NCBI RefSeq assembly: GCF_001424755.1
Contig: NZ_LMRF01000001.1
Span: 145,294 to 209,293, forward strand
Length of the DNA: 64,000 nt
From: Marmoricola sp. Leaf446
Lineage (GTDB): Bacteria > Actinomycetota > Actinomycetes > Propionibacteriales > Nocardioidaceae
Direction: 5' to 3'
Shown: positions 1-64,000 of the stretch, piece after piece
How the letters are laid out: each line of letters begins with the position of its first letter
How positions within the stretch are numbered: the stretch's first letter is position 1
The notes under the pieces: model-generated
Told to the model about the DNA's origin: nothing
Databases searched by the model: none
The model's input: only the letters and a program-made list of their open reading frames with translations
Made by a program: the position numbers and the translations under genes

Positions 1-72
1 CCGGCTCGACCAGCGACCGGCTCGACCGACGACCGGCTCGACCGACGACCGCCTCGACCGACGACCGCCTCG
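1..72. repeat. 16-bp tandem repeat at window edge
   Basis: About four and a half copies of a 16-bp unit (CCGGCTCGACCGACGA, with 1-2 base changes per copy) start at base 1 and run to the end of the adjacent VOC gene. The last, partial copy lies just before its stop codon. The array continues off the left edge, so its full length and any gene to the left cannot be seen. Confidence 0.8.
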
Positions 73-78
73 AGCGGG

Positions 79-480
79 TCAGGACGGAGGGGCGAACAGC
101 TCCAGGGCGATGCCGTCGGGGTCGCGGAAGGACAGCCCCGAGCCGTACGCCGCGTCCACGACGCCGCCGTGCGCGATGCCGAGGTCGTCGAGGCGGGTGA
201 CCCACTGCTCGAGCTCGGCGCGGTCGGCACAGCCGAAGGCGACGTGATCGAGGCCGGTACGCCGCTCGTCGAAGTCGCTCGCGGCCGGGTGGTCGACGTG
301 GGCGTGCAGGCCGAAGAGCTGGCCGGAGGCGAGCGCGAACACCGCGTGGTGGAAGGTGCCCTGCTGCTCGAGCTCGTCGAGGACCGGGTCGGCGCCGAAG
401 AGGGCGGCGTACCAGCGGCGGCTGGCCTCCAGGTCGGAGACCGTCACGGCGACGTGGGCCAGGGCGGGGAACTCGGACAT
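79..480 (-). CDS. VOC-family (glyoxalase/bleomycin-resistance fold) protein
   Basis: A 133-residue single-domain protein of the vicinal oxygen chelate superfamily. The N-terminal half opens with HVAVTVSDLEASRRWYAALF and the C-terminal half has GLDHVAF and FRDPDGIALELF, the two beta-alpha-beta-beta-beta modules usual for the fold. Metal-ligand candidates are the His near the start of each module and the Glu of ALELF. The substrate cannot be inferred. An AGGAG five bases upstream of the ATG at 480 favours that start over the in-frame GTG at 486, which overlaps the AGGAG. It stands alone, transcribed away from the amidase. Confidence 0.8.
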   Translation of the reverse strand: MSEFPALAHVAVTVSDLEASRRWYAALFGADPVLDELEQQGTFHHAVFALASGQLFGLHAHVDHPAASDFDERRTGLDHVAFGCADRAELEQWVTRLDDLGIAHGGVVDAAYGSGLSFRDPDGIALELFAPPS

Positions 481-613
481 GCGCACTCCTGCTCGACTGC
501 TCGGCGGTGGCCGACGCGGTCGCCGGCCCGGTCCTCGTCACGCTAGGTGCCGCCCCGCCGCGGCGGACCTGCCCGATCGGGCTGCATCGGTCCCCTCCGC
601 GGAGCGACGTGGC

Positions 614-619
614 TACAGT
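614..619 (+). promoter_or_regulatory. Probable -10 box (TACAGT) of a leaderless amidase transcript
   Basis: TACAGT ends six bases before the GTG at 626. That spacing would put the transcription start on or next to the start codon, so no ribosome-binding site is needed. The same layout recurs at several other genes in the window. Confidence 0.5.
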
Positions 620-625
620 CCGGAG

Positions 626-2101
626 GTGCAGACCTACCGTGACCACGACGCCGTCGGACTCGCCGCCCTGGTGCGGTCGGGCGAGACGACTCCTGCGGAT
701 TTGCTCGCCGCCGCCCGCGCCCGCGCCGCCGAGGTGAACCCCCGGATCAACGCGATCGTCCGAGACGTCGTCCCGCCCGCGCCGGAGGGTCCGGAGCCCG
801 AGGGGGGCCGCCCCTTCGCCGGGGTGCCGTTCCTGCTCAAGGACCTCCACCAGGACCTCGCCGGGATCCCCACCAGCGGCGGGAGCCGGGCGCGGGAGCA
901 GGTGCCCGCGGCCGAGACCGCCGAGGTCGTACGCCGCTGGGTCGAGGCCGGCCTGGTCGTGTTCGGCAAGACCAACAGCCCGGAGTTCGGCGCCAAGGGC
1001 GTCACCGAGCCCCACGTCTTCGGACCGACCCGCAACCCGTGGGACACCGACCACACCCCGGGCGGCTCGTCCGGTGGGTCCGCGGCGGCGGTCGCGGCCG
1101 GCATCGTGCCCTGCGCCGCGGCGAGCGACGGCGGCGGCTCGATCCGGATCCCCGCCTCGGCGTGCGGGCTGTTCGGCCTCAAGGCCAGCCGTGGGCTGCT
1201 GCCCTCCGGGCCGGTGTCCGGCGAGCCGCTGGGCGGCACCGCCACCGACGGCGTGGTCTCGCGCAGCGTCCGCGACAGCGCCGCGATGCTCGACGTGCTG
1301 GCCGGGCCGACCGAGGTCTCGGCGTACCTCCCCGGCGGGCTGCCGGCCGACGGCTTCGCCGCCGAGGTCGGCCGTGACCCGGGGCGGCTGCGGATCGGCG
1401 TGACCACCGCCAGCAGCATCGCGGGCGAGCCCCACCCCGAGGCCGCCGCTGCCGTACGCCGGGCCGCGGACCTGCTCGCCGAGCTCGGTCACGAGGTCGT
1501 CGAGGTGCCGATGCCGGTCGACGACGCGCAGCTGGCGCGCGACTTCCTCACCACCTGGTTCGTCCACTGCGCGGTCTCGCTGGAGCAGGCCCGCGCGGCC
1601 GGCGGCGTCGGTGAGGACGCCTTCGAGCCCGACACCCGGGTGATGGCCGCCCTGGGCCGGGCGACCAGCGCGACCGACTACGTCAAGGCCGTCGAGAGCC
1701 GGCACACGCACGTGCGACGGCTCGCGGCCTTCCACGCCGACCACGACCTGCTGCTCACCCCCACGACCGCCACCCCGCCGCCGCGGGTCGGGGCCTTCGA
1801 CCTCCCGGCGCCGCTGGTGCTGGCGCAGAAGGCGCTGCTGCGCGCCCGGTCCAGCGGCCTGCTGCGGTTCACCCCGCTGGTCGAGCAGATGATCGACGAC
1901 AACCTCGGCTGGGTGCCCTACACCCAGCTGGCCAACCTGACCGGCCGCCCGGCGATGAGCGTGCCGCTGCACTGGACGCCCGAGGGCCTGCCGATCGGCG
2001 CGCAGCTCGTCGGCCGCCTCGGTGCCGACGGCACGCTGCTGCGGGTCGCGGCCCAGCTCGAGCAGGCCGCGCCGTGGTGGGACCGGGTGGCCCCGCTGTG
2101 A
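626..2101 (+). CDS. Amidase signature enzyme (AtzF/GatA/6-aminohexanoate-hydrolase type)
   Basis: A 491-residue serine hydrolase that should cleave an amide bond in a small substrate. The Ser-cisSer-Lys triad is readable: Lys72 in FLLKDLHQDLAG, the glycine-serine loop GGSSGGSAAAVAAG around residues 146-160 with the cis-Ser, and nucleophile Ser172 in DGGGSIRIPASACG. The reading frame is open far upstream, but homology begins at VQTYRDHDAV, so GTG 626 is chosen, with a TANNNT box just before it. No GatB or GatC partner is nearby, so a catabolic amidase is likelier than the tRNA amidotransferase subunit. Substrate unknown. Confidence 0.85.
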   Translation: MQTYRDHDAVGLAALVRSGETTPADLLAAARARAAEVNPRINAIVRDVVPPAPEGPEPEGGRPFAGVPFLLKDLHQDLAGIPTSGGSRAREQVPAAETAEVVRRWVEAGLVVFGKTNSPEFGAKGVTEPHVFGPTRNPWDTDHTPGGSSGGSAAAVAAGIVPCAAASDGGGSIRIPASACGLFGLKASRGLLPSGPVSGEPLGGTATDGVVSRSVRDSAAMLDVLAGPTEVSAYLPGGLPADGFAAEVGRDPGRLRIGVTTASSIAGEPHPEAAAAVRRAADLLAELGHEVVEVPMPVDDAQLARDFLTTWFVHCAVSLEQARAAGGVGEDAFEPDTRVMAALGRATSATDYVKAVESRHTHVRRLAAFHADHDLLLTPTTATPPPRVGAFDLPAPLVLAQKALLRARSSGLLRFTPLVEQMIDDNLGWVPYTQLANLTGRPAMSVPLHWTPEGLPIGAQLVGRLGADGTLLRVAAQLEQAAPWWDRVAPL

Positions 2102-2114
2102 CCGCCCAGCGCTG

Positions 2115-2756
2115 ATGGCCCTGGTCGACCGCGGATCCGGGCTCGTCCTCACCGCCGCGCCGGGGACGGGCAGCACCGCGCTGCGCGAGGCGTTCCTGAC
2201 CCGTCCCGGGGTGGTCGAGGTGCCCGCGAAGGGGGCCGAGCTCCGCACCGCTCGCGAGGCCGGGGTCGACGCCAAGCACGGCACGGTCCGCGAGCTGGTC
2301 GGGTGTGGCCTGCTGACCGCCGACCACGGGCTCCGGGTGGTCACGACGACCCGCAACCCCTTCGACTTCTACGTCGCGGAGTACGAGCGCACCCGCACGC
2401 GCTGGGTGCTCGAGCTGCGTGACCCCGACTCGTGGGTGCACACCACCCCGGGCGCGCTGGACGGCATCGTCGCCGCACTCACCCTCGACTTCCCGGTCTG
2501 GCTGGCCCGGGCGGTCGGCGACCCCGACGGGTCGCGCCGGATCAACCGCGGCCACGTCGAGGAGGCCGACGTGGTGCTGCGGATGGAGCACCTCGAGGAC
2601 GACGTACGCCGCCTGCTCGGCCTCGACCTCCCGGTGCCCGCGACCAACGTGACCGAGCGCGAGCGTGCCTACTGGCGGCTCTACACCGTCGAGGGCCGGC
2701 GCCTGGTCGAGCGAACCCACGCCGCCGACCTGGAGCGCTTCGGCTACCGCTTCTGA
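2115..2756 (+). CDS. Sulfotransferase-family-like protein
   Basis: A 213-residue protein that begins with a P-loop-like 5'-phosphosulfate motif, VLTAAPGTGSTALREAF. A segment TTTRNPFDFYVAEY resembles the 3'-phosphate-binding RxP/S region of PAPS-dependent sulfotransferases. The second half is helical with no further motif I recognise. It starts 13 bp after the amidase stop and is probably co-transcribed with it. The acceptor is unknown; a nucleotide-dependent enzyme of another kind is possible. Confidence 0.55.
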   Translation: MALVDRGSGLVLTAAPGTGSTALREAFLTRPGVVEVPAKGAELRTAREAGVDAKHGTVRELVGCGLLTADHGLRVVTTTRNPFDFYVAEYERTRTRWVLELRDPDSWVHTTPGALDGIVAALTLDFPVWLARAVGDPDGSRRINRGHVEEADVVLRMEHLEDDVRRLLGLDLPVPATNVTERERAYWRLYTVEGRRLVERTHAADLERFGYRF

Positions 2757-2872
2757 CCGGTGCCTGAGCCAGCGGCGCGGCCAGAAGTCGTTTCACTCTC
2801 AACTTTCCGGGGAACTCCCTGGTCAGACCGCCGGACGACGACGTCCGCGGCGCCACTTCCCCGAGGAGAACC

Positions 2873-3526
2873 ATGAGCACGCACGAGCAGGCCCCCGCGG
2901 GCCGCCCCACCGACCCCGCCACCAGCCACGCCGCCGACCACGCGACGGACCGGCCGCTGGGCCGCAAGGACGTCGTCGCCCGCGAGAAGCAGCGCTACGG
3001 CGGCGTCAAGGTCGTCTGCGCGTTCTTCGGCTGGCTGACCGCCACGGGCATGACCGTGCTGCTGACGGCCCTCCTCGCCGCGATCGGCGCCGGCGTCGGA
3101 CTGGTCTCCAGCGCCTCCGACGTGGCGGGTGCCGCCTCCGACCGCGGCATCTCGACCGAGGAGATCGGCTGGGCCGGGGTCGTCCTGGTGCTCGTCGTCG
3201 TCTTCGTCTCCTACTACAGCGGCGGCTACGTCGCCGGTCGGATGGCGCGCTTCGACGGCGCCCGCCAGGGTGCGGCCGTCTTCGCCTGGGCCGTGGTCGC
3301 GGCGATCGTGGTGGCCGTGCTCGGCGCCATCGGCGGCGCGCAGTTCGACGTGCTCGACCAGCTCAACAGCTTCCCCCGCATCCCCGGCAGCCTCTCCGAC
3401 CTGAGCCTGGCGGCCGTGGTCGCCCTCGTCGGCGTCGTCGTGGCCAGCCTCGTCGGCGCGGTCCTCGGCGGGCTCGCGGGCATGCACTTCCACCGCAAGG
3501 TCGACCGCACCGGCCTGGGTCGCTGA
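2873..3526 (+). CDS. Multi-pass membrane protein of unknown function
   Basis: A 217-residue protein with a hydrophilic N-terminus of about 45 residues rich in His, Thr and Asp. About four hydrophobic segments follow (near residues 45-70, 100-120, 135-160 and 185-210), and the tail is short and basic. GAGGAG lies just before the ATG. No catalytic or transport motif is visible. The start is preceded by an ordinary 116-bp spacer after the sulfotransferase-like gene. It may resemble the TIGR04086/YrzE type of small actinobacterial membrane proteins, but I cannot establish this. Confidence 0.65.
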   Translation: MSTHEQAPAGRPTDPATSHAADHATDRPLGRKDVVAREKQRYGGVKVVCAFFGWLTATGMTVLLTALLAAIGAGVGLVSSASDVAGAASDRGISTEEIGWAGVVLVLVVVFVSYYSGGYVAGRMARFDGARQGAAVFAWAVVAAIVVAVLGAIGGAQFDVLDQLNSFPRIPGSLSDLSLAAVVALVGVVVASLVGAVLGGLAGMHFHRKVDRTGLGR

Positions 3527-3549
3527 CCCGGCTCACCACTGCAGCACCA

Positions 3550-3579
3550 CGAGGGCGTCCCCGGTCGGGGGCGCCCTCG
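3550..3579. terminator. Bidirectional hairpin between convergent genes
   Basis: CGAGGGCG pairs with CGCCCTCG, enclosing a further CCCCG/CGGGG stem. It lies in the 71-bp gap between the stop of the membrane protein and the stop of the oppositely oriented flavoprotein, so it can serve both. There is no clear T tract, as is common in actinobacteria. Confidence 0.65.
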
Positions 3580-3597
3580 TCGCGCGTCCGGACCGGG

Positions 3598-4740
3598 TCA
3601 GCCCACGTGGAAGCGGGCGGGCACGAGGCGTCGGGCGGCGTCGGGGTCCGTGGCGGCGGCGGCGTCGGCGACCATCGCGCCCAGGAGCGGGGCGAACTTG
3701 GCGCCGTGCCCCGAGCACGCCGAGACCAGGGTCAGGCCCTCGCAGCGGTCGAGCACGAAGTCCTCGGTGGGGGTGCTGGTGAACAGGCAGGTGGTCTCGG
3801 CGTACGGCTCCGGCACGAGGCCCGGGAGCGTACGACGCACGTGCTCGACGATCCGCTCGCGGTGCGCCGGGTCGACCTGCCCGTCCTGGTGCTCCGCCGT
3901 GCCGATCGCCCGGCCGCCGCAGAACTGCGCCACCTTCTGGCCGCGGTGCCCGGCGTCGCGCCCGCCCGGAAGGCTGTAGGTCAGCATCTCCCCGGTGCCG
4001 TGGATGGTGGTCGGCCACGGGTCGTGGCCGTCGCGGTGGGGGAAGTGGAACGCCTCCTCCTGCCAGACCTCGAGGTGCGGCACGGCGTCGCGGAAGCCGG
4101 ACGGGAGCCCGAGCCGGTCCAGCAGGCCGGGCAACCAGCCGCCTGCCGCCACCACGACGTGGCCCGCGTCGAGACCACGACCGTCGGTGGCGGTGACGCG
4201 GTGGCCACTCCCGGTGGCCGCGACCTCCTGGACGGCCCAGCCGGTGAGGACCCGGGCGCCGTGGGACCGGGCCAGGTCGAGCATCGCGTGGACCGCGCGC
4301 TCGGCGTCGATGACGCCGGCACCGGGGTGCCACAGCACCTCGCTGTCGACGTCGATCCCCTCGAACCGCGCCCGCGCCTCGGAGGCACCGAGCAGCTCGT
4401 GCTCCACCCCGACCGCCTCCAGCGCCCTCGCCAGCCCCGCCGGGTCGCGTTCGGCGCCGTGGTCCAGGGCTCCGGTCGGTCGCACCAGCTCGCTGCCGTG
4501 GGCGGTCTCGAGGTCGTCCCAGGCCAGCCGGGCCTGCCGCACGAGGTCGACGTAGAACGGGTCGGCGTAGGCGTAGCGGAAGATCCGCGCCGAGCCGTGC
4601 GAGCTGCCGCCGGGGTCCGCCGGGACCCCGCGCTCGAGGACGACGACGTCGTGGCCCCGGGCCGCCAGCTGCCAGGCCGTGGCCGCGCCCACCAGGCCGG
4701 CGCCCACCACCGCGTACGCCGCGGTCCCGTTCGTCGTCAT
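3598..4740 (-). CDS. solA: Monomeric sarcosine oxidase / N-methyl-L-tryptophan oxidase family flavoprotein
   Basis: A 380-residue DAO-type flavoenzyme, the usual length for MSOX/MTOX, which oxidise N-methyl amino acids to the amino acid, formaldehyde and H2O2. The Rossmann motif VVGAGLVGAATAWQLAARG is at residues 11-29. Residue 318 is a Cys in ETTCLFTSTPTEDFVLD, matching the cysteine that covalently holds FAD in this family. GHGAKFAPLLG near the C-terminus is the second FAD-binding signature. It is divergent from the antiporter with only 49 bp between starts. The exact substrate is uncertain; the symbol reflects the family. Confidence 0.75.
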   Translation of the reverse strand: MTTNGTAAYAVVGAGLVGAATAWQLAARGHDVVVLERGVPADPGGSSHGSARIFRYAYADPFYVDLVRQARLAWDDLETAHGSELVRPTGALDHGAERDPAGLARALEAVGVEHELLGASEARARFEGIDVDSEVLWHPGAGVIDAERAVHAMLDLARSHGARVLTGWAVQEVAATGSGHRVTATDGRGLDAGHVVVAAGGWLPGLLDRLGLPSGFRDAVPHLEVWQEEAFHFPHRDGHDPWPTTIHGTGEMLTYSLPGGRDAGHRGQKVAQFCGGRAIGTAEHQDGQVDPAHRERIVEHVRRTLPGLVPEPYAETTCLFTSTPTEDFVLDRCEGLTLVSACSGHGAKFAPLLGAMVADAAAATDPDAARRLVPARFHVG

Positions 4741-4789
4741 GGCTCCATGATCGCCGACCGCGCGGGCGCGGGTTGGGTACCGGTGGCGG

Positions 4790-6148
4790 GTGACCGCCGA
4801 CCTCGTCTACCTCGTCGCGGGCGGTGCCCTCCTGCTGGCCGTCGTCCTGCCCCAGCTGCTGCGCCACTGGGCGATCTCCGCCCCGATGGTGCTGGTGGTG
4901 GTCGGGATGCTGATCGGGCTCACCCCGCTGCCCGACGGCATGCCGCTGGACCCGCAGGACAACCGCGCCACGATCGAGCACGTCACCGAGCTGACCGTGC
5001 TGATCGCGCTGATGGGCGTGGGGCTGGCCATCGACCGACCGCTCAACCTGCTGCGCCGGTCGTCGTGGGGCGGGTGGTCGCCGACCTGGCGGCTGCTCGT
5101 GGTCGCGATGCCGCTCACCGTCGGTGCGGTCGCGCTGCTGGGCTGGTGGGTCGCCGGGCTCGCGCCCGCCGTGGCGCTGCTGCTCGGCGCCGTGCTGTCG
5201 CCCACCGACCCGGTGCTGGCCTCCGACGTGCAGGTGGCCGGGCCCCGCACCGGTGACGACCACGAGGTCGACGGCGACGACGAGGTGCGGTTCGGCCTGA
5301 CCTCGGAGGCCGGGCTCAACGACGGCCTGGCGTTCCCGTTCGTCTACGCCGCGATCCTGCTCGCGACCGAGGGCGCCGTCGGCGGGTGGGCCTGGGAGTG
5401 GGTCGGCTTCTACCTCGTCGGCAAGGTGGTGATCGGGGTCCTCGTCGGGCTCGCCGTCGGCTGGGCACTGGCCCGGGTGGCCTTCCGTGGCCGGCGCACG
5501 ACCGAGGCGCCGAGCGTGGCCGAGCGGGGCGAGTCGCTGCTCGTGCTGGCGGCCCTGGTCTCGGCGTACGGCGTGGGGGAGGTGGTGGGCGGCTACGGCT
5601 TCCTCTCGGTCTTCGTCTGCGCCATGACGCTGCGCTCGGCCGAGCGCGGCCACGAGTACCACAAGGCGATGCACGAGGTCGTGGAGCGGCTGGAGCGGCT
5701 GTTCACGCTGTTCGTGCTGCTCGTCCTCGGCATCGCGCTCACCCGCGGGCTGCTCGCGACCCTCGACTGGCGGGGCGTGCTGGTGGGCGTCTCGCTGGTC
5801 CTCGTCGTCCGGCCCCTGGCGGGGTACGTCGCCCTGGCGCCGTGGGCGCGCCACCCCGACGAGGTCGGCGGGATGACCACGCCCGAGCGCTGGGCGGTGT
5901 CGTTCTTCGGCGTCCGCGGCGTCGGCTCCCTGTTCTACCTGGCGTACGCCGCGGGCGAGTCCGGCGACCTGGGCGCCGACTGGCTGTGGTCGACGGTCGC
6001 CTTCACCATCGTGCTCTCGGTGATGCTCCACGGGGTGCTGGCCACCCCGGTGATGAAGCGCCTCGACCACGCCCGTGGCCGCGCGGCCGACTCCGACCGG
6101 GACGTGGGCGACGCCCCGGGACGGTCGGCCTCACCCCTCGCTTCCTGA
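4790..6148 (+). CDS. CPA1-family cation:proton antiporter (NhaP-like)
   Basis: A 452-residue inner-membrane antiporter with about 12 hydrophobic segments. LSPTDPVLASDVQV (residues 138-151) and SEAGLNDGLAFPF carry the conserved Asp residues of the CPA1 ion path (the ND motif). A short cytoplasmic tail follows the last segment, with no TrkA-C domain. GTG 4790 is the first start after the divergent flavoprotein gene. It probably exchanges Na+ or K+ for H+ to control pH or salt. Its stop codon lies inside the palindrome that precedes paaK. Confidence 0.85.
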   Translation: MTADLVYLVAGGALLLAVVLPQLLRHWAISAPMVLVVVGMLIGLTPLPDGMPLDPQDNRATIEHVTELTVLIALMGVGLAIDRPLNLLRRSSWGGWSPTWRLLVVAMPLTVGAVALLGWWVAGLAPAVALLLGAVLSPTDPVLASDVQVAGPRTGDDHEVDGDDEVRFGLTSEAGLNDGLAFPFVYAAILLATEGAVGGWAWEWVGFYLVGKVVIGVLVGLAVGWALARVAFRGRRTTEAPSVAERGESLLVLAALVSAYGVGEVVGGYGFLSVFVCAMTLRSAERGHEYHKAMHEVVERLERLFTLFVLLVLGIALTRGLLATLDWRGVLVGVSLVLVVRPLAGYVALAPWARHPDEVGGMTTPERWAVSFFGVRGVGSLFYLAYAAGESGDLGADWLWSTVAFTIVLSVMLHGVLATPVMKRLDHARGRAADSDRDVGDAPGRSASPLAS

Positions 6149-6160
6149 CCGATCGGTCCG
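6145..6160. promoter_or_regulatory. TetR-type operator before paaK
   Basis: CTGACCGATCGGTCCG is a near-perfect palindrome (14 of 16 positions symmetric). It overlaps the antiporter stop codon and lies 40 bp before the paaK start. The same half-site, CTGACCGA, recurs before paaA at 7521. The sequence resembles TetR-family operators such as that of PaaR in corynebacteria. No paa-specific TetR gene lies in the window. Confidence 0.65.
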
Positions 6161-6200
6161 TAACCTCGCGGGCACGCCGAAGCGAGCCGAGGAGTGCACC

Positions 6201-7511
6201 GTGGACGACCTGAGCCCCCGACCGGGTGACCTGGAGCCGATCGAGACCGCGTCGCTCGACGAGCTGCGCGCGCTGCAGACCGAGCGGCTGGTCTGGTCGG
6301 TGCGCCACGCCTACGACCACGTGCCGCACTACCGGGCCGCCCTCGACGCGGCCGGGGTCCACCCCGACGACGTGACCGGCCTCGACGACCTGGCGCGGCT
6401 GCCGTTCACCACCAAGGCCGACCTGCGCGAGAACTACCCGTTCGGGATGTTCGCGGTGCCGCGCGAGCAGGTGGTGCGGATCCACGCGTCGTCCGGCACG
6501 ACCGGCAAGCCGACCGTCGTGGGCTACACCCGCGAGGACGTCGAGACCTGGGCGACGGTGGTGGCGCGCAGCATCCGCGCCGCCGGCGGCCGGGCCGGCC
6601 ACGTGCTGCACAACGCCTACGGCTACGGCCTGTTCACCGGCGGCCTCGGGGCGCACTACGGCGCCGAGAAGCTGGGCTGCACCGTGGTGCCGGTCAGCGG
6701 CGGCATGACCGAGCGGCAGGTGCAGCTGATCCAGGACTTCCGTCCCGACGTGATCATGGTGACGCCGTCCTACATGCTCGCGCTGGTCGACGAGATGGAG
6801 CGGCAGGGGGTCGACCCGCGCTCGACCTCGCTCAAGGTCGGCATCTTCGGCGCCGAGCCGTGGACCAACGACATGCGCCGCGAGGTCGAGGGCCGGCTCG
6901 ACATGCACGCCGTCGACATCTACGGGCTCTCGGAGGTGATCGGCCCCGGCGTCGCCAGCGAGTGTGTGGAGACCAAGGACGGGCTGCACGTGTGGGAGGA
7001 CCACTTCTACCCCGAGGTGATCGACCCGGTCACCGGCGAGGTGCTGCCCGACGGCGAGGAGGGCGAGCTGGTGCTGACCTCGCTGACCAAGCAGGCCATG
7101 CCGGTGCTGCGCTACCGCACCCGCGACCTGACCCGGCTGCTGCCCGGCACCGCGCGGACGATGCGGCGGATGGAGAAGATCACCGGTCGCACCGACGACA
7201 TGATCATCCTGCGCGGGGTCAACCTGTTCCCGACCCAGGTCGAGGAGCTGATCCTCTCGGCCACCACCGAGCTGTCGCCGCACTTCCAGTGCGTGCTCGA
7301 GCGCGAGGGCCACCTCGACTCCATGACCGTGGTGGTGGAGCGGCGCGAGACCGCCGGCGACGAGGCGGCGCAGGCGGCCGGCGTACGCCTGCAGCAGCTG
7401 GTGAAGAGCTCGATCGGCGTCTCGGTCGGGGTCCACGTCGTCGACCCCGGGACGATCGAGCGCTCGGTCGGCAAGATGAAGCGCATCGTCGACGCCCGCG
7501 CGCCACGCTGA
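6201..7511 (+). CDS. paaK: Phenylacetate-CoA ligase
   Basis: A 436-residue adenylate-forming enzyme that activates phenylacetate to phenylacetyl-CoA with ATP and CoA, the entry step of the paa pathway. The P-loop-like ATP motif HASSGTTGKPTVVGYT, the FGAEPWT segment, the YGLSEVIGPG motif and the hinge RTDDMIILRGVNLFP are all present, in family order. Length matches PaaK (about 430-440). GTG 6201 has GAGGAG six bases upstream; the frame is open earlier but without homology. A TetR-type palindrome precedes it, and paaABCDE follow after a second copy. Confidence 0.95.
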   Translation: MDDLSPRPGDLEPIETASLDELRALQTERLVWSVRHAYDHVPHYRAALDAAGVHPDDVTGLDDLARLPFTTKADLRENYPFGMFAVPREQVVRIHASSGTTGKPTVVGYTREDVETWATVVARSIRAAGGRAGHVLHNAYGYGLFTGGLGAHYGAEKLGCTVVPVSGGMTERQVQLIQDFRPDVIMVTPSYMLALVDEMERQGVDPRSTSLKVGIFGAEPWTNDMRREVEGRLDMHAVDIYGLSEVIGPGVASECVETKDGLHVWEDHFYPEVIDPVTGEVLPDGEEGELVLTSLTKQAMPVLRYRTRDLTRLLPGTARTMRRMEKITGRTDDMIILRGVNLFPTQVEELILSATTELSPHFQCVLEREGHLDSMTVVVERRETAGDEAAQAAGVRLQQLVKSSIGVSVGVHVVDPGTIERSVGKMKRIVDARAPR

Positions 7512-7516
7512 GACCC

Positions 7517-7545
7517 TTTACTGACCGACCGGTCAGGAATACACT
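7517..7545 (+). promoter_or_regulatory. paaA promoter with embedded TetR-type operator
   Basis: A candidate -35 TTTACT (7517-7522) and -10 TACACT (7540-7545) are separated by 17 bp. The palindrome CTGACCGACCGGTCAG (7521-7536, 14 of 16 symmetric) fills the spacer, so a bound repressor would block polymerase. It matches the operator before paaK, implying joint induction, probably by phenylacetyl-CoA as for known PaaR proteins. Confidence 0.65.
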
Positions 7546-7572
7546 CGGTCCCGTCACCGCCTGGAGGTCCGC

Positions 7573-8559
7573 ATGAGCACCACCGCACCCGACGAGATCG
7601 CGCCCGACGAGGCGGCGCTCCTCGCACAGTTCGAGCAGGTCCTCGCCCGTCACGACCGCATCGAGCCGCGCGACTGGATGCCGGAGAAGTACCGCGCCAC
7701 CCTGGTGCGCCAGATCGCCCAGCACGCGCACTCCGAGATCATCGGGATGCAGCCCGAGGGCAACTGGATCACCCGGGCGCCCTCGCTGCGGCGCAAGGCG
7801 ATCCTGCTGGCCAAGGTGCAGGACGAGGCCGGCCACGGGCTCTACCTCTACTCGGCGTGCGAGACGCTCGGCGTCTCTCGCCAGGAGCTGACCGAGAAGC
7901 TGATCTCGGGGAGGCAGAAGTACTCCTCGATCTTCAACTACCCGACCCTGTCGTACGCCGACGTCGGCACCATCGGCTGGCTCGTCGACGGCGCGGCCAT
8001 CGCCAACCAGGTGCCGCTGTGCCGCACGTCCTACGGCCCCTACGGCCGGTCGATGATCCGGATCTGCAAGGAGGAGTCCTTCCACCAGCGGCAGGGCTAC
8101 GAGCTGCTGATGACGATGATGCGCGGCACCGACGCCCAGCGCGCGATGGTGCAGGAGTCGGTCGACCGGTTCTGGTGGCCGGCGCTGATGATGTTCGGCC
8201 CGCCCGACGACGACTCGCCCAACACCGCCCAGTCGATGGCGTGGGGGATCAAGCGCGACACCAACGACGAGCTGCGCCAGAAGTTCGTCGACATGAGCGT
8301 CCCGCAGGCCGAGCGCCTCGGCGTCACCCTGCCCGACCCCGACCTGGTCTGGAACGCCGAGCGCGGCCACCACGACTTCGGCCAGCCCGACTGGGAGGAG
8401 TTCCACGCCGTGGTGAAGGGCTCCGGTCCCTGCAACGCCCAGCGGGTCGCCCACCGCCGCCGCGCCCACGAGGACGGCGCCTGGGTCCGCGATGCCGCCA
8501 CCGCGTTCGCCGCCCGTTCGTCGGTCGAATCCGTCGAGACCCAGGAGGCCCGCGCATGA
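7573..8559 (+). CDS. paaA: 1,2-phenylacetyl-CoA epoxidase, catalytic subunit A
   Basis: The 328-residue diiron oxygenase subunit of the PaaABCE complex, which epoxidises the ring of phenylacetyl-CoA. Two ExxH motifs supply iron ligands: E85/H88 in DEAGHG and E168/H171 in EESFHQRQ. The sequence is strongly conserved from [20 protein letters not shown] onward. The start follows GGAGG, 12 bp after the -10-linked operator region. Its TGA overlaps the paaB ATG by four bases, so the two are translationally coupled. Confidence 0.97.
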
Positions 8560-8948
8560 CCGGCCCGCGCACGACCGGCCCGGGCGAGGGGGGCGACTTC
8601 GCCGCCGACGGCGGCCACGGCGCGGTGCCGCTCGAGGGAGTGCCGACCGCGCTGGGGGAGACCCCGCGCGGCGAGTGGCCGCTGTACGAGGTGTTCGTGC
8701 GCGGCAAGCGCGGCCTCAACCACGTCCACGTCGGGTCGCTGCACGCCGCCGACGACGAGATGGCGCTGCGGCACGCGCGCGACGTCTACACCCGCCGCAA
8801 CGAGGGCGTCAGCATCTGGGCGGTCCGCGCCGACCTGGTCGCGGCGTCGAGCCCGGACGAGAAGGACCCGCTCTTCGCTCCTGCCGGCGACAAGGTCTAC
8901 CGGCACCCGACCTTCTACGCCATCCCCGACGACGTCCCCCACATGTGA
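8556..8948 (+). CDS. paaB: 1,2-phenylacetyl-CoA epoxidase subunit B
   Basis: The 130-residue small structural subunit of the PaaABCE complex. The core [20 protein letters not shown] and the [16 protein letters not shown] segment are typical. The first 40 or so residues are an extra Gly/Pro-rich N-terminal stretch; PaaB is usually about 95 residues, so the extension is a peculiarity of this copy or the start lies further in. The four-base overlap with paaA supports the upstream ATG. Confidence 0.93.
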
Positions 8949-8961
8949 GCGGGCGGCGACG

Positions 8962-9879
8962 ATGAGCGACGACCACGAGAGCGTGTACGACGGCCTGCTG
9001 GGCGGCGACGACACGCAGTGGGCCTTCGGCACCTCCTTCGAGGACCCCCTCGCCGGGGTCGACACCACCGTCCCCGAAGGCGTCGACGCGGGCGCGCTCG
9101 CGGCGTACTGCCTGATGCTCGGCGACGACGCCCTGGTGCACTCGCACCGGCTCTCGCAGTGGGCCAGCAACGCGCCCGACCTCGAGGAGGACATCGCGCT
9201 GGCCAACGTCGCGCTCGACCTGCTGGGCCAGGCGCGGCTGCTGCTGGCCCGTGCCGCCGCGGCCGACCCCGGCCTGGTGCCCGCCCTGCCGGAGGGATCG
9301 CCGGTGCCGTCCGAGGACGCCCTGGCGTTCTTCCGCGACGAGGCAGCGTTCCGCAACGTGCGGCTGGCCGAGCAGGAGAACGGCGACTTCGCGGCGACCG
9401 TGGTGCGGCTGCTGCTGCTCTCCACCCACCGGCTCGCGCTGCTGCAGCGGCTTGCGGCCAGCACCGACCAAGTGCTCGCGGCGATCGCGGCCAAGGGCGT
9501 CAAGGAGCTCACCTACCACCGCGACCACGCCGCGCGCTGGTTCCTCACCCTGGCGCAGGGGACCGAGGAGTCGCGTCGCCGGCTGCTCGCCGGGCTCGCA
9601 CTGGTGTGGCCGCTGCGGGCCGAGCTGGCGCGCACCCACCCCGTCGAGCGCCTCGTCGCCGAGCAGGGCGTCGGCGTCGACCCGGCGACCGTGACCGACG
9701 AGGTCGACGTGCTGCTCGAGCAGGTGTTCTCGGTCAGCGGCGTCGAGCGGCCCGGGCTGCCGGCCACCGGCACCGTCGCCGGCGGCGCCGGCCGGGAGGG
9801 CCGCCACAGCGAGGCCATGGGGCGGCTGCTCGCCGAGATGCAGGTCGTCGCCCGCGCCCACCCGACGGGGCTGTGGTGA
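8962..9879 (+). CDS. paaC: 1,2-phenylacetyl-CoA epoxidase subunit C
   Basis: A 305-residue ferritin-like structural partner of PaaA, itself without a working diiron site in known complexes. Typical segments are LGDDALVHSHRLSQW, LANVALDLLGQARLLLARA, and KELTYHRDHAARWFLTLAQGTEES. An unusual GTVAGGAGREGRHS stretch precedes the C-terminal MGRLLAEMQVVARAHP, the conserved family ending. It ends in a four-base overlap with paaD. Confidence 0.95.
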   Translation: MSDDHESVYDGLLGGDDTQWAFGTSFEDPLAGVDTTVPEGVDAGALAAYCLMLGDDALVHSHRLSQWASNAPDLEEDIALANVALDLLGQARLLLARAAAADPGLVPALPEGSPVPSEDALAFFRDEAAFRNVRLAEQENGDFAATVVRLLLLSTHRLALLQRLAASTDQVLAAIAAKGVKELTYHRDHAARWFLTLAQGTEESRRRLLAGLALVWPLRAELARTHPVERLVAEQGVGVDPATVTDEVDVLLEQVFSVSGVERPGLPATGTVAGGAGREGRHSEAMGRLLAEMQVVARAHPTGLW

Positions 9880-10445
9880 GCGCGCCGACGGCGACCGGGT
9901 CCGACGTCCGGGCCCTGGCCGCGTCCGTGACCGACCCTTCGACGGGCTCAGGACAGGCCCGGGTCCGTGCCCTCGCGAGCTCGGTCACGGACCCGGAGAT
10001 GCCGATGCTCACCCTGGAGGACCTCGGGGTGCTCCGCGACGTCGCCGTCGAGGACGACGGGCGGGTGGTCGTCACCATCACGCCGACGTACTCCGGGTGC
10101 CCGGCCATGGCCACGATGCGCGACGACCTCGTGCACGCGCTCCACGACGCCGGCCACGCCCGCGTCGAGGTGCGGGTCAGCCTGCACCCGGCGTGGTCGA
10201 GCGACTGGATCACCGAGCGCGGCCGGCAGGCGCTGCGCGACCACGGCCTCTCGGTGCCCGGCCCCGCGCCGCGCCACGACGGACCGGTGCCGCTCACGCT
10301 GCTGCCGGTGCGCCGGGACCTGACCTGCCCGCGCTGCGGCTCCGACGCGGTCGCGCTGACCTCGGAGTTCGGCGCCACGGCCTGCAAGGCGATGTATCGC
10401 TGCACCGCCTGCGCGGAGCCCTTCGAGCACGTCAAGGAGATCTGA
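9876..10445 (+). CDS. paaD: Phenylacetate pathway Fe-S maturation protein PaaD
   Basis: A 189-residue member of the MIP18/DUF59 family with a C-terminal zinc ribbon, thought to help mature the PaaE or PaaA metal centres. The DUF59 core includes VVTITPTYSGCPAMATM, and the ribbon has CPRCGS and CTAC. Family members are about 165 residues. This copy is longer because its N-terminus carries VRALAASVTDP twice, separated by an eight-residue STGSGQAR insert. That insert is encoded by a repeat-like DNA motif (see 9906-9995). GTG 9876 overlaps the paaC stop. Confidence 0.93.
   Translation: MSAPTATGSDVRALAASVTDPSTGSGQARVRALASSVTDPEMPMLTLEDLGVLRDVAVEDDGRVVVTITPTYSGCPAMATMRDDLVHALHDAGHARVEVRVSLHPAWSSDWITERGRQALRDHGLSVPGPAPRHDGPVPLTLLPVRRDLTCPRCGSDAVALTSEFGATACKAMYRCTACAEPFEHVKEI
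9906..9995 (+). repeat. Intragenic repeat-like insertion with flanking duplication in paaD
   Basis: Codons for VRALAASVTDP (9906-9938) recur as VRALASSVTDP (9963-9995). Between them lies the motif CCTTCGACGGGCTCAGGACA (9936-9955), whose antisense reading gives the CPEPVEG peptide. To my knowledge this motif type is a dispersed short repeat in many GC-rich genomes. The two flanking copies differ at many synonymous sites, so the duplication is not recent. The reading frame is kept. Confidence 0.7.
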
Positions 10446-10446
10446 G

Positions 10447-11523
10447 GTGACCTCCACCGAGCCCCGCGTCCGGGCCCAGTTCCACGAGCTCCGCGTGGCC
10501 GCCGTCGAGCACCTCACCGACGACGCGGCCGCGATCACCTTCGACGTGCCGGAGGACCTGCGCGCGGCGTACTCCTTCCAGGCCGGCCAGTCGCTCACGC
10601 TGCGGCGCACGGTCGACGGCCAGGAGCACCGACGGTCCTACTCCATCTGCGCCCCCGCGGGCGCCCGGCCGCGCGTGGGGGTGCGCGAGATCCCCGGCGG
10701 GCTGTTCTCCAGGTGGCTGGTCCGCGACCTCCGGGTCGGCGACGTGGTCGAGGTGCAGACGCCGACGGGGAGCTTCCGGGCCGACCCCGCCACCCCCGGT
10801 CGCCACCTGTGCATCGCCGCGGGCTCGGGCATCACGCCGATGCTGTCGATCGCCAGCTCGGTGCTGGCGCACCCCGAGAGCCGGGTGACCCTGCTCTACG
10901 GCAACCGCACCACCGGCTCGGTGATGTTCGCCGAGGAGCTGGCCGACCTGAAGGACCGCCACGGCGCCCGGCTCGACCTCGTCCACGTCCTCTCCCGCGA
11001 GCCCCGCGACGTGGAGCTGTTCTCGGGCCGGCTCGACGCCGAGCGGCTGCGCGCGCTGCTGACCGTGCTGGTGCCCGTCGACGGCCTCGACCACGTCTGG
11101 CTGTGCGGACCGTTCGGGATGATCGCCGACGCGCGGGCCGTGCTGGACGAGCTCGGCGTGCCTGCCGACCGGGTGCACTTCGAGCTCTTCTTCGTCGACG
11201 AGCCGCCCCCCGAGCTGGAGCGCCCCGACGCCGTCGTGGAGGGGGAGACCAGCGAGGTCACCGTCGTGCTCGACGGCCGCTCGACGACCGCCCCGATGAG
11301 CACGGGCGCGAGCGTGCTCGACGGCGCCGCCGCCAGCCGCCACGACCTGCCCTTCGCCTGCAAGGGGGGCGTCTGCGGCACCTGCCGCGCGCGCGTCACC
11401 GCAGGCGAGGTCGACATGCGCCGCAACTACGCCCTCGACGACGACGAGGTCGAGCGGGGGTTCGTGCTGACCTGCCAGTCCTTCCCGGTCGGCGACGCCG
11501 TCACCGTCGACTTCGACGCGTGA
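10447..11523 (+). CDS. paaE: Phenylacetyl-CoA epoxidase reductase subunit
   Basis: A 358-residue NAD(P)H:ferredoxin-type reductase that feeds electrons to the PaaA diiron centre. Domains in order: FAD-binding barrel with RRSYSI (62-67), NAD(P)-binding domain with AAGSGITPM (124-132) and VWLCGPFGMI, then a plant-type 2Fe-2S ferredoxin with Cys305, Cys310, Cys313 and Cys343. GTG 10447 lies one base after the paaD stop. Confidence 0.96.
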   Translation: MTSTEPRVRAQFHELRVAAVEHLTDDAAAITFDVPEDLRAAYSFQAGQSLTLRRTVDGQEHRRSYSICAPAGARPRVGVREIPGGLFSRWLVRDLRVGDVVEVQTPTGSFRADPATPGRHLCIAAGSGITPMLSIASSVLAHPESRVTLLYGNRTTGSVMFAEELADLKDRHGARLDLVHVLSREPRDVELFSGRLDAERLRALLTVLVPVDGLDHVWLCGPFGMIADARAVLDELGVPADRVHFELFFVDEPPPELERPDAVVEGETSEVTVVLDGRSTTAPMSTGASVLDGAAASRHDLPFACKGGVCGTCRARVTAGEVDMRRNYALDDDEVERGFVLTCQSFPVGDAVTVDFDA

Positions 11524-11530
11524 GCCCGCG

Positions 11531-12010
11531 GTGACCCCCGACGAGGTCGCCCGGCTCGGCGCCGAGGAGATGTGGCGCGGCGACGCCGCCAGCCGGATGC
11601 TCGGCATGGAGCTGGTCTCGGTGGCGCCCGGCACGGCCGTGGTCTCGATGCGGGTGCGCGAGGACATGGTCAACGGCTGGGACCTGTGCCACGGCGGGCT
11701 GGTCGCCTCGCTGGCCGACTCCGCCTTCGCGGCCGCCTGCAACTCCCGCGGCACGGTCACCGTCGCGGCGGGCTTCGACGTGACCTTCCTCGAGCCGGGC
11801 CGGCTGGGCGACCTGCTCGTGGCCACGGCCACCGAGACCGCGCTCCGCGGCCGCTCGGGGGTGTACGACGTGACGGTGGCCCGTGCAGCCGACGACGCCG
11901 ACGAGGAGCCCGCCGACGGGGTCGTCGTCGCGGTGTTCCGCGGGCGCAGCCGCAGCCTGGGTCGACCCAACCCGGCCGTCCGCGCCGTGGACGGCGACGG
12001 ACCGTGCTGA
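11531..12010 (+). CDS. paaI: Hydroxyphenylacetyl-CoA thioesterase
   Basis: A 159-residue hot-dog-fold thioesterase that removes CoA from dead-end phenylacetyl-CoA derivatives, sparing the CoA pool. The helix signature is NGWDLCHGGLVASLADSAFA, with the conserved HGG and the downstream catalytic Asp. GFDVTFLEPGRLGDLLVATA forms the core strands. It starts seven bases after paaE with GTG and closes the cluster. paaF, paaG, paaH, paaJ and paaZ, needed for the rest of the pathway, are not in the window. Confidence 0.93.
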   Translation: MTPDEVARLGAEEMWRGDAASRMLGMELVSVAPGTAVVSMRVREDMVNGWDLCHGGLVASLADSAFAAACNSRGTVTVAAGFDVTFLEPGRLGDLLVATATETALRGRSGVYDVTVARAADDADEEPADGVVVAVFRGRSRSLGRPNPAVRAVDGDGPC

Positions 12011-12042
12011 GCACCCCGCGCCCGCGTGGGTACGTCGGGACG

Positions 12043-12810
12043 GTGACCACCTCGACGAAGGCCCGCCCGGCCACCGGCACCCCCGACGCCGACCGCGCCC
12101 ACGCGCCCCGCCCCCACCTGTGGCTCCGCGAGGGGCTGACCGGGCTCGAGCTGGCCCACTCCGCGGCCTCGCGGCGCTACCTCGCCGGCCTGCCGAGCGG
12201 CGACGGCCACCCCGTGCTCGTGCTGCCGGGCTTCCTCGCCGGCGCCAGCTCGACCGGCTTCCTGCGCGGGTTCCTGCGCAGCAAGGGCTACCGCGTCTAC
12301 GACTGGGGCCAGGGCCGCAACATGGGCGTCCGGCAGGGTCTGCGCGGCCGGCTCAGCGAGCGCCTCGACCACATCTCGCAGCGCACCGGCCAGCCGATGA
12401 GCATCGTCGGCTGGAGCGCGGGCGGCATCTACGCCCGCGAGATCGCCCGCGAGAACCCCGACCGGGTCCGCTCGGTGATCACGATGGGCACCCCGATGCG
12501 CGGCAACCTCCGGGCGACGTCGGCCTGGCCGGCGTACACGCTGCTCAACCGGGGGCGCAACGCCGTCGACCTCACCCCCGAGGTGCTGGGCAGCCGGGCG
12601 GCGCCGCTGAGCGTGCCCACCACCTGCATCTACAGCCGCTACGACGGCATCGTCGCCTGGGAGCTGTGCACCAGCCTGCCCGCGCCGACCACCGAGAACG
12701 TCGAGGTGCGCTCGACCCACCTCGGCTTCGGGCACCACCGTGCCACCCTCGCCGTCGTGGCCGACCGGCTCGCGCAGCCGGTGGGCACGTGGCGGCCCTG
12801 GGCGGGATAG
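12043..12810 (+). CDS. Alpha/beta-hydrolase (lipase/esterase-like)
   Basis: A 255-residue hydrolase. VLVLPGFLAGASSTGFLRGFL is the first strand and oxyanion region, IVGWSAGGIYAREIA carries the nucleophile Ser in GxSxG, YDGIV the likely acid and STHLGFGHH the His. The overall plan resembles bacterial triacylglycerol lipases acting on hydrophobic esters. The upstream GTG 12004 overlaps paaI; GTG 12043, preceded by GGGTACGTC, is preferred but not certain. No signal peptide is seen, so it is probably cytoplasmic. Confidence 0.75.
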   Translation: MTTSTKARPATGTPDADRAHAPRPHLWLREGLTGLELAHSAASRRYLAGLPSGDGHPVLVLPGFLAGASSTGFLRGFLRSKGYRVYDWGQGRNMGVRQGLRGRLSERLDHISQRTGQPMSIVGWSAGGIYAREIARENPDRVRSVITMGTPMRGNLRATSAWPAYTLLNRGRNAVDLTPEVLGSRAAPLSVPTTCIYSRYDGIVAWELCTSLPAPTTENVEVRSTHLGFGHHRATLAVVADRLAQPVGTWRPWAG

Positions 12811-12827
12811 TCCGCCCACCAGGACCC

Positions 12828-12856
12828 GTGACGTGACCTCGGGACGCTCGTAGCAT
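12828..12856 (+). promoter_or_regulatory. Sigma-70-type promoter for the 58-residue protein
   Basis: GTGACG (12828-12833) and TAGCAT (12851-12856) are spaced by 17 bp. They are followed 35 bp later by the ATG of the small zinc-ribbon gene, which has its own GGGAGGA site. Confidence 0.5.
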
Positions 12857-12891
12857 CGAGGGGCGCCGAGCCCGCCGACCCGGGAGGACCC

Positions 12892-13068
12892 ATGGACAAC
12901 CTCAAGCGGTTCACCGTCTGCAAGGTGATCAACCACCGGTGGGTCAAGGTCGCCTACCCCGTCGGGTCCGACGGGGAGGGCGGAGGCACCTTCCTGCGCT
13001 GCGAGCGGTGCGGCAAGGAGGACCACGACGCCGGGACGGTCGCCCGCGGTGTCGGCGGGGCCTTCTAG
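12892..13068 (+). CDS. 58-residue zinc-ribbon protein (DUF1660-like)
   Basis: A short gene encoding MDNLKRFTVCKVINHRWVKV and so on to GAF. One possible metal site is Cys10 with His15; a clear CxxC knuckle sits in FLRCERCGKE. The C-x4-H-x-W plus CxxCG layout resembles DUF1660-type tiny proteins, whose function is unknown. GGGAGGA precedes the ATG by 3-4 bases and a promoter lies upstream. Its TAG shares bases with the stop of the convergent monooxygenase gene (CTAG at 13065-13068), so the two transcripts must overlap. Confidence 0.75.
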   Translation: MDNLKRFTVCKVINHRWVKVAYPVGSDGEGGGTFLRCERCGKEDHDAGTVARGVGGAF

Positions 13069-14195
13069 GCGTCCTGGGTCGACCCGACCCGCCCGACGAC
13101 CTCCGCCACCGTCGCCCGGGCGGTGCGCCCGACGCCGATGAGCGTCGCGGAGGCGGGTCCGGTCCAGTCGCCGTACCCCACGAGGTGGACGCGGTGGTCA
13201 CGCTCGGCGCGGGTGCCCGACGTGCCGCCCACGGCGACGTGGCCGTCCGCGTCGCGCAGCCGCAGCGGTGCGAGGTGGCGCAGGGCGGGCCGGAACCCGG
13301 TGCACCACAGCACCACGTCGGCCTGCTGGGCGGTGCCGTCGGCCCAGGCGACCCCGTCACGGGTGAGCCGCGCGAACATCGGCCGCGCGTGGAGCACCCC
13401 GCGAGCGCGGGCCTCGCGCACCTCGGGGACGACCACGACGTCGCCCAGCCCGCCGACCCCGGCGTGCGGCGTACCCCTCTCGCGGGCGCGGACCCGCGCG
13501 GTGGCCGCGTCGAAGAGGACGCGCCCGTCCACGTCGTCGGGCAGGAAACGCGGCGGCCGCGTCGCGACCCAGGTGGTCTCGGCGACGCGTGAGACCAGGG
13601 CCAGCAGCTGGGCCGCGGAGTTGCCGCCGCCGACCACCACGACCCGCTGCCCCGCGAGCTCGGCGGCCGAGCGCAGGTCGGCGGCGTGCAGCTGGCGCCC
13701 GGCGTACTGCCCGCTCCCGGGGTACGCCGGCCGGAACGGGCGGTCCCACGTGCCGGTCGCGGACACCACCACGCGGGTCTCCACCTCCAGCCCCGGGGCG
13801 CGCACGAGCAGCGGCCCGTCGGGGGCGTCGTCGGCCGGGACCACCTCGGTCACCCGGTGGGGGCGCAGCGGCGCCAGGCCGTAGCGCTGCTCGTACGCCG
13901 CCAGGTAGGCCACCACGTGCTCGCGCGGCGGGAAGCCGTCGTGGACGCCGGTCGGGTCCCGCCACGGCGGCATCATCCACCCGGGCAACGAGGAGTACGC
14001 CGGGGGCGAGAACAGGTGGAGGCCGTCCCACGTCCGCGGCCAGGCGCCACCCGGACGGTCGGCGGCGTCGACGAGGACGAAGTCCTGCTGAGGCACCCGG
14101 CCGAGCCGCTGCAGGTGGTAGCCCACGGCCAGGCCCGCCTGCCCGGCCCCGACGACCACGACGGGGACCTCGAGGTGCTGCGTCCGCCCCGTCAC
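13065..14195 (-). CDS. FAD/NAD(P)-dependent monooxygenase-like oxidoreductase (ArsO-like by context)
   Basis: A 376-residue flavoprotein of the YUCCA/flavin-monooxygenase type. The FAD motif VVVVGAGQAGLAVGYHL is near residues 12-28, GGAW and SPPAYSSLPG follow, and the NADPH motif VVVVGGGNSAAQLLA is mid-protein. SATGTWDRPFRPAYPG resembles the family linker, and CTGFRP the ATG-type C-terminal motif. It is divergent from arsR-acr3-arsC with a shared intergenic region. Related flavoproteins often sit in arsenic operons and are called ArsO, but its reaction is not established. Confidence 0.75.
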   Translation of the reverse strand: MTGRTQHLEVPVVVVGAGQAGLAVGYHLQRLGRVPQQDFVLVDAADRPGGAWPRTWDGLHLFSPPAYSSLPGWMMPPWRDPTGVHDGFPPREHVVAYLAAYEQRYGLAPLRPHRVTEVVPADDAPDGPLLVRAPGLEVETRVVVSATGTWDRPFRPAYPGSGQYAGRQLHAADLRSAAELAGQRVVVVGGGNSAAQLLALVSRVAETTWVATRPPRFLPDDVDGRVLFDAATARVRARERGTPHAGVGGLGDVVVVPEVREARARGVLHARPMFARLTRDGVAWADGTAQQADVVLWCTGFRPALRHLAPLRLRDADGHVAVGGTSGTRAERDHRVHLVGYGDWTGPASATLIGVGRTARATVAEVVGRVGSTQDA

Positions 14196-14246
14196 CGGGC
14201 CAGGCTACGGCGCTCCGACGTCCTCGATGCGGCGACGCGAGCCGTA

Positions 14247-14270
14247 GACATCGAGACGTGTCAATATAGG
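14247..14270 (+). promoter_or_regulatory. Candidate ArsR operator and arsR promoter elements
   Basis: GACA (14247-14250) and TGTC (14259-14262) form an inverted repeat around eight bases, extended outward by TA and AA. An AT-rich TATAGG (14265-14270) could be the -10 region. The site lies in the shared region between the flavoprotein gene and arsR, where ArsR-SmtB repressors usually bind. Confidence 0.4.
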
Positions 14271-14303
14271 CGGGGGTCGAACTCCTGCGAGCCCCCGGAC
14301 GAC

Positions 14304-14690
14304 CTGAGCGACCTCGACGACCTCGGCGACCTCGACGACCTGGACGGGACGCTCGCCTACTGCTCCCCGCTGGCCCGCGAGCCCCTGGGGGCCGAGGCGG
14401 CCGACCGGGTGGTGCCGATGCTGAAGGCGGTCGCCGACCCGACCCGGCTGCGGCTGCTCTCCCTGGTGCTCTCGCACGAGGGCGCCGAGGCGTGCGTCTG
14501 CGACCTGCTGCCCCACTTCGAGCTCTCGCAGCCCACGATCAGCCACCACCTCAAGGTGCTCCACGAGGCGGGGCTGCTGGAGCGCGAGAAGCGCGGCACC
14601 TGGGTCTTCTACCTCGCCCGGCCGGCGGCCGTCGCCGCGCTGGCCCAGCTGTTCGTCCCGGCCGACGCGACCGCGGGAGCACCGGCATGA
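14304..14690 (+). CDS. arsR: ArsR/SmtB-family arsenical repressor (start uncertain)
   Basis: A winged-helix metalloregulator. LKAVADPTRLRLLSLV opens the fold, ACVCDL carries the paired cysteines that bind As(III) in many ArsR proteins, and SQPTISHHLKVLHEAGLLERE is the recognition helix and turn. The upstream segment AYCSPLAREPL is conserved in actinobacterial ArsR, so translation must start before it. However, no in-frame ATG or GTG lies between 14178 and 14408. CTG 14304 is given as a working start, in front of a DDL-rich acidic stretch. It overlaps acr3 by four bases. Confidence 0.8.
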   Translation: MSDLDDLGDLDDLDGTLAYCSPLAREPLGAEAADRVVPMLKAVADPTRLRLLSLVLSHEGAEACVCDLLPHFELSQPTISHHLKVLHEAGLLEREKRGTWVFYLARPAAVAALAQLFVPADATAGAPA

Positions 14691-15781
14691 GCGACACCGT
14701 GCACGAGACCCGGCGTACGGGCGCGCCCGAGGGCGAGGTGCTGCAGCAGCTCTCGACCCTCGACCGGTTCCTGCCGGTGTGGATCGGCGTCGCGATGGTC
14801 GCCGGCCTGCTGCTGGGCCGCCTCGTGCCCGGTCTGGACGACGCCCTGGCGGCGGTCGAGGTGGGGTCGGTCTCGCTGCCGATAGCGGTCGGGCTGCTGG
14901 TGATGATGTACCCCGTCCTGGCCAGGGTGAGGTACGACGAGCTGGGCCACGTCACCCGCGACACCCGGCTCCTCGCCACCTCGGTGCTGCTCAACTGGGT
15001 GCTCGGGCCGGCGCTGATGTTCGCCCTGGCCTGGCTGCTGCTGCCCGACCTGCCGGAGTACCGCACCGGCCTGATCATCGTCGGGCTGGCCCGCTGCATC
15101 GCCATGGTGCTGATCTGGAACGACCTCGCCTGCGGCGACCGCGAGGCCGCGGCGATCCTGGTCGCGATCAACGCGGTCTTCCAGATCCTCGCCTTCGCCG
15201 TCCTGGGCTGGTTCTACCTGCAGGTGCTCCCGGGCTGGCTCGGTCTGGAGCAGGCCGCGCTCGACGTGTCGGTCTGGGCCATCGCCAAGGCCGTGCTGGT
15301 CTTCCTCGGGGTCCCGCTGCTCGCCGGCTACCTCACCCGCACGCTGGGCGAGCGCGCGAGGGGCCGTGACTGGTACGAGTCCCGGTTCCTGCCGCGGATC
15401 GGTCCGGCCGCCCTCCACGGCCTGCTGTTCACGATCGTGGTGCTGTTCGCGCTGCAGGGCGGCACGATCACCAGCGAACCGCTCGACGTCGCGCGCATCG
15501 CGCTCCCGCTGCTCGTCTACTTCCTGCTGATGTGGGGCGGCTCGATGCTGCTGACGCGGGCGCTCGGCTTCGACTACCGGCGTGCCACCGCGGTCTCGTT
15601 CACCGCCGCGGGCAACAACTTCGAGCTCGCGATCGCCGTGGCCATCGGCGTCTTCGGGGTCACCTCGGGCCAGGCCCTGGCCGGCGTCGTGGGGCCGCTC
15701 ATCGAGGTCCCGGTGCTCGTCGGCCTGGTCTACGTCAGCCTCTGGGCGCGCCGCTTCTTCCCCGGGGCGGCGGCCCGGTGA
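14687..15781 (+). CDS. acr3: Acr3-type arsenite efflux permease
   Basis: A 364-residue membrane carrier of the BART superfamily with ten predicted segments. LARCIAMVLIWNDLACGD contains the conserved Cys of the Acr3 transport path, and the later AAGNNFELAIAVAIGVFG is the second inverted-repeat hallmark. It exports arsenite, giving resistance together with ArsC. ATG 14687 overlaps the arsR stop and its own stop overlaps arsC, so the three genes form one operon. Confidence 0.95.
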   Translation: MSDTVHETRRTGAPEGEVLQQLSTLDRFLPVWIGVAMVAGLLLGRLVPGLDDALAAVEVGSVSLPIAVGLLVMMYPVLARVRYDELGHVTRDTRLLATSVLLNWVLGPALMFALAWLLLPDLPEYRTGLIIVGLARCIAMVLIWNDLACGDREAAAILVAINAVFQILAFAVLGWFYLQVLPGWLGLEQAALDVSVWAIAKAVLVFLGVPLLAGYLTRTLGERARGRDWYESRFLPRIGPAALHGLLFTIVVLFALQGGTITSEPLDVARIALPLLVYFLLMWGGSMLLTRALGFDYRRATAVSFTAAGNNFELAIAVAIGVFGVTSGQALAGVVGPLIEVPVLVGLVYVSLWARRFFPGAAAR

Positions 15782-16224
15782 GCGGCGCGAGCGGCGTGCC
15801 CCAGGTCGTCTTCGCGTGCGTCCGCAACGGCGGCCGCTCGGTGATCAGCCGGGTGCTTTCCGAGCACTACGCGCAGGGCCGGGTCGTGGCGCTCTCGGCC
15901 GGCACCCAGCCCGGGGAGCGGATCCATCCCGAGGTCGCCGAGGTGCTCGAGCGGCTCGGCCTGGACACCTCCGCCGAGCGGCCCGAGCTGCTCACCCGCG
16001 AGACCGTCGCCGCCAGCACGGTGGCGATCACCCTGGGCTGCGGCGAGGAGTGCCCCTGGGTCCCCGGGGTGCGCTACGTCGACTGGCCGGTCGCCGACCC
16101 GGGCGGCCAGGACGAGGCCGGCGTACGCGCCGTGGTGGCCGACCTCGACGTCCGCGTCCGCGCCCTGCTCGTCGAGCTGGTGCCCGACCTGGTGCTGCCG
16201 CCGTCGGTGCTGGACCGCGCCTGA
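15778..16224 (+). CDS. arsC: LMW-PTP-type arsenate reductase
   Basis: A 148-residue protein with the CX5R phosphate loop CVRNGGRS (Cys14 to Arg20) near the N-terminus. Most actinobacterial homologues have CVHNAGRSQ, so the loop here is unusual. A second pair of Cys in LGCGEECPW fits the redox relay of thiol-dependent reductases. VRYVDWPVADPGGQD carries the catalytic Asp-Pro motif. It reduces arsenate to arsenite for Acr3. Confidence 0.9.
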   Translation: MSGASGVPQVVFACVRNGGRSVISRVLSEHYAQGRVVALSAGTQPGERIHPEVAEVLERLGLDTSAERPELLTRETVAASTVAITLGCGEECPWVPGVRYVDWPVADPGGQDEAGVRAVVADLDVRVRALLVELVPDLVLPPSVLDRA

Positions 16225-16252
16225 GCCCCCTCCACCTGGGTACGACGGGCCC

Positions 16253-17158
16253 ATGCGCATCTTCTTCACCGGCGGCAGCGGCAAGGCCGGCCGGCACGTG
16301 GCCCCGTTCCTCGCCGACCAGGGCCACCAGGTCACCAACGCCGACCTCGTCCCGCTCGACCACCCCGGGGTCGCCGACCTGCGGGTCGACCTGACCGACG
16401 CGGGGGAGACCTGGTCGGCCCTCGCCGGCATGGCGACCTTCGAGGAGCTCGAGCACACCGAGGAGCTGCGCTACGACGCGGTCGTGCACTTCGCCGCGGT
16501 GCCGCGGATCCTGCTCACCAGCGACGCAGCGACGTACGCCGCCAACGTGCTCAGCACCTACCACGTCCTCGAGGCCGCCACCCGGCTCGGCATCCCCAAG
16601 ATCGTCTTCGCCTCCTCCGAGACGACCTACGGCATCTGCTTCGCCCGCGGCGAGCGCAAGCCGCTCTACGTGCCCGTCGACGAGGAGCACCCGACGGTGC
16701 CCGAGGACGCCTACGCGATGTCCAAGGTCGCCGGCGAGGTCACCGCGCGGTCCTTCCAGGCCCGCACCGGCACCGACGTCTACGGCCTGCGGATCAACAA
16801 CGTCATCGAGCCCCACGAGTACGCCGAGATGTTCCCGCCCTTCCTCACCGACCCCGGCCGCCGGCGCCGCAACGTCTTCGCCTACATCGACACCCGCGAC
16901 CTGGGCCAGATGGTGCAGCGCTGCCTGGAGACCGACGGCCTCGGCTACCAGGTCTTCAACGTCGCCAACGCCGACATGTCCACCGCCGCCACCACCGACC
17001 AGGTCCGCGAGCAGTTCTACGACGGCGTCGAGCTGCGCCGCGAGCTGGGCCGCGACGAGACCTTCTACGCCATCGACAAGGCCCGTGAGCTGCTCGGCTT
17101 CGAGCCACAGCACTCCTGGCGCGACGTGCTGGACGACCCGGGCGCGCGCGAGGGCTGA
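16253..17158 (+). CDS. NAD-dependent epimerase/dehydratase (extended SDR)
   Basis: A 301-residue extended short-chain dehydrogenase. FFTGGSGKAGRHVAPFLADQG holds the GxxGxxG nucleotide-binding motif at the N-terminus. VVHFAAVPR follows, with FASSETTYGICF as the catalytic Ser region and YAMSK the Tyr-x3-Lys pair. Homologous proteins act on nucleotide sugars or uronates, but the substrate cannot be set. GGGTACGAC lies just before the ATG. It is downstream of arsC by 28 bp but has no obvious link to arsenic. Confidence 0.8.
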   Translation: MRIFFTGGSGKAGRHVAPFLADQGHQVTNADLVPLDHPGVADLRVDLTDAGETWSALAGMATFEELEHTEELRYDAVVHFAAVPRILLTSDAATYAANVLSTYHVLEAATRLGIPKIVFASSETTYGICFARGERKPLYVPVDEEHPTVPEDAYAMSKVAGEVTARSFQARTGTDVYGLRINNVIEPHEYAEMFPPFLTDPGRRRRNVFAYIDTRDLGQMVQRCLETDGLGYQVFNVANADMSTAATTDQVREQFYDGVELRRELGRDETFYAIDKARELLGFEPQHSWRDVLDDPGAREG

Positions 17159-17205
17159 CCGGATCGCCCGGCGGGCGTAGCGTGCCCGGCAGAGGGGGAC
17201 GACCG

Positions 17206-18117
17206 ATGCCGGGGACCCACGCGATCCGCACCCACGGGCTGGTCAAGCGGTTCGGCCGCGCGACCGCCCTCGACGGGCTCGACCTCGAGGTCGCGCACGG
17301 GGAGGTGCACGGCTTCCTGGGCCCCAACGGCGCCGGCAAGTCGACCGCGCTCAGGGTCCTGCTCGGGCTGCTCCGCGCCGACGCCGGCACCGCCGAGCTC
17401 CTGGGCGGCGACCCGTGGCGCGACGTGGTCGAGCTGCACCGTCGGCTCGCCTACGTGCCCGGCGACGTGGTGCTGTGGCCCTCGCTGACCGGCGGCGAGG
17501 CGATCGACCTGATCGGCAACCTGCGCGGCGGGCTGGACCGGACGCGTCGCGACGCCCTGGTCGAGCGCTTCGAGCTCGACCCGACCAAGCGGGGCCGGCA
17601 GTACTCCAAGGGCAACCGCCAGAAGGTCGCGATCGTCGCGGCGCTGGCCGCCGACGTCGAGCTGCTCGTGCTCGACGAGCCCACCTCCGGCCTGGACCCG
17701 CTGATGGAGGCGGCCTTCCAGGACGAGGTGACCCGGATGCGCGACGAGGGCCGCACCGTGCTGCTGTCCAGCCACATCCTCAGCGAGGTGCAGGCGCTCG
17801 CCGACCGGGTGAGCATCATCCGGCGCGGCCGGGTCGTGCAGACCGGCACGCTCGACGACCTGCGCGGTCAGACCCGGCTGGGCGTCGAGGCGGTGCTCGC
17901 CCGGCCGCCGGCCGACCCGCGGAGCCTGCCCGCGCTGGAGGACGTGGTGGTCGACGACCGCGGCCGGCTGCGCGCCACCGTCGCCCCCGGCGAGGTCGAC
18001 CGAGCCATGACCGCGCTGGTGGCGTGCGGCCTGCTCTCGCTCACCGTCTCGCCGGCCTCGCTGGAGGACCTCTTCCTCCGGCAGTACGGCGACGCGCAGG
18101 CCGGCGCCGGGGCGTGA
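17206..18117 (+). CDS. ABC exporter ATP-binding protein
   Basis: A 303-residue ATPase. Walker A is GPNGAGKST at residues 39-47, the signature is the variant YSKGNRQKV, and Walker B is LLVLDEPTSGLDP. The C-terminal 80 residues form the extra domain common in DrrA/CcmA-like exporters. AGAGGGGGA precedes ATG 17206; an earlier in-frame ATG at 17182 lacks a site. Its TGA overlaps the permease GTG by four bases. Confidence 0.9.
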   Translation: MPGTHAIRTHGLVKRFGRATALDGLDLEVAHGEVHGFLGPNGAGKSTALRVLLGLLRADAGTAELLGGDPWRDVVELHRRLAYVPGDVVLWPSLTGGEAIDLIGNLRGGLDRTRRDALVERFELDPTKRGRQYSKGNRQKVAIVAALAADVELLVLDEPTSGLDPLMEAAFQDEVTRMRDEGRTVLLSSHILSEVQALADRVSIIRRGRVVQTGTLDDLRGQTRLGVEAVLARPPADPRSLPALEDVVVDDRGRLRATVAPGEVDRAMTALVACGLLSLTVSPASLEDLFLRQYGDAQAGAGA

Positions 18118-19706
18118 GCGCCCGCCTGGCCGGGGTGGGCCCGCTGCTGCGGGTCTCGCTGCGCCAGGACGCCCTCCGCACGGTGCCCTGGGTGCTGCTG
18201 GTCTGCCTGCTGCCGGTCTCCTCGGTGGTGGCCTACGACCTGCTCTTCCCCGGGGCGGGCGACCGGGCCGCCCTGGCCGCCAGCATGGGCAGCAACCCGG
18301 CGCTGTCGCTGCTGCTCGGTCCGGCCCGCGACCTGTCCACGCCCGACGGCTTCGCCGGCTGGCGCTCGGGCCAGCTGGGTGCCCTGGTCGCGGGGCTGAT
18401 GACGGTCCTGGTCGTGGTGCGCCACACCCGCGCGCAGGAGGACTCCGGGCAGGCCGAGCTGCTGGCGTCCGGCGCGGTGGCGCGCGGGGCACGGCTCGCC
18501 ACCGCCCTCCTCGTCGCGGGGCTCGCCGCCGGCGTGGTGGGCGTGACCTGCGCGGTGGCGACCGTCGCCGCCGGGGGCGACGCGGCGTCGTCGTGGCTGC
18601 TCGCCGCGACCTTCACCGCGTCCGGGCTGGTGTTCGCCGGCGTCGCCGCCGTCACGGCCCAGGTGGCCTCCGACGCCCGCACCGCCACCGGTCTCGCGGT
18701 CGCCGTCCTGGGGCTGTCCTACGTGCTGCGCGGCTACCTCGACTCCTCGGGCGCCCCCGCCTGGACCACCTGGGTGACGCCGCTGGGCTGGCTGGAGGCG
18801 ACGCGGCCGGGGGCCGGCGACCGCCCGGCGCCGCTGCTGGTCGCCCTGGCCGCCGCGGCGGTGCTGGCCGGTGCCGCCTTCGCGCTGCAGGGCCGCCGCG
18901 ACTTCGGGCAGGGGTTGCTCGCCGCGCGCACCGGGCCGGCCGAGGCCGGGCTGGTGGGCTCGCCCTGGGGCCTGGCCGTCCGGCTGCACCGCGGCCCGGT
19001 GCTGGCGTGGGTGCTCGCCGTGGCCGGGCTCGGGCTCCTCTTCGGCAGCCTCACCGGGTCGGTGGGGGACCTCGTCGCCGAGAACCCCGCCATGGCGGCG
19101 CTGCTGGCCTCGGGAGCCGTCAGCGCCGGCGGGCTCGCCTTCGCCTTCGTGGTCACGATCCTGCAGGTGCTCGCGCTGCTGGCGGCCGTGGTCGGTGTCC
19201 AGGTCGCCCTGCGCGCGCACGCAGAGGAGGCCGCCCACCGGCTGGAGCCGCTGCTGGCGGCCGGCCTGCGCCGGCGTACGCACCTGGCCACGCACGCCGT
19301 GGTCGCCCTCGGCGCCCCCACGCTCGCCCTGCTGCTCGGGAGCGCGACGCTGGGGCTGGTCGCCCACCGCCAGGAGCCGGGTGTCGCGACGGGTGACGTG
19401 GTGCGGCAGGCCGCGGCGATGCTGCCGGCGGTGTGGCTGCTCGTCGGGCTCGCCCTCGCGGCGGTCGGCGCCGCCCCGCGACTGCGCCCGGTCGGCTGGC
19501 TGGGGGTGGTGGGGACCTTCGTCCTCACCGTCCTGGGCCCGACGCTCGACCTGCCCGGGTGGGTCCTCGACCTGAGCCCGCTGCGCCACGTGCCCGACGT
19601 GTCCGCGGCGAGCACCGCGTGGGGCGGGCCGGCATCCCTCGCCGCGGTCGCGGCGGTGCTCGTCGTGACGGCGTTCGTCGGGCTCGAGCGGCGCGACGTC
19701 GGCTGA
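18114..19706 (+). CDS. ABC-2 type exporter permease, two-unit (TetB/antibiotic-transporter-like)
   Basis: A 530-residue membrane protein with about 12 hydrophobic segments in two similar halves. Each half opens with a short amphipathic stretch (LLRVSLRQD and VRLHRGPVLAWVLAVAG). The size and halves fit the fused permeases paired with DrrA-like ATPases in actinobacteria, often annotated as antibiotic or polyketide exporters. Substrate unknown; no biosynthetic cluster adjoins. Confidence 0.85.
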   Translation: MSARLAGVGPLLRVSLRQDALRTVPWVLLVCLLPVSSVVAYDLLFPGAGDRAALAASMGSNPALSLLLGPARDLSTPDGFAGWRSGQLGALVAGLMTVLVVVRHTRAQEDSGQAELLASGAVARGARLATALLVAGLAAGVVGVTCAVATVAAGGDAASSWLLAATFTASGLVFAGVAAVTAQVASDARTATGLAVAVLGLSYVLRGYLDSSGAPAWTTWVTPLGWLEATRPGAGDRPAPLLVALAAAAVLAGAAFALQGRRDFGQGLLAARTGPAEAGLVGSPWGLAVRLHRGPVLAWVLAVAGLGLLFGSLTGSVGDLVAENPAMAALLASGAVSAGGLAFAFVVTILQVLALLAAVVGVQVALRAHAEEAAHRLEPLLAAGLRRRTHLATHAVVALGAPTLALLLGSATLGLVAHRQEPGVATGDVVRQAAAMLPAVWLLVGLALAAVGAAPRLRPVGWLGVVGTFVLTVLGPTLDLPGWVLDLSPLRHVPDVSAASTAWGGPASLAAVAAVLVVTAFVGLERRDVG

Positions 19707-19716
19707 GGGGGCGGCC

Positions 19717-20436
19717 TCAGGCGGGTGGGGCGATCCCCTGGCGGTGCTGCTCGATGACGTCGGCGGCGAGCTGGGAGAGCTTGACGTTCATCTGCTGGGA
19801 GAGCCGCGAGAGCACCCCGAACGCCTCGGCGTCGTCGAGGTCGTGGGTCTGCATCAGCAGGCCCAGCGCGGTGCCGATGGTGCGGTTGCTCTGCAGCCCG
19901 GCGCGCATCGTCTCGGCCTCCTCGCCCCGCTGCGCGGCCGTGACCGCGACCGACGCGAACGCCGCCAGCACCGCGGCCTGGGCCATCGCCTCCCCGTCGA
20001 GCGCGCCCGGGGTGCTGCTGAAGAGGTTGAGCGCCCCCACGTGCCGTCCACCCGTGCGGAGCCGGAAGCCGCCCATCCCGCGCACGGGCGTCTCGGCCAC
20101 CAGGCGGCTCGCCAGGGCCGGCCACCGGTTGGGCGCCGTGAGGTCGGCGCACAGGTGCAGGTCGGGCTCGTCGTCACGCAGCACGTCGAGGCACGGCCCG
20201 TCGCCGAGCTCGAGCTCGATGGCGTCGCCGCGACGGGCGACGTCGTCGGAGGCGGCGGCGGTGCGGCCGCGCCCGTCGGAGAGCAGCATCAGCGACGCGT
20301 GGTCGCAGCCGTCGACGACCTCGACGGCACCGCGGCAGAGCACCTCGTAGGTGTCGGCGACCGTGGCGGCCCGACCGACGGCCTCGGCGAGGCGCGTGAA
20401 GGAGTCGACCAGCTCCGGGGGGTAGTCGACGGTCAC
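19717..20436 (-). CDS. GAF and ANTAR domain RNA-binding regulator
   Basis: A 239-residue soluble regulator. A GAF domain spans about residues 15-155 (with GDGPCLDVLRDDEP and GALNLFSS). A C-terminal ANTAR domain follows from about 175, with AGLQSNRTIGTALGLLM and LSRLSQQMNVKLSQLAADVI. ANTAR domains bind paired hairpins in nascent mRNA and block termination; the GAF domain would sense a ligand or redox signal. GTG 20436 has AGGAG five bases upstream; GTG 20442 overlaps that site. A short hairpin lies in the leader. Confidence 0.88.
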   Translation of the reverse strand: MTVDYPPELVDSFTRLAEAVGRAATVADTYEVLCRGAVEVVDGCDHASLMLLSDGRGRTAAASDDVARRGDAIELELGDGPCLDVLRDDEPDLHLCADLTAPNRWPALASRLVAETPVRGMGGFRLRTGGRHVGALNLFSSTPGALDGEAMAQAAVLAAFASVAVTAAQRGEEAETMRAGLQSNRTIGTALGLLMQTHDLDDAEAFGVLSRLSQQMNVKLSQLAADVIEQHRQGIAPPA

Positions 20437-20451
20437 GCGCACTCCTCTCGC

Positions 20452-20474
20452 GTCGCCCGGGCACCCCGGGCGAC
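20452..20474 (-). promoter_or_regulatory. Leader hairpin of the ANTAR gene
   Basis: GTCGCCCGGG and CCCGGGCGAC form a perfect 10-bp stem with a three-base loop. It lies five bases upstream of the AGGAG site of the GAF-ANTAR gene. The small loop does not match the hexaloop that ANTAR domains recognise, so a role in self-regulation is only a guess. Confidence 0.5.
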
Positions 20475-20586
20475 ACCGGATCTTGTCACACCACGGCGTG
20501 GCGGACCGTCCGACCGGGTGTGAACGTGCCTGGAGTGGGCACCCGCTAGGTGGGCACAGATCGAGGTCTTCCTCGTCCCGAACCCC

Positions 20587-20624
20587 GACGCCTCCGTGGT
20601 GAAGCAGTCCGCCGCGGAGGCGTC
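20587..20624 (-). terminator. Hairpin at the end of the P450 gene
   Basis: GACGCCTCCG (20587-20596) pairs perfectly with CGGAGGCGTC (20615-20624) around an 18-base loop. The stem overlaps the P450 stop codon and is probably its terminator. Confidence 0.55.
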
Positions 20625-21978
20625 ACCCCGCCGTGACGTGCTGCGTCTGCAGCCGCGCGGGCAAGGCGCCCCACCCGCGCAGGATCCGGGTCGGCCGCCG
20701 CCGGGCCCCGGGCTCGAGCGCCAGGTCGGGGAAGCGGTCGAAGACCGCGCGCAGCCCGACCTCGCCCTCCATCCGCGCCAGCGCCGCCCCGAGGCAGTAG
20801 TGGCGGCCCGACGAGAACGACACGTGGTCGCCCGCGTTGGGCCGTGCGACGTCGAACACGTCGGGGTCGGTGAAGACCTCCGGGTCGCGGTTGGCCCCGG
20901 CCAGCAACGTGGTCACGACCGCGCCGCGGGGCACCCTCGTCCCGGCCAGCTCGGTGTCGCGCACGACCGTCCGGCCGGTCAGCAGCACCGGGGGGTCGTG
21001 CCGCAGCACCTCGTCGACGGCGTTGGACCACAGCGCGGGGTCGTCGCGGAGGGCCTGGAGCTGCTCGGGGTGCTCGTGCAGCAGCCAGATGCCGTTGCCG
21101 AGCAGGTTGACCGTGGTCTCGAAGCCGGCCGCCAGGACCAGCCCAGCGGTGGCCTTGAGCTCCGCGTCGTCGAGCCCCCGGCCCTCCTCGTCCCGCGCGG
21201 TGACGAGCTGGCTGAGGAGGTCGGCGCCGGGCGAGCGGCGTACGTCCTCGAGGTGGGTGTGCAGCCACCGCTCGAACTCTGTCAGCGAGGCCTCGACCTC
21301 GCGGAAGTGTCGCCACCCCAGGCCCAGGTCGAGGCTGGGGGCGGCGCCCTCGCCGAAGCGCAGCACCCGGTCGCGGTCGGCCGCCGGCACCCCGAGGATC
21401 TCGGCGATGACCGTCACCGGCAGCAGCGCGCAGTAGCGCTGCACCAGGTCGACGTGGTGGCCGGCGCGGGCGTCGGCCTCGAGCTCGTCGAGCAGCTCGG
21501 TGGCGATCTGCTCGGTGCGCTCGCGCAGCTGCTGCACCGCGCGGGCGCTGAAGACCCGGGTGACCAGCTTGCGGTAGCGGGTGTGGTCGGGCGGCTCGGT
21601 CACCAGCAGCGACGGCGGGGTCAGCGGGCCGATGGGCGCCCGACGGCCGGCCCACGTCGACAGCCGGCCGAGCGGGCCGGGGGCGGAGCCGATGTCGACG
21701 CCGGCGCGGACGTCGTTGCTGGTGAGCACCTCCTTCACCGTGGGCAGCGAGGCGGTGACGTAGGCGAACTGCGAGCGGTGCAGCGGGCCGTCGGCGCGCA
21801 CCTCCTCGAACAGCTCGAGCGGAGCGGCGTCGCTGGAGGCCGTCGCCTCGATGAGCCGGCCGTGCAGGTCGCCCCGCCTGGCCGACCCGCGGATCGCCCA
21901 GCGGGGGAGCGCGTGGCCCAGGCCCCACCGCAGCGTGGAGGCGACCTGTCCCTCGAGTCCTGCTCGTACGCCGCTCAT
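20623..21978 (-). CDS. Cytochrome P450
   Basis: A 451-residue soluble P450. The I-helix motif AGFETT is at 284-289, ExxR is EVLR at 323-326, and the heme-binding loop FSSGRHYCLG puts the thiolate ligand at Cys395. No redox partner gene is adjacent. It is transcribed divergently from a TetR regulator across a 66-bp region holding two palindromes, which suggests induction by its substrate or a related hydrophobic compound. Substrate unknown. Confidence 0.93.
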   Translation of the reverse strand: MSGVRAGLEGQVASTLRWGLGHALPRWAIRGSARRGDLHGRLIEATASSDAAPLELFEEVRADGPLHRSQFAYVTASLPTVKEVLTSNDVRAGVDIGSAPGPLGRLSTWAGRRAPIGPLTPPSLLVTEPPDHTRYRKLVTRVFSARAVQQLRERTEQIATELLDELEADARAGHHVDLVQRYCALLPVTVIAEILGVPAADRDRVLRFGEGAAPSLDLGLGWRHFREVEASLTEFERWLHTHLEDVRRSPGADLLSQLVTARDEEGRGLDDAELKATAGLVLAAGFETTVNLLGNGIWLLHEHPEQLQALRDDPALWSNAVDEVLRHDPPVLLTGRTVVRDTELAGTRVPRGAVVTTLLAGANRDPEVFTDPDVFDVARPNAGDHVSFSSGRHYCLGAALARMEGEVGLRAVFDRFPDLALEPGARRRPTRILRGWGALPARLQTQHVTAG

Positions 21979-22002
21979 GTCGGGTCCCGTCCTCGTCTGC
22001 TC

Positions 22003-22037
22003 GATACCGCTCGGTATCCAATACCTTCCGGTATCGT
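22003..22037. promoter_or_regulatory. Paired TetR operators between P450 and tetR
   Basis: GATACCG-CT-CGGTATC (22003-22018) is a perfect palindrome. A second, related one, ATACC-TTCC-GGTAT (22021-22034), begins two bases later. TATCGT (22032-22037) overlaps the second and is the likely -10 of tetR, seven bases before its GTG. Binding would control both divergent genes. Confidence 0.75.
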
Positions 22038-22044
22038 GCCGCCC

Positions 22045-22659
22045 GTGTCAACCGTCGGTCCAGGTCGTCGCCCTCCCCGGGAGGAGGTACGCCGCGCGCT
22101 GCTCGACGCCGCCGCGCAGGTCTTCGCCCGGCAGGGGGTCGACGGGGCCAGCGTCGGCGACGTCGCCGCCGCCGCGGGCTTCACCAAGGGCGCCGTCTAC
22201 TCCAACTTCGGCAGCAAGGACGACCTGGTCGCCGCGCTCGTCGAGGACAAGGTCTCGGCCTACCTCGAGCTCGGCCTGGCTGCGGTCAGCGACACCGACG
22301 CCTCGCTCGGCGACAAGGCCCGCGCGCTCGGCGACCGCCTCACCCGCGCCGCCGACGAGCAGCGCGACTGGCAGCTGCTCTTCCTCGAGCTGTGGCAGCG
22401 GGCGGTGCGCAGCGGGGCGACCGGCGGTGCCTTCGTCGACCGTCGCCGCGAGCTGCACGCCGCGGTCACCGACGCCGTGACCGCCCACCTCGACCGGGCC
22501 GGGGTGGCTCCGCCGCTCCCGGCGGCCGAGCTGGCCACGCTGCTGATGGCGCTGTCCAACGGGTTGGCGCTGGAGCGGCAGATCGACCCTGCCGGCGTCC
22601 CCGACGACCTGTTCGGGCGGGTGCTCGCGCTCGTGGTGGGCGACCCGGGCGCCTCGTGA
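22045..22659 (+). CDS. TetR-family repressor, probable regulator of the P450
   Basis: A 204-residue regulator. The DNA-binding part is near residues 14-60: LLDAAAQVFARQGVDGASV, then DVAAAAGFTKGAVYSNFGSKDDL with the recognition helix. The remaining 140 residues are the ligand domain. GTG 22045 has no ribosome-binding site but lies seven bases after a -10 box, so the transcript is probably leaderless. The divergent layout and the twin palindromes suggest it controls itself and the P450. Confidence 0.9.
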   Translation: MSTVGPGRRPPREEVRRALLDAAAQVFARQGVDGASVGDVAAAAGFTKGAVYSNFGSKDDLVAALVEDKVSAYLELGLAAVSDTDASLGDKARALGDRLTRAADEQRDWQLLFLELWQRAVRSGATGGAFVDRRRELHAAVTDAVTAHLDRAGVAPPLPAAELATLLMALSNGLALERQIDPAGVPDDLFGRVLALVVGDPGAS

Positions 22660-22669
22660 GCCTTCACAT

Positions 22670-22696
22670 TTGAAGTTTCAACCGATGCGTTAGGAT
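22670..22696 (+). promoter_or_regulatory. marR promoter and palindrome
   Basis: TTGAA-GT-TTCAA (22670-22681) is a palindrome that overlaps the likely -35 region. TAGGAT (22691-22696) is a -10 box ending six bases before the marR ATG, implying a leaderless, self-repressed transcript. Confidence 0.6.
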
Positions 22697-22702
22697 GGCG
22701 CC

Positions 22703-23188
22703 ATGGCTGGACCGCGGTGGCTCGACGACGAGCAGCAGGCCGCCTGGCGCGCCTACCTGTTCGCGACCCAGGCGATGCAGTCGTCCTTCGATCGCCAGCT
22801 GACGCGCGACGCCGGCATGCCGCACAGCGTCTACCTCGTGCTGGCGATGCTGAGCGAGGCGCCCGACCGCACCCTGTCGATGGGCGTGCTGGCCGAGATG
22901 GTGCGGTCCTCGCCGAGCCGCCTCTCCCACGCCGTGGCCAAGCTGGAGTCGCAGGGCTGGGTGACCCGGGCCCGGCGCCCCGACAACGCCCGCGTCGTCG
23001 TCGCCACGCTCACCGACGCCGGCTTCGCCCGGGTCGAGGAGGTCGCCCCGCTGCACGTCGAGCACGTCCAGCAGGTCCTCTTCGACCGGCTGAGCCGCGA
23101 GCAGGTCACCCAGCTGCGCGAGATCTTCGAGACGGTGGGCGGACCGCTCGCCGAGGAGACCTCGGTCCCGCCGCCGGTGTGCGACTGA
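22703..23188 (+). CDS. MarR-family transcriptional regulator
   Basis: A 161-residue winged-helix regulator. LAMLSEAPDRTLSMGVLAEM and SSPSRLSHAVAKLESQGWV form the helix-turn-helix, and ARRPDNARVVVATLTDAG is the wing with its conserved Asp-x-Arg. The protein would act as a dimer. Adjoining genes are azlD (convergent) and the TetR gene; none is an obvious target other than itself. Confidence 0.88.
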   Translation: MAGPRWLDDEQQAAWRAYLFATQAMQSSFDRQLTRDAGMPHSVYLVLAMLSEAPDRTLSMGVLAEMVRSSPSRLSHAVAKLESQGWVTRARRPDNARVVVATLTDAGFARVEEVAPLHVEHVQQVLFDRLSREQVTQLREIFETVGGPLAEETSVPPPVCD

Positions 23189-23198
23189 GCGGGTCCGC

Positions 23199-23510
23199 TC
23201 AGGTCACCAGCCGCAGCAGTGCCGTCACGGCGACGGCCACCGCGAAGACGACCAGGACACCCTGCCGCAGCAGCAGCGCGACCAGGGCGGCGGCCATCCC
23301 GGCCAGGGCCCGCCAGTCCGCGCCGTAGCGGCCTCCGTCGTCGAGCAGCTCCACCACGACCAGCCCCGCGAGCATCGCCACCGGGAGCAGGCCCGCCACC
23401 CGGCGTACGACGGGGTGGTCGAGGACCGACTCCGGCAGCGCCACCCCGGCCAGCTTGAGCAGGTAGCAGCCGAGCGCGGCCACGACGACGCCGACCCAGA
23501 GCCCCGTCAC
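23199..23510 (-). CDS. azlD: AzlD-family branched-chain amino acid exporter small subunit
   Basis: A 103-residue membrane protein with three to four hydrophobic segments, the normal size for AzlD. It starts with GTG 23510, overlapping the azlC stop by four bases. AzlCD pairs export branched-chain or other amino acids and their analogues. The hydrophobic segments include VTGLWVGVVVAALGCYLLKL at the start and GVLVVFAVAVAVTALLRLV at the end. Confidence 0.88.
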   Translation of the reverse strand: MTGLWVGVVVAALGCYLLKLAGVALPESVLDHPVVRRVAGLLPVAMLAGLVVVELLDDGGRYGADWRALAGMAAALVALLLRQGVLVVFAVAVAVTALLRLVT

Positions 23511-24199
23511 GTCCGTGCTCCCGGTCGGGCCAGGCCCAGCACCAGCGCGACCGCGGCGGCCGCCAGCACCGGGACGCCCGGCGGGGCGACGGGGACCAGC
23601 GCCAGCGCGACCGCGGCGCCGAGCAGCGCGGTCACCGGGGCGGTGCGCTCGCGCAGCTGCGGCCAGAGCAGGGCGAGGAAGACCGCCGGCGCCGCGACGT
23701 CGAGGCCGAGCGCCTGCAGGTCGACGCCCTGGCCGAGCAGCGCCCCGGCGAGGGTGCCGGCGTTCCACAGCGCGCACAGCAGCACGCCGGTCACCCAGAA
23801 CGCCCGGCGGCCCAGCGCCGGGTCGCGCTCGGCCACGGCCATCGCGGTGGTCTCGTCGATGACGAGGTGCGCGGTCAGCGGCCGTCGTACGCCGCGGGGC
23901 CGGACCAGCCGGCTCACCGGGATCCCGTAGAACGCGTTGCGGATCCCCAGCAGCAGCGCCGCCGACACCGCGGCGACGGCCGTCCCGCCCGCGGCGACCA
24001 CGCCGACGAAGGCGAACTGCGAGGCGCCGGTGAACATCAGCAGGCTCAGCAGCATCGTCTGGCCGAGGTCGACGCCGGACCCCGTGGACACGGCACCGAA
24101 GGTCGCGCCGAACGCCCCGGCGTACAGCGCGATGCCGGCGGCCGCCCGGTCGACCCGACGCCGGTCGGCGGCGCTGGGGCCGGGGGTCGGGTCGGGCAC
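23507..24199 (-). CDS. azlC: AzlC-family amino acid exporter large subunit
   Basis: A 230-residue membrane protein with the family signature SLLMFTGASQFAFVGVVAAGG followed by RNAFYGIPVS. Several further hydrophobic segments follow. It pairs with the overlapping azlD gene. The start is GTG 24199, 71 bp from the divergent YihY gene. Substrate probably branched-chain amino acids by homology; not proven. Confidence 0.9.
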   Translation of the reverse strand: MPDPTPGPSAADRRRVDRAAAGIALYAGAFGATFGAVSTGSGVDLGQTMLLSLLMFTGASQFAFVGVVAAGGTAVAAVSAALLLGIRNAFYGIPVSRLVRPRGVRRPLTAHLVIDETTAMAVAERDPALGRRAFWVTGVLLCALWNAGTLAGALLGQGVDLQALGLDVAAPAVFLALLWPQLRERTAPVTALLGAAVALALVPVAPPGVPVLAAAAVALVLGLARPGART

Positions 24200-24270
24200 G
24201 GGACCAGCCTCTCAGCGCGGCGCCGCCCGGCGGCACGGTCCCCGGGGTGCCCGCCGGTAGCGTTCGGCCC

Positions 24271-25323
24271 GTGGCGGGGATGGTGAGGGCGGCCGACGAC
24301 GCCCAGCGCAGGTTTCCAGGGCTCGGCTTCCCCCTGGCGGTGGTCTACAAGTACTTCGACGACCAGGGCCCCTACCTGGCGGCGATCATCACCTACTACA
24401 CCTTCGTCGCGGTCTTCCCGCTGCTGCTGCTCGGCACCTCGATCCTGGGCTTCGTGCTGCAGGGGGACCCCGAGCTCCAGCAGGCGGCGCTCGACTCCAC
24501 GCTGCGGCAGTTCCCGATCGTGGGCGACCAGCTCGGTCGACCCGAGGGGCTGCAGGGGTCGGTGGCCGCGGTGGTCACCGGTGGGCTGATCGCGCTGTAC
24601 GGATCGCTCGGTCTCGGCACCGCCATCCAGAACGCGATGAACGTCGCCTGGTCGGTGCCGCGCAACAGCCGTCCCAACCCGTTCCTGCTGCGGCTCAAGA
24701 GCCTGTTCCTGCTGCTGATCGCCGGCGGGGCGGTGCTGGCCGTCACCGGCATCTCGGTCACCGGCCAGAAGCTGCTCTCCGACGCCGGTGTCGGCGGCGG
24801 CCGCACGCTGGTCTCGGTCGCCACGGTGCTGCTGGTCGGCGGCATCCTCACGGTGCTGTTCCGGCTCGCCACCGCCCGCGAGCACCCGTGGTACTACGCC
24901 GCGCCCGGTGGCTTCTTCGTCGCGGTGCTGTGGCAGGGGCTGCAGCTGCTGTCCACGGCGTACGTCAACCGGGTGCTGACCGAGACCTCCTCGATGAACC
25001 AGACCTTCGGCCTGGTCCTCGGCCTGATCGGCCTGATCTTCCTCGCCGCCGTCATCGCCGTCCTCGGCATGGAGCTCAACGTCGTGCTCGTGCGCCACCT
25101 GTGGCCCCGCGCCCTGCTCACCCCGTTCACCGACTCCGTCGAGCTCACCGAGGCCGACCGCAAGGCCTACACCAGCTACGCCCGCGCCCAGCGCCACAAG
25201 GGCTTCGAGCAGGTCAAGGTCTCCTTCGGCGAGCCCCCCAGCGTCCTCGGCTCCGGCTCCGACCACCACGACGACCCCACCCCCGACCCCGAGCGCTCCG
25301 ACCCCGACCCCGGCCGCTCCTAG
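24271..25323 (+). CDS. YihY/BrkB-family membrane protein
   Basis: A 350-residue protein with about six membrane segments. The family core includes YKYFDDQGPYLAAIITYYTFVAVFPLLLL near the start and IYGSLGLG-like turns mid-protein. A later GGFFVAVLWQGLQLL leads to NQTFGLVLGLIGLIFLAAVI. The C-terminal 50 residues are hydrophilic and rich in Asp-Pro. The family was once called ribonuclease BN in error; its function is unclear. GTG 24271, seven bases after TAGCGT, is chosen over ATG 24247 and ATG 24280. Confidence 0.85.
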   Translation: MAGMVRAADDAQRRFPGLGFPLAVVYKYFDDQGPYLAAIITYYTFVAVFPLLLLGTSILGFVLQGDPELQQAALDSTLRQFPIVGDQLGRPEGLQGSVAAVVTGGLIALYGSLGLGTAIQNAMNVAWSVPRNSRPNPFLLRLKSLFLLLIAGGAVLAVTGISVTGQKLLSDAGVGGGRTLVSVATVLLVGGILTVLFRLATAREHPWYYAAPGGFFVAVLWQGLQLLSTAYVNRVLTETSSMNQTFGLVLGLIGLIFLAAVIAVLGMELNVVLVRHLWPRALLTPFTDSVELTEADRKAYTSYARAQRHKGFEQVKVSFGEPPSVLGSGSDHHDDPTPDPERSDPDPGRS

Positions 25324-25339
25324 GCGCCCGCCGGCGCGC

Positions 25340-25422
25340 AGACGCGCGGACACAAGTTCGGTACGGCGTCCGGGTTCGTCCGGGTATGACGGGTCGTCGG
25401 CAGGACTTGTGTCCGCGCGTCT
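25340..25422. repeat. Large inverted repeat between convergent genes
   Basis: AGACGCGCGGACACAAGT (25340-25357) and its exact complement (25405-25422) form an 18-bp perfect stem around 47 bases. The loop contains further short repeats (CCGGGT). It lies between the YihY gene and the convergent LacI-family gene. It could terminate both, or be a dispersed palindromic element. Confidence 0.75.
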
Positions 25423-25440
25423 CCGTGTTCTCGGCCGACC

Positions 25441-26451
25441 TCAGGTGGGGGCGGGGCCCGACGAGGCGCGTACGACGAGCTGGGTGGGCAGCACCCGGAC
25501 GGGGGCGTCGTCGCCGGTGGGGGTGGCGCCGGGGCGGGTGAGCGCGGCGAGGGCCTCGACCGCGCGGGCGCCGGCCTCGGTGGTGCGCTCGGCGAGGGTG
25601 GTCAGCGGGGGGTGGCAGAAGTCGGCGCCGAAGACGTCGTCGAAGCCCACGACGCTGAGCTGCTCCGGCACGCGTACGCCGCGCTCGGCGAGGCGCTGGA
25701 GCACCCCGATCGCCAGCACGTCGTTGTGCGCGACCACCGCGGTCGCCCGGGTGGTGAGCACGGCATCAGCGGCGGCCGGGCCGGAGGCGGTGGTGGGGGT
25801 GTAGGGCCCGAAGCGCGTGGCCTCGAGGCCGTGCTCGTCGGCGGCTGCGCGCAGCCCCGCCCAGCGCCGCGCGCCCGACCACGACTCGGCCGGACCGCCG
25901 AGGAAGACGAAGGAGCGGTGGCCGTGGGAGGCCAGGTGGGCGACGATCTGCCGGGTGCCGGAGGCGAAGTCGGCGACCACGCTGGTCAGCCCCGGCGAGG
26001 CCCGGTTGACCAGCACGATCCGGTTGAGCTCGCTCGCCCGCTGCAGCGCCTCGTCGGGCATCCGGGAGGCGGTCAGCACGAACCCGTCGACGGCCGCGCC
26101 CAGCCGCCTGACCAGGCGTTCCTCGTGCACGGGGTTCTCCTGGGCGTCGCCGATCACGAGGGTCAGCCGGGCCTCCGCGGCGGCGCGCTCGGCGCCCTTG
26201 ACCACCCCCGAGAAGTAGGGGTTGGTGATGTCGGGGACGACCAGCGCGACGGTGTTCGTGCGGCCGGACTCCAGCGCCTGCGCGGTGGGGTTGGGGGAGT
26301 AGCCGAGCCGCTCGGCGACGGCGAGCACGTGCTCGCGCGTGACGTGGTTGACCCGGCCGGGGTTGCTGAACGCGCGCGAGACCGTCGAGGTCGCGACCCC
26401 GGCCGCCTCGGCGACCGAGGTGATGGTGGCGCGACGGCGGGGGGCGGGCAC
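25441..26451 (-). CDS. LacI-family regulator of the quinate/shikimate cluster
   Basis: A 336-residue repressor. The helix-turn-helix is at the N-terminus (ATITSVAEAAGVATSTVSRAF, then NHVTREHVLAVAERLGYSPN with the hinge). A periplasmic-binding-like sensor domain follows (TNTVALVVPDITNPYFSGVV to LSVVGFDDV). It is divergent from the transporter and catabolic genes, with a LacI-type palindrome between. It probably responds to quinate, shikimate or a downstream metabolite. The frame is open upstream; GTG 26451 leaves the operator outside the gene. Confidence 0.88.
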   Translation of the reverse strand: MPAPRRRATITSVAEAAGVATSTVSRAFSNPGRVNHVTREHVLAVAERLGYSPNPTAQALESGRTNTVALVVPDITNPYFSGVVKGAERAAAEARLTLVIGDAQENPVHEERLVRRLGAAVDGFVLTASRMPDEALQRASELNRIVLVNRASPGLTSVVADFASGTRQIVAHLASHGHRSFVFLGGPAESWSGARRWAGLRAAADEHGLEATRFGPYTPTTASGPAAADAVLTTRATAVVAHNDVLAIGVLQRLAERGVRVPEQLSVVGFDDVFGADFCHPPLTTLAERTTEAGARAVEALAALTRPGATPTGDDAPVRVLPTQLVVRASSGPAPT

Positions 26452-26482
26452 AGGGCAATGCTGGCACGCGTCTGGCAAATTT

Positions 26483-26498
26483 TGGCAAACGATTGCCA
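26483..26498. promoter_or_regulatory. LacI-type operator
   Basis: TGGCAAACGATTGCCA is a palindrome (7 of 8 pairs symmetric) with the central CG typical of LacI-family sites. A further TGGCAAA half-site lies about 10 bp to the left. The site is between the LacI-family gene and the divergent transporter gene, about 95 bp before the latter. Confidence 0.75.
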
Positions 26499-26593
26499 TG
26501 TGACGGCGGCCACACCTACGTTCGCCCGGACCGCGAGGAGCGAGGACCTCGGGCCGGGAGACAAGTCGGCGAGACCGACGGAGAGGCACCACC

Positions 26594-27964
26594 ATGAGCA
26601 CCATCGACACCCCCGCCACGGGGCACCACGACGAGTCCCGTCGTACGCCGCGGCGCGCGGCGCTCGCCGCCTGGAGCGGCAGCGCCCTGGAGTACTACGA
26701 CCTGGCGATCTACGGCACCGCCGCCGCCCTGGTCTTCCCCAAGATCTTCTTCCCCGAGGGCAACGACTCGGCCGCGACGATCGCGGCGTTCGCGACCTTC
26801 GGCGTCGCCTACGTCGCCCGGCCGTTCGGGTCCTTCCTGATGGGCCACATCGGCGACCGGCTGGGCCGAAAGACGATCCTGATCGGCACGCTGCTGCTGA
26901 TGGGCGTCTCGACCTTCCTCATCGGCTGCCTCCCGACGTACAGCCAGATCGGGCTGTGGGCCCCGGCCCTGCTGGTGCTGCTGCGGCTGCTCCAGGGCCT
27001 CTCGGCCGCGGGCGAGCAGGCCGGCGCCAACTCGATGTCCTTCGAGCACGCACCCGACGACCGTCGCGGCTTCTTCACCAGCTGGACGCTGAGCGGCACC
27101 CAGGGGGGCCAGGTCCTGGCGCCCGCGATCTTCCTGCCGCTGGCCGCCGTGCTGCCCGAGGACGCGCTGCTCAGCTGGGGCTGGCGGGTGCCGTTCTGGC
27201 TCAGCGCCGTCATCGTCGTGCTGGGCTTCGTGATCCGGGCCCGCCTCGACGAGACGCCCGCCTTCCAGGACGACGTCGCCGACAGCGACGAGCCCAAGCG
27301 CGCGCCGCTCAAGGAGCTCTTCGCCGACCACTCGCCGGCCGTGCTGCGCGTCTTCTTCGCCGCCTTCATCGCCATGGTCAACACGATGTTCCAGGTCTTC
27401 GCGCTCAACTTCGCGACGTCCGAGGACTACGGCATCGGCTTCGACTCCTCCTTCATGCTGTGGCTGGCCATCGTGGCCAACCTGGTCGCCATCGCGGTGA
27501 TCCCGTTCTGGGCGATGCTCTCGGACAAGGTCGGGCGCAAGCCGGTCTTCCTCACCGGGCTGGTCGGCAGCGCGGTGCTGGTCACCGCCTTCCTCGGCGC
27601 GATCCGCGCCGGCGACGAGCCGCTCACCTTCGTGCTCGGCGTGGCCCTGGCCGGCGTCGTCTACTCGATGCCCAACGCGGTGTGGCCCGCCACCTACGCG
27701 GAGTACTTCCCCACCAGCGTGCGGCTGTCCGGCATGGCCATCGGCACCCAGTTCGGCTTCGCGCTGGCCGGGTTCACCCCGACCATCGCCGGCGCCCTGA
27801 TGGGCGGCGAGGCCGACAACTGGTGGCGCGTGGCGGCCTTCGCCGTCGGTGCCTGCGTGATCTCCGCGATCGCGGTGCTCAGCGGCCCGGGCAAGACGCA
27901 CACGGTGCCGACGCACCTGGTCGGCGTGCGTGGGGCCCGCACCCCCTCCGCGGCCACGGCATGA
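26594..27964 (+). CDS. MHS-family (shikimate/metabolite:H+ symporter) transporter
   Basis: A 456-residue MFS carrier with 12 membrane segments. ALEYYDLAIYGTAAALVFPKIFF opens the first segment as in ShiA and ProP relatives. The loop 2-3 motif is GHIGDRLGRKTILIGT and the later repeat is WAMLSDKVGRKPVF. It would import shikimate or quinate for the next two enzymes. GGAGAGG precedes the ATG. Its TGA overlaps the next ATG by four bases. Confidence 0.85.
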   Translation: MSTIDTPATGHHDESRRTPRRAALAAWSGSALEYYDLAIYGTAAALVFPKIFFPEGNDSAATIAAFATFGVAYVARPFGSFLMGHIGDRLGRKTILIGTLLLMGVSTFLIGCLPTYSQIGLWAPALLVLLRLLQGLSAAGEQAGANSMSFEHAPDDRRGFFTSWTLSGTQGGQVLAPAIFLPLAAVLPEDALLSWGWRVPFWLSAVIVVLGFVIRARLDETPAFQDDVADSDEPKRAPLKELFADHSPAVLRVFFAAFIAMVNTMFQVFALNFATSEDYGIGFDSSFMLWLAIVANLVAIAVIPFWAMLSDKVGRKPVFLTGLVGSAVLVTAFLGAIRAGDEPLTFVLGVALAGVVYSMPNAVWPATYAEYFPTSVRLSGMAIGTQFGFALAGFTPTIAGALMGGEADNWWRVAAFAVGACVISAIAVLSGPGKTHTVPTHLVGVRGARTPSAATA

Positions 27965-28821
27965 ACAGCGGCTCGGTCTCGCTCGGCCTCGTCGGCGGCG
28001 GCATCGCCCGCTCGCTCACCCCGGCGATGCAGGAGCGGGAGGGCCGCGAGCAGGGCCTGGCGCTGACCTACCGGCTCGTCGACGCCGAGCGCCCCGGCGG
28101 GCGTGGCTTCGGCGTCGACGACCTCGGCGAGGTGCTGGCCTGGGCCGAGCGGTTCGGGCTCGACGGGCTCAACGTCACCCACCCGTTCAAGCAGGCCGTG
28201 GTGCCGCTGCTCGACGACCTGTCCGAGGCGGCGGCCGACCTCGGTGCGGTCAACACCGTGGTGCTGCGCAACGGCCGGCGGGTCGGCCACAACACCGACA
28301 CCACGGGGTACGCCGCGGCCCTCGCCGCCGGCCTGCCCGACGCGCCCCGGGACCGCGTGGTGCTGGTCGGGGCGGGCGGCGCCGGCGTCGCCGTCGGCTA
28401 CGGCCTGCTCGCCGAAGGGGTGGGCCGGCTCGGCGTCCACGACGTCGACGCGGACCGGGCCCACGCCTGCGCCGTACGGCTCTCGAAGCGGTTCGGCGAC
28501 GACGCCGTGGAGGTCGTCACCGACCTGCCCGGCGCGCTGGCCGCGGCCGACGGGCTGGTCAACGCGACGCCGGTCGGGATGCACGGCCACGACGGCCTGC
28601 CGGTCCCGGCCGAGCTGGTGCGCGAGGGCCTGTGGGTCTCCGACGTCGTCTACTTCCCGCTCGAGACCGAGCTGGTCGCGCTGGCCCGCTCACGCGGGTG
28701 CCGGGTGCTGCCCGGTGGCGCGATGGCCGTGCAGCAGGCCGTCGGCGCGTTCGAGCTGTTCACCGGTCGACCGGCCGACGCGGAGCGGATGCAGCGCCAC
28801 TTCCGGGAGCTGACCGCCTGA
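27961..28821 (+). CDS. Shikimate/quinate dehydrogenase (catabolic AroE-like)
   Basis: A 286-residue AroE-fold NAD(P)-dependent dehydrogenase. Substrate-site motifs are SRSLTPAMQ-like GGIARSLTPAMQ, NVTHPFKQAVVPLLD with the catalytic Lys, and AVNTVV. The cofactor loop is VLVGAGGAGVAVGYGL. NATPVGMHG and AVQQAVGAFELFTG close the fold. Context with a transporter and a dehydroshikimate dehydratase indicates oxidation of shikimate or quinate for catabolism, like QsuD. Biosynthetic aroE use cannot be excluded. Confidence 0.88.
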   Translation: MNSGSVSLGLVGGGIARSLTPAMQEREGREQGLALTYRLVDAERPGGRGFGVDDLGEVLAWAERFGLDGLNVTHPFKQAVVPLLDDLSEAAADLGAVNTVVLRNGRRVGHNTDTTGYAAALAAGLPDAPRDRVVLVGAGGAGVAVGYGLLAEGVGRLGVHDVDADRAHACAVRLSKRFGDDAVEVVTDLPGALAAADGLVNATPVGMHGHDGLPVPAELVREGLWVSDVVYFPLETELVALARSRGCRVLPGGAMAVQQAVGAFELFTGRPADAERMQRHFRELTA

Positions 28822-30647
28822 TGCGCACCGGCGTCGCCACGCTGTCTCTCAGCGGTCGCCTCGTGGACAAGCTCCACGCGGCGGCCGCGGCCGGGTTCGA
28901 CGGGGTCGAGGTCTTCGACAACGACCTCATCGGGTGCCCGCTGTCCCCGACCGAGGTGGCCCGGCTCGCGGCCGACCTCGGCCTGACGATCGACCTCTTC
29001 CAGCCGGTGCGGGACGCCGCCGGCGTCGCCCCGGAGGCCTGGCCCGCCACCCGGCGACGCGTGGTGGCCAAGCTCGACGTCGCCCGGGAGCTCGGCGCGC
29101 CCGTCGTGCTGCTGTGCTCCCACGTCGGCGGCGGCTCGGTCGACGACCCCGACCTGACCGCCTCCCAGCTGGCCGAGCTCGGCGACGAGGCCGCCAGGCG
29201 CGGGCTGGTGCTCGCCTACGAGGCGCTGGCCTGGGGACGCCACGTCAACCGGCTGGCCCACGCCTGGGACGTCGTACGCCGCGCCGACCACCGGAGCGTC
29301 ACCCTGGCGGTCGACACCTTCCACGTGCTGGCCCGGGGCGACGACGCGACCGCGCTCGACGGCGTGCCGGGTGAGCGGATCGGCTTCCTCCAGGTGGCCG
29401 ACGCGCCGCTGAAGCAGATGGACGTCCTGGAGTGGAGCCGCCACTTCCGCTGCTTCCCCGGCCAGGGGATGCTCGACGTCACCGGCGTCGTGGCGGCCAC
29501 CCTGGAGGCGGGCTACCGCGGACCGGTCTCGCTCGAGGTGTTCAGCGACGTGGTCCGCGAGTCCGACCAGGCCGTCACCGCGCGCGACGCCTACCGCTCC
29601 CTGGTCTTCCTGGCCGACGAGCTCGCCGCCCGGCTGACCGGCCCCGCGGCCGCGCTGGTCGAGCCGGCGCCGCCCGCCCCCGAGCGGGTCGGCCTGGCCT
29701 TCCTCGAGGTCGCCGACCCCACCCGCGACCCCGCCCTCGAGGCGCTGCTGCGCGGGCTCGGCTTCGCCCGGGTCGGCCGGCACCGCAGCAAGCCGGTGCA
29801 GTGGTGGCGCCAGGGGGAGGCCCACGTCGTGCTCAACCAGACCCCCGGCACCGATCCGCGGGCCCATGCCGTCGGGCTGGCCACGCCCCGGGTCGACACC
29901 GTCGCCGCCCGGGCCGAGGCGCTGCTGTGGCCCGAGGTCGACCGGACCCGCGGGGCGGGGGAGGCGCTGCTGCCCGGCATCACCACGCCCGGCGAGACCC
30001 ACCTGTTCCTCTCCGCCGACCCCGGCGCCCCCGACCACTGGCAGGACGACTTCGTCCTCGACGACGAGCCCGCCCCCACCGGGCGCTGGACCGGCCTCGA
30101 CCACGTCGGCCTCGCCGTGCCGCCGCGCCGGCTCGACGAGGAGATCGGCTTCCTGCGCACCGTGCTGGGCCTGGAGGCCGCGCCCGTGGAGGAGTTCTGG
30201 GAGCCGCAGGGGCGGCTGCGCAGCCGTGCCCTCGAGCCCCGTCACGGCGGTGCGCGGATCGTCGTCAACGTGGCGGAGGGGGCCGGCTGCGGCGCCGACG
30301 GCCCGGGCACGGGGGTGACCCAGGTGGCCTTCGCCTGCACCGACCTGCTGGCCGAGGTGCGCTCCCTCCGCGAGCGGGGGGTGCGCCTGATGCAGGTGCC
30401 CGACAACTACTACGTCGACCTCGCCGCCCGCACCGACCTGGACCCGGACCGGATCGCCGAGCTGCGCGAGCACCAGGTGCTCCTGGACCGCGCGGGCCCG
30501 GGCGAGCGGGGGAGGGGCGAGCTGCTCCACGTCTACACCGACGTGCTGGCCCCGGGGTTCTACGTCGAGCTGCTGGAGCGTCGGGACGGCTACGCGGGGT
30601 ACGGCAGCGTCAACACCCAGCTCCGGCTCGCCGTCCAGCGGCGGTGA
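28821..30647 (+). CDS. qsuB: 3-dehydroshikimate dehydratase fused to a VOC/HPPD-like domain (QsuB type)
   Basis: A 608-residue two-domain enzyme. Residues 1 to about 275 are a xylose-isomerase-like TIM barrel (AAGFDGVEVFDNDL, LAYEALAWGRHVN, LAVDTFHV, VSLEVFSD), which dehydrates 3-dehydroshikimate to protocatechuate. About residues 290-608 resemble 4-hydroxyphenylpyruvate dioxygenase with two VOC modules (GLDHVGLAVP and FYVELLERRDGYAGYG). The domain order matches corynebacterial QsuB (about 618 residues). Its ATG overlaps the dehydrogenase TGA by one base. Dehydroquinate dehydratase is not in the window. Confidence 0.88.
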   Translation: MRTGVATLSLSGRLVDKLHAAAAAGFDGVEVFDNDLIGCPLSPTEVARLAADLGLTIDLFQPVRDAAGVAPEAWPATRRRVVAKLDVARELGAPVVLLCSHVGGGSVDDPDLTASQLAELGDEAARRGLVLAYEALAWGRHVNRLAHAWDVVRRADHRSVTLAVDTFHVLARGDDATALDGVPGERIGFLQVADAPLKQMDVLEWSRHFRCFPGQGMLDVTGVVAATLEAGYRGPVSLEVFSDVVRESDQAVTARDAYRSLVFLADELAARLTGPAAALVEPAPPAPERVGLAFLEVADPTRDPALEALLRGLGFARVGRHRSKPVQWWRQGEAHVVLNQTPGTDPRAHAVGLATPRVDTVAARAEALLWPEVDRTRGAGEALLPGITTPGETHLFLSADPGAPDHWQDDFVLDDEPAPTGRWTGLDHVGLAVPPRRLDEEIGFLRTVLGLEAAPVEEFWEPQGRLRSRALEPRHGGARIVVNVAEGAGCGADGPGTGVTQVAFACTDLLAEVRSLRERGVRLMQVPDNYYVDLAARTDLDPDRIAELREHQVLLDRAGPGERGRGELLHVYTDVLAPGFYVELLERRDGYAGYGSVNTQLRLAVQRR

Positions 30648-30735
30648 GGGTAGTCATTTCTGGCCATCTTCCGGGCGTTTGGGGGTGTTTGTGCGGTTTT
30701 GTGAGCGGAGTCGACGCACTTTCTGCTCCGGACCG

Positions 30736-30764
30736 TCGATAACACTCGTGCACCGACCTATCCT
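30736..30764 (+). promoter_or_regulatory. Candidate promoter of the B12-sensor operon
   Basis: TCGATA (30736-30741) and TATCCT (30759-30764) are 17 bp apart, and TATCCT ends six bases before the ATG at 30771. The surrounding 120-bp region is the least GC-rich of this part, with T runs near 30660-30710. Confidence 0.5.
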
Positions 30765-30770
30765 CGACCC

Positions 30771-31802
30771 ATGACCGCAACGTGGGAGTCGCCTGCCCTC
30801 GGCGGCATCCCCCTCGACCCGCGCGTCATGGCCGAAGAGGTCGCGGCCGACCTGGGTCTGCTCTCCGGCTCGGTGATCGAGGTCGTGCGGCTCCACCTCG
30901 AGGCGCTCGACAGCGCGCTCTCGCTGGGCGTCCCCGAGCTGCTGGCCGACCAGCTGCGGTGGCAGGCGGTGCGGCTGGAGAGCGCCGGCGCCCCGTTCGG
31001 CCCCGAGGACGTCGACAAGGCGGTCCGCGAGGCGCTCGGTCCGCACCTGACCCCGCGTCAGCTCGCGCAGGTCGAGGAGCTGCAGAACAGCGCGGCCGTG
31101 CTCGGTGCGAGCGGCGCCCACGCCGACTCGCTCGTCGCCCTGCCCGAGGGGCCGGCCCACGACTACCTCGCGGCGGCGCTGGCCGGTCACCGCGACGACG
31201 CCATCGCCGTGGTGCGCGAGGCGATGCTCTCCGACGTCAGCGTCGCCGACATCATGCTCGGCATCCTGCAGCCCGCCCAGGTCGAGCTCGGCCGGCTGTG
31301 GGAGGCCGGGGAGATCTCGATCGCCCACGAGCACTACACCACCGCCATCACCCAGCTCGCCCTGTCGCTGCTCTACCCCCGGCTGCTGCTCAACCGCACC
31401 CTGCTGGGCCGCAGCATCGTGGCGACCAGCGTCGGCTCGGAGGCCCACGAGGTGGGCATCCGGATGATCTCCGACCTCATGGAGCAGGCCGGCTGGCGCA
31501 CCGCCTACCTCGGCGCCGACGTCCCGCACGCCGACGTCATCGAGCGGGTCGCCCAGCACCGCGCCGACGTGCTCGCCGTCTCGGCGACCATGGCCGGTCA
31601 CATCCGCGGCGTCCGCGAGCTCATCACGATGCTCCGCGCCGACCCGCGCTGCGCCGGCGTCCGGGTCCTGGTGGGCGGTCGCCCCTTCACCATCAACCCA
31701 CAGCTGGCCGACCTGGTCGGTGCCGACGGCTGGGCCCCCGGGGCCTCCGAGGCGCTCGAGATCTGCCGGACGTGGACGGAGGACAGGTCCCGTGCCCGTT
31801 GA
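30771..31802 (+). CDS. Cobalamin-binding protein with CarH-type light-sensor motif, no MerR domain
   Basis: A 343-residue soluble protein. A helical region ends in LWEAGEISIAHEH, a Wx9EH motif (Trp177, Glu187, His188) that caps adenosylcobalamin in CarH/LitR photoreceptors. A B12 Rossmann fold follows: E224-x-H226-x-x-G229, then 41 residues to S271-A-T, then 28 residues to G302-G303. These spacings equal those of the DxHxxG-x41-SxL-x26-28-GG family; His226 would be the lower ligand. The N-terminal 110 residues are helical and show no MerR DNA-binding domain. It overlaps a histidine kinase gene by 11 bp. Confidence 0.85.
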   Translation: MTATWESPALGGIPLDPRVMAEEVAADLGLLSGSVIEVVRLHLEALDSALSLGVPELLADQLRWQAVRLESAGAPFGPEDVDKAVREALGPHLTPRQLAQVEELQNSAAVLGASGAHADSLVALPEGPAHDYLAAALAGHRDDAIAVVREAMLSDVSVADIMLGILQPAQVELGRLWEAGEISIAHEHYTTAITQLALSLLYPRLLLNRTLLGRSIVATSVGSEAHEVGIRMISDLMEQAGWRTAYLGADVPHADVIERVAQHRADVLAVSATMAGHIRGVRELITMLRADPRCAGVRVLVGGRPFTINPQLADLVGADGWAPGASEALEICRTWTEDRSRAR

Positions 31803-32559
31803 GGAGCCCGGCCACGAGCTGCTCCTGAGGGAGCTGGGTCGCATCAACAGCGAGCTGGCCTCCCAGCGACGCCTGAGCGCCATGACGGTGCACGACCTCG
31901 GCAACCCGGCGCAGGTGATCATGGGGCTGAGCGAGCTGCTGCTGGACCACCCCACGCTCGACCCGTTCGTGCGCACCCGCGTGGAGCAGCTGCACCGCTC
32001 CGCGCTGACGATGTCGGCGCTGATCTCCGACCTCAACAACGGCTTCTCGATCGACGACCAGAACCACCTCGACGTGCAGCGCATCGACCTCGTCGAGCTG
32101 GTCACCTCGCTGGTGGAGCGCCAGCGGGTCCTGGCCAACGCCAAGGACATGACGATCCTGCTGCTGGTCGACCAGCCGCGCGACGCCGGCTGCTGGGTCG
32201 ACGGCGACCCGGTCAAGCTCGAGCGCGCGCTGGGCAACCTGCTCGGCAACGCCATCAAGTTCTCCCCGCCGCGCAGCACCGTCTCGGTGGCCCTCGACCG
32301 CGGTCTCGACAACGCCAAGATCGCCGTCCACGACGAGGGCCCCGGCATCAGCCCGCTCGGCCTGCAGCGCATCTTCGAGGTCTTCCACCGCGAGCGCGGC
32401 ACCGACCACGTGCCGGGCCTCGGCCTCGGGCTGTTCATCACCAAGCAGATCGCCGAGAGCCACGGCGGCTCGGTCGACGCCCGCTCCGAGCCCGGCCGCG
32501 GGTCGACCTTCCTGCTCGAGATCCCGCTGGCCGTCGAGGCCTACGCCGACCTTGCCTGA
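31792..32559 (+). CDS. Soluble sensor histidine kinase paired with the B12 protein
   Basis: A 255-residue kinase with no membrane segment and no PAS, GAF or HAMP domain. The dimerisation/phosphoacceptor region has His34 in MTVHDLGNPAQVIMG. The ATPase part has N153 in NLLGNAIKFSP, G1 DEGPGI (181-186) and G2 GLGLGL (209-214). GTG 31792 overlaps the B12-protein gene by 11 bp, so the B12 protein is the natural candidate for its sensory input. No response regulator is adjacent. Confidence 0.88.
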   Translation: MPVEEPGHELLLRELGRINSELASQRRLSAMTVHDLGNPAQVIMGLSELLLDHPTLDPFVRTRVEQLHRSALTMSALISDLNNGFSIDDQNHLDVQRIDLVELVTSLVERQRVLANAKDMTILLLVDQPRDAGCWVDGDPVKLERALGNLLGNAIKFSPPRSTVSVALDRGLDNAKIAVHDEGPGISPLGLQRIFEVFHRERGTDHVPGLGLGLFITKQIAESHGGSVDARSEPGRGSTFLLEIPLAVEAYADLA

Positions 32560-33622
32560 CCAGGTCGCCCCCCGCGACCTGCCGAGCACGGGACGCGGTG
32601 CGTGGGCCGACCCCGGGGTCGAGGAGGTCGCTCCCGGCGTCCACCGGATGCCGCTCCCGCTGCCGATGGACGGGTTGCGCGCGGTCAACGTCTACGTCGT
32701 CGAGGGCGAGGACGGACTGACCCTGGTCGACGGCGGCTGGGCGATCCCCGACTCCCGGACCGTGTTCGAGGACGGGCTGCGCCGGCTCGGGCACGCGCCG
32801 TCCGACGTACGCCGGTTCCTGGTCACCCACATGCACCGCGACCACTACACCCAGGCCCGCGTGCTCGGCACCGAGCTGGGCTGCCCCGTGGTGCTGGGGT
32901 CGGGCGAGCGACCCAACCTCGCGAGCGTGCACGCCGACGCCGAGGCCGACGACACGCGGCAGGAGGGCACGCGGGCGCGGCTGCGCTCCGCCGGGGCCGA
33001 GCACCTCCACGCGGCCTGGCTGGAGCTGGCCCCGCGCCGCCCCGACGCCCTCGACGCCTACGCCCTGCCCGACACCTGGCTCGAGCGCGACCAGGACCTC
33101 GACGTGGCCGGCCGACGGCTGCGGGCCGTGGCCACCCCGGGGCACACCCGCGGCCACTACGTCTTCGCCGACGAGGCCGCCTCGCTGCTCTTCGCCGGCG
33201 ACCACGTGCTGTCGACGATCACCCCCTCGATCGGCTTCGAGCCGGCGTACGTCCAGCAGCCGCTGCGCGACTACCTCTCCTCGCTGGCCAAGGTCCTGGC
33301 GCTGCCCGACCTGACGCTGCTGCCCGCCCACGGGCCGGTCACGGCGTCGTCCCACGCCCGCGTCCACGAGCTGCTCGAGCACCACGACGTGCGGCTCGCC
33401 CAGTCGCTCGAGGCCGTCCGCGGCGGAGCCCGCACCGCCTGGGAGGTCGCCTGCGCGCTGCCGTGGACCCGGCGCGAGCGGCGCATCGACGAGCTGGGCC
33501 CCTTCGACCAGGCGCTGGCCGCCTTCGAGACGCTCGCCCACCTCGAGCTGCTCGCGCTGCGGGCCGACCTCGCCCGGCGCCCGGGCGAGACCGTGGAGTT
33601 CGCGCCCCCGCACCGCCGCTAG
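32552..33622 (+). CDS. Metallo-beta-lactamase-fold hydrolase
   Basis: A 356-residue MBL-fold protein. VNVYVVEGEDGLTLVDGG begins the fold, THMHRDHYTQ supplies HxHxDH metal ligands, and TPGHTRGHYVF and FAGDHVL give the later His and Asp. The C-terminal 130 residues (after LLPAHGPV) are a helical cap with an LACTB2-like winged-helix flavour. TTG 32552 overlaps the kinase stop by eight bases, so it belongs to the same operon. Function unknown; thioester or ester hydrolysis is possible. Confidence 0.85.
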   Translation: MPDQVAPRDLPSTGRGAWADPGVEEVAPGVHRMPLPLPMDGLRAVNVYVVEGEDGLTLVDGGWAIPDSRTVFEDGLRRLGHAPSDVRRFLVTHMHRDHYTQARVLGTELGCPVVLGSGERPNLASVHADAEADDTRQEGTRARLRSAGAEHLHAAWLELAPRRPDALDAYALPDTWLERDQDLDVAGRRLRAVATPGHTRGHYVFADEAASLLFAGDHVLSTITPSIGFEPAYVQQPLRDYLSSLAKVLALPDLTLLPAHGPVTASSHARVHELLEHHDVRLAQSLEAVRGGARTAWEVACALPWTRRERRIDELGPFDQALAAFETLAHLELLALRADLARRPGETVEFAPPHRR

Positions 33623-33633
33623 GGTGGGGAGCG

Positions 33634-33735
33634 TCCGACAGGGGAGCGCCGGGGGCCAGAGCCGGAGGCGCTGAGAGTGCGGGAGAGCCGCAGACCCTCG
33701 AACCTGCTCCGGTTAGTACCGGCGAAGGAAGTCGA
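33634..33735 (+). ncRNA. TPP riboswitch (THI element)
   Basis: The leader has the conserved TPP-aptamer blocks in order: ACAGGGGAGCGC near 33638, CTGAGAGTGCGG at 33671, GACCCTCGAACCTG at 33693, and GTACCGGCGAAGGAAGT ending at about 33732. CGAC/GTCG pairs form P1. The ribosome-binding site GAAGGAG (33734-33740) abuts the 3' side of P1, so thiamine pyrophosphate probably represses translation of the thiamine transporter. Confidence 0.95.
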
Positions 33736-33747
33736 AGGAGACTCCCG

Positions 33748-34806
33748 ATGCGCATCCGCGTGCGATCCCTGACCCTGCTCACCGTCGGTGCCCTCACCGC
33801 GACCCTGGCCGCGTGCGGCTCGTCGGGCTCCTCCGACGACGGCGCGGCCGACCCGAGGACGCTCACCGTCGTCACCCACGACAGCTGGGCCGTGCCCGAC
33901 GACGTCCTCGCCGCGTTCACCGAGCAGAGCGGCATCACGGTGAAGGTGCAGCCGCAGGGCGACGCCGGCCAGCTGACCAACAAGCTGGTGCTGACCAAGG
34001 ACTCCCCGCTCGCCGACGGGGTCTACGGCATCGACAACACCTTCGGGTCGCGCGCCGTCGACGAGGGCGTGCTCGCGGCGTACGACGCGGACCTGCCCGC
34101 CTCGGCCGAGCAGCTCCGCCTCCCCGGCGGCGAGGACCGGCTGACCCCGGTCGACTACAGCGACGTGTGCGTCAACGTCGACGACAGCTGGTTCGAGGAG
34201 GAGGGGAAGCAGCCGCCGCAGGACCTCGACGACCTCACCGACCCGGCCTACGAGGACCTGTTCGTCACGCCCGGCGCCACCACCTCCTCGCCGGGCCTGG
34301 CCTTCCTGCTCACCACGGTGGCCGCCAAGGGTGCCGACTGGCCCGACTACTGGCAGGCGCTGGTCGACAACGGCGCCAAGGTGACCTCGGGCTGGTCCGA
34401 CGCCTACGAGGTCGACTTCACCGCCGGGGGCGGCGACGGAGACCGGCCGATCGTGCTCTCCTACTCCTCCTCGCCGCCGTTCACCGTGCCCGAGGGCGGC
34501 ACCGAGCCGACCACGAGCGCGCTGCTCGACACCTGCTTCCGCCAGGTGGAGTACGCCGGGGTGCTGGCCGGCGCGGAGAACCCCGAGGGCATGCAGGAGT
34601 TCATCGACTTCATGCTCGGCCGCGAGTTCCAGCAGGCGCTGCCCGACAACATGTACGTCTACCCCGTCGACGCCGACGTCGCCCTGCCGCAGGCCTGGGA
34701 GCAGTTCGCCCCGGCGGCCGAGAAGCCCTTCGCCGTCGAGCCGGCCGAGCTCGACGCCGACCGCGAGAAGTGGCTGCGCGAGTGGCGCGACATCGTCACG
34801 CAGTAG
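33748..34806 (+). CDS. thiB: Thiamine ABC transporter substrate-binding lipoprotein
   Basis: A 352-residue exported lipoprotein: a basic start, a hydrophobic stretch and a lipobox ending LAAC at about residue 23. The mature part begins TLTVVTHDSWAV, as in ThiB/TbpA. GVYGIDNTFGSRAVDEGV, DYSDVCVN and SYSSSPPFTVPEGGTEPTTS are family segments around the thiamine site. It sits just after the TPP riboswitch and feeds ThiPQ. Confidence 0.93.
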   Translation: MRIRVRSLTLLTVGALTATLAACGSSGSSDDGAADPRTLTVVTHDSWAVPDDVLAAFTEQSGITVKVQPQGDAGQLTNKLVLTKDSPLADGVYGIDNTFGSRAVDEGVLAAYDADLPASAEQLRLPGGEDRLTPVDYSDVCVNVDDSWFEEEGKQPPQDLDDLTDPAYEDLFVTPGATTSSPGLAFLLTTVAAKGADWPDYWQALVDNGAKVTSGWSDAYEVDFTAGGGDGDRPIVLSYSSSPPFTVPEGGTEPTTSALLDTCFRQVEYAGVLAGAENPEGMQEFIDFMLGREFQQALPDNMYVYPVDADVALPQAWEQFAPAAEKPFAVEPAELDADREKWLREWRDIVTQ

Positions 34807-36407
34807 CCACCGCGCTGCTGGCGGCGCTGCCGCTCGCGGCCCTCGCCCTGTTCTTCGTCTACCCGGTCGCCGGGATGGTGGGGCGCGGGTTCGTGCCCGA
34901 CGGGCGGTTCGAGCCGGGCGCGGTGCTCGAGGTGCTGGCCCGGCCGCGGGTGCACCGGGTGCTGTGGTTCACGCTCTGGTCGGCCGCGGCGGGGACGCTC
35001 CTGTCGCTGGTGCTGGGCCTGCCCACGGCGTACGCCCTGCACCGGCTGCGCTTCCCCGGCCGTGACCTGCTCCGCGCCGTGGTGGTGGTGCCGTTCGTGC
35101 TGCCGACCGTGGTGGTGGGGGTGGCGTTCCGCCAGCTGATCGCGCCCTCGGGGCCGCTGGGCGGGCTCGGGCTCGACGGCAGCGCGGTGGCGATCGTCGC
35201 GGCGCTGGCGTTCTTCAACGTCAGCGTCGTGGTGCGCACCGTCGGCACCTTCTGGGAGTCGATGGACCCGCGGCGCGAGGAGGCGGCCGCCGCGCTGGGC
35301 GCCACCCCGTGGCAGGTGCTGCGCACGGTGACGCTGCCCGCACTGCGCCCGGGCATCGTCTCGGCGGCGAGCGTGGTGTTCCTGTTCTGCTCGACCGCTT
35401 TCGGCGTGGTGCTGACGATGGGCGGGCTGCGCTACGCCAACGTCGAGACCGAGATCTACCTGCTCACCACCCAGGAGCTCGACCTGACCGCGGCGGCGGC
35501 GCTGTCGGTGCTGCAGCTGCTCGTGGTCACCGGGCTGCTCGTCCTGGCCGCGCGCGTACGCCGCTCCCCGCCCGCCGCCCGCACCGCCCGACTGCTGCCC
35601 CGGCCGCGCTGGACCCACGCCCCGGTGCTGCTGTGGACCGCGCTCACCCTCGTGCTGCTGCTCGCCCCCCTCGCCTCGCTCGTGGCGGCCTCGCTGCGCC
35701 GTGGCGAGGACTGGGGGCTGGAGAACTACCGCGCGCTCGCCACGACCGGCGCCGACAACGCCCTGCTGGTGCCGGTGACCGAGGCGCTGGTGACCTCGCT
35801 CGAGGTCGCCCTGGTCGCGGCCTCGCTGGCGCTGCTGCTCGGCACCGTCGTGGCCTACCTCGTCTCGCGACCCGGTGGCGGCCGCCCGCGGCAGCTGCTC
35901 GACGGCGTCTTCATGCTGCCGCTGGGCGTCTCCGCGGTCACGGTGGGCTTCGGGTTCCTGGTCACGCTCGACCGCCCGCCGCTGGACCTGCGCAGCTCCT
36001 CGCTGCTCGTGCCCGTGGCCCAGGCCATGGTGGCGCTGCCGCTGGTGGTGCGCACGGTCGCGCCGGTGCTGCGCTCGGTCGACGACCGGCAGCGGCAGGC
36101 GGCCGCCTCGCTGGGCGCCGGGCCGCTGCGGGTGCTGGCGACCGTCGACGTGCCCGCCGCCTGGCGGGCGCTGCTGGCCGCGGCGGGCTTCGGCTTCGCG
36201 GTGTCGCTGGGCGAGTTCGGGGCGACCAGCTTCCTGGCCCGCGACGACGACCCGACGCTCCCGGTGGTGATCTACCGGCTGATCGGGCGGCCGGGCGCGG
36301 AGAACTTCGGGATGGCCATGGCCGCCTCGGTCGTGCTCGCCGCCACCACGACCGCGGTGATGCTCGCGGTGCAGCGGCTGCGCGGCGGGTCGGTGGGGGT
36401 GCTGTGA
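34782..36407 (+). CDS. thiP: Thiamine ABC transporter permease (double length)
   Basis: A 541-residue permease with about 12 membrane segments and two binding-protein-dependent transport motifs. The EAA loops are EEAAAALGATPWQVLRTVTLP in the first half and RQAAASLGAGPLRVLATVDVP in the second. The only in-frame usual start before the first segment is GTG 34782, giving a 25-bp overlap with thiB. The start VARHRHAVATALLAALPLAA is typical of ThiP. Confidence 0.92.
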   Translation: MARHRHAVATALLAALPLAALALFFVYPVAGMVGRGFVPDGRFEPGAVLEVLARPRVHRVLWFTLWSAAAGTLLSLVLGLPTAYALHRLRFPGRDLLRAVVVVPFVLPTVVVGVAFRQLIAPSGPLGGLGLDGSAVAIVAALAFFNVSVVVRTVGTFWESMDPRREEAAAALGATPWQVLRTVTLPALRPGIVSAASVVFLFCSTAFGVVLTMGGLRYANVETEIYLLTTQELDLTAAAALSVLQLLVVTGLLVLAARVRRSPPAARTARLLPRPRWTHAPVLLWTALTLVLLLAPLASLVAASLRRGEDWGLENYRALATTGADNALLVPVTEALVTSLEVALVAASLALLLGTVVAYLVSRPGGGRPRQLLDGVFMLPLGVSAVTVGFGFLVTLDRPPLDLRSSSLLVPVAQAMVALPLVVRTVAPVLRSVDDRQRQAAASLGAGPLRVLATVDVPAAWRALLAAAGFGFAVSLGEFGATSFLARDDDPTLPVVIYRLIGRPGAENFGMAMAASVVLAATTTAVMLAVQRLRGGSVGVL

Positions 36408-37420
36408 GCGCGGACGCCATGGCCCTGCGCGTCGAGGGCCTCTCGGTGCGGTTCGAGGGCACCGCGGTCGTCGACGACGTCGACCTCGGGCTGGCCGCCG
36501 GGTCCGTGCTCGCCGTCCTCGGTCCCTCCGGCTGCGGCAAGTCCACGCTGCTGCGCACCATCGCCGGGCTCGAGCGGCCGGCCGCCGGCCGGGTGCTGCT
36601 GGAGGGTCGCGACCTCGCCCGGGTGCCCACGCACCGACGCGGGTTCGCGCTGATGTTCCAGGACGGCCAGCTCTTCGAGCACCTCGACGTCGCGGGCAAC
36701 GTCGGCTACCCGCTCCGGCTGCGCCGGCGGGGACGCCAGGAGCGCCGTCGCCGCGTCGCCGAGCTGCTCGACCTCGTCGGCCTGGGCGGGTACGACGCCC
36801 GCCTGCCCACCACGCTGAGCGGCGGCGAGCGGCAGCGGGTCGCGCTGGCCCGCGCGCTGGCCGTCGAGCCGCGGCTGCTGCTGCTCGACGAGCCGCTCAG
36901 CGCGCTCGACCGCGGGCTGCGCGAGCGGCTGGCCGCCGACCTCCACGACATCCTGCGCGCCGCCGGGGTGACCGCGGTGCTGGTGACCCACGACCAGGAG
37001 GAGGCGTTCGCCGTCGCCGACACCATGGCGGTGATGCGCGAGGGTCGGCTGGTCCAGCAGGGCAGCCTCGCCGACGTCTGGGCGCACCCGGTCGACGGCT
37101 GGACCGCCCGCTTCCTCGGGTACGCCGAGGTGCTGGACGGCGACCGGGCCCGGACCTTCCGCCGGCTGGTCGCCCCCGACGCCTCCTGGGAGGCGGTGGC
37201 GCTGCGCCGCTCGGCGCTGCGCCTGGACCCGCGGGGCTCGTTGGAGGCGACCGTCGAGGAGGCCCGGCTGACCCCCGAGCTGGTCCGGCTGCGGCTCGAC
37301 GTCGACGGGCTGGGCGTGCTGCCCGGCGTGGCGTCCCCGGCGGCCGTCGTACGGGCGGGGGAGCGGGTGCGCGTCAGCCTGGATCCGGCCCGGACCGCGC
37401 CGCTGCCGGGTCCCGCCTAG
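36404..37420 (+). CDS. thiQ: Thiamine ABC transporter ATP-binding protein
   Basis: A 338-residue ATPase. Walker A is GPSGCGKST, the signature is LSGGERQR and Walker B LLLLDEPLSALD, with H-loop VLVTHDQEEAF. The last 90 residues form an extra regulatory-type domain. GTG 36404 overlaps the thiP stop by four bases; an ATG lies 15 bases further on. It completes the thiBPQ importer. Confidence 0.92.
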   Translation: MSADAMALRVEGLSVRFEGTAVVDDVDLGLAAGSVLAVLGPSGCGKSTLLRTIAGLERPAAGRVLLEGRDLARVPTHRRGFALMFQDGQLFEHLDVAGNVGYPLRLRRRGRQERRRRVAELLDLVGLGGYDARLPTTLSGGERQRVALARALAVEPRLLLLDEPLSALDRGLRERLAADLHDILRAAGVTAVLVTHDQEEAFAVADTMAVMREGRLVQQGSLADVWAHPVDGWTARFLGYAEVLDGDRARTFRRLVAPDASWEAVALRRSALRLDPRGSLEATVEEARLTPELVRLRLDVDGLGVLPGVASPAAVVRAGERVRVSLDPARTAPLPGPA

Positions 37421-37430
37421 ACTGCCGCTC

Positions 37431-38483
37431 GTGAGGCGCGCGTACACCACCATGGTCACCATCGCGGTGGTCATGGGGCTGCTGGCCTACTTCACCGGCC
37501 AGGCGCTCGGCCTCCCGATGCGCGACCCCGACGGCTTCCTCGGCCCCGCCTGGGTGCGCGCGCCGATGCTGGTCCTGGGGGCGTTCGTGGCCGACATCGT
37601 GCCGCGCACGCTGTGGCGGGCCCGCTTCAAGCCACGCGAGTTCCGCACCGAGGCCCGGCTGCTGATCCGAGAGCACTGGACGCGCGAGCGGATCCAGCTG
37701 GTGGTGCTCGGGGTGATCTGCTTCTACGTCACCTACGTCAGCTACCGCAACCTGAAGAACTTCCTGCCGTTCGTGCGCGACGTCGGCGTGCAGCCGGGCG
37801 ACTACGAGCTGCACAAGTTCGACCAGTGGCTGTTCTTCGGCAACGACCTCGCCGTGGTGCTGCACAACGCGCTCGGCACCACGGTCACCGCGCAGGTGCT
37901 CTCGTGGGTCTACCTGATCTTCCTGCCGATCGTGCCGATCTCGGTGACCATCTGGGTGGTCTGGTCGCGCAACGTCAGCTTCGGCTACTGGTACGTCACC
38001 GCCCAGTGCATCTGCTGGACCCTCGGCACCGCCAGCTACTACATGATCCCCACGCTCGGCCCCAACTTCGCGTTCCCGTGGCTCTACTTCGACCTCGACA
38101 CCACCGGGGTGACGGCGCTGCAGGAAGCGCTCTACTACGGCCGCGTCGACGTGAAGTCCGGGGTGTCGGAGGGCGTGCAGTCGATCGCCGGCTTCGCCTC
38201 CCTCCACGTCGGCGTCACCCTGCTGATGGCCCTGGTCGCGCAGTACACCGTCCGCCACCGCCCCATCCGGATCGTGCTGTGGGTCTACATGGGCATCACG
38301 GTGCTCGCCACGACGTACTTCGGCTGGCACTACATCGCCGACGACATCTTCGGCGCCCTGATCGCCTTCACGTCCTTCTACCTCGGCGGCCTCGCCACCG
38401 GCCAGAAGTTCGACGAGCACGGCCGCCACTCCCACCCCACGACCACCACCTCCAGCGTGCCGGTGGAGTCCGAGGCTCGGTAG
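37431..38483 (+). CDS. PAP2-superfamily (inositol-phosphorylceramide-synthase-like) membrane protein
   Basis: A 350-residue integral membrane protein with about six segments. The PAP2/AUR1-type active-site motifs are GFASLHVGVTLL (Ser-Leu-His) and FGWHYIADDIFGALI (His with Asp). The family transfers or removes lipid-linked phosphate groups at the membrane. The GTG at 37431 lies seven bases after TAGACT (37418-37423), so transcription is probably separate from thiQ and leaderless. Substrate unknown. Confidence 0.82.
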   Translation: MRRAYTTMVTIAVVMGLLAYFTGQALGLPMRDPDGFLGPAWVRAPMLVLGAFVADIVPRTLWRARFKPREFRTEARLLIREHWTRERIQLVVLGVICFYVTYVSYRNLKNFLPFVRDVGVQPGDYELHKFDQWLFFGNDLAVVLHNALGTTVTAQVLSWVYLIFLPIVPISVTIWVVWSRNVSFGYWYVTAQCICWTLGTASYYMIPTLGPNFAFPWLYFDLDTTGVTALQEALYYGRVDVKSGVSEGVQSIAGFASLHVGVTLLMALVAQYTVRHRPIRIVLWVYMGITVLATTYFGWHYIADDIFGALIAFTSFYLGGLATGQKFDEHGRHSHPTTTTSSVPVESEAR

Positions 38484-38489
38484 GGCGGC

Positions 38490-38523
38490 GGGCAGTTTCA
38501 CCGGCTGACCGGTGAAACTGCCC
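38490..38523. terminator. Perfect 15-bp palindromic terminator
   Basis: GGGCAGTTTCACCGG and its exact complement flank a CTGA loop, just after the PAP2 gene. A further GGGCAGTTTC direct copy occurs at about 38551. There is no T tract; such long stems are usual actinobacterial terminators. Confidence 0.75.
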
Positions 38524-38792
38524 CGCAAGCCCGGCAAACCGGGCGCTGGTGGGCAGTTTCCCCCGGTCGCCCGCCCGCTTCGCCCGTTCCGTCGTACGAC
38601 GCTCCGGTCACCCGACCGACGAACTACATCGGTGTGACTCGGGGACGCGTGGGGCCAGGTTGTCAAGACGACACGCGAGTTACACATCTGTTCTTCTGGG
38701 ATTGATGTTCCCAATGTGACGCGTGGGACCTAGCCTCGGCGACGTCCCGTGCCGTGGGGAAGAGGCGCGGGACCCCCGACGAAAGGTCTCGC
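38524..38792 (+). other. Intergenic region before the NlpC/P60 gene
   Basis: About 270 bases with no gene. It holds a partial copy of the preceding palindrome (38551), a short inverted repeat TGGGA-N7-TCCCA (38697-38713), and a candidate promoter TTCCCA-N17-TAGCCT (38708-38736). GAAAGG at 38781 is the likely ribosome-binding site. It lacks the conserved blocks of a c-di-AMP (ydaO) riboswitch. Confidence 0.5.
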
Positions 38793-40235
38793 GTGCTGTT
38801 CGCACGAGCCACCCGACGCTCCACCGCCGTCTCGGCCACCCGTTCTGCGACGTACGCCGCGGCGGGCGCGCTGGTAGGTGCCCTCGTGCTGGGGCTGGTG
38901 CCGCCGGCCGGTGCCGCGCCCGTGCCGCAGCGGCCCCACGCCCCCGACCCGGTGCCGAGCCGCGCCGACGTCGACCGGGCCGCGGCCGCCGTGACCACGG
39001 GCCGGGCGGCGGTGGCCGACATCGAGGCCGCCATGCTCGCCGCGAGCGCGCGGCTGCAGCAGGCCGAGGTCGAGGCGCAGCAGGCGGCCGAGGCCTACAA
39101 CGGGGCCCGGTGGCAGCTCGAGCAGGCGCAGGGGGAGGCCGAGGCGGCCGCCGACCGTGAGGCCGAGGCACGCCAGGACGTCGCCGACCAGCGCGTCGGG
39201 ATCGTCGCGCTCGTGACCGACAGCTACCAGAACGGCACCGAGCTCGGCACCGCAACCGCCCTGCTCGGCGACGAGGGCCCGGCCGGGCTGATGAACCGCG
39301 CCGCGGTCGTCGAGAGCGCCGGAGAGTCCATGGACGCGCGCTACCGCGACTTCCGGCGTACGTCGGCCCGCGCCGACCGTGCCGCGCAGCGCGCCGACGC
39401 GGCCGAGGACCGTCAGCAGGAGCTCGCCGACTCGGCCGCCGCCGCCGCGGCCGGTGCCTCCACCGCCGCTGCGGCCGCAGCCGGTGCGGCCTCCGCGACC
39501 GCCGCCGAGCAGCAGCGGCTGGTGCGCTCCCTGGCCCGCGCGCAAGGCGTCTCGGTGGCGCTCGCCACCCAGCGCCGCGACGCGCTGGAGGAGCGCAGCC
39601 GCGCCCGGGCCGCCGCAGCCGCCCGCGCCGCCGCGGCGAAGGCGCCCGTCGCCACCCCCGCCACCCCTGCCCCCGCAGCCGCTGCCACCGCCCCCCGCCC
39701 GGACCCCGCGCCGGCCCCGCGCCCGGACCCCGCGCCGGCGCCCCGTCCGGACCCTGCGCCGGCACCCCGCCCCGACCCCGAGCCCGCCCCGGCCCCCGCC
39801 CCGGCCCCGGCCCCGGCTCCGGCGCCGGCGCCGGCTCCCGCTCCCGCTCCGGCCCCGGCCCCTGCCCCCAGCGGCTCCGCCGTGCAGCGCGCCATCGCCT
39901 ACGCCGCGGCGCAGGTCGGCAAGCCCTACCAGTGGGGCGCCGACGGCCCGTCGTCGTTCGACTGCTCGGGCCTGACGATGCGGGCCTGGGAGCGCGGCGG
40001 GATCTCGCTGCCGCACTACTCCGTCGCGCAGTACTACGCCAGCACGCCCGTCCCGATCTCGCAGGCCCGCCCCGGCGACCTGCTGTTCTGGAGCAGCAAC
40101 GGCAGCCCCAGCGGCATCCACCACGTCGCGCTCTACCTGGGTGGCGGCCGGCTGATCGAGGCGCCGCGGACCGGCGTCCCCGTCCGCTACAGCACGCTGT
40201 CGTACTGGTACCCCACCTTCGCCGCCCGCCCCTGA
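38793..40235 (+). CDS. Secreted NlpC/P60 peptidoglycan endopeptidase
   Basis: A 480-residue exported hydrolase. A signal peptide runs through GALVGALVLGLVPPAGAAPV. A long Ala/Glu-rich coiled coil (about residues 50-280) resembles that of RipA. Next comes a linker of PAPRPDP and PAPA repeats (about 300-360). The C-terminal NlpC/P60 domain has the catalytic Cys in SSFDCSGLTMRAW, His in GIHHVALYLGGG, and PGDLLFW. It should cleave stem peptides of the cell wall. GTG 38793 has GAAAGG upstream; GTG 38754 would give a signal peptide with a long front. Confidence 0.9.
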   Translation: MLFARATRRSTAVSATRSATYAAAGALVGALVLGLVPPAGAAPVPQRPHAPDPVPSRADVDRAAAAVTTGRAAVADIEAAMLAASARLQQAEVEAQQAAEAYNGARWQLEQAQGEAEAAADREAEARQDVADQRVGIVALVTDSYQNGTELGTATALLGDEGPAGLMNRAAVVESAGESMDARYRDFRRTSARADRAAQRADAAEDRQQELADSAAAAAAGASTAAAAAAGAASATAAEQQRLVRSLARAQGVSVALATQRRDALEERSRARAAAAARAAAAKAPVATPATPAPAAAATAPRPDPAPAPRPDPAPAPRPDPAPAPRPDPEPAPAPAPAPAPAPAPAPAPAPAPAPAPAPSGSAVQRAIAYAAAQVGKPYQWGADGPSSFDCSGLTMRAWERGGISLPHYSVAQYYASTPVPISQARPGDLLFWSSNGSPSGIHHVALYLGGGRLIEAPRTGVPVRYSTLSYWYPTFAARP

Positions 40236-40304
40236 CCCAGCCGGGTGCACGACTGTGCTCGGTTCCACACCCGATCGGCGCGCGATTCGGGCACAGTGGG
40301 AGGC

Positions 40305-42245
40305 ATGGCCGAAGCCTCCCTCTCCGTCGACGTCCCCGCCCTGACCTCCCTGCTGGACGGTCGCTACGCCGAGGTCCGCAACCTCGTGCGCAAGAACCTC
40401 GCGGAGTACGCCGACGTCATCCAGGACCAGGTCGAGATGACCGACACCGACTTCCGCGAGCGCGTCCGGGAGGTCATCAAGCACATGGCCGACACCGGCG
40501 CGACCGGGCTCGGCTTCCCCACGGAGTACGGCGGCGGCGGTGACGTCGGCGCCTCCATCGCAGCCTTCGAGACCCTGGCCTTCGGCGACCTCTCGGTGCT
40601 GGTCAAGGCGGGGGTGCAGTTCGGGCTCTTCGGCGGCGCGGTGCTCCAGCTCGGCACGAAGCGGCACCACGACGCCTACCTGCGCGACCTGATCAACGCC
40701 GACCTGCTCGGCTGCTTCGCGATGACCGAGTCGGGCCACGGGTCCAACGTGCAGCACCTCGGCACCGTCGCGACGTACGACGTGGCCACCCGTGAGTTCG
40801 TCATCACCACCACCACCGAGTCGGCGCGCAAGGACTACATCGGCAACGCCGCCGCCCACGCCTCCCACGCCGCGGTGTTCGCGGTGCTCGAGATCGGCGG
40901 CGAGTCGCAGGGCGTGCACGCCTTCGTGGTGCCGATCCGCGGCGAGGACGGCGAGGCGCTGCCCGGCGTGCGGATCGGCGACGACGGCCCCAAGATGGGC
41001 CTCGGCGGCGTCGACAACGGCCGGCTGTGGTTCGACGAGGTCCGGGTGCCGCGTGAGAACCTGCTGAACCGGTACGCCGACGTCAGCGAGGCCGGCGTCT
41101 ACAGCTCCGACATCGACAACCCCGACCGCCGCTTCTTCACCATGCTCGGCACCCTGGTCCAGGGCCGGGTGAGCGTCGGCGGCGCGGGCATCTCGGCCAG
41201 CAAGGTGGCCATCACGATCGCGGTGAAGTACGCGCTCAAGCGCCGCCAGTTCGGCGCCCCCGGCACCGACGAGGAGGAGCTGCTCCTCGACTACGGCCTG
41301 CACCAGCGCCGGCTGCTGCCGCGGCTGGCGAAGAGCTACGCCCTGCACTTCGCGCAGGAGGTGCTGGTCGAGCAGCTGCACACCGCGAGCAACGACCCCG
41401 ACTACCCCGAGCGCGACCGCCGGGCGCTGGAGTCCCGCGCCGCCGGCACCAAGGCCCTCGGCACCTGGCACGCCACCGACACCATCCAGGAGGGCCGCGA
41501 GGCCTGCGGCGGCGCCGGCTACCTGGCCGTCAACCGGTTCGCGGCGCTCAAGGCCGACACCGACGTCTTCACCACCTTCGAGGGCGACAACCACGTGCTG
41601 CTCCAGCTCGTGGCCAAGGGCCTGCTGACCGACTACAGCACCAACTTCGAGGAGCTCGACCAGTTTGGGGTGGCGCGGTTCGTGGCCGACCTCGCGGTCG
41701 AGACCGTGATCGAGCGGACCGCGGTGCACAAGATCCTGGAGCGGCTGCGCGACGTGCTGCCGTCGTCCGACGACGGCCAGGACGAGTCGACCCTGCTCGA
41801 CGCCGACTACCAGCTCGCGATGCTGCGCTGGCGCGAGGAGCACGTGCTCTCCGGCGTCGCCCGTCGCCTCAAGCGCGGCATCGACGGAGGCACCGACCCG
41901 GTGCAGGTCTTCAGCCAGGTCCAGGACCACGTCATCCACGCCGCCCGCTCCCACATGGAGCGGCTGGTGCTCGAGGCGTTCACCGAGAAGCTCGAGGCCC
42001 ACCCGGACGACCCCAACGCCGAGACGCTGGCCGCGGTGCGCGACCTGTTCGGGCTCAGCACCATCGAGGCCGACCGCGCCTGGTGGATGGAGCACGGCCG
42101 GCTCTCCAGCGCCCGCAGCAAGTCGATCACCCGCGAGGTCAACCTGCTGTGCCGCCGGCTGCGACCGGTCGCCGACGACCTGGTCGACGGGTTCGGCGTA
42201 CCCGTGGAGATGATCCGGGCGGAGATGCTCGAGCAGGGCTACTGA
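40305..42245 (+). CDS. Acyl-CoA oxidase/dehydrogenase-family enzyme
   Basis: A 646-residue enzyme of acyl-CoA oxidase length, longer than the 380-400 of ordinary acyl-CoA dehydrogenases. GFPTEYGGGGDVGASIAAFE, CFAMTESGHGSNVQ and KMGLGGVDNGRLWFDEVRVP are FAD-domain segments. FTTFEGDNHVLLQLVAKGLL carries the Glu expected as catalytic base. The C-terminal helical domain is complete. It probably oxidises long-chain or branched acyl-CoA. GGGAGGC precedes the ATG. Whether it uses oxygen or an electron-transfer protein cannot be told. Confidence 0.88.
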   Translation: MAEASLSVDVPALTSLLDGRYAEVRNLVRKNLAEYADVIQDQVEMTDTDFRERVREVIKHMADTGATGLGFPTEYGGGGDVGASIAAFETLAFGDLSVLVKAGVQFGLFGGAVLQLGTKRHHDAYLRDLINADLLGCFAMTESGHGSNVQHLGTVATYDVATREFVITTTTESARKDYIGNAAAHASHAAVFAVLEIGGESQGVHAFVVPIRGEDGEALPGVRIGDDGPKMGLGGVDNGRLWFDEVRVPRENLLNRYADVSEAGVYSSDIDNPDRRFFTMLGTLVQGRVSVGGAGISASKVAITIAVKYALKRRQFGAPGTDEEELLLDYGLHQRRLLPRLAKSYALHFAQEVLVEQLHTASNDPDYPERDRRALESRAAGTKALGTWHATDTIQEGREACGGAGYLAVNRFAALKADTDVFTTFEGDNHVLLQLVAKGLLTDYSTNFEELDQFGVARFVADLAVETVIERTAVHKILERLRDVLPSSDDGQDESTLLDADYQLAMLRWREEHVLSGVARRLKRGIDGGTDPVQVFSQVQDHVIHAARSHMERLVLEAFTEKLEAHPDDPNAETLAAVRDLFGLSTIEADRAWWMEHGRLSSARSKSITREVNLLCRRLRPVADDLVDGFGVPVEMIRAEMLEQGY

Positions 42246-42940
42246 TGTCGGCCCTGCGCCGCCTCGCGGGCCAGGTGCCCGGCGTCGGGGGCTGGGACGA
42301 GGACCCGCTGTGGGGCTCGGTCTACGACTGGAGCGTCGAGCACCCCGTCGCGGGCGGCGCGCTGTGGCGGCTCGGCATCGGCAGCGACCTGCGACTGCTG
42401 TACGCCGCGGCCGGCGAGACCGGTCGGCTCCCCGCCGGGTCGGTCGTCCTCGACGTGCCCAGCGGCGGCGGGGTGGCGCTGCGCGGGCTGCGGCCCGGCC
42501 AGGGCGTGCGCTACGTCGCGGTCGACATCTCGCAGCGGATGCTCGACCGCACCACCGCGGCCGCGCGACGGCTCGGGGTGGAGGACCAGCTGGAGACGGT
42601 GCTCGCCGACGTCGTCGACCTGCCGTTCGCGGACGGCTCCGTCGACCACGTCGTCAGCCTGACCGGGCTGCACTGCTTCCCCGACCCCCGCGGCGCGGTG
42701 CGCGAGCTGGCGCGGGTGCTGCGTCCCGGCGGCGTGCTCACCGGGAGCGCGCTGCTCAACGACTCCGGGCTCCGCTTCGAGGGCGTACGCCGCGGCGGGC
42801 GCCTGGCGGGCCTGCTCGGCCCGGGCGCCACCCGGACCGACGTACGCCGCTGGCTCGCCGCCGACGGGTTCGAGCAGGTCACCGTGCGGCTCTCCGGCGC
42901 CATCGGCTACTTCCGGGGCGTGCGGACGGGCGGGGCCTGA
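42245..42940 (+). CDS. Class I SAM-dependent methyltransferase
   Basis: A 231-residue methyltransferase of the UbiE/Methyltransf_11 type. Motif I is VVLDVPSGGGVALRGL, with VAVDISQRML as the acidic end of strand 2, LADVVDLPFADGSVDHVVSL as the middle motif and ELARVLRPGGVLTGS after it. ATG 42245 overlaps the oxidase TGA by one base, so they are co-transcribed. Substrate unknown. Confidence 0.85.
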   Translation: MSALRRLAGQVPGVGGWDEDPLWGSVYDWSVEHPVAGGALWRLGIGSDLRLLYAAAGETGRLPAGSVVLDVPSGGGVALRGLRPGQGVRYVAVDISQRMLDRTTAAARRLGVEDQLETVLADVVDLPFADGSVDHVVSLTGLHCFPDPRGAVRELARVLRPGGVLTGSALLNDSGLRFEGVRRGGRLAGLLGPGATRTDVRRWLAADGFEQVTVRLSGAIGYFRGVRTGGA

Positions 42941-42952
42941 GGCCCCGAGCCG

Positions 42953-43495
42953 TCAGTTGTCGGTGTCGCGGCCCGCGGAGGGAGTGCCGTCGCCCTTGAC
43001 GCCGGACTCGTGCGGGTCCTCCTTGAACCGCTCGAACGAGGCGTTGACCTCGGCCTCGGCCTCGCGGCGCCCGGTCCACTCGGCGCCCTCGACGGACTTG
43101 CCGGGCTCGAGGTCCTTGTAGACCTCGAAGAAGTGCTGGATCTCGAGCCGGTCGAACTTCGAGACGTGGTTGATGTCGCGCAGGTGCTCCAGGCGCGGGT
43201 CGGTCGCCGGGACGCAGAGGACCTTGTCGTCGCCGCCGGCCTCGTCGGTCATCCGGAACATGCCGATCGCGCGGCACTTGATGAGGCAGCCGGGGAAGGT
43301 GGGCTCCTGGAGGATCACCAGCGCGTCCAGCGGGTCGCCGTCCAGGCCGAGGGTGTTCTCGATGTAGCCGTAGTCGGCGGGATACTGCGTGGAGGTGAAC
43401 AGCGTCCGGTCCAGTCGGATGCGACCGCTCTCGTGGTCCACCTCGTACTTGTTGCGCTGTCCCTTGGGGATCTCCACGAGCACGTCGAACTCCAC
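42953..43495 (-). CDS. ppa: Inorganic pyrophosphatase
   Basis: A 180-residue family I soluble pyrophosphatase, which hydrolyses PPi and drives biosynthetic reactions. The signature DGDPLDALV is intact, and [14 protein letters not shown] and [11 protein letters not shown] supply other active-site residues. The C-terminal 15 residues (after [12 protein letters not shown]) are a polar tail. GTG 43495 has GAAGGAA upstream. It is divergent from dacB. Confidence 0.97.
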
Positions 43496-43597
43496 GGCAC
43501 TTCCTTCTCTGCTGGCCCACGACGCGCCCTGGGCGGACGCGCCGGGCTAGTGTCGCGCACATCCTGCCGGTCCGCACATCGAGGAGGCACCCCGCCC

Positions 43598-45064
43598 ATG
43601 GGGCGTGAGCGACGCCACAGCCACCCGGTGCTGCGCCACCTCGCCGAGCTGACCGTGCTCGTGCTGCTGGCCGCCGCGGTGGCCAGCTACCGCTACGACC
43701 TCGGCGAGCGGTGGTTCGGCTGGGGTCCCGTCGACCCGGCGACCGAGCCGGCCGCGGTGCTGCCGCCGGAGGGCCTGCGGCTGCCGGCCTCGCGCGTGGC
43801 CCCCCGCGTGGCCGTGCCGGGACCGCACGTCGACGTCGACCCGGCCAAGGTCTCGGCGGTGGTCGCGCCGCTGCTCCAGCGCCGTGTCCTCGGCCCCCAC
43901 TACGCGGTGCTGGTCACCGACCTCGGGACCGGCGAGGAGGTCTACCGCGCCGGCGCCCGCAGCGTGGTGCCCGCCTCCACGACCAAGCTGCTCACCTCGG
44001 TGGCGGCCCTGGAGTCCCTCGGCGGCACCAGCCGCTTCACCACCTCCACCCGCTGGCAGCCGCAGGCCGGCCGGCTGGTGCTGGTCGGCGGCGGCGACCC
44101 GTTGCTGGCCTCGGGCCCCAGCGAGGACGACGACACCTACCCCCGCCGGGCCGACCTGCAGACGCTGGCGAAGCGGTCCGCGGAGGCGCTGCGCGCCGAG
44201 GGCGTACGCCGGGTGCGGCTCGGCTTCGACGACAGCCTGTTCACCGGGCCGCGCGTCAACCCCACCTGGGAGCCCGGCTACCTCGACGACATCACCTCCC
44301 CGATCAGCGCGCTGTGGGTCGACCACGCCGAGGACCCCGACGGCTTCGGCTTCGTCGCCGACCCGGCCGCCGACGCCGCGCGGGTCTTCGCCGCGGCGCT
44401 GCGCCAGGCCGGCGTCCAGGTGCGCGGCCCGGTCGCGCGCACGCCCGCCGTCGCCGACGCGACCACGACCGACCCGCCGCCCACGCTGGCCTCGGTCCGC
44501 AGTGCCACCGTCGGCGAGATCGTCGAGCGCCTCCTGGCCGTCAGCGACAACCAGGCCGCCGACGTGCTCGCCCACCACGTCGGGCTGGCCGAGTCGGGGC
44601 AGGGCTCGTTCGTGGGCGGTGCGGCCGGCGTCCTCGGGGTCGTCCAGCGCCTCGGCGTACCCGTGGACGGGGACCGGTTGTTCGACGGCAGCGGCCTCTC
44701 CCGGGACAACCGGCTCAGCCCGGACACCCTCGTCGGCGTGCTGCGCCTGGTCGAGGAGCAGGACCGGCCCGAGCTGCGGCAGGTGCTGACCGGGCTGCCG
44801 GTGGCGGGCTTCACCGGGTCGCTGGCGCTCCGCTTCGACGAGGGTCCGCAGGCCGCGCGGGGCCGGGTGCGGGCCAAGACCGGGACGCTGACCGGGGTGC
44901 ACGGCCTGGCCGGGGTCGCCGACGACCCCAGCGGCGGCCGGATGGCCTTCGTCGTGGTGACCGACCGCGCGCCGGCGGACGGCGAGCTCGACGCCCGGGT
45001 GCGCGTGGACCGGATCGCGGCCGCCCTGGGGGCGTGCAGGTGCGGCGTAGGGTCGCCGTCATGA
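43598..45064 (+). CDS. dacB: D-alanyl-D-alanine carboxypeptidase/endopeptidase (PBP4 type)
   Basis: A 488-residue low-molecular-mass penicillin-binding protein, anchored by an N-terminal hydrophobic segment (LTVLVLLAAAVASY). Catalytic motifs are SxxK in PASTTKLLTS, SDN in AVSDNQAADVLA, and KTG in RAKTGTLTGVHG. The inserted domain between SxxK and SDN is present (GGGDPLL and WEPGYLDDITSPISAL). GAGGAGG precedes the ATG. It heads the run dacB, DUF2342, tilS seen in many actinobacteria. Confidence 0.94.
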   Translation: MGRERRHSHPVLRHLAELTVLVLLAAAVASYRYDLGERWFGWGPVDPATEPAAVLPPEGLRLPASRVAPRVAVPGPHVDVDPAKVSAVVAPLLQRRVLGPHYAVLVTDLGTGEEVYRAGARSVVPASTTKLLTSVAALESLGGTSRFTTSTRWQPQAGRLVLVGGGDPLLASGPSEDDDTYPRRADLQTLAKRSAEALRAEGVRRVRLGFDDSLFTGPRVNPTWEPGYLDDITSPISALWVDHAEDPDGFGFVADPAADAARVFAAALRQAGVQVRGPVARTPAVADATTTDPPPTLASVRSATVGEIVERLLAVSDNQAADVLAHHVGLAESGQGSFVGGAAGVLGVVQRLGVPVDGDRLFDGSGLSRDNRLSPDTLVGVLRLVEEQDRPELRQVLTGLPVAGFTGSLALRFDEGPQAARGRVRAKTGTLTGVHGLAGVADDPSGGRMAFVVVTDRAPADGELDARVRVDRIAAALGACRCGVGSPS

Positions 45065-46125
45065 GCGAGGGAGCGGCAGGCAGCGCCCGGATGGTCGACT
45101 GGGACCTGGCGGTGCGGGTCGGCTCCCGCCTCGTCGGCGAGGGGCCCCGGGTGTCGCGGCGCGAGGCCGCGGACGCGGTGGCCGAGCTGCGGGCCGGCGC
45201 CGACCGCTCGACGCAGCTGGTCCGCGACTACACCGGCCTGGTCGCCACCGAGCGCTCCGCGCCGGTGCTCGTCGTCGACCGGCCGGGCTGGATCCAGGCC
45301 AACGCCGACGGCTTCGCCACCATCATGGGTCCGCTGCTCGACAGGCTGACCGAGAAGAAGGGCCCGCCGGGCGGCCTCACCCAGGCCATCGGCTCGCGGG
45401 TCACCGGCGTCGAGGTCGGCACCATGCTGGGCTTCCTCGGGTCCAAGGTGCTCGGCCAGTTCGACCCGTTCCACGACCAGCCCGGCGAGCAGGGGCGGCT
45501 GCTGCTCGTCGCGCCCAACATCGTCCACGTCGAGCGCGAGCTGGGCGCCGACCCGCACGACTTCCGGCTCTGGGTGTGCCTGCACGAGGAGACCCACCGG
45601 GTGCAGTTCACGGCCGTGCCGTGGATGACCGAGCACCTCCGGTCACTGATGGGCGAGATCCTCTCCTCGGTGCAGACCGACCCGGCCGAGCTCGTGGGCG
45701 ACCTGGTCCGCAAGCTCGGCGACGTGCGCGGCGGCCGCTCCGACGGGAGCCTGCTCGACCTGTTCGCCAGCCCCGAGCAGAAGGCCGTGATCGACCGGGT
45801 GACCGGCGTGATGAGCCTGCTCGAGGGCCACGCCGACGTCGTGATGGACGGGGTCGGGCCCGAGGTGATCCCCTCGGTCGCGCAGATCCGCCGCAAGTTC
45901 ACCGAGCGCCGCAAGGGCGTCGGTGCGCTCGACCGGCTGCTGCGCCGGCTGCTCGGCCTCGACCAGAAGATGGCGCAGTACCGCGACGGCGCGGTCTTCG
46001 TCCGGGCCGCCGTCGACAAGGTCGGCATGGACGGCTTCAACGCCGTCTGGGCCGGGCCGGACAACCTGCCCAGCAAGGCCGAGATCCTCGACCCCGCGCT
46101 GTGGGTCGCCCGCGTCCACGGCTAG
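45061..46125 (+). CDS. DUF2342 zinc-dependent metalloprotease-like protein
   Basis: A 354-residue protein with the HExxH-type motif LHEETHRVQF and a later LLEGHADVVMDGVG, which may supply the third ligand. It belongs to the family annotated as zinc-dependent metalloprotease or F420-biosynthesis-associated protein (DUF2342). The protease activity is predicted, not shown. ATG 45061 overlaps dacB by four bases, and TAGGGT seven bases upstream may give an added leaderless transcript. Confidence 0.88.
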   Translation: MSEGAAGSARMVDWDLAVRVGSRLVGEGPRVSRREAADAVAELRAGADRSTQLVRDYTGLVATERSAPVLVVDRPGWIQANADGFATIMGPLLDRLTEKKGPPGGLTQAIGSRVTGVEVGTMLGFLGSKVLGQFDPFHDQPGEQGRLLLVAPNIVHVERELGADPHDFRLWVCLHEETHRVQFTAVPWMTEHLRSLMGEILSSVQTDPAELVGDLVRKLGDVRGGRSDGSLLDLFASPEQKAVIDRVTGVMSLLEGHADVVMDGVGPEVIPSVAQIRRKFTERRKGVGALDRLLRRLLGLDQKMAQYRDGAVFVRAAVDKVGMDGFNAVWAGPDNLPSKAEILDPALWVARVHG

Positions 46126-46134
46126 TCCGACCGC

Positions 46135-47115
46135 GTGGCTCCCCAGCACCCCGCCGTCGCCGCGGTGCGCCTCGGCGTACGCCGTGCGCTGGCCGACCTC
46201 GACCCCGGCGCCACCGTCCTGGTGGCCTGCAGCGGCGGTGCCGACTCGCTCGCCCTGGCGGCGGCCACCGTCGCCGAGGCCGCCCCCGCCTCGCTGCGCG
46301 TCGTCGGCGCGACCGTCGACCACGGCCTCCAGGACGGCTCGGCCGAGCAGGCCGCGCGCGTGGTCCAGCAACTCGCCGACCTCGGCGTCGACGAGACCGT
46401 GGGCGCGCGGGTCGCGGTGTCGGCCGACGGGTCGGGGCCCGAGGCGGCGGCCCGGGAGGCGAGGTACGCCGTGCTCGGCGAGATGGCGCGCCACTTCTCC
46501 GCCGCCGCCGTGCTGCTCGGCCACACCCTCGACGACCAGGCCGAGACCGTGCTGCTCGGCCTGGCCCGCGGCGCCGGCGCCCGCTCGCTGGCCGGCATGC
46601 GGCGCTCCTTCGAGGTCTTCCGCCGCCCGCTGCTCGACGTCACCCGCGCCCAGACCGAGACCGCCTGCGTCGTGCTCGGGCTCGAGCCGTGGTCGGACCC
46701 CCACAACGACGACGACCGCTTCACCCGGGTGCGCGTGCGCACGCGGGTGCTGCCGCTGCTGGAGGACGAGCTCGGCCCCGGCGTCGCCGCCACCCTGGCC
46801 CGCACCGCCGACCAGCTGCGCCGCGACACGGCGTACCTCGACGAGGTGACCAGCGCCGCCCTCGCCGCCGCCACCGGCCCCGACGGCCTCTCCGTGGCGG
46901 CGCTCGCCGACCTCCACGAGGCCGTCCGCCTCCGCGTCCTCCGCGCCGCGGCCCTGGCCGCCGGCGCGCTGCCCGCCGAGCTGGCGACCGTCCACCTCGA
47001 CGACCTCGACCGCCTCGTCACCGCCTGGCACGGCCAGAAGTGGGTCGACCTCCCCGGCCACCTCCGCGCCTCCCGCTCCGGCGGGGTGCTGGTGTTCGCC
47101 CGGGTGGGGGGCTGA
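46135..47115 (+). CDS. tilS: tRNA(Ile)-lysidine synthase
   Basis: A 326-residue N-type ATP pyrophosphatase that adds lysine to C34 of the CAU-anticodon isoleucine tRNA. The PP-loop is VACSGGADSLAL, and GHTLDDQAETVLLGLARGAG and RRPLLDV follow. Length fits the short actinobacterial form without the C-terminal domain. GTG 46135 lies nine bases after the preceding stop. Its TGA is embedded in a 24-bp palindrome that starts the next element. Confidence 0.95.
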   Translation: MAPQHPAVAAVRLGVRRALADLDPGATVLVACSGGADSLALAAATVAEAAPASLRVVGATVDHGLQDGSAEQAARVVQQLADLGVDETVGARVAVSADGSGPEAAAREARYAVLGEMARHFSAAAVLLGHTLDDQAETVLLGLARGAGARSLAGMRRSFEVFRRPLLDVTRAQTETACVVLGLEPWSDPHNDDDRFTRVRVRTRVLPLLEDELGPGVAATLARTADQLRRDTAYLDEVTSAALAAATGPDGLSVAALADLHEAVRLRVLRAAALAAGALPAELATVHLDDLDRLVTAWHGQKWVDLPGHLRASRSGGVLVFARVGG

Positions 47116-47175
47116 TTCCCCGGACGTCCGGGGAATCTGGTGCTCGGCAGGCGTCGCGACGCCCGCCAAGGTGAC
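47114..47175. repeat. Left inverted repeat of the AbiEi cassette
   Basis: A 24-bp palindrome (half GATTCCCCGGAC, 47114-47137) begins within the tilS stop codon. It is followed by an imperfect hairpin, CTGGTGCTCGGCAGGCGTCGC and onward to GCCCGCCAAGGTG. The whole block, about 60 bp, matches the reverse complement of 48259-48322 with only a few differences. Confidence 0.85.
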
Positions 47176-47281
47176 GAAAAGGCTGCCAAGTAGTGCATCA
47201 GTGAGTACGCCGGTGGGCGGTCGTCCACAGGTGGCGAAGTCACGGGTGCGCGATCCCGTCCGCTGTCGCAGGGTCGTGCGC

Positions 47282-48250
47282 ATGCATCCCGGACTGATCA
47301 GGGCCACCGACGACCGCGGCCTGCTGATGAGGTCGGCCGCCCTGGCTGCCGGCTGCGACGACGTCGACCTGCGCAGGGCTGTCCGAGGCGGTCAGCTGCG
47401 GCGCCTGCGGGCCGGCACCTACGTCGTGACCTCGCGATGGGAGGGACTGGGGGCGCGCGAGCAACACGTGCTGCTTGCTCGCGGCGTCGTCCTGAAGGCG
47501 GGTACCGAGGTGGTCCTGTCCCACGTCAGCGCCGTGGCCCTGCACGGCGGTCCGCTGTGGCAGCTGCCGCTGGACGACGTCCACCTGACGCGCACCGACC
47601 AGCGGGGTGGACGGCACGAGGCCGGGGTAGTGCAGCACCGGGGCGCCCTGGCCCCCGGCCACGTGGAGGAGCGGGACGGAGTCACGGTCACGTCGCCCGC
47701 CCGTACGGCGATGGACCTCGTCGGGCTGGTCGGCGTCGAGCGGTCGCTGCCCGTGCTGGACGACTTCCTGCGGCGACGGCTCACGACACGCACCGAGCTG
47801 GATGCCTGCCGGCGCTGGATGGAGACGTGGCCCCACAGCCTGGTCGCGGACCTGTCGGTGCGACTGGCCGACGGTCTGCGCGAGTCGGTGGGCGAGTCGC
47901 GAACGGCGTACTGCTTCTACCTCGGCGGGGTGCCTCGCCCGCAGCTCCAGTGGCCGGTGCTCGACGAGTCCGGCGCGGTCGTCGCCCGATTGGACTTCGC
48001 CTGGCCGTGGCTCGGGGTCTGGGTCGAGTTCGACGGCAAGGAGAAGTACCTCAAGCACCGGCGGCCGGGTGAGTCCGTCGTTGATGCCGTGCTGCGGGAG
48101 AAGCGCCGCAAGGAACGCATCAGTCGTCTCACCGGGTGGCGGTGCATCCGCCTGACCTGGGCCGACCTCTTCCACCCCGAGGCGACCGCGGCGTACGTCC
48201 TGAGCGTCCTGTCCGGAGGCCCCGTGCACGCGGCCAAGCGCACCGCTTGA
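47282..48250 (+). CDS. AbiEi-type antitoxin domain fused to a PD-(D/E)XK-like (Vsr/DUF559) nuclease domain
   Basis: A 322-residue protein. The N-terminal winged-helix part has LLMRSAALAAGCDDVDLRRA and RLRAGTYVV, as in type IV AbiEi antitoxin domains. The middle is helical. The C-terminal part has D238, E249, D251 and K253 in RLDFAWPWLGVWVEFDGKEKY, then VLREKRRKERI and GWRCIRLTWADL, as in Vsr-like nuclease folds. No AbiEii toxin gene is adjacent. ATG 47282 follows CAGGGT by seven bases; earlier starts lack homology. The gene lies between two inverted palindromic repeats. Confidence 0.75.
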   Translation: MHPGLIRATDDRGLLMRSAALAAGCDDVDLRRAVRGGQLRRLRAGTYVVTSRWEGLGAREQHVLLARGVVLKAGTEVVLSHVSAVALHGGPLWQLPLDDVHLTRTDQRGGRHEAGVVQHRGALAPGHVEERDGVTVTSPARTAMDLVGLVGVERSLPVLDDFLRRRLTTRTELDACRRWMETWPHSLVADLSVRLADGLRESVGESRTAYCFYLGGVPRPQLQWPVLDESGAVVARLDFAWPWLGVWVEFDGKEKYLKHRRPGESVVDAVLREKRRKERISRLTGWRCIRLTWADLFHPEATAAYVLSVLSGGPVHAAKRTA

Positions 48251-48258
48251 CGTGCTTC

Positions 48259-48322
48259 TCTGGTGCTTGGCAGGTATCGCGACGCCTGCCAAGCACCAGA
48301 TTCCCCGGACGTCCGGGGAATC
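48259..48322. repeat. Right inverted repeat of the AbiEi cassette
   Basis: A perfect hairpin with 16-bp arms TCTGGTGCTTGGCAGG (48259-48274) and their complement (48285-48300) is joined to the 24-bp palindrome with half GATTCCCCGGAC (48299-48322). It is the inverted counterpart of 47114-47175. Confidence 0.88.
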
Positions 48323-48330
48323 AGCAGCCC

Positions 48331-49368
48331 TCAGACGGCCTGGGCGAGGAGGCGCAGGGTGGCCTCGCGGGTGGGGGCGGTGGTGGGGTCGGTGTCGGTG
48401 AGGGCGCCGGCGACGGGGTGGATCATCACCTCGTCGACGTCGAAGGTGTCGGCGAGCTCGCGGACCTGCTTGGCGGCGTCGGCGGGGGTGCCGACGACCC
48501 AGCGGGTCAGCATCGACTCGGCCAGGGCGCGGTGGGCGTCGGGCAGCGGGTCGGCCTCGGCCTGCTCGACGGTGCGCTGGGGGGCGAGGTTGCCTCCGGT
48601 GCGCAGCGCGACCATCGAGTGCAGGTTGGGCAGCACCAGGCGCTGGGCCTCCTCGGTCGTGTCGGCGACGACCGCGTTGACGGTGAGGAAGGTGCGCGGG
48701 CGGTCGAGCTGCTCGGAGGGGCGGAACTGCGAGCGGTAGAGGTCCAGCGCCTCGGCGGTGCCGTGGCCGGAGAAGTGGTGGGCGAAGACGTACGGCAGGC
48801 CCTTGTCGGCCGCCAGCCGCGCGGAGTAGTCCGACGACCCGAGCAGCCACACCGGGGCCACCGAGGTGGCGACGGGGGTGGCGCTCAGCGGGTGGGAGCG
48901 TCCCTGCACCTGCAGGCCGACCCCGCCGGGGCTCATCATGGCGATCACGTTGTCGACGTACGACGGGAAGCGGGCCACCGCGTCCTCCTCGACCCCACCG
49001 GCCCCGTGGCGCAGCGCCCACGAGGTGACGGGGTCCGAGCCGGGGGCCCGGCCGATGCCGAGGTCGATGCGACCGGGGAAGGCGGCCTCGAGCAGCGCGA
49101 ACTGCTCGGCCACCACCAGCGGGGCGTGGTTGGGCAGCATCACGCCGCCCGACCCGACCCGGATCCGCGACGTGGCGGCGGCCAGCATCGCGATGACGAC
49201 GGGCGGGTTCGTGGCCGCGACGGCCGGCATGTTGTGGTGCTCGGCCACCCAGTAGCGGGTGTAGCCGGCCTCGTCGGCCACCTGCGCGAGGCGGCGGGCG
49301 GCGGCGAGCGCGTCGCCGGTGGTCTGGTCGGAGCGCACGGGCACGAGGTCGAGCACGGAGAGCTGCAT
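48331..49368 (-). CDS. LLM-class (luciferase-like) flavin-dependent monooxygenase
   Basis: A 345-residue bacterial-luciferase-fold protein of the MsnO8-like group. SVLDLVPVRSDQTTGDALAAA opens it, with YWVAEHHNMPAVA, GSGGVMLPNHAPLVVAEQFA and GRIDLGIGRAPGSDP as family segments. The flavin is probably reduced FMN or F420; the substrate is unknown. Its stop lies nine bases from the right palindrome, and it is divergent from hpt. Confidence 0.85.
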   Translation of the reverse strand: MQLSVLDLVPVRSDQTTGDALAAARRLAQVADEAGYTRYWVAEHHNMPAVAATNPPVVIAMLAAATSRIRVGSGGVMLPNHAPLVVAEQFALLEAAFPGRIDLGIGRAPGSDPVTSWALRHGAGGVEEDAVARFPSYVDNVIAMMSPGGVGLQVQGRSHPLSATPVATSVAPVWLLGSSDYSARLAADKGLPYVFAHHFSGHGTAEALDLYRSQFRPSEQLDRPRTFLTVNAVVADTTEEAQRLVLPNLHSMVALRTGGNLAPQRTVEQAEADPLPDAHRALAESMLTRWVVGTPADAAKQVRELADTFDVDEVMIHPVAGALTDTDPTTAPTREATLRLLAQAV

Positions 49369-49400
49369 GTCTGGCCCAACGAACCGGCGGGGACCGGCAT

Positions 49401-49418
49401 TCCGACCGGTATGTCGGA
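49401..49418. promoter_or_regulatory. Inverted repeat between LLM gene and hpt
   Basis: TCCGAC-CGGTAT-GTCGGA is a perfect 6-6-6 inverted repeat in the 78-bp divergent region. It could be an operator for the LLM gene; no adjacent regulator gene suggests which protein binds. Confidence 0.4.
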
Positions 49419-49446
49419 CGGCGCCCGGCCGTGGGAGGGTGGCTCC

Positions 49447-49998
49447 ATGGACGCAGCCGACCTCGAGGGCGATCTGGTCAACATCCTGTTCACCGAGGAG
49501 GACATCCAGCGTCGCCTCGCCGAGATGGCCCGCCAGATCGAGCAGGACTACGAGGGCGAGGACCTCCTCATCGTCGGCGTGCTGCGCGGCGCGGTGATGG
49601 TGATGGCCGACATGGCGCGGTCCTTCAACCGCCACCTCGAGATGGACTGGATGGCGGTGTCCTCCTACGGCTCGGGCACCAAGAGCTCGGGCGTCGTGCG
49701 GATCCTCAAGGACCTCGACACCGACATCAGCGGCCGCCACGTGCTGATCGTCGACGAGATCATCGACACCGGCCTCACGCTGAGCTGGCTCACCGCCAAC
49801 CTCGCCTCGCGCAACGCCGCCTCGGTGGAGATCTGCACCCTGCTGCGCAAGCCCGAGGCGCTGACCATGCAGGTCGACGTGAAGTACGTCGGGTGGGACA
49901 TCCCCAACGAGTTCGTCGTCGGCTACGGCCTGGACTACAACGAGCGCTACCGCAACCTGCGCGACATCGGCACGCTCGCCCCGCACGTCTACAGCTGA
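49447..49998 (+). CDS. hpt: Hypoxanthine(-guanine) phosphoribosyltransferase
   Basis: A 183-residue purine salvage enzyme. The PRPP-binding motif is HVLIVDEIIDTGLTLSW, LLIVGVLRGAVMVMADMAR forms the first loop, and SSYGSGTKSSG the flexible catalytic loop. DIPNEFVVGYGLDYNERYRNL is typical of Hpt near ftsH in actinobacteria. The start ATG follows GGGAGGGTGGCTCC. In related genomes tilS and hpt are usually adjacent. Confidence 0.95.
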   Translation: MDAADLEGDLVNILFTEEDIQRRLAEMARQIEQDYEGEDLLIVGVLRGAVMVMADMARSFNRHLEMDWMAVSSYGSGTKSSGVVRILKDLDTDISGRHVLIVDEIIDTGLTLSWLTANLASRNAASVEICTLLRKPEALTMQVDVKYVGWDIPNEFVVGYGLDYNERYRNLRDIGTLAPHVYS

Positions 49999-50052
49999 GC
50001 CCGTTCCCACGTCCCGTCGCCGCCGGTTGGCTGACCTGAGAGGATTGCGCGC

Positions 50053-52098
<2,046 letters not shown>

Positions 52099-52102
52099 GC
52101 CG

Positions 52103-52711
52103 GTGGGGATCGACCCCGTCGGGGCGGGCCAGGGCGCGATCGCGCCGTTCGACCACGAGCGCGCCGCCGCGGCGGTCCGCGAGCTGCTGATCGCGGTGGG
52201 GGAGGACCCCGACCGCGAGGGGCTGCAGGACACCCCGGCGCGCGTGGCCCGGGCGTACGCCGAGCTGACCGTCGGCCTGCACCAGCAGCCCGAGGACGTG
52301 CTGACGACGACCTTCGACATCGGCCACGACGAGATGGTCCTGGTGCGCGACATCGAGCTGTGGTCGATGTGCGAGCACCACCTCGTGCCGTTCACGGGGG
52401 TGGCGCACGTCGGCTACATCCCCAACGCCAACGGCAAGATCACCGGCCTGTCCAAGCTGGCCCGCCTGGTCGACGTCTACGCCAAGCGGCCGCAGGTGCA
52501 GGAGCGGCTCACCACCCAGGTCGCCGACGCGCTGGTGCGGATCCTCGAGCCGCGCGGCGTGATCGTGGTGATCGAGGCCGAGCACCTGTGCATGACGATG
52601 CGCGGGGTCCGCAAGGCCGGGGCGCGCACGCTCACCTCGGCGGTGCGCGGCCAGATGCACCAGCCGGCCACCCGCGCCGAGGCCATGTCGCTGATCCTGG
52701 CCGCCCGCTAG
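52103..52711 (+). CDS. folE: GTP cyclohydrolase I
   Basis: A 202-residue enzyme that makes 7,8-dihydroneopterin triphosphate from GTP, the first step of folate synthesis. The zinc and active-site motifs are [37 protein letters not shown] and [12 protein letters not shown], with the third Cys in [10 protein letters not shown]. The GTG lies four bases after the ftsH stop. Confidence 0.97.
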
Positions 52712-52724
52712 CCCGGCGGCCGCT

Positions 52725-53609
52725 GTGAGCGTCGTACGCCTGGACCGCGGCTCGTGGGAGCAGGGTCTGCCCCGGCTCCCGCGTCCCCTGGTGATGGGGA
52801 TCGTCAACGTCACCCCCGACTCCTTCTCCGACGGCGGCGAGCACGCCACCACCGAGGCGGCGGTGCGCCACGGGCTGCAGCTGCACGCCGACGGCGCCGA
52901 CCTGCTCGACGTCGGCGGCGAGTCGACCCGGCCCGGGGCCACCCGGCCCCTGGTCGCCGAGGAGCTCGACCGCGTCGTGCCGGTCATCGCGGCGCTCGCC
53001 GATCGCGGCGTCGCGGTCTCGGTCGACACGATGCGCCACGAGGTGGCCCGGGCGGCCCTGGACGCCGGGGCGGTGCTGGTCAACGACGTCTCCGGCGGGC
53101 TGGCCGACCCCGACGTGCTGCGGGTGGTGGCCGAGCGCGGTGCGTCGTACGTCGCGATGCACTGGCGCGCCCACGCCACCGAGATGCAGCGCCACGCCCA
53201 CTACGACGACGTCGTCGCCGAGGTCGCCGCGGAGCTGCGCGACCGTCTCGACGCCGCCGTCGCCGCCGGGGTGGACCCCGACCGGCTGGTGCTCGACCCC
53301 GGGCTGGGGTTCGCCAAGACCGCCGAGCACAACTGGGAGCTGCTCGCCCGGCTGCCCGAGCTGGGCGACCTGGGGGCGCCGCTGCTGGTGGGATCCTCGC
53401 GCAAGTCCTTCCTCGGCTCCCTGCTCGCGGCGCCCGATGGCACGGCCCGGGCGGTCGACGACCGCGAGGACGCAGGAGTGGCGCTCACCACGATCGCGGC
53501 CATCCAGGGCGTGTGGGGCGTGCGGGTGCACCAGGTGCGGGGCAGCCTCGACGCCATCCGGGTGGTCGAGCGGTGGTCGCAGGCCGCCGGTAGGGTCGCC
53601 GCACCATGA
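52725..53609 (+). CDS. folP: Dihydropteroate synthase
   Basis: A 294-residue TIM barrel that condenses p-aminobenzoate with the pterin pyrophosphate; the target of sulfonamides. Signatures are MGIVNVTPDSFSDGGEH near the start, DVGGESTRPGA, and LVGSSRKSFLG with DPGLGFAKT. Its start follows folE by 13 bp and its TGA overlaps folB by four bases. Confidence 0.96.
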   Translation: MSVVRLDRGSWEQGLPRLPRPLVMGIVNVTPDSFSDGGEHATTEAAVRHGLQLHADGADLLDVGGESTRPGATRPLVAEELDRVVPVIAALADRGVAVSVDTMRHEVARAALDAGAVLVNDVSGGLADPDVLRVVAERGASYVAMHWRAHATEMQRHAHYDDVVAEVAAELRDRLDAAVAAGVDPDRLVLDPGLGFAKTAEHNWELLARLPELGDLGAPLLVGSSRKSFLGSLLAAPDGTARAVDDREDAGVALTTIAAIQGVWGVRVHQVRGSLDAIRVVERWSQAAGRVAAP

Positions 53610-54043
53610 CCAGGCCCCCGTCCGGCAGCGCGCCCTCCAGCAGCCCGCTGACCAGCCCCGTCGAGACCGCACGGCGACCCGTCGCCGACCGGCTCGCGGT
53701 GCGTGGGCTGCGCTTCCGCGGCCACCACGGCGTCCTCGAGCACGAGAAGCGCGACGGCCAGGACTTCCTCGTCGACCTCGAGCTGCGGCTCGACACCCGG
53801 CCGGCGGCGCAGACCGACGACTTGCAGGACACGGTCGACTACGGAAGTCTCGTGGACCAGGTGCGCGCCGTGGTGGAGGGAGATCCCGTCGACCTCATCG
53901 AGACCCTCGCCCAGCGCATCGCCGACGTCTGCCTGACCAGGTCGGCGGTCGTCGAGGTCGACGTCACCGTGCACAAGCCCCACGCCCCGATCCAGGCGAC
54001 GTTCGACGACGTCGCCCTGACCATCAACCGGAGCCTTGAGTGA
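53606..54043 (+). CDS. folB: Dihydroneopterin aldolase
   Basis: A 145-residue aldolase. The core starts at DRLAVRGLRFRGHHGVLEHE and includes the catalytic Glu and VDYGSLVDQV. The last segment has LIETLAQRIAD and the C-terminal Lys in VTVHKPHAPI. A Ser/Pro-rich N-terminal addition of about 28 residues precedes the core, and may be an artefact of the start choice; the four-base overlap with folP supports it. Confidence 0.93.
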   Translation: MTRPPSGSAPSSSPLTSPVETARRPVADRLAVRGLRFRGHHGVLEHEKRDGQDFLVDLELRLDTRPAAQTDDLQDTVDYGSLVDQVRAVVEGDPVDLIETLAQRIADVCLTRSAVVEVDVTVHKPHAPIQATFDDVALTINRSLE

Positions 54044-54609
54044 GCGAGTCCCCCAACCCGAACATCATCGACACCGACAGCATCACCGGTGAGATGCACC
54101 CGATCCGCCGCGGCGTGATCTCCATCGGGTCCAACCTCGGTGAGCGTCGCTCCAACCTGCAAGGCGCGGTCGACGCGCTGGCCGACACCCCCGAGGTGTG
54201 GGTCACCGAGGTCTCCGGCGTCTACGAGACCGACCCGGTCGAGGCCCCGGAGGGCTCGCGAGAGTTCCTCAACGCGGTCGTGCTCTTCGACACCACGCTG
54301 CCGGCCCGCACCCTGCTCGAGCGCGCGCTGGCCGTGGAGTCGGCCTACGGCCGGGAGCGCTCCGGCGTGGTCAACGAGCCCCGCACCCTCGACGTCGACC
54401 TCGTCGTCCTCGGCGACCGCCGGGCCGACGAGCCCGACCTGCAGCTGCCCCACCCGCGCGCCGCCGAGCGCGCCTTCGTGCTGGTGCCGTGGCTGGAGCT
54501 GGAGCCCGACGCCGAGATCCCGGGGGTCGGTCCCGTGGCCGAGCTGGTCGAGAAGACCGGCCGCGACGGCGTCCGCCTGCGCGAGGACATCGAGCTCGAG
54601 GTCCACTGA
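54040..54609 (+). CDS. folK: HPPK (2-amino-4-hydroxy-6-hydroxymethyldihydropteridine pyrophosphokinase)
   Basis: A 189-residue kinase that gives the FolP substrate. ISIGSNLGERRSNLQGAVDAL, PVEAPEGSREFLNAVV and the signature EPRTLDVDLVVLGDR with PHPRAAERAFVLVPWLEL are clear. About 25 extra residues precede the fold. GTG 54040 overlaps folB by four bases. Confidence 0.95.
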   Translation: MSESPNPNIIDTDSITGEMHPIRRGVISIGSNLGERRSNLQGAVDALADTPEVWVTEVSGVYETDPVEAPEGSREFLNAVVLFDTTLPARTLLERALAVESAYGRERSGVVNEPRTLDVDLVVLGDRRADEPDLQLPHPRAAERAFVLVPWLELEPDAEIPGVGPVAELVEKTGRDGVRLREDIELEVH

Positions 54610-54612
54610 GCC

Positions 54613-55122
54613 GTGCCGTCGCGCGGCGACCCGGGGGATCCCCGCGGGAGCGAGCAGCAGCCCGAGCAGGAGCCCGGCACCGTCGGCACCACCGGTCCGG
54701 CGCCGCTGGTGCTGCTGGGCGTCGTGGGGCTGGTGGCCGGCTGGTCGCTGCGGCTCGCCGCGCTGCGCCTGGGGTACGCCGAGCCCGACGTCACCTCCAC
54801 CTCGCTGGCCCTGCTCGTCTTCGTGGCGGCCATCCTCGGCGGGTCGGCCTGGCTGACCCGCCGCGCCGTACGCCGTGACCGGTCCCGCCTCGCGCACCAC
54901 GCGGCCGTCAACCGGCTGGTGCTCGGCAAGGCCTGCGCGCTGGTCGGGGCGCTGCTGCTCGGGGGGTACGCCGGCTACGGGCTGGCGCAGCTGGGCGTCG
55001 GCGACCCGGCCGCCTTCACCCGGCTGTGGCGGTCGGGGCTGGGCGCCCTGGCCGCCGGCGCGGTGCTGGTGACGGCGCTGCTCCTGGAGCACGCGTGTCG
55101 CGTGCCGGGGGACCCCGAGTAG
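54613..55122 (+). CDS. DUF3180 membrane protein
   Basis: A 169-residue protein with four membrane segments after a Glu/Pro-rich N-terminus of about 25 residues. APLVLLGVVGLVAGWSLR, SLALLVFVAAILGGSAWL, and ACALVGALLLGGYAGYGL match the DUF3180 family, found next to folK in actinobacteria. It starts three bases after the folK stop. Its role is unknown; its constant location suggests a link with the folate block. Confidence 0.85.
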   Translation: MPSRGDPGDPRGSEQQPEQEPGTVGTTGPAPLVLLGVVGLVAGWSLRLAALRLGYAEPDVTSTSLALLVFVAAILGGSAWLTRRAVRRDRSRLAHHAAVNRLVLGKACALVGALLLGGYAGYGLAQLGVGDPAAFTRLWRSGLGALAAGAVLVTALLLEHACRVPGDPE

Positions 55123-55139
55123 TTCCCTAGTCTGCCGAC

Positions 55140-55811
55140 ATGGCTCCCCGCCGCCCGCGCAGGCACGTCCCGACCGGTCCCCGATCGGCCCCCCGCCGCC
55201 GCCAGCGCAGCGTCCGGGTGAGCGTCGCCGTCGCGCTGCTCGGCACCGCGACGGCCCTGGTGCTGCTGAGCCTGCCGACCCGGTCGGTGCTCTGGCTCAG
55301 CCTGGCCTCGGTGAGCAGCCTGGTGCTGTCGTGGGCCGCGCTGCGGATCGTGTGGACCGAGGTGCTGCAGTCGCGGCGCGAGAACGCCGCCGACCGCGCC
55401 GCCGCGGCCCGGGCCTACCGCGAGCTGTTCACCGTCCGCGCCGCCGAGCACGCCGAGTTCACCACCGCGATGACCGAGCGCCTCGCCGAGGCGCGGCTCT
55501 CGCAGCGCGAGCTCGAGGGTCTGCTCGCCCTGCAGCAGGGGCGCACGACCGCCGCCGAGTCGGTCGCGGCGCAGCGCCAGGCCGAGCAGGAGGAGCGGCT
55601 GCAGCAGCTCCGGGGGCGGGTCGCCGAGCTCGAGGAGGCCGCCGCTGCGATCGCCGCCACGGAGGCCGCCGCGGCCGCCCGTCCGGTCGACGAGGACGCC
55701 CTCCGCGCCTGGGAGACCCGCAGCCCCGACTCCGTCGTGGAGCTCGCCGCGTGGGAGGAGAACCTCCGTGACACCATGCGGGCCGCCGGACGCTCCCGCC
55801 GCCAGGCCTGA
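55140..55811 (+). CDS. Coiled-coil membrane protein of unknown function
   Basis: A 223-residue protein. A basic start (about 24 residues rich in Arg/Pro) is followed by two hydrophobic segments (about 28-75). A long charged coiled coil (about 80-185, Ala/Glu/Arg/Gln-rich) follows, then a conserved-looking tail ETRSPDSVVELAAWEENLRD. TAGTCT lies six bases before the ATG, indicating a leaderless start. No function can be given. Confidence 0.75.
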   Translation: MAPRRPRRHVPTGPRSAPRRRQRSVRVSVAVALLGTATALVLLSLPTRSVLWLSLASVSSLVLSWAALRIVWTEVLQSRRENAADRAAAARAYRELFTVRAAEHAEFTTAMTERLAEARLSQRELEGLLALQQGRTTAAESVAAQRQAEQEERLQQLRGRVAELEEAAAAIAATEAAAAARPVDEDALRAWETRSPDSVVELAAWEENLRDTMRAAGRSRRQA

Positions 55812-55852
55812 GCGCCCCCGCGGTCGCCGCGGCCCGCGCTAGGGTCGCCGCG

Positions 55853-56833
55853 ATGCCGACCCCGCGACGCACCGTGCACCACCCCGCCCGCCCGGTGGTG
55901 CTCGCGGTGGCGCTGCTGACGGTCGTGCTGCTGGCCGGCTGCGGCGGCGACACCGAGGCGGCCGCGCCCGCCGAGCGGCGCAGCGTGACGCTGGTGGCGC
56001 AGAGCACCACCGAGGGCGACGTGCTGACCGCGCTCTACGGGCTGCTGCTCGAGCAGGCGGGCTACCGGGTCGAGGTGGCCGGTCCCGCGCCGCGCGAGGA
56101 CTACCTGGAGGCGCTGTCGGAGGGGCGGGCCCAGCTGGCCCCCGACTACGTCTCCGCGCTGGCCGAGACGCTGCGGGGCGAGGGCACGGCCGGCACCGCC
56201 CCGGGAGCCGGCCCGGCGGCCGCCGTACCCGCTCCGGCGCCCGACGTGGCCCTCGACGAGCTCGAGGCGCTGGCGCGCGAGGTCGGCCTGGCGCCGCTCC
56301 AGCCGGCCCGGGCCGAGGACGTGCGCTCGTTCGCGGTCACCCGCGCCTTCGCCGAGGAGCACCGGCTGCGGACGCTGAGCGACCTCGCCCGGTCGGGGCA
56401 GCGGGTCGCGCTCGCCGCGGACACCGAGTGCGCCACCCGCGCCGACTGCGCCCCCGGGCTGCGCGAGATCTACGGCATCCGGTTGCGCCGCACCGTGCCG
56501 GTGGGCATCGACGGCGGCGACACCCTGGGGCAGCTGCGCGGCGGCGCGGTGCAGCTCGCGCAGGTCGCCTCGACCGACGGTCGCCTCGCCGCGCCGGGCG
56601 CCGACGTGGTGGTGCTGGCCGACGACCGCGACCTGCAGCCCTCCCAGCAGGTCGTGCCGGTCGCGAACGCCGCCTGGGTCGCCGAGCAGCCGGTCGTGCG
56701 CACCGTGATGGCCGACCTGGCCCGGGTGCTCACCACCGGGGCGCTGCGCGGGCTCAACGCCGAGGTCGACGGCGGCGAGGCCTCGGCCCGCGAGGCCGCG
56801 CAGGTCTGGCTCGGCGAGCAGGGCCTGCTCTAG
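55853..56833 (+). CDS. OpuC/OsmF-like osmoprotectant-binding lipoprotein (canonical order)
   Basis: A 326-residue exported lipoprotein with lipobox LLAGC at about residue 28. The mature part begins SVTLVAQSTTEGDVLTALYG and DYLEALSEGRAQLAPDYVSAL (lobe 1). The next segment is AVTRAFAEEHRLRTLSDLARS and the second lobe DTLGQLRGGAVQLAQVAST to the end. This is the normal domain order of quaternary-amine-binding proteins, in contrast to the gene at 61175. TAGGGT lies seven bases before the ATG. It lies upstream of the ABC genes across a divergent gene. Confidence 0.78.
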   Translation: MPTPRRTVHHPARPVVLAVALLTVVLLAGCGGDTEAAAPAERRSVTLVAQSTTEGDVLTALYGLLLEQAGYRVEVAGPAPREDYLEALSEGRAQLAPDYVSALAETLRGEGTAGTAPGAGPAAAVPAPAPDVALDELEALAREVGLAPLQPARAEDVRSFAVTRAFAEEHRLRTLSDLARSGQRVALAADTECATRADCAPGLREIYGIRLRRTVPVGIDGGDTLGQLRGGAVQLAQVASTDGRLAAPGADVVVLADDRDLQPSQQVVPVANAAWVAEQPVVRTVMADLARVLTTGALRGLNAEVDGGEASAREAAQVWLGEQGLL

Positions 56834-56847
56834 CGACCGGGCCGGCC

Positions 56848-58290
56848 TCAGACCGGCAGCCGGGCGGCGGGCACGAGCGCGGCCAGGCCCCCGACGAGCT
56901 CCTCGGCGAGCAGCAGGTCGGAGGTCAGGTCGCGGTCGGCGGTGTCGGCCACCCCGCCGTCCTGCTCGTCGAGCCACGCCATCGCCCGGGCCAGCGCCGG
57001 TGGGTGGGAGTCCTGCATCCGCAGGCACCGCAGCGAGGCGACCAGCTCGGCGGCGATGACGGCTCGGAACCGCGAGACGGCGTCGAGCGCCTGCCGGGCG
57101 GCCAGCGTCGCGAAGCTGGCGTCCTCCTCGACGCCGCGCGAGAGCGTCACCACCTGGGTGCCGGCGGGGGTGGCCAGGGCCCGGAGCTCGGCCAGCGCCG
57201 AGGCCGCGGAGTACTCCACGATCATCACGCCCGAGGCCGCCGGGGTGCCGTCGCCGAGGAACGGGTGCAGCCCGGTGTACGCCGGCTCGGCCAGCATCGT
57301 GAGCCGGGCCAGGCTCAGCTGCGCCGCCTGGGCGAGCGCGAGCACCAGCGCGTCCAGCGACTGCACGAGGTACGCCGCGTGGAAGCCGCCGTGGTGGGCC
57401 ACCCCGTGCGCGGCGGAGACGACCGGGTTCTCCGACGGGGCGTTGGCCATGGCGGTCACCACCGTCTCGGCGAACGCCAGCCGGTCCATCAGCGCGCCGT
57501 GCACCTGCGGCAGCGTGCGCAGCCCGAACGGGTCCTGGATCCGGCTCGGCGCGACGCCGGGGTCGACCAGCTCGCGCACCGTGCGGCACACCCAGCGCGC
57601 GCCGGGGAAGGGCGTGGCGACCTCGACGGCCGGGCTGAAGGCCTCGGGGTTGCCGCGCACCGCCGCGAGGTCCATGGCCGCGACGACCAGCGAGGAGCGC
57701 GCCAGCCGGTCGAGGTCGGCGACCGCGAGCGCCGCGTCGGCGAGCACGGCGGCGTTGCTCGACATGAAGGTGAGGGCGTCGCCGGGCCCGAAGGTGGCCG
57801 TGCGGGGCGGCACCGGGACGCTGCGGACCTCGCCCGCGATCACCAGCGCCGTGGTGGCCAGGGCCGCGAGGTCGGCGGTGCCGACGCTGCCGCCCTCGCG
57901 CACCGGGGGGAGCGCGTCGGCGGCGATCATCTCCGCGAGGGCGTCGAGCACCTCGGGCCGGATGCCGTTGCCGTCGGCGGCGAGCTGGTTGAGCCGGATG
58001 GTCAGCATCGCCCTGACCCGCGACGCCGACCGGCGCTCGCCCGAGCTGGTGGCGTGGGAGCGCAGCAGCCGCAGCGACTGGGCGTCGGGGTCCGGCACGA
58101 CGACGTCTCGGTTGGCCCCGACCCCCGTCGAGCGGCCGTAGACGGGCCGGGTGGCGGCCACCTCCTCGGCGTACGCGTGGGAGCGGGCGACCCGCTCGCG
58201 GGCGGCCGGGTCCAGCCGCACCGGGTCCGTGCGCCGCGCCGCCGCGACGACGTCCGCCAGGCTCAGGTGCTCCCCGTCGACGACCGGCAC
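56848..58290 (-). CDS. HAL/PAL-family protein lacking the MIO triad
   Basis: A 480-residue homologue of histidine and aromatic amino-acid ammonia-lyases, with YGRSTGVGANRDVV (Tyr51), LTIRLNQLAADGNGIRPEV and SENP (286-289) conserved. Active members cyclise an Ala-Ser-Gly in GSVGASGDLAPL to form MIO. Here the segment reads GSVGTADLAALA (134-145), one residue shorter and with no Ser or Gly. The loop QDPYSLR reads QDPFGLR (252-258), losing the catalytic Tyr. It is flanked by osmoprotectant-transport genes. A non-lyase role or another chemistry is possible. Confidence 0.85.
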   Translation of the reverse strand: MPVVDGEHLSLADVVAAARRTDPVRLDPAARERVARSHAYAEEVAATRPVYGRSTGVGANRDVVVPDPDAQSLRLLRSHATSSGERRSASRVRAMLTIRLNQLAADGNGIRPEVLDALAEMIAADALPPVREGGSVGTADLAALATTALVIAGEVRSVPVPPRTATFGPGDALTFMSSNAAVLADAALAVADLDRLARSSLVVAAMDLAAVRGNPEAFSPAVEVATPFPGARWVCRTVRELVDPGVAPSRIQDPFGLRTLPQVHGALMDRLAFAETVVTAMANAPSENPVVSAAHGVAHHGGFHAAYLVQSLDALVLALAQAAQLSLARLTMLAEPAYTGLHPFLGDGTPAASGVMIVEYSAASALAELRALATPAGTQVVTLSRGVEEDASFATLAARQALDAVSRFRAVIAAELVASLRCLRMQDSHPPALARAMAWLDEQDGGVADTADRDLTSDLLLAEELVGGLAALVPAARLPV

Positions 58291-58526
58291 GCGTGCTCCC
58301 CTCCCGGGCCGGGGGAGGGGCCCGGCCTGCCACTGACCCCGGCTCGGTGCGCCGGCGGTCCCCCGCCATCGTCCACCCGACGTCCGTCCTGCGGGCGCCG
58401 CCCACCCCGGGCTGGGCGGCGTGTCCTAGCGTGGAGGAGCGATTGTGCACAACTGGTGTGTGGAATGCTCGACAGCAACGCCCGGCCGCCGGCCGGGCCC
58501 GGACCGTCCGCGGAGGACTCCTCAAG
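58291..58526 (+). other. Region between the HAL-like gene and the ABC operon
   Basis: About 236 bases with no protein gene I accept. It contains CCGGGCC-N8-GGCCCGG near the HAL-like start, TAGCGT at 58427-58432 (a possible -10), GGAGGAG at 58433, and the palindrome TTGTGCACAA at 58443-58452. Any of these could control the ABC operon starting at 58527. Confidence 0.4.
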
Positions 58527-59606
58527 ATGATCCGGTTCGACCGAGCGACCAAGAAGTACCCCGACGGCACCGTGGCGGTGGACGAGCTCGAGCTCGAGGC
58601 GCCGACGGGCCAGATCACCGTGCTCGTGGGCCCGTCGGGCTGCGGCAAGACCACCTCGCTGCGGATGGTCAACCGGATGATCGAGCCCACCTCCGGCACC
58701 ATCTGGCTCGACGACACCGACACCGCCTCGATGCCGGCCCACGAGCTGCGCCGCAAGATCGGCTACGTCATCCAGCACGCCGGGCTGTTCCCGCACCGCA
58801 CCATCGTCGACAACGTCGCGACCGTGCCCTACCTGCTCGGCACCGGCAAGCGCGAGGCGCGGAGCCGGGCCATGGAGCTGCTGGAGCGGGTCGGGCTCGA
58901 CCCGGCCTTCGCCAAGCGCTACCCCGCCCAGCTCTCCGGGGGCCAGCAGCAGCGCGTCGGCGTCGCCCGGGCGCTGGCGGCGGACCCGCCCGTGATGCTC
59001 ATGGACGAGCCGTTCAGCGCGGTCGACCCCGTCGTGCGCGACCAGCTCCAGGACGAGTTCCTGCGGCTGCAGGGCGAGCTGGGCAAGACCATCGTGTTCG
59101 TCACCCACGACATCGACGAGGCGATCAAGCTCGGCGACCGCGTGGCGGTGCTGCGCGTCGGCGGCACCCTGGCTCAGGTGGCGCCCCCGGCCGAGCTGCT
59201 CTCGCGGCCCGTCGACTCCTTCGTCGCCGGCTTCGTGGGCCGTGACCGCGGCTACCGCGCCCTGGGCTTCACCGAGTCCGGTGCGCTGCCCACCCACGAC
59301 GAGCCCACGGCGCGGCTCGGTGAGGCCGTCCCGCAGGGTCACGACCTGGTCCTGGTGGTCGACGGCGAGCAGCGACCGCAGGGCTGGCTCGACCCGGCCT
59401 CGGCCCGCGGCACCGTCGAGGAGTCCGACCTGCTGCGCGGCGGCACCCTCGCCACCCAGGGCGGCACGCTGCGCGCGGCGCTCGACGCCTGCCTGTCCTC
59501 GCCCTCGCGGCGCGGGGTCGTCGTCGACGAGCAGGGCCGCCTGCTGGGCTCGCTGACCGCGCGCGAGGTGCTCGACCTGATCGAGCGCGACGAGGAGCCC
59601 GCGTGA
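58527..59606 (+). CDS. Osmoprotectant ABC transporter ATP-binding protein (OpuCA/ProV-like)
   Basis: A 359-residue ATPase for glycine betaine, carnitine or choline-type import. Walker A is GPSGCGKT, the signature is LSGGQQQR and Walker B VMLMDEPFSAVDP, with H-loop VFVTHDIDEA. Two C-terminal CBS-like units (about 255-359) resemble OpuCA. GCGGAGGAC precedes the ATG. Its TGA overlaps the next GTG by four bases. Confidence 0.92.
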   Translation: MIRFDRATKKYPDGTVAVDELELEAPTGQITVLVGPSGCGKTTSLRMVNRMIEPTSGTIWLDDTDTASMPAHELRRKIGYVIQHAGLFPHRTIVDNVATVPYLLGTGKREARSRAMELLERVGLDPAFAKRYPAQLSGGQQQRVGVARALAADPPVMLMDEPFSAVDPVVRDQLQDEFLRLQGELGKTIVFVTHDIDEAIKLGDRVAVLRVGGTLAQVAPPAELLSRPVDSFVAGFVGRDRGYRALGFTESGALPTHDEPTARLGEAVPQGHDLVLVVDGEQRPQGWLDPASARGTVEESDLLRGGTLATQGGTLRAALDACLSSPSRRGVVVDEQGRLLGSLTAREVLDLIERDEEPA

Positions 59607-60337
59607 GCACCGCCGCGGCGTACGCCGTGCCGGACCTGGCCGCCCACGTGGTGCAGGCGGCGAGCTCCTCGCCGGGAGCGTTCTTCTCCTACTTCCTCGA
59701 CAACCGCGCCCGCACCCTCGACTGGCTGTGGGCCCACACCTGGCTCTCGGTCGTGCCCGTGCTCGTCGGCCTGCTGCTCGCGCTGCCGCTCGGGTGGCTG
59801 GCGCGCCGCTACTCCTTCGTCTACCCGCCGATGATGTCGATCACCGGCGTGCTCTACACGGTGCCCTCGATCGCGCTGTTCGTGCTGATCCCGCCGCTGG
59901 TCGGGCTCGACCCGCTCTCGCCCCTCCAGGTCCCGATCGCGCTCAGCCTCTACTCCACCGCGCTGCTCGTGCGCGTGGTCGCCGACGGCCTCGCGGCGGT
60001 GCCCCAGGACACCATCGCCGCGGCCACCGCGATCGGGTTCCGGCCGGTCAACCGGTTCTTCAAGGTCGAGCTGCCGATCGCCGTGCCCGTGATCACCGCC
60101 GGGCTGCGCGTCGCGATCGTGGCCAACGTCAGCATCGTGGCCGTCGCCGGCACCATCGGCATGACCAACCTCGGGCTGCTCTTCGACGAGGGCTTCAAGC
60201 TGTCGACCGACACGCCCTACTACCCGCCGATCGTGCTCGGCATCGTGCTCTGCGTCCTGCTCGCGCTGGTCCTCGACGCCCTCGTGGTCGCCCTCGACCG
60301 GTCGCTCACCCCCTGGCGACGGGCGGTCCGACGATGA
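59603..60337 (+). CDS. Osmoprotectant ABC transporter permease 1 (OpuCB-like)
   Basis: A 244-residue permease with about six membrane segments. SITGVLYTVPSIALFVLI, SLYSTALLVRVVADGLAAVP and the EAA-like loop AAATAIGFRPVNRFFKVELP are typical. VAVAGTIGMTNLGLL follows. Its start overlaps the ATPase gene and its end overlaps the next permease by four bases. Confidence 0.92.
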   Translation: MSTAAAYAVPDLAAHVVQAASSSPGAFFSYFLDNRARTLDWLWAHTWLSVVPVLVGLLLALPLGWLARRYSFVYPPMMSITGVLYTVPSIALFVLIPPLVGLDPLSPLQVPIALSLYSTALLVRVVADGLAAVPQDTIAAATAIGFRPVNRFFKVELPIAVPVITAGLRVAIVANVSIVAVAGTIGMTNLGLLFDEGFKLSTDTPYYPPIVLGIVLCVLLALVLDALVVALDRSLTPWRRAVRR

Positions 60338-61113
60338 TCGGCGACACCTTCGGCTGGCTGACCGACGCCGCCCACTGGCGCAGCACCAACTTCGACACCG
60401 GCATCTGGGACCAGCTGCTCGCCCACGTCGGGTTCAGCGCGATCGCGCTGGTGGTCGCGCTGCTGGTCGGGCTCCCGCTGGGGCTGTGGATCGGGCACAC
60501 CGGCCGGGCCACCTGGCTGGTCACGGTCGTCAACGCCGTGCGGGCGCTGCCGACCGTCGGGGTGCTGGTGCTCCTGGTGGTCGTGATCGCCCCCAACTTC
60601 TACGGCCGCACCAACGCGGGCTACCTCATCCCCACCGAGATCGTGCTGGTGCTGCTCGCGGTGCCGCCGATCCTGTCCAACGCCTACGCCGGCGTGCAGA
60701 ACGTCCCGCCGGCCGTGCGCGACGCCGCCTTCGGGATGGGCATGACCGGTCGCCAGGTGCTGGCCCGGGTGGAGCTGCCCAACGCGCTGCCGCTGATCTT
60801 CTCCGGCTTCCGCTCGGCCACGCTCCAGGTGATCGCCACGGCGACCATCGCCTCCTACGTCACGCTCGGCGGGCTCGGCCGGTTCATCTACGACGGCCTC
60901 GCCCAGCAGGACTACCCCCAGATGATCAGCGGCGGCCTGCTCGTCGCGGCGCTGGCGCTGAGCGTCGACCTGCTGCTCGCCCTCGTGCAGCGCTACACCG
61001 TCTCCCGCGGCCTCACCGGCCGGCTGCCCCGCGCGGGCCGCGTCCGCCGCGAGGGCGCCGACTCCCGGTCCGCGGTCCTCACCGAGGAGCTCGCCTCGCA
61101 GGGCGCGCGCTGA
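60334..61113 (+). CDS. Osmoprotectant ABC transporter permease 2 (OpuCD-like)
   Basis: A 259-residue second permease with about six segments. VNAVRALPTVGVLVLLVVVI, AYAGVQNVPPAVRDAAFGMG and LARVELPNALPLIFSG give the EAA-like loop and family core. A hydrophilic tail of about 30 residues follows. The two permeases form the heterodimeric membrane unit of an OpuC-type importer. Confidence 0.92.
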   Translation: MIGDTFGWLTDAAHWRSTNFDTGIWDQLLAHVGFSAIALVVALLVGLPLGLWIGHTGRATWLVTVVNAVRALPTVGVLVLLVVVIAPNFYGRTNAGYLIPTEIVLVLLAVPPILSNAYAGVQNVPPAVRDAAFGMGMTGRQVLARVELPNALPLIFSGFRSATLQVIATATIASYVTLGGLGRFIYDGLAQQDYPQMISGGLLVAALALSVDLLLALVQRYTVSRGLTGRLPRAGRVRREGADSRSAVLTEELASQGAR

Positions 61114-61174
61114 GCGGCGTACGCCCCCCCATGACCCACCACGACACCCGTCACCCGACACAACGGAGAACCCC

Positions 61175-62125
61175 ATGAAGAACACGCTCGTCGCCATCGC
61201 CACGGCGGCCACCCTCAGCCTCGTCGTCGCGGGCTGCGGCTCGGACTCGGGCTCCGGCAGCTCCGGCTCCGGCTCGTCCGGCGGCGGCACCATCGCCGAG
61301 AACATGGTCTTCGGCGGCCCGCCGGAGTTCAAGACCCGCGCCGACGGCATCCCCGGCCTGGAGGAGAACTACGGGGTGAAGTTCGGCAAGTACACCGTGA
61401 CCGACGTCGGCGGCCCCGTGACCGTCAACGCCCTCAAGCGCGGCCAGGTCGACGCGGCCGACCTGTTCACCACCGACCCGTCGATCGAGGCCAACGACTT
61501 CGTCATCCTCGAGGACCCCAAGAGCAACTTCGCGGCCCAGAACATCGTGCCGATCATCAACAAGGACAAGGCCTCGGACGGGGTCCAGGAGGTGCTCAAC
61601 GGCATCTCCGAGGAGCTCGACACCGACGGCCTCGGCGAGCTCGTCGGCCAGGTGGTCAACGACAAGGAGAAGCCCGAGGACGTGGCCAAGGCCTGGCTCG
61701 CCGACGAGGACCTCGACGGCTCCGGCGACTCCGCCTCCGGCGAGAGCATCACCGTGGGCTCGGCCAACTTCCCGGAGAACGTCATCCTCGCCGAGATCTA
61801 CGCCCAGGCCCTCGAGGCGCAGGGTGCGCAGGTCGCCACCAAGCTCAACATCGGCAGCCGCGAGAAGTACTACCCGGCGCTCGAGCAGGGCTCGCTCGAC
61901 CTGTTCCCGGAGTACACCGGCACGATCCTGACCTACCTCGACAAGGAGGCCACGGCCACCAGCCCCGAGGACGTCTACACCGCCCTCGGCGAGGCCCTGC
62001 CGGAGAACCTCGTCGCGCTGGACTACTCCGAGGCCCAGGACAGCGACGCCGTCGTGGTGACCAAGGAGACGGCCGAGAAGTTCGACCTCGAGACGATCGC
62101 CGACCTGGCCAAGAGCGCCGGCTGA
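61175..62125 (+). CDS. Circularly permuted OpuC-type substrate-binding lipoprotein
   Basis: A 316-residue lipoprotein with lipobox LVVAGC at residue 21. After a Gly/Ser linker, residues 44-180 (MVFGGPPEFKTRADGIPGLE to AKAWLADEDL) match what is normally the C-terminal half of OpuCC-type proteins. A linker GSGDSASGE follows. Residues 191-316 (SITVGSANFPENVILAEIYA to LETIADLAKSAG) match the normal N-terminal half. The protein ends exactly where the other half would continue. All expected segments are present once, so it is a circular permutation and not a truncation. It probably serves the ABC operon ahead. Confidence 0.88.
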   Translation: MKNTLVAIATAATLSLVVAGCGSDSGSGSSGSGSSGGGTIAENMVFGGPPEFKTRADGIPGLEENYGVKFGKYTVTDVGGPVTVNALKRGQVDAADLFTTDPSIEANDFVILEDPKSNFAAQNIVPIINKDKASDGVQEVLNGISEELDTDGLGELVGQVVNDKEKPEDVAKAWLADEDLDGSGDSASGESITVGSANFPENVILAEIYAQALEAQGAQVATKLNIGSREKYYPALEQGSLDLFPEYTGTILTYLDKEATATSPEDVYTALGEALPENLVALDYSEAQDSDAVVVTKETAEKFDLETIADLAKSAG

Positions 62126-62168
62126 TCACCCACGTCGCCGCCGTCGGCGGTGCGGCAGGATGCGGGGC

Positions 62169-64000
62169 ATGAGCCCCGAGTCCACCCTGCCGCGCCGCTG
62201 GCTCGGCAAGGTGCAGCGGCGCGGGCTCGTCGCCCGTCGTGCCCTGCGGGCGGCGCACCCCGAGGTCACCGTCGTGGTGGTCCTCGACGGCGAGGTCAGG
62301 GCGGCTCGGCGTGCGCTCGAGTCCGCCCGGGCGCAGACCCACGCCCGTGTCGAGGTGCTCGCCGTGGCGGCCGACGCCCGGCTGCTCGCCCTGGCCCGCA
62401 CCGCGGCCTCCGACGACGGGCGGGTCCACGTCGTCGAGGCGCCCGGCTGCGACCGGGCCCGCGCCCGGGCCTTCGGCGCGGTCGCGGCGCAGGGCCCGTG
62501 GCTGCTCTTCGTCTCTCCGGGCCAGGTCCTCCACCGCGAGGCCGTCGCCCGGCTGCTCGCCGGGCGCCAGCACGGCCCCCACGACGCGGGGGTGGTGCTC
62601 GGCGGCCTCGCCGGGGCCGACCCGGCCGACTCCTGGGCACGTACGCCGCTCCTCGCCCGCCTCCTCGTGGAGCAGGAGCGCTGGGCGCGCACCCTCGACG
62701 ACGCCGAGCCGGCCGGCCGGACGGCGGCCACCGCGCTCCTCGCGCTGGGCCACGTGGTGGCCGAGGGCGTCGTGGTCGACGACGTCCGCGACCAGCCCGA
62801 CTGGTGGAGCAGCAGCAGCGACCCGGCCGCCGAGCTGTCGGCGCGGGTCGCGCAGGACCGTGCCTCGCTGGCGCTGCTCGAGCGCGACGACCAGCTCCGC
62901 CACCGGCGCGAGCGTGCTTCCGGGGCGCTGACCGACGACCTGCCCCCCGTGCTGGCGGCCGCCGAGCTGCTCGACGACGCGGGCTGGCGGCTGCTGCGCT
63001 CGCACGCCGCCGAGCTGCTCGCCGGGGCCGACCTGGCGACCGTCCCCGCCACGCCCCGATCCGCGGCCTGGCTGGCCGCCCAGGACCGTCGCGAGGACCT
63101 CGTCGCCCTGGTGGCGGACCGTCGCGCCGCTGCGGGTCACCTCGCCACCGAGGTGGTCGACGGCCGCGTGCTGGCGCTGCTCCCCGAGGCGGGCTCGCTG
63201 CCCGCCGACGCGCGGGAACTGACGGTCGCCGAGTCGGGGGTCGGTGCCCGCGTCGTGGGCCACCACGTCGACGGCCAGGACCTGGTGGTCGACCTGCAGG
63301 CCGGGCTGCGGCGGGTCGACGAGCAGGCTCCCGTCGTACGGCTGGAGGCGGTGGGGGCCGGCTCGGTCGTGATCGGCGACCTGCCGGTCGAGGTGGTCGA
63401 GGACCCGGACGTGACCTCCTGGCTCGGCGAGGCCCACCAGCGTCACGACCTCGGGGCCGTGCGCACCCGGCTGCCGCTCGCGGCGCTGGGGGAGGCGCCG
63501 TGGGAGCTGCGGGTCGAGGTGAGCGACCGCGGCGTCACCCGCACCGCGCTGGCGCAGGGCTCGGTCTCGGCCGACGCCAGGCCCTCGGCCGCGTCCCCCG
63601 TCCCGGCCCTGTCCGCCCACGAGCAGCGACGGCTGCAGGACGGCTTCGCGGCCGCGACGGCGTCGCCCGACCCCGGGCTGCTGCTGGCCGTCCCCGCCCG
63701 GTCGGGGCTCACCTCCGACGCGGCGGCGCTGGCCGCCCGGTGGACCGACCACGCCGGTCCGGGCGCCCGGGTGCTCGTCGTGGTCGACGACCCCGCCTCC
63801 CCGGTCGTGGCGGGGGCGGAGGCGGTGCTGCGACGCAGCCCCCGGTGGTACGCCGCCCTGGCCGAGGCCGGCTGGGTGGTGACCGACCACGACGACGTCC
63901 TCGGCACGGTCGACACGGCCGCCGGCGAGACGGGCGACGGGTGGTACGCCCCGCGCGCCGGCCAGCGCGTCGTACGCACCACGACCGGAGGTCCTGGGCC
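62169..64000 (+). CDS. GT2-like/TagF-like glycerophosphotransferase, partial at window end
   Basis: An open reading frame of over 610 codons with no stop before the window edge. The N-terminus (EVTVVVVLDGEVRAARRALE to LLFVSPGQVLHREAVARLL) resembles a degenerate GT2 glycosyltransferase. Further on, LRRSPRWYAALAEAGWVVTD and WYAPRAGQRVVRTT match the region of CDP-glycerol:glycerophosphotransferases (TagF) just before the HGTP motif, which would lie beyond the edge. It likely makes a teichoic-acid-like wall polymer. CAGGAT lies seven bases before the ATG. Confidence 0.68.
   Translation, partial: MSPESTLPRRWLGKVQRRGLVARRALRAAHPEVTVVVVLDGEVRAARRALESARAQTHARVEVLAVAADARLLALARTAASDDGRVHVVEAPGCDRARARAFGAVAAQGPWLLFVSPGQVLHREAVARLLAGRQHGPHDAGVVLGGLAGADPADSWARTPLLARLLVEQERWARTLDDAEPAGRTAATALLALGHVVAEGVVVDDVRDQPDWWSSSSDPAAELSARVAQDRASLALLERDDQLRHRRERASGALTDDLPPVLAAAELLDDAGWRLLRSHAAELLAGADLATVPATPRSAAWLAAQDRREDLVALVADRRAAAGHLATEVVDGRVLALLPEAGSLPADARELTVAESGVGARVVGHHVDGQDLVVDLQAGLRRVDEQAPVVRLEAVGAGSVVIGDLPVEVVEDPDVTSWLGEAHQRHDLGAVRTRLPLAALGEAPWELRVEVSDRGVTRTALAQGSVSADARPSAASPVPALSAHEQRRLQDGFAAATASPDPGLLLAVPARSGLTSDAAALAARWTDHAGPGARVLVVVDDPASPVVAGAEAVLRRSPRWYAALAEAGWVVTDHDDVLGTVDTAAGETGDGWYAPRAGQRVVRTTTGGPG

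Follow-up and report, generated by a model that had tools for sequence, protein, structure and literature searches.

How does a histidine kinase without any sensory domain of its own come to receive a signal? The question is raised by two overlapping genes in the 64,000-nucleotide stretch of the Marmoricola sp. Leaf446 genome that we analysed (contig NZ_LMRF01000001.1, positions 145,294 to 209,293; hereafter the window, whose numbering is used for all coordinates that carry no locus name). Gene 1 (30771..31802, + strand, ATG start; open reading frame, Pfam and AF2) encodes a sensor-type protein of 343 residues that combines a photoglobin-type domain with a B12-binding part, and gene 2 (31792..32559, + strand; best start GTG at 31792, stop at 32559) encodes a soluble histidine kinase of 255 residues. 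The 11-bp overlap between them (31792-31802), which the initial annotation had placed correctly, recurs identically in three more species (L024, L026 and L027), i.e., in four species of the genus. No membrane-like segment was found in either protein. Upstream of gene 1 a possible -10 element, TATCCT (30759..30764, + strand), may give rise to a leaderless transcript beginning at the ATG; it belongs to a CCGA..TA.C region partly kept in the four species, whose intergenic stretches (n=4 compared) share little except CCGA..TA. The pair is preceded by an MFS transporter gene and a TIM-barrel/HPPD-like enzyme gene (Pfam), with LacI and AroE-like genes recognised by eye, and is followed by genes for a metallo-hydrolase and a solute-binding protein (Pfam). 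The genes of 25441-30647 (LacI-like regulator, MFS transporter, shikimate dehydrogenase-like and dehydratase-dioxygenase-like) perhaps serve shikimate/quinate use; the downstream hydrolase (32552-33622) has a metallo-beta-lactamase fold and a called start 8 bp inside the kinase gene, and is kept in L024 and L026 and not called in L027. The neighbors on both sides offer no clue to the output of the pair.

Pfam recognised two domains in gene 1, together spanning residues 130-329, and nothing else: a four-helix cap over cobalamin (PF02607, 57 bits, residues 130-201; 31158..31373, + strand) and a B12-binding Rossmann domain (PF02310, 89 bits, residues 215-329; 31413..31757, + strand) that is also present in the AF2 model, which for the whole protein has a pLDDT of 90.8 and a pTM of 0.89. 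Two motifs reported in the initial annotation, Wx9EH and the cobalamin motif E/DxHxxG-x41-SxL/T-x28-GG, are both exact, the first as the adenosyl-pocket motif W177-x9-E187-H188 (31299..31334, + strand; sequence and alignment) and the second as E224-x-H226-x2-G229-x41-S271-x-T273-x28-G302-G303. His226 (31446-31448, + strand) is predicted by alignment to be the lower cobalt ligand. W177, E187, H188 and H226 are invariant in an alignment of 26 homologues, the window included, and none of the four window-type species has lost any of them; in a wider table of residues one protein, L102, has Gln at the H188 position and nonetheless has a partner kinase. The genome itself contains eight B12-binding places, and only at two of them does a predicted gene carry W-x9-EH, namely gene 1 and a paralogue that is 44% identical to it.

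What, then, occupies the first ~125 residues of gene 1, where Pfam gave no match? By its sequence profile and its model the segment of residues ~14-113 (30810..31109, + strand), overlooked in the initial annotation, is a non-heme globin of the photoglobin/phycobiliprotein type. A profile of 26 homologous N-domains searched against the PDB found the C-terminal biliverdin globin of SasPcob (8j2w, chain residues 250-335) at E = 5e-13, as well as phycocyanin (7e-5) and AbPcob (1e-4). AF2 gave the N-domain five helices (pLDDT 88), and a structure aligner matched this model to the RsbR stressosome globin (3zta; Z 10.3, rmsd 3.7, 112 aligned) and to SasPcob 227-345 (8j2w; Z 9.4, rmsd 3.6, 106 aligned), with smURFP and the ApcE bilin domain also among the top matches; Z scores of such size can by themselves be common for helical models, and the sequence profile is the stronger evidence. 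We base the globin assignment on the profile and the structure alignment, and not on Foldseek, which for the N-domain alone gave nothing below E 0.001 (best 0.86, the ApcE bilin domain). Furthermore, the N-domain of a relative, L100, exceeds the Pfam Phycobilisome cut-off (23.9 vs 22.2 bits). Because profile, AF2 model, aligner and the Pfam match of L100 point the same way, we take gene 1 to be a photoglobin-B12 protein, with globin and B12 domain in one chain, whose domain order is reversed relative to that of the crystallised photocobilins.

Photocobilins, and not the CarH/LitR photoreceptors named in the initial annotation, are the closest known proteins, as the best PDB sequence matches of gene 1 are the photocobilins 8j2y (5.3e-23) and 8j2w/8j2x (1e-20), whereas the best CarH match has an E-value of 3.5e-7, weaker than the best photocobilin by ~16 orders of magnitude. 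CarH/LitR proteins (5c8d and others) share with gene 1 the B12 core, W-x9-EH and the His ligand, but they are defined by an N-terminal MerR DNA-binding domain; gene 1, for which the lack of such a domain had been rightly noted (no MerR/HTH Pfam match), has its globin in that place and a kinase as its output. When the whole model was submitted to Foldseek, CtMerR, photocobilins, methionine synthase and CarH filled the first dozen rows, and corrinoid proteins were listed too. The best row was the B12 domain of CtMerR (8jbs), which resembles the B12 half of gene 1, although CtMerR is a MerR regulator without a globin; the alignments to photocobilins extended over ~203-217 columns, the length of the B12 half, in line with the swapped domain order. 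PHROGs contained no family for gene 1. The photoglobin family, reportedly described by Schneider et al. in 2022, is said to couple a non-heme globin to a B12 domain in signalling contexts, an arrangement like that of gene 1.

The photocobilins SasPcob and AbDPcob (8j2w/x and 8j2y; PMC10979010, in the sections consulted here and below) share with gene 1 the photoglobin-type globin, the four-helix cap, the B12 Rossmann domain, the W..EH and DxH motifs and an equivalent of Trp296. They differ in that their globin comes last and that of gene 1 first, in having Asp270 where gene 1 has Val, and in that the partner of gene 1 is a histidine kinase; gene 1 is known from its sequence, whereas for photocobilins light chemistry, a change of the dimer and enzyme regulation through protein-protein contact have been published (PMC10979010). 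Section 9 of the same paper mentions photocobilins with a C-terminal B12 domain. AerR, likewise a B12 photoreceptor that works through another protein, has the transcription factor CrtJ as its partner (PMC6199135, in the part consulted). A search of titles and the beginnings of abstracts, whose scope did not extend to the photoglobin paper, returned no pair of B12 photosensor and histidine kinase like that of genes 1 and 2.

Is light what gene 1 senses? Both B12-domain motifs of photocobilins (W-x9/10-EH and E/DxH) occur in it. The four-element SignatureFinder CBD light signature (GxxW, EH, GxxH, GxxxP) is incomplete: GRLW, EH and GADVP are present, and GxxH reads SEAH (SxxH). That substitution would suit a pair that responds to how much B12 is present, to its form (adenosyl-, methyl- or hydroxo-) or to redox state, and to which light is irrelevant; the same pocket would serve, and the genome encodes further B12-binding proteins as well as a cobalamin adenosyltransferase (PF01923). 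The W-x9-EH motif and the globin, however, are those of proven light sensors (PMC10979010 and PMC11796333, each in the parts consulted), and W177, E187 and H188 are kept in 26/26 aligned sequences. We judge a sensor of cobalamin status unlikely, and on the sequences we favor light over B12 status.

Which chromophore would absorb the light? In SasPcob, Trp296 contacts both corrin and bilin, and Asp270 holds rings A-C of biliverdin (PMC10979010). The equivalent of Trp296 in gene 1 is Trp64 (30960..30962, + strand), aligned by way of a 6-residue offset between chain numbering and published numbering, and at the site of Asp270 stands Val38 (30882..30884, + strand), with Glu37 one place earlier. 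The missing Asp is not an absolute bar to biliverdin, because AbPcob has His at this site and yet binds biliverdin weakly (PMC10979010). At that site the window-type Nocardioidaceae proteins of the residue table (n=11) all carry V, L, I or A, and in 10/11 the preceding residue is acidic, whereas Asp or Glu is found in most distant globin-first relatives. The Pfam profile for heme oxygenase, PF01126, found no match in the genome of the window and matches in 3/29 genomes of the family searched; the figures are 0/7 for genomes with only window-type proteins vs 2/4 for those with the Asp-bearing Nocardioides/Pedococcus type, where G175, which has both types, was counted. In the distant genomes searched, many of which are MAGs, the profile was likewise unmatched except in G866, and any tie between the lost bilin Asp and the missing heme oxygenase is suggestive at most. 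Because an aliphatic residue replaces the Asp and the genome lacks a Pfam heme oxygenase, the bilin pocket in this branch has probably lost biliverdin, which would leave B12 as the only chromophore. The same data bear on the proposal that the globin is the true sensor, of a bilin or another small ligand, and B12 structural or modulating: a globin is present throughout the globin-first set and the distant relatives mostly keep Asp or Glu, but the replacement in 11/11 proteins of the branch and the scarcity of PF01126 make this distinctly improbable for gene 1.

The kinase itself appears complete. As the initial annotation had it, no sensory domain accompanies the HisKA dimerisation/phosphoacceptor domain (31864..32037, + strand; His34 at 31891-31893) and the HATPase_c domain (32203..32532, + strand), which are all that Pfam found; His34 and the N/G1/G2 boxes (N153, D181-G183-G185 and G209-G213) are intact. 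There is no response regulator in the 64-kb window, and hence none linked to the gene pair; genome-wide there are 27 receiver domains over the cut-off and 31 HisKA matches.

Is the pairing of this kinase with gene 1 more than an accident of position? Relatives of gene 1 occur in 10/197 genomes of the family and in 5/24 of the genus, and an alignment-based scan of genome contigs gave 64 loci. We assembled 40 globin-first proteins (window, L023-L028, three of L029, L030-L034, L036-L039, L041-L046, L048, L052, L054, L058-L063, L068, L073 and L099-L102; L035, L040, L051, L053 and L057 were dropped as duplicates, and the L029 copies passed the first globin profile and failed the second). The control was a set of 28 globin-last proteins, namely 25 from a Saccharothrix query across the phylum (L135-L155 and L158-L161) and three from the contig scan (L078, L082 and L094); L156, L157 and L162 were dropped as globin-first, and a C-terminal globin was detected by profile (E up to 1) in 26/28, L148 and L153 being placed only by their overall match. 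Kinases were sought with a HisKA-type profile on all loci, and HisKA_3 kinases by two single queries and by Pfam on ten selected proteins, the counts being for these classes, with HWE and others outside their scope. An adjacent or fused same-strand histidine kinase accompanies 28/40 globin-first proteins, window included, vs 0/28 globin-last ones, 25 of which had flanks of <= 1.5 kb and two of which (L143 and L147) adjoin a kinase gene that converges with them from the opposite strand and was not counted. The conserved co-occurrence that the initial annotation had offered as a check is borne out, and the Fisher p values, 3e-9 for 27/40 vs 0/28 and 3e-7 for Actinomycetota only (14/22 vs 0/28), both from before L102 was added, are optimistic, since related genomes were counted apart and many of the 40 are related species rather than independent events. 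Judged by the titles of the records, the pairing extends over ~9 phyla (Actinomycetota, Ignavibacteriales, Acidobacteriota, Planctomycetes, Paenibacillus, Myxococcota, Proteobacteria, Spirochaetes and Chloroflexi), and it is not due to chance.

These counts also bear on whether gene 1 might be the corrinoid protein of a methyltransferase that stands beside a kinase by accident. MtgC and MtbC are its top NCBIfam matches and Foldseek listed corrinoid proteins, as noted above, but the scores fall far short of the cut-offs (80.8 vs 370 bits for MtgC, 76.0 vs 350 for MtbC), no methyltransferase occurs among the scanned neighbors, and the extra globin and the 28/40 pairing speak against it as well; we give this explanation hardly any credence.

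No recognised same-strand kinase adjoins the other 12/40 (L023, L025, the three L029 copies, L052, L058-L060, L063, L100 and L101). One of these is the paralogue in the genome of the window (L023:7475-8653, own genome C1:1638474-1639652), which has a C-terminal extension of ~55-60 residues and a PAS-HisKA_3 kinase farther away, with two genes in between; its orthologue L025 likewise lacks an adjoining kinase. At L029:7191-10579 (G040) three globin-first B12 genes stand in tandem, and the third has lost EH and other pocket residues. Outputs other than kinases were seen as well, such as a GGDEF domain fused to the globin-first B12 protein of L100. On an Ilyobacter polytropus plasmid (L168:3821-5864) a B12 protein gene, without a globin match, overlaps a GGDEF gene. 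It is one of the 9 of 26 plasmid records examined, the others being six from Azospirillum with a kinase and two from Skermanella without; Azospirillum brasilense Sp7, an organism used in the laboratory, carries a relative of the sensor-kinase pair. An ORF for a SpoIIE-type phosphatase lies near 11/28 globin-last genes, and in L135-L138, L140, L142, L148, L151 and L160 such an ORF is followed by the globin-last photocobilin gene. Four Bacteroidota loci (L066, L067, L071 and L076) have short B12-only proteins without a globin between large histidine kinases; L066 and the similar L072 show the W-EH motif.

In two cases the partners are naturally fused. L039 (Planctomycetaceae) has photoglobin, B12 domain, HisKA, HATPase and receiver (71.9 bits) in a single open frame and retains an intact HELRGP, and L031:7974-9761 encodes a photoglobin-B12-kinase fusion of 595 residues in which the phosphoacceptor His is replaced (REMVNP), so that its kinase part is a probable pseudokinase.

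If the kinases are dedicated partners, do they bear a common mark? Many of them have a coil, [ILM]N[NS]E-L-x2-3-QR, before the phosphoacceptor helix, and in the window kinase it reads INSELASQRR (residues 18-27; 31843..31872, + strand). The strict form of this motif, which was set post hoc after most partner kinases had been inspected (L099 was unseen at that time), occurs in 13/29 partner kinases vs 0/43 other kinases in the fetched loci, and the loose form in 20/29 vs 0/43, leaving 9/29 without even the loose form. The 29 include L047, L050 and L056, whose B12 genes have no detected globin, and exclude the window and L102; the 43 include the kinases of globin-last loci, and also that of L064, even though a B12 gene and a globin-like ORF precede it. 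In the held-out plasmid loci the strict coil is present in 6/6 Azospirillum kinases, all of one genus, and absent from the neighboring kinase in L167. 

Another mark is an N-terminal kinase domain of ~135 residues, common to L037, L038, L042-L046 and L048 from other phyla and other Actinomycetota, to which Pfam gave no match at E up to 0.01. A profile from these eight N-termini also finds L099, L056, L102, L047, L064 and all six Azospirillum loci, and in L167 it matches a small ORF just upstream of the kinase; it has no match in globin-last loci. The L102 kinase that bears it is of the HisKA_3 class, and the domain has the appearance of a docking domain for the B12 sensor, one that survived a change of kinase class. 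The profile does not match the window kinase (-0.2 bits), nor those of L024, L026-L028, L030-L034, L036, L039, L041, L050, L054, L061, L062, L068 and L073. At L064:3-3536 (Corallococcus) a B12 gene, a separate ORF with a weak globin profile match and then a kinase that weakly matches the N-terminal domain follow one another, as if the domains had been split.

We consider it moderately probable that gene 1 is a light sensor based on adenosylcobalamin which acts in trans on the orphan kinase of gene 2, the two forming one split two-component input unit. This reading builds on the observed anatomy of the genes, the homologies of their domains, the conservation of the pairing, the two natural fusions and the common coil, from which we infer cofactor binding, photochemistry, contact and the direction of the switch. 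The cobalamin adenosyltransferase of the genome speaks for it too. Because of its homology to photocobilins, gene 1 would be expected to hold adenosylcobalamin in the dark, between the helical cap (W177, E187-H188) and the Rossmann domain with His226 on the cobalt, while the globin would cover the edge of the corrin through Trp64 and the protein would form a dimer. Green light would then break the Co-C bond and rearrange the dimer. Given the overlap, the fusions and the marks of the kinases, the signal would pass to the kinase by direct contact, probably at the coil before the phosphoacceptor helix, autophosphorylation would be switched, and the phosphoryl group would go to an unlinked response regulator. 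The initial annotation had proposed that light, by way of B12, or B12 status controls the kinase; what stands of this is that a sensor-type protein is tied to a sensor-less kinase by the conserved overlap, the pairing in several phyla, two fusions and the kinase marks, and what changes is the closest family, photocobilins in place of CarH/LitR.

Several observations count against this reading: the 12/40 proteins without a kinase, the GGDEF outputs, SxxH in place of GxxH, the Gln of L102, the post hoc choice of the coil, the absence of the N-terminal domain from the window kinase, the lost His of L031 and the lack of a regulator in the window. Could the pair function with a sensor that is mainly a scaffold or inhibitor and has become insensitive to light and B12 in the branch of the window? 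The bilin Asp is lost, and against L026 and L027 dN/dS is higher for the kinase (0.40, 0.52) than for the sensor (0.25, 0.33), both being < 0.1 against the near-identical L024; but all four window-type species retain the pocket residues W177, E187, H188 and H226, and we rate such a loss of sensing as very improbable.

The family of gene 1 shifts from CarH-like to photocobilin-like. The interesting part is the class as a whole, the globin-first B12 sensors with their kinases. As a joint proposal, which we advance tentatively and hold to be somewhat more doubtful than probable, globin-first photocobilin-like proteins would supply the sensing half in a widespread, undescribed class of two-component systems gated by light. 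The photoreceptor would work, in trans or within one fused chain, on dedicated kinases recognizable by the coil N-N/S-E-L-x2-3-QR and, outside Nocardioidaceae, by an unnamed docking domain found even on a kinase of the HisKA_3 class. A globin in first place would go with a kinase, and a globin in last place with a phosphatase or another output. The Nocardioides-type members would have given up the bilin and would lack the docking domain, with B12 as the sole light sensor and the coil as the sole contact. B12 photoreceptors are already proven to control gene repression, in the case of CarH, and a diguanylate cyclase, in that of photocobilin. If our reading is true, B12-based sensing of green light would reach into two-component signalling by way of a histidine kinase, the naturally split pair of sensor and kinase would be a handy optogenetic part, and the pair would allow one to test clearly how a signal gets to a kinase that has no sensory domain.
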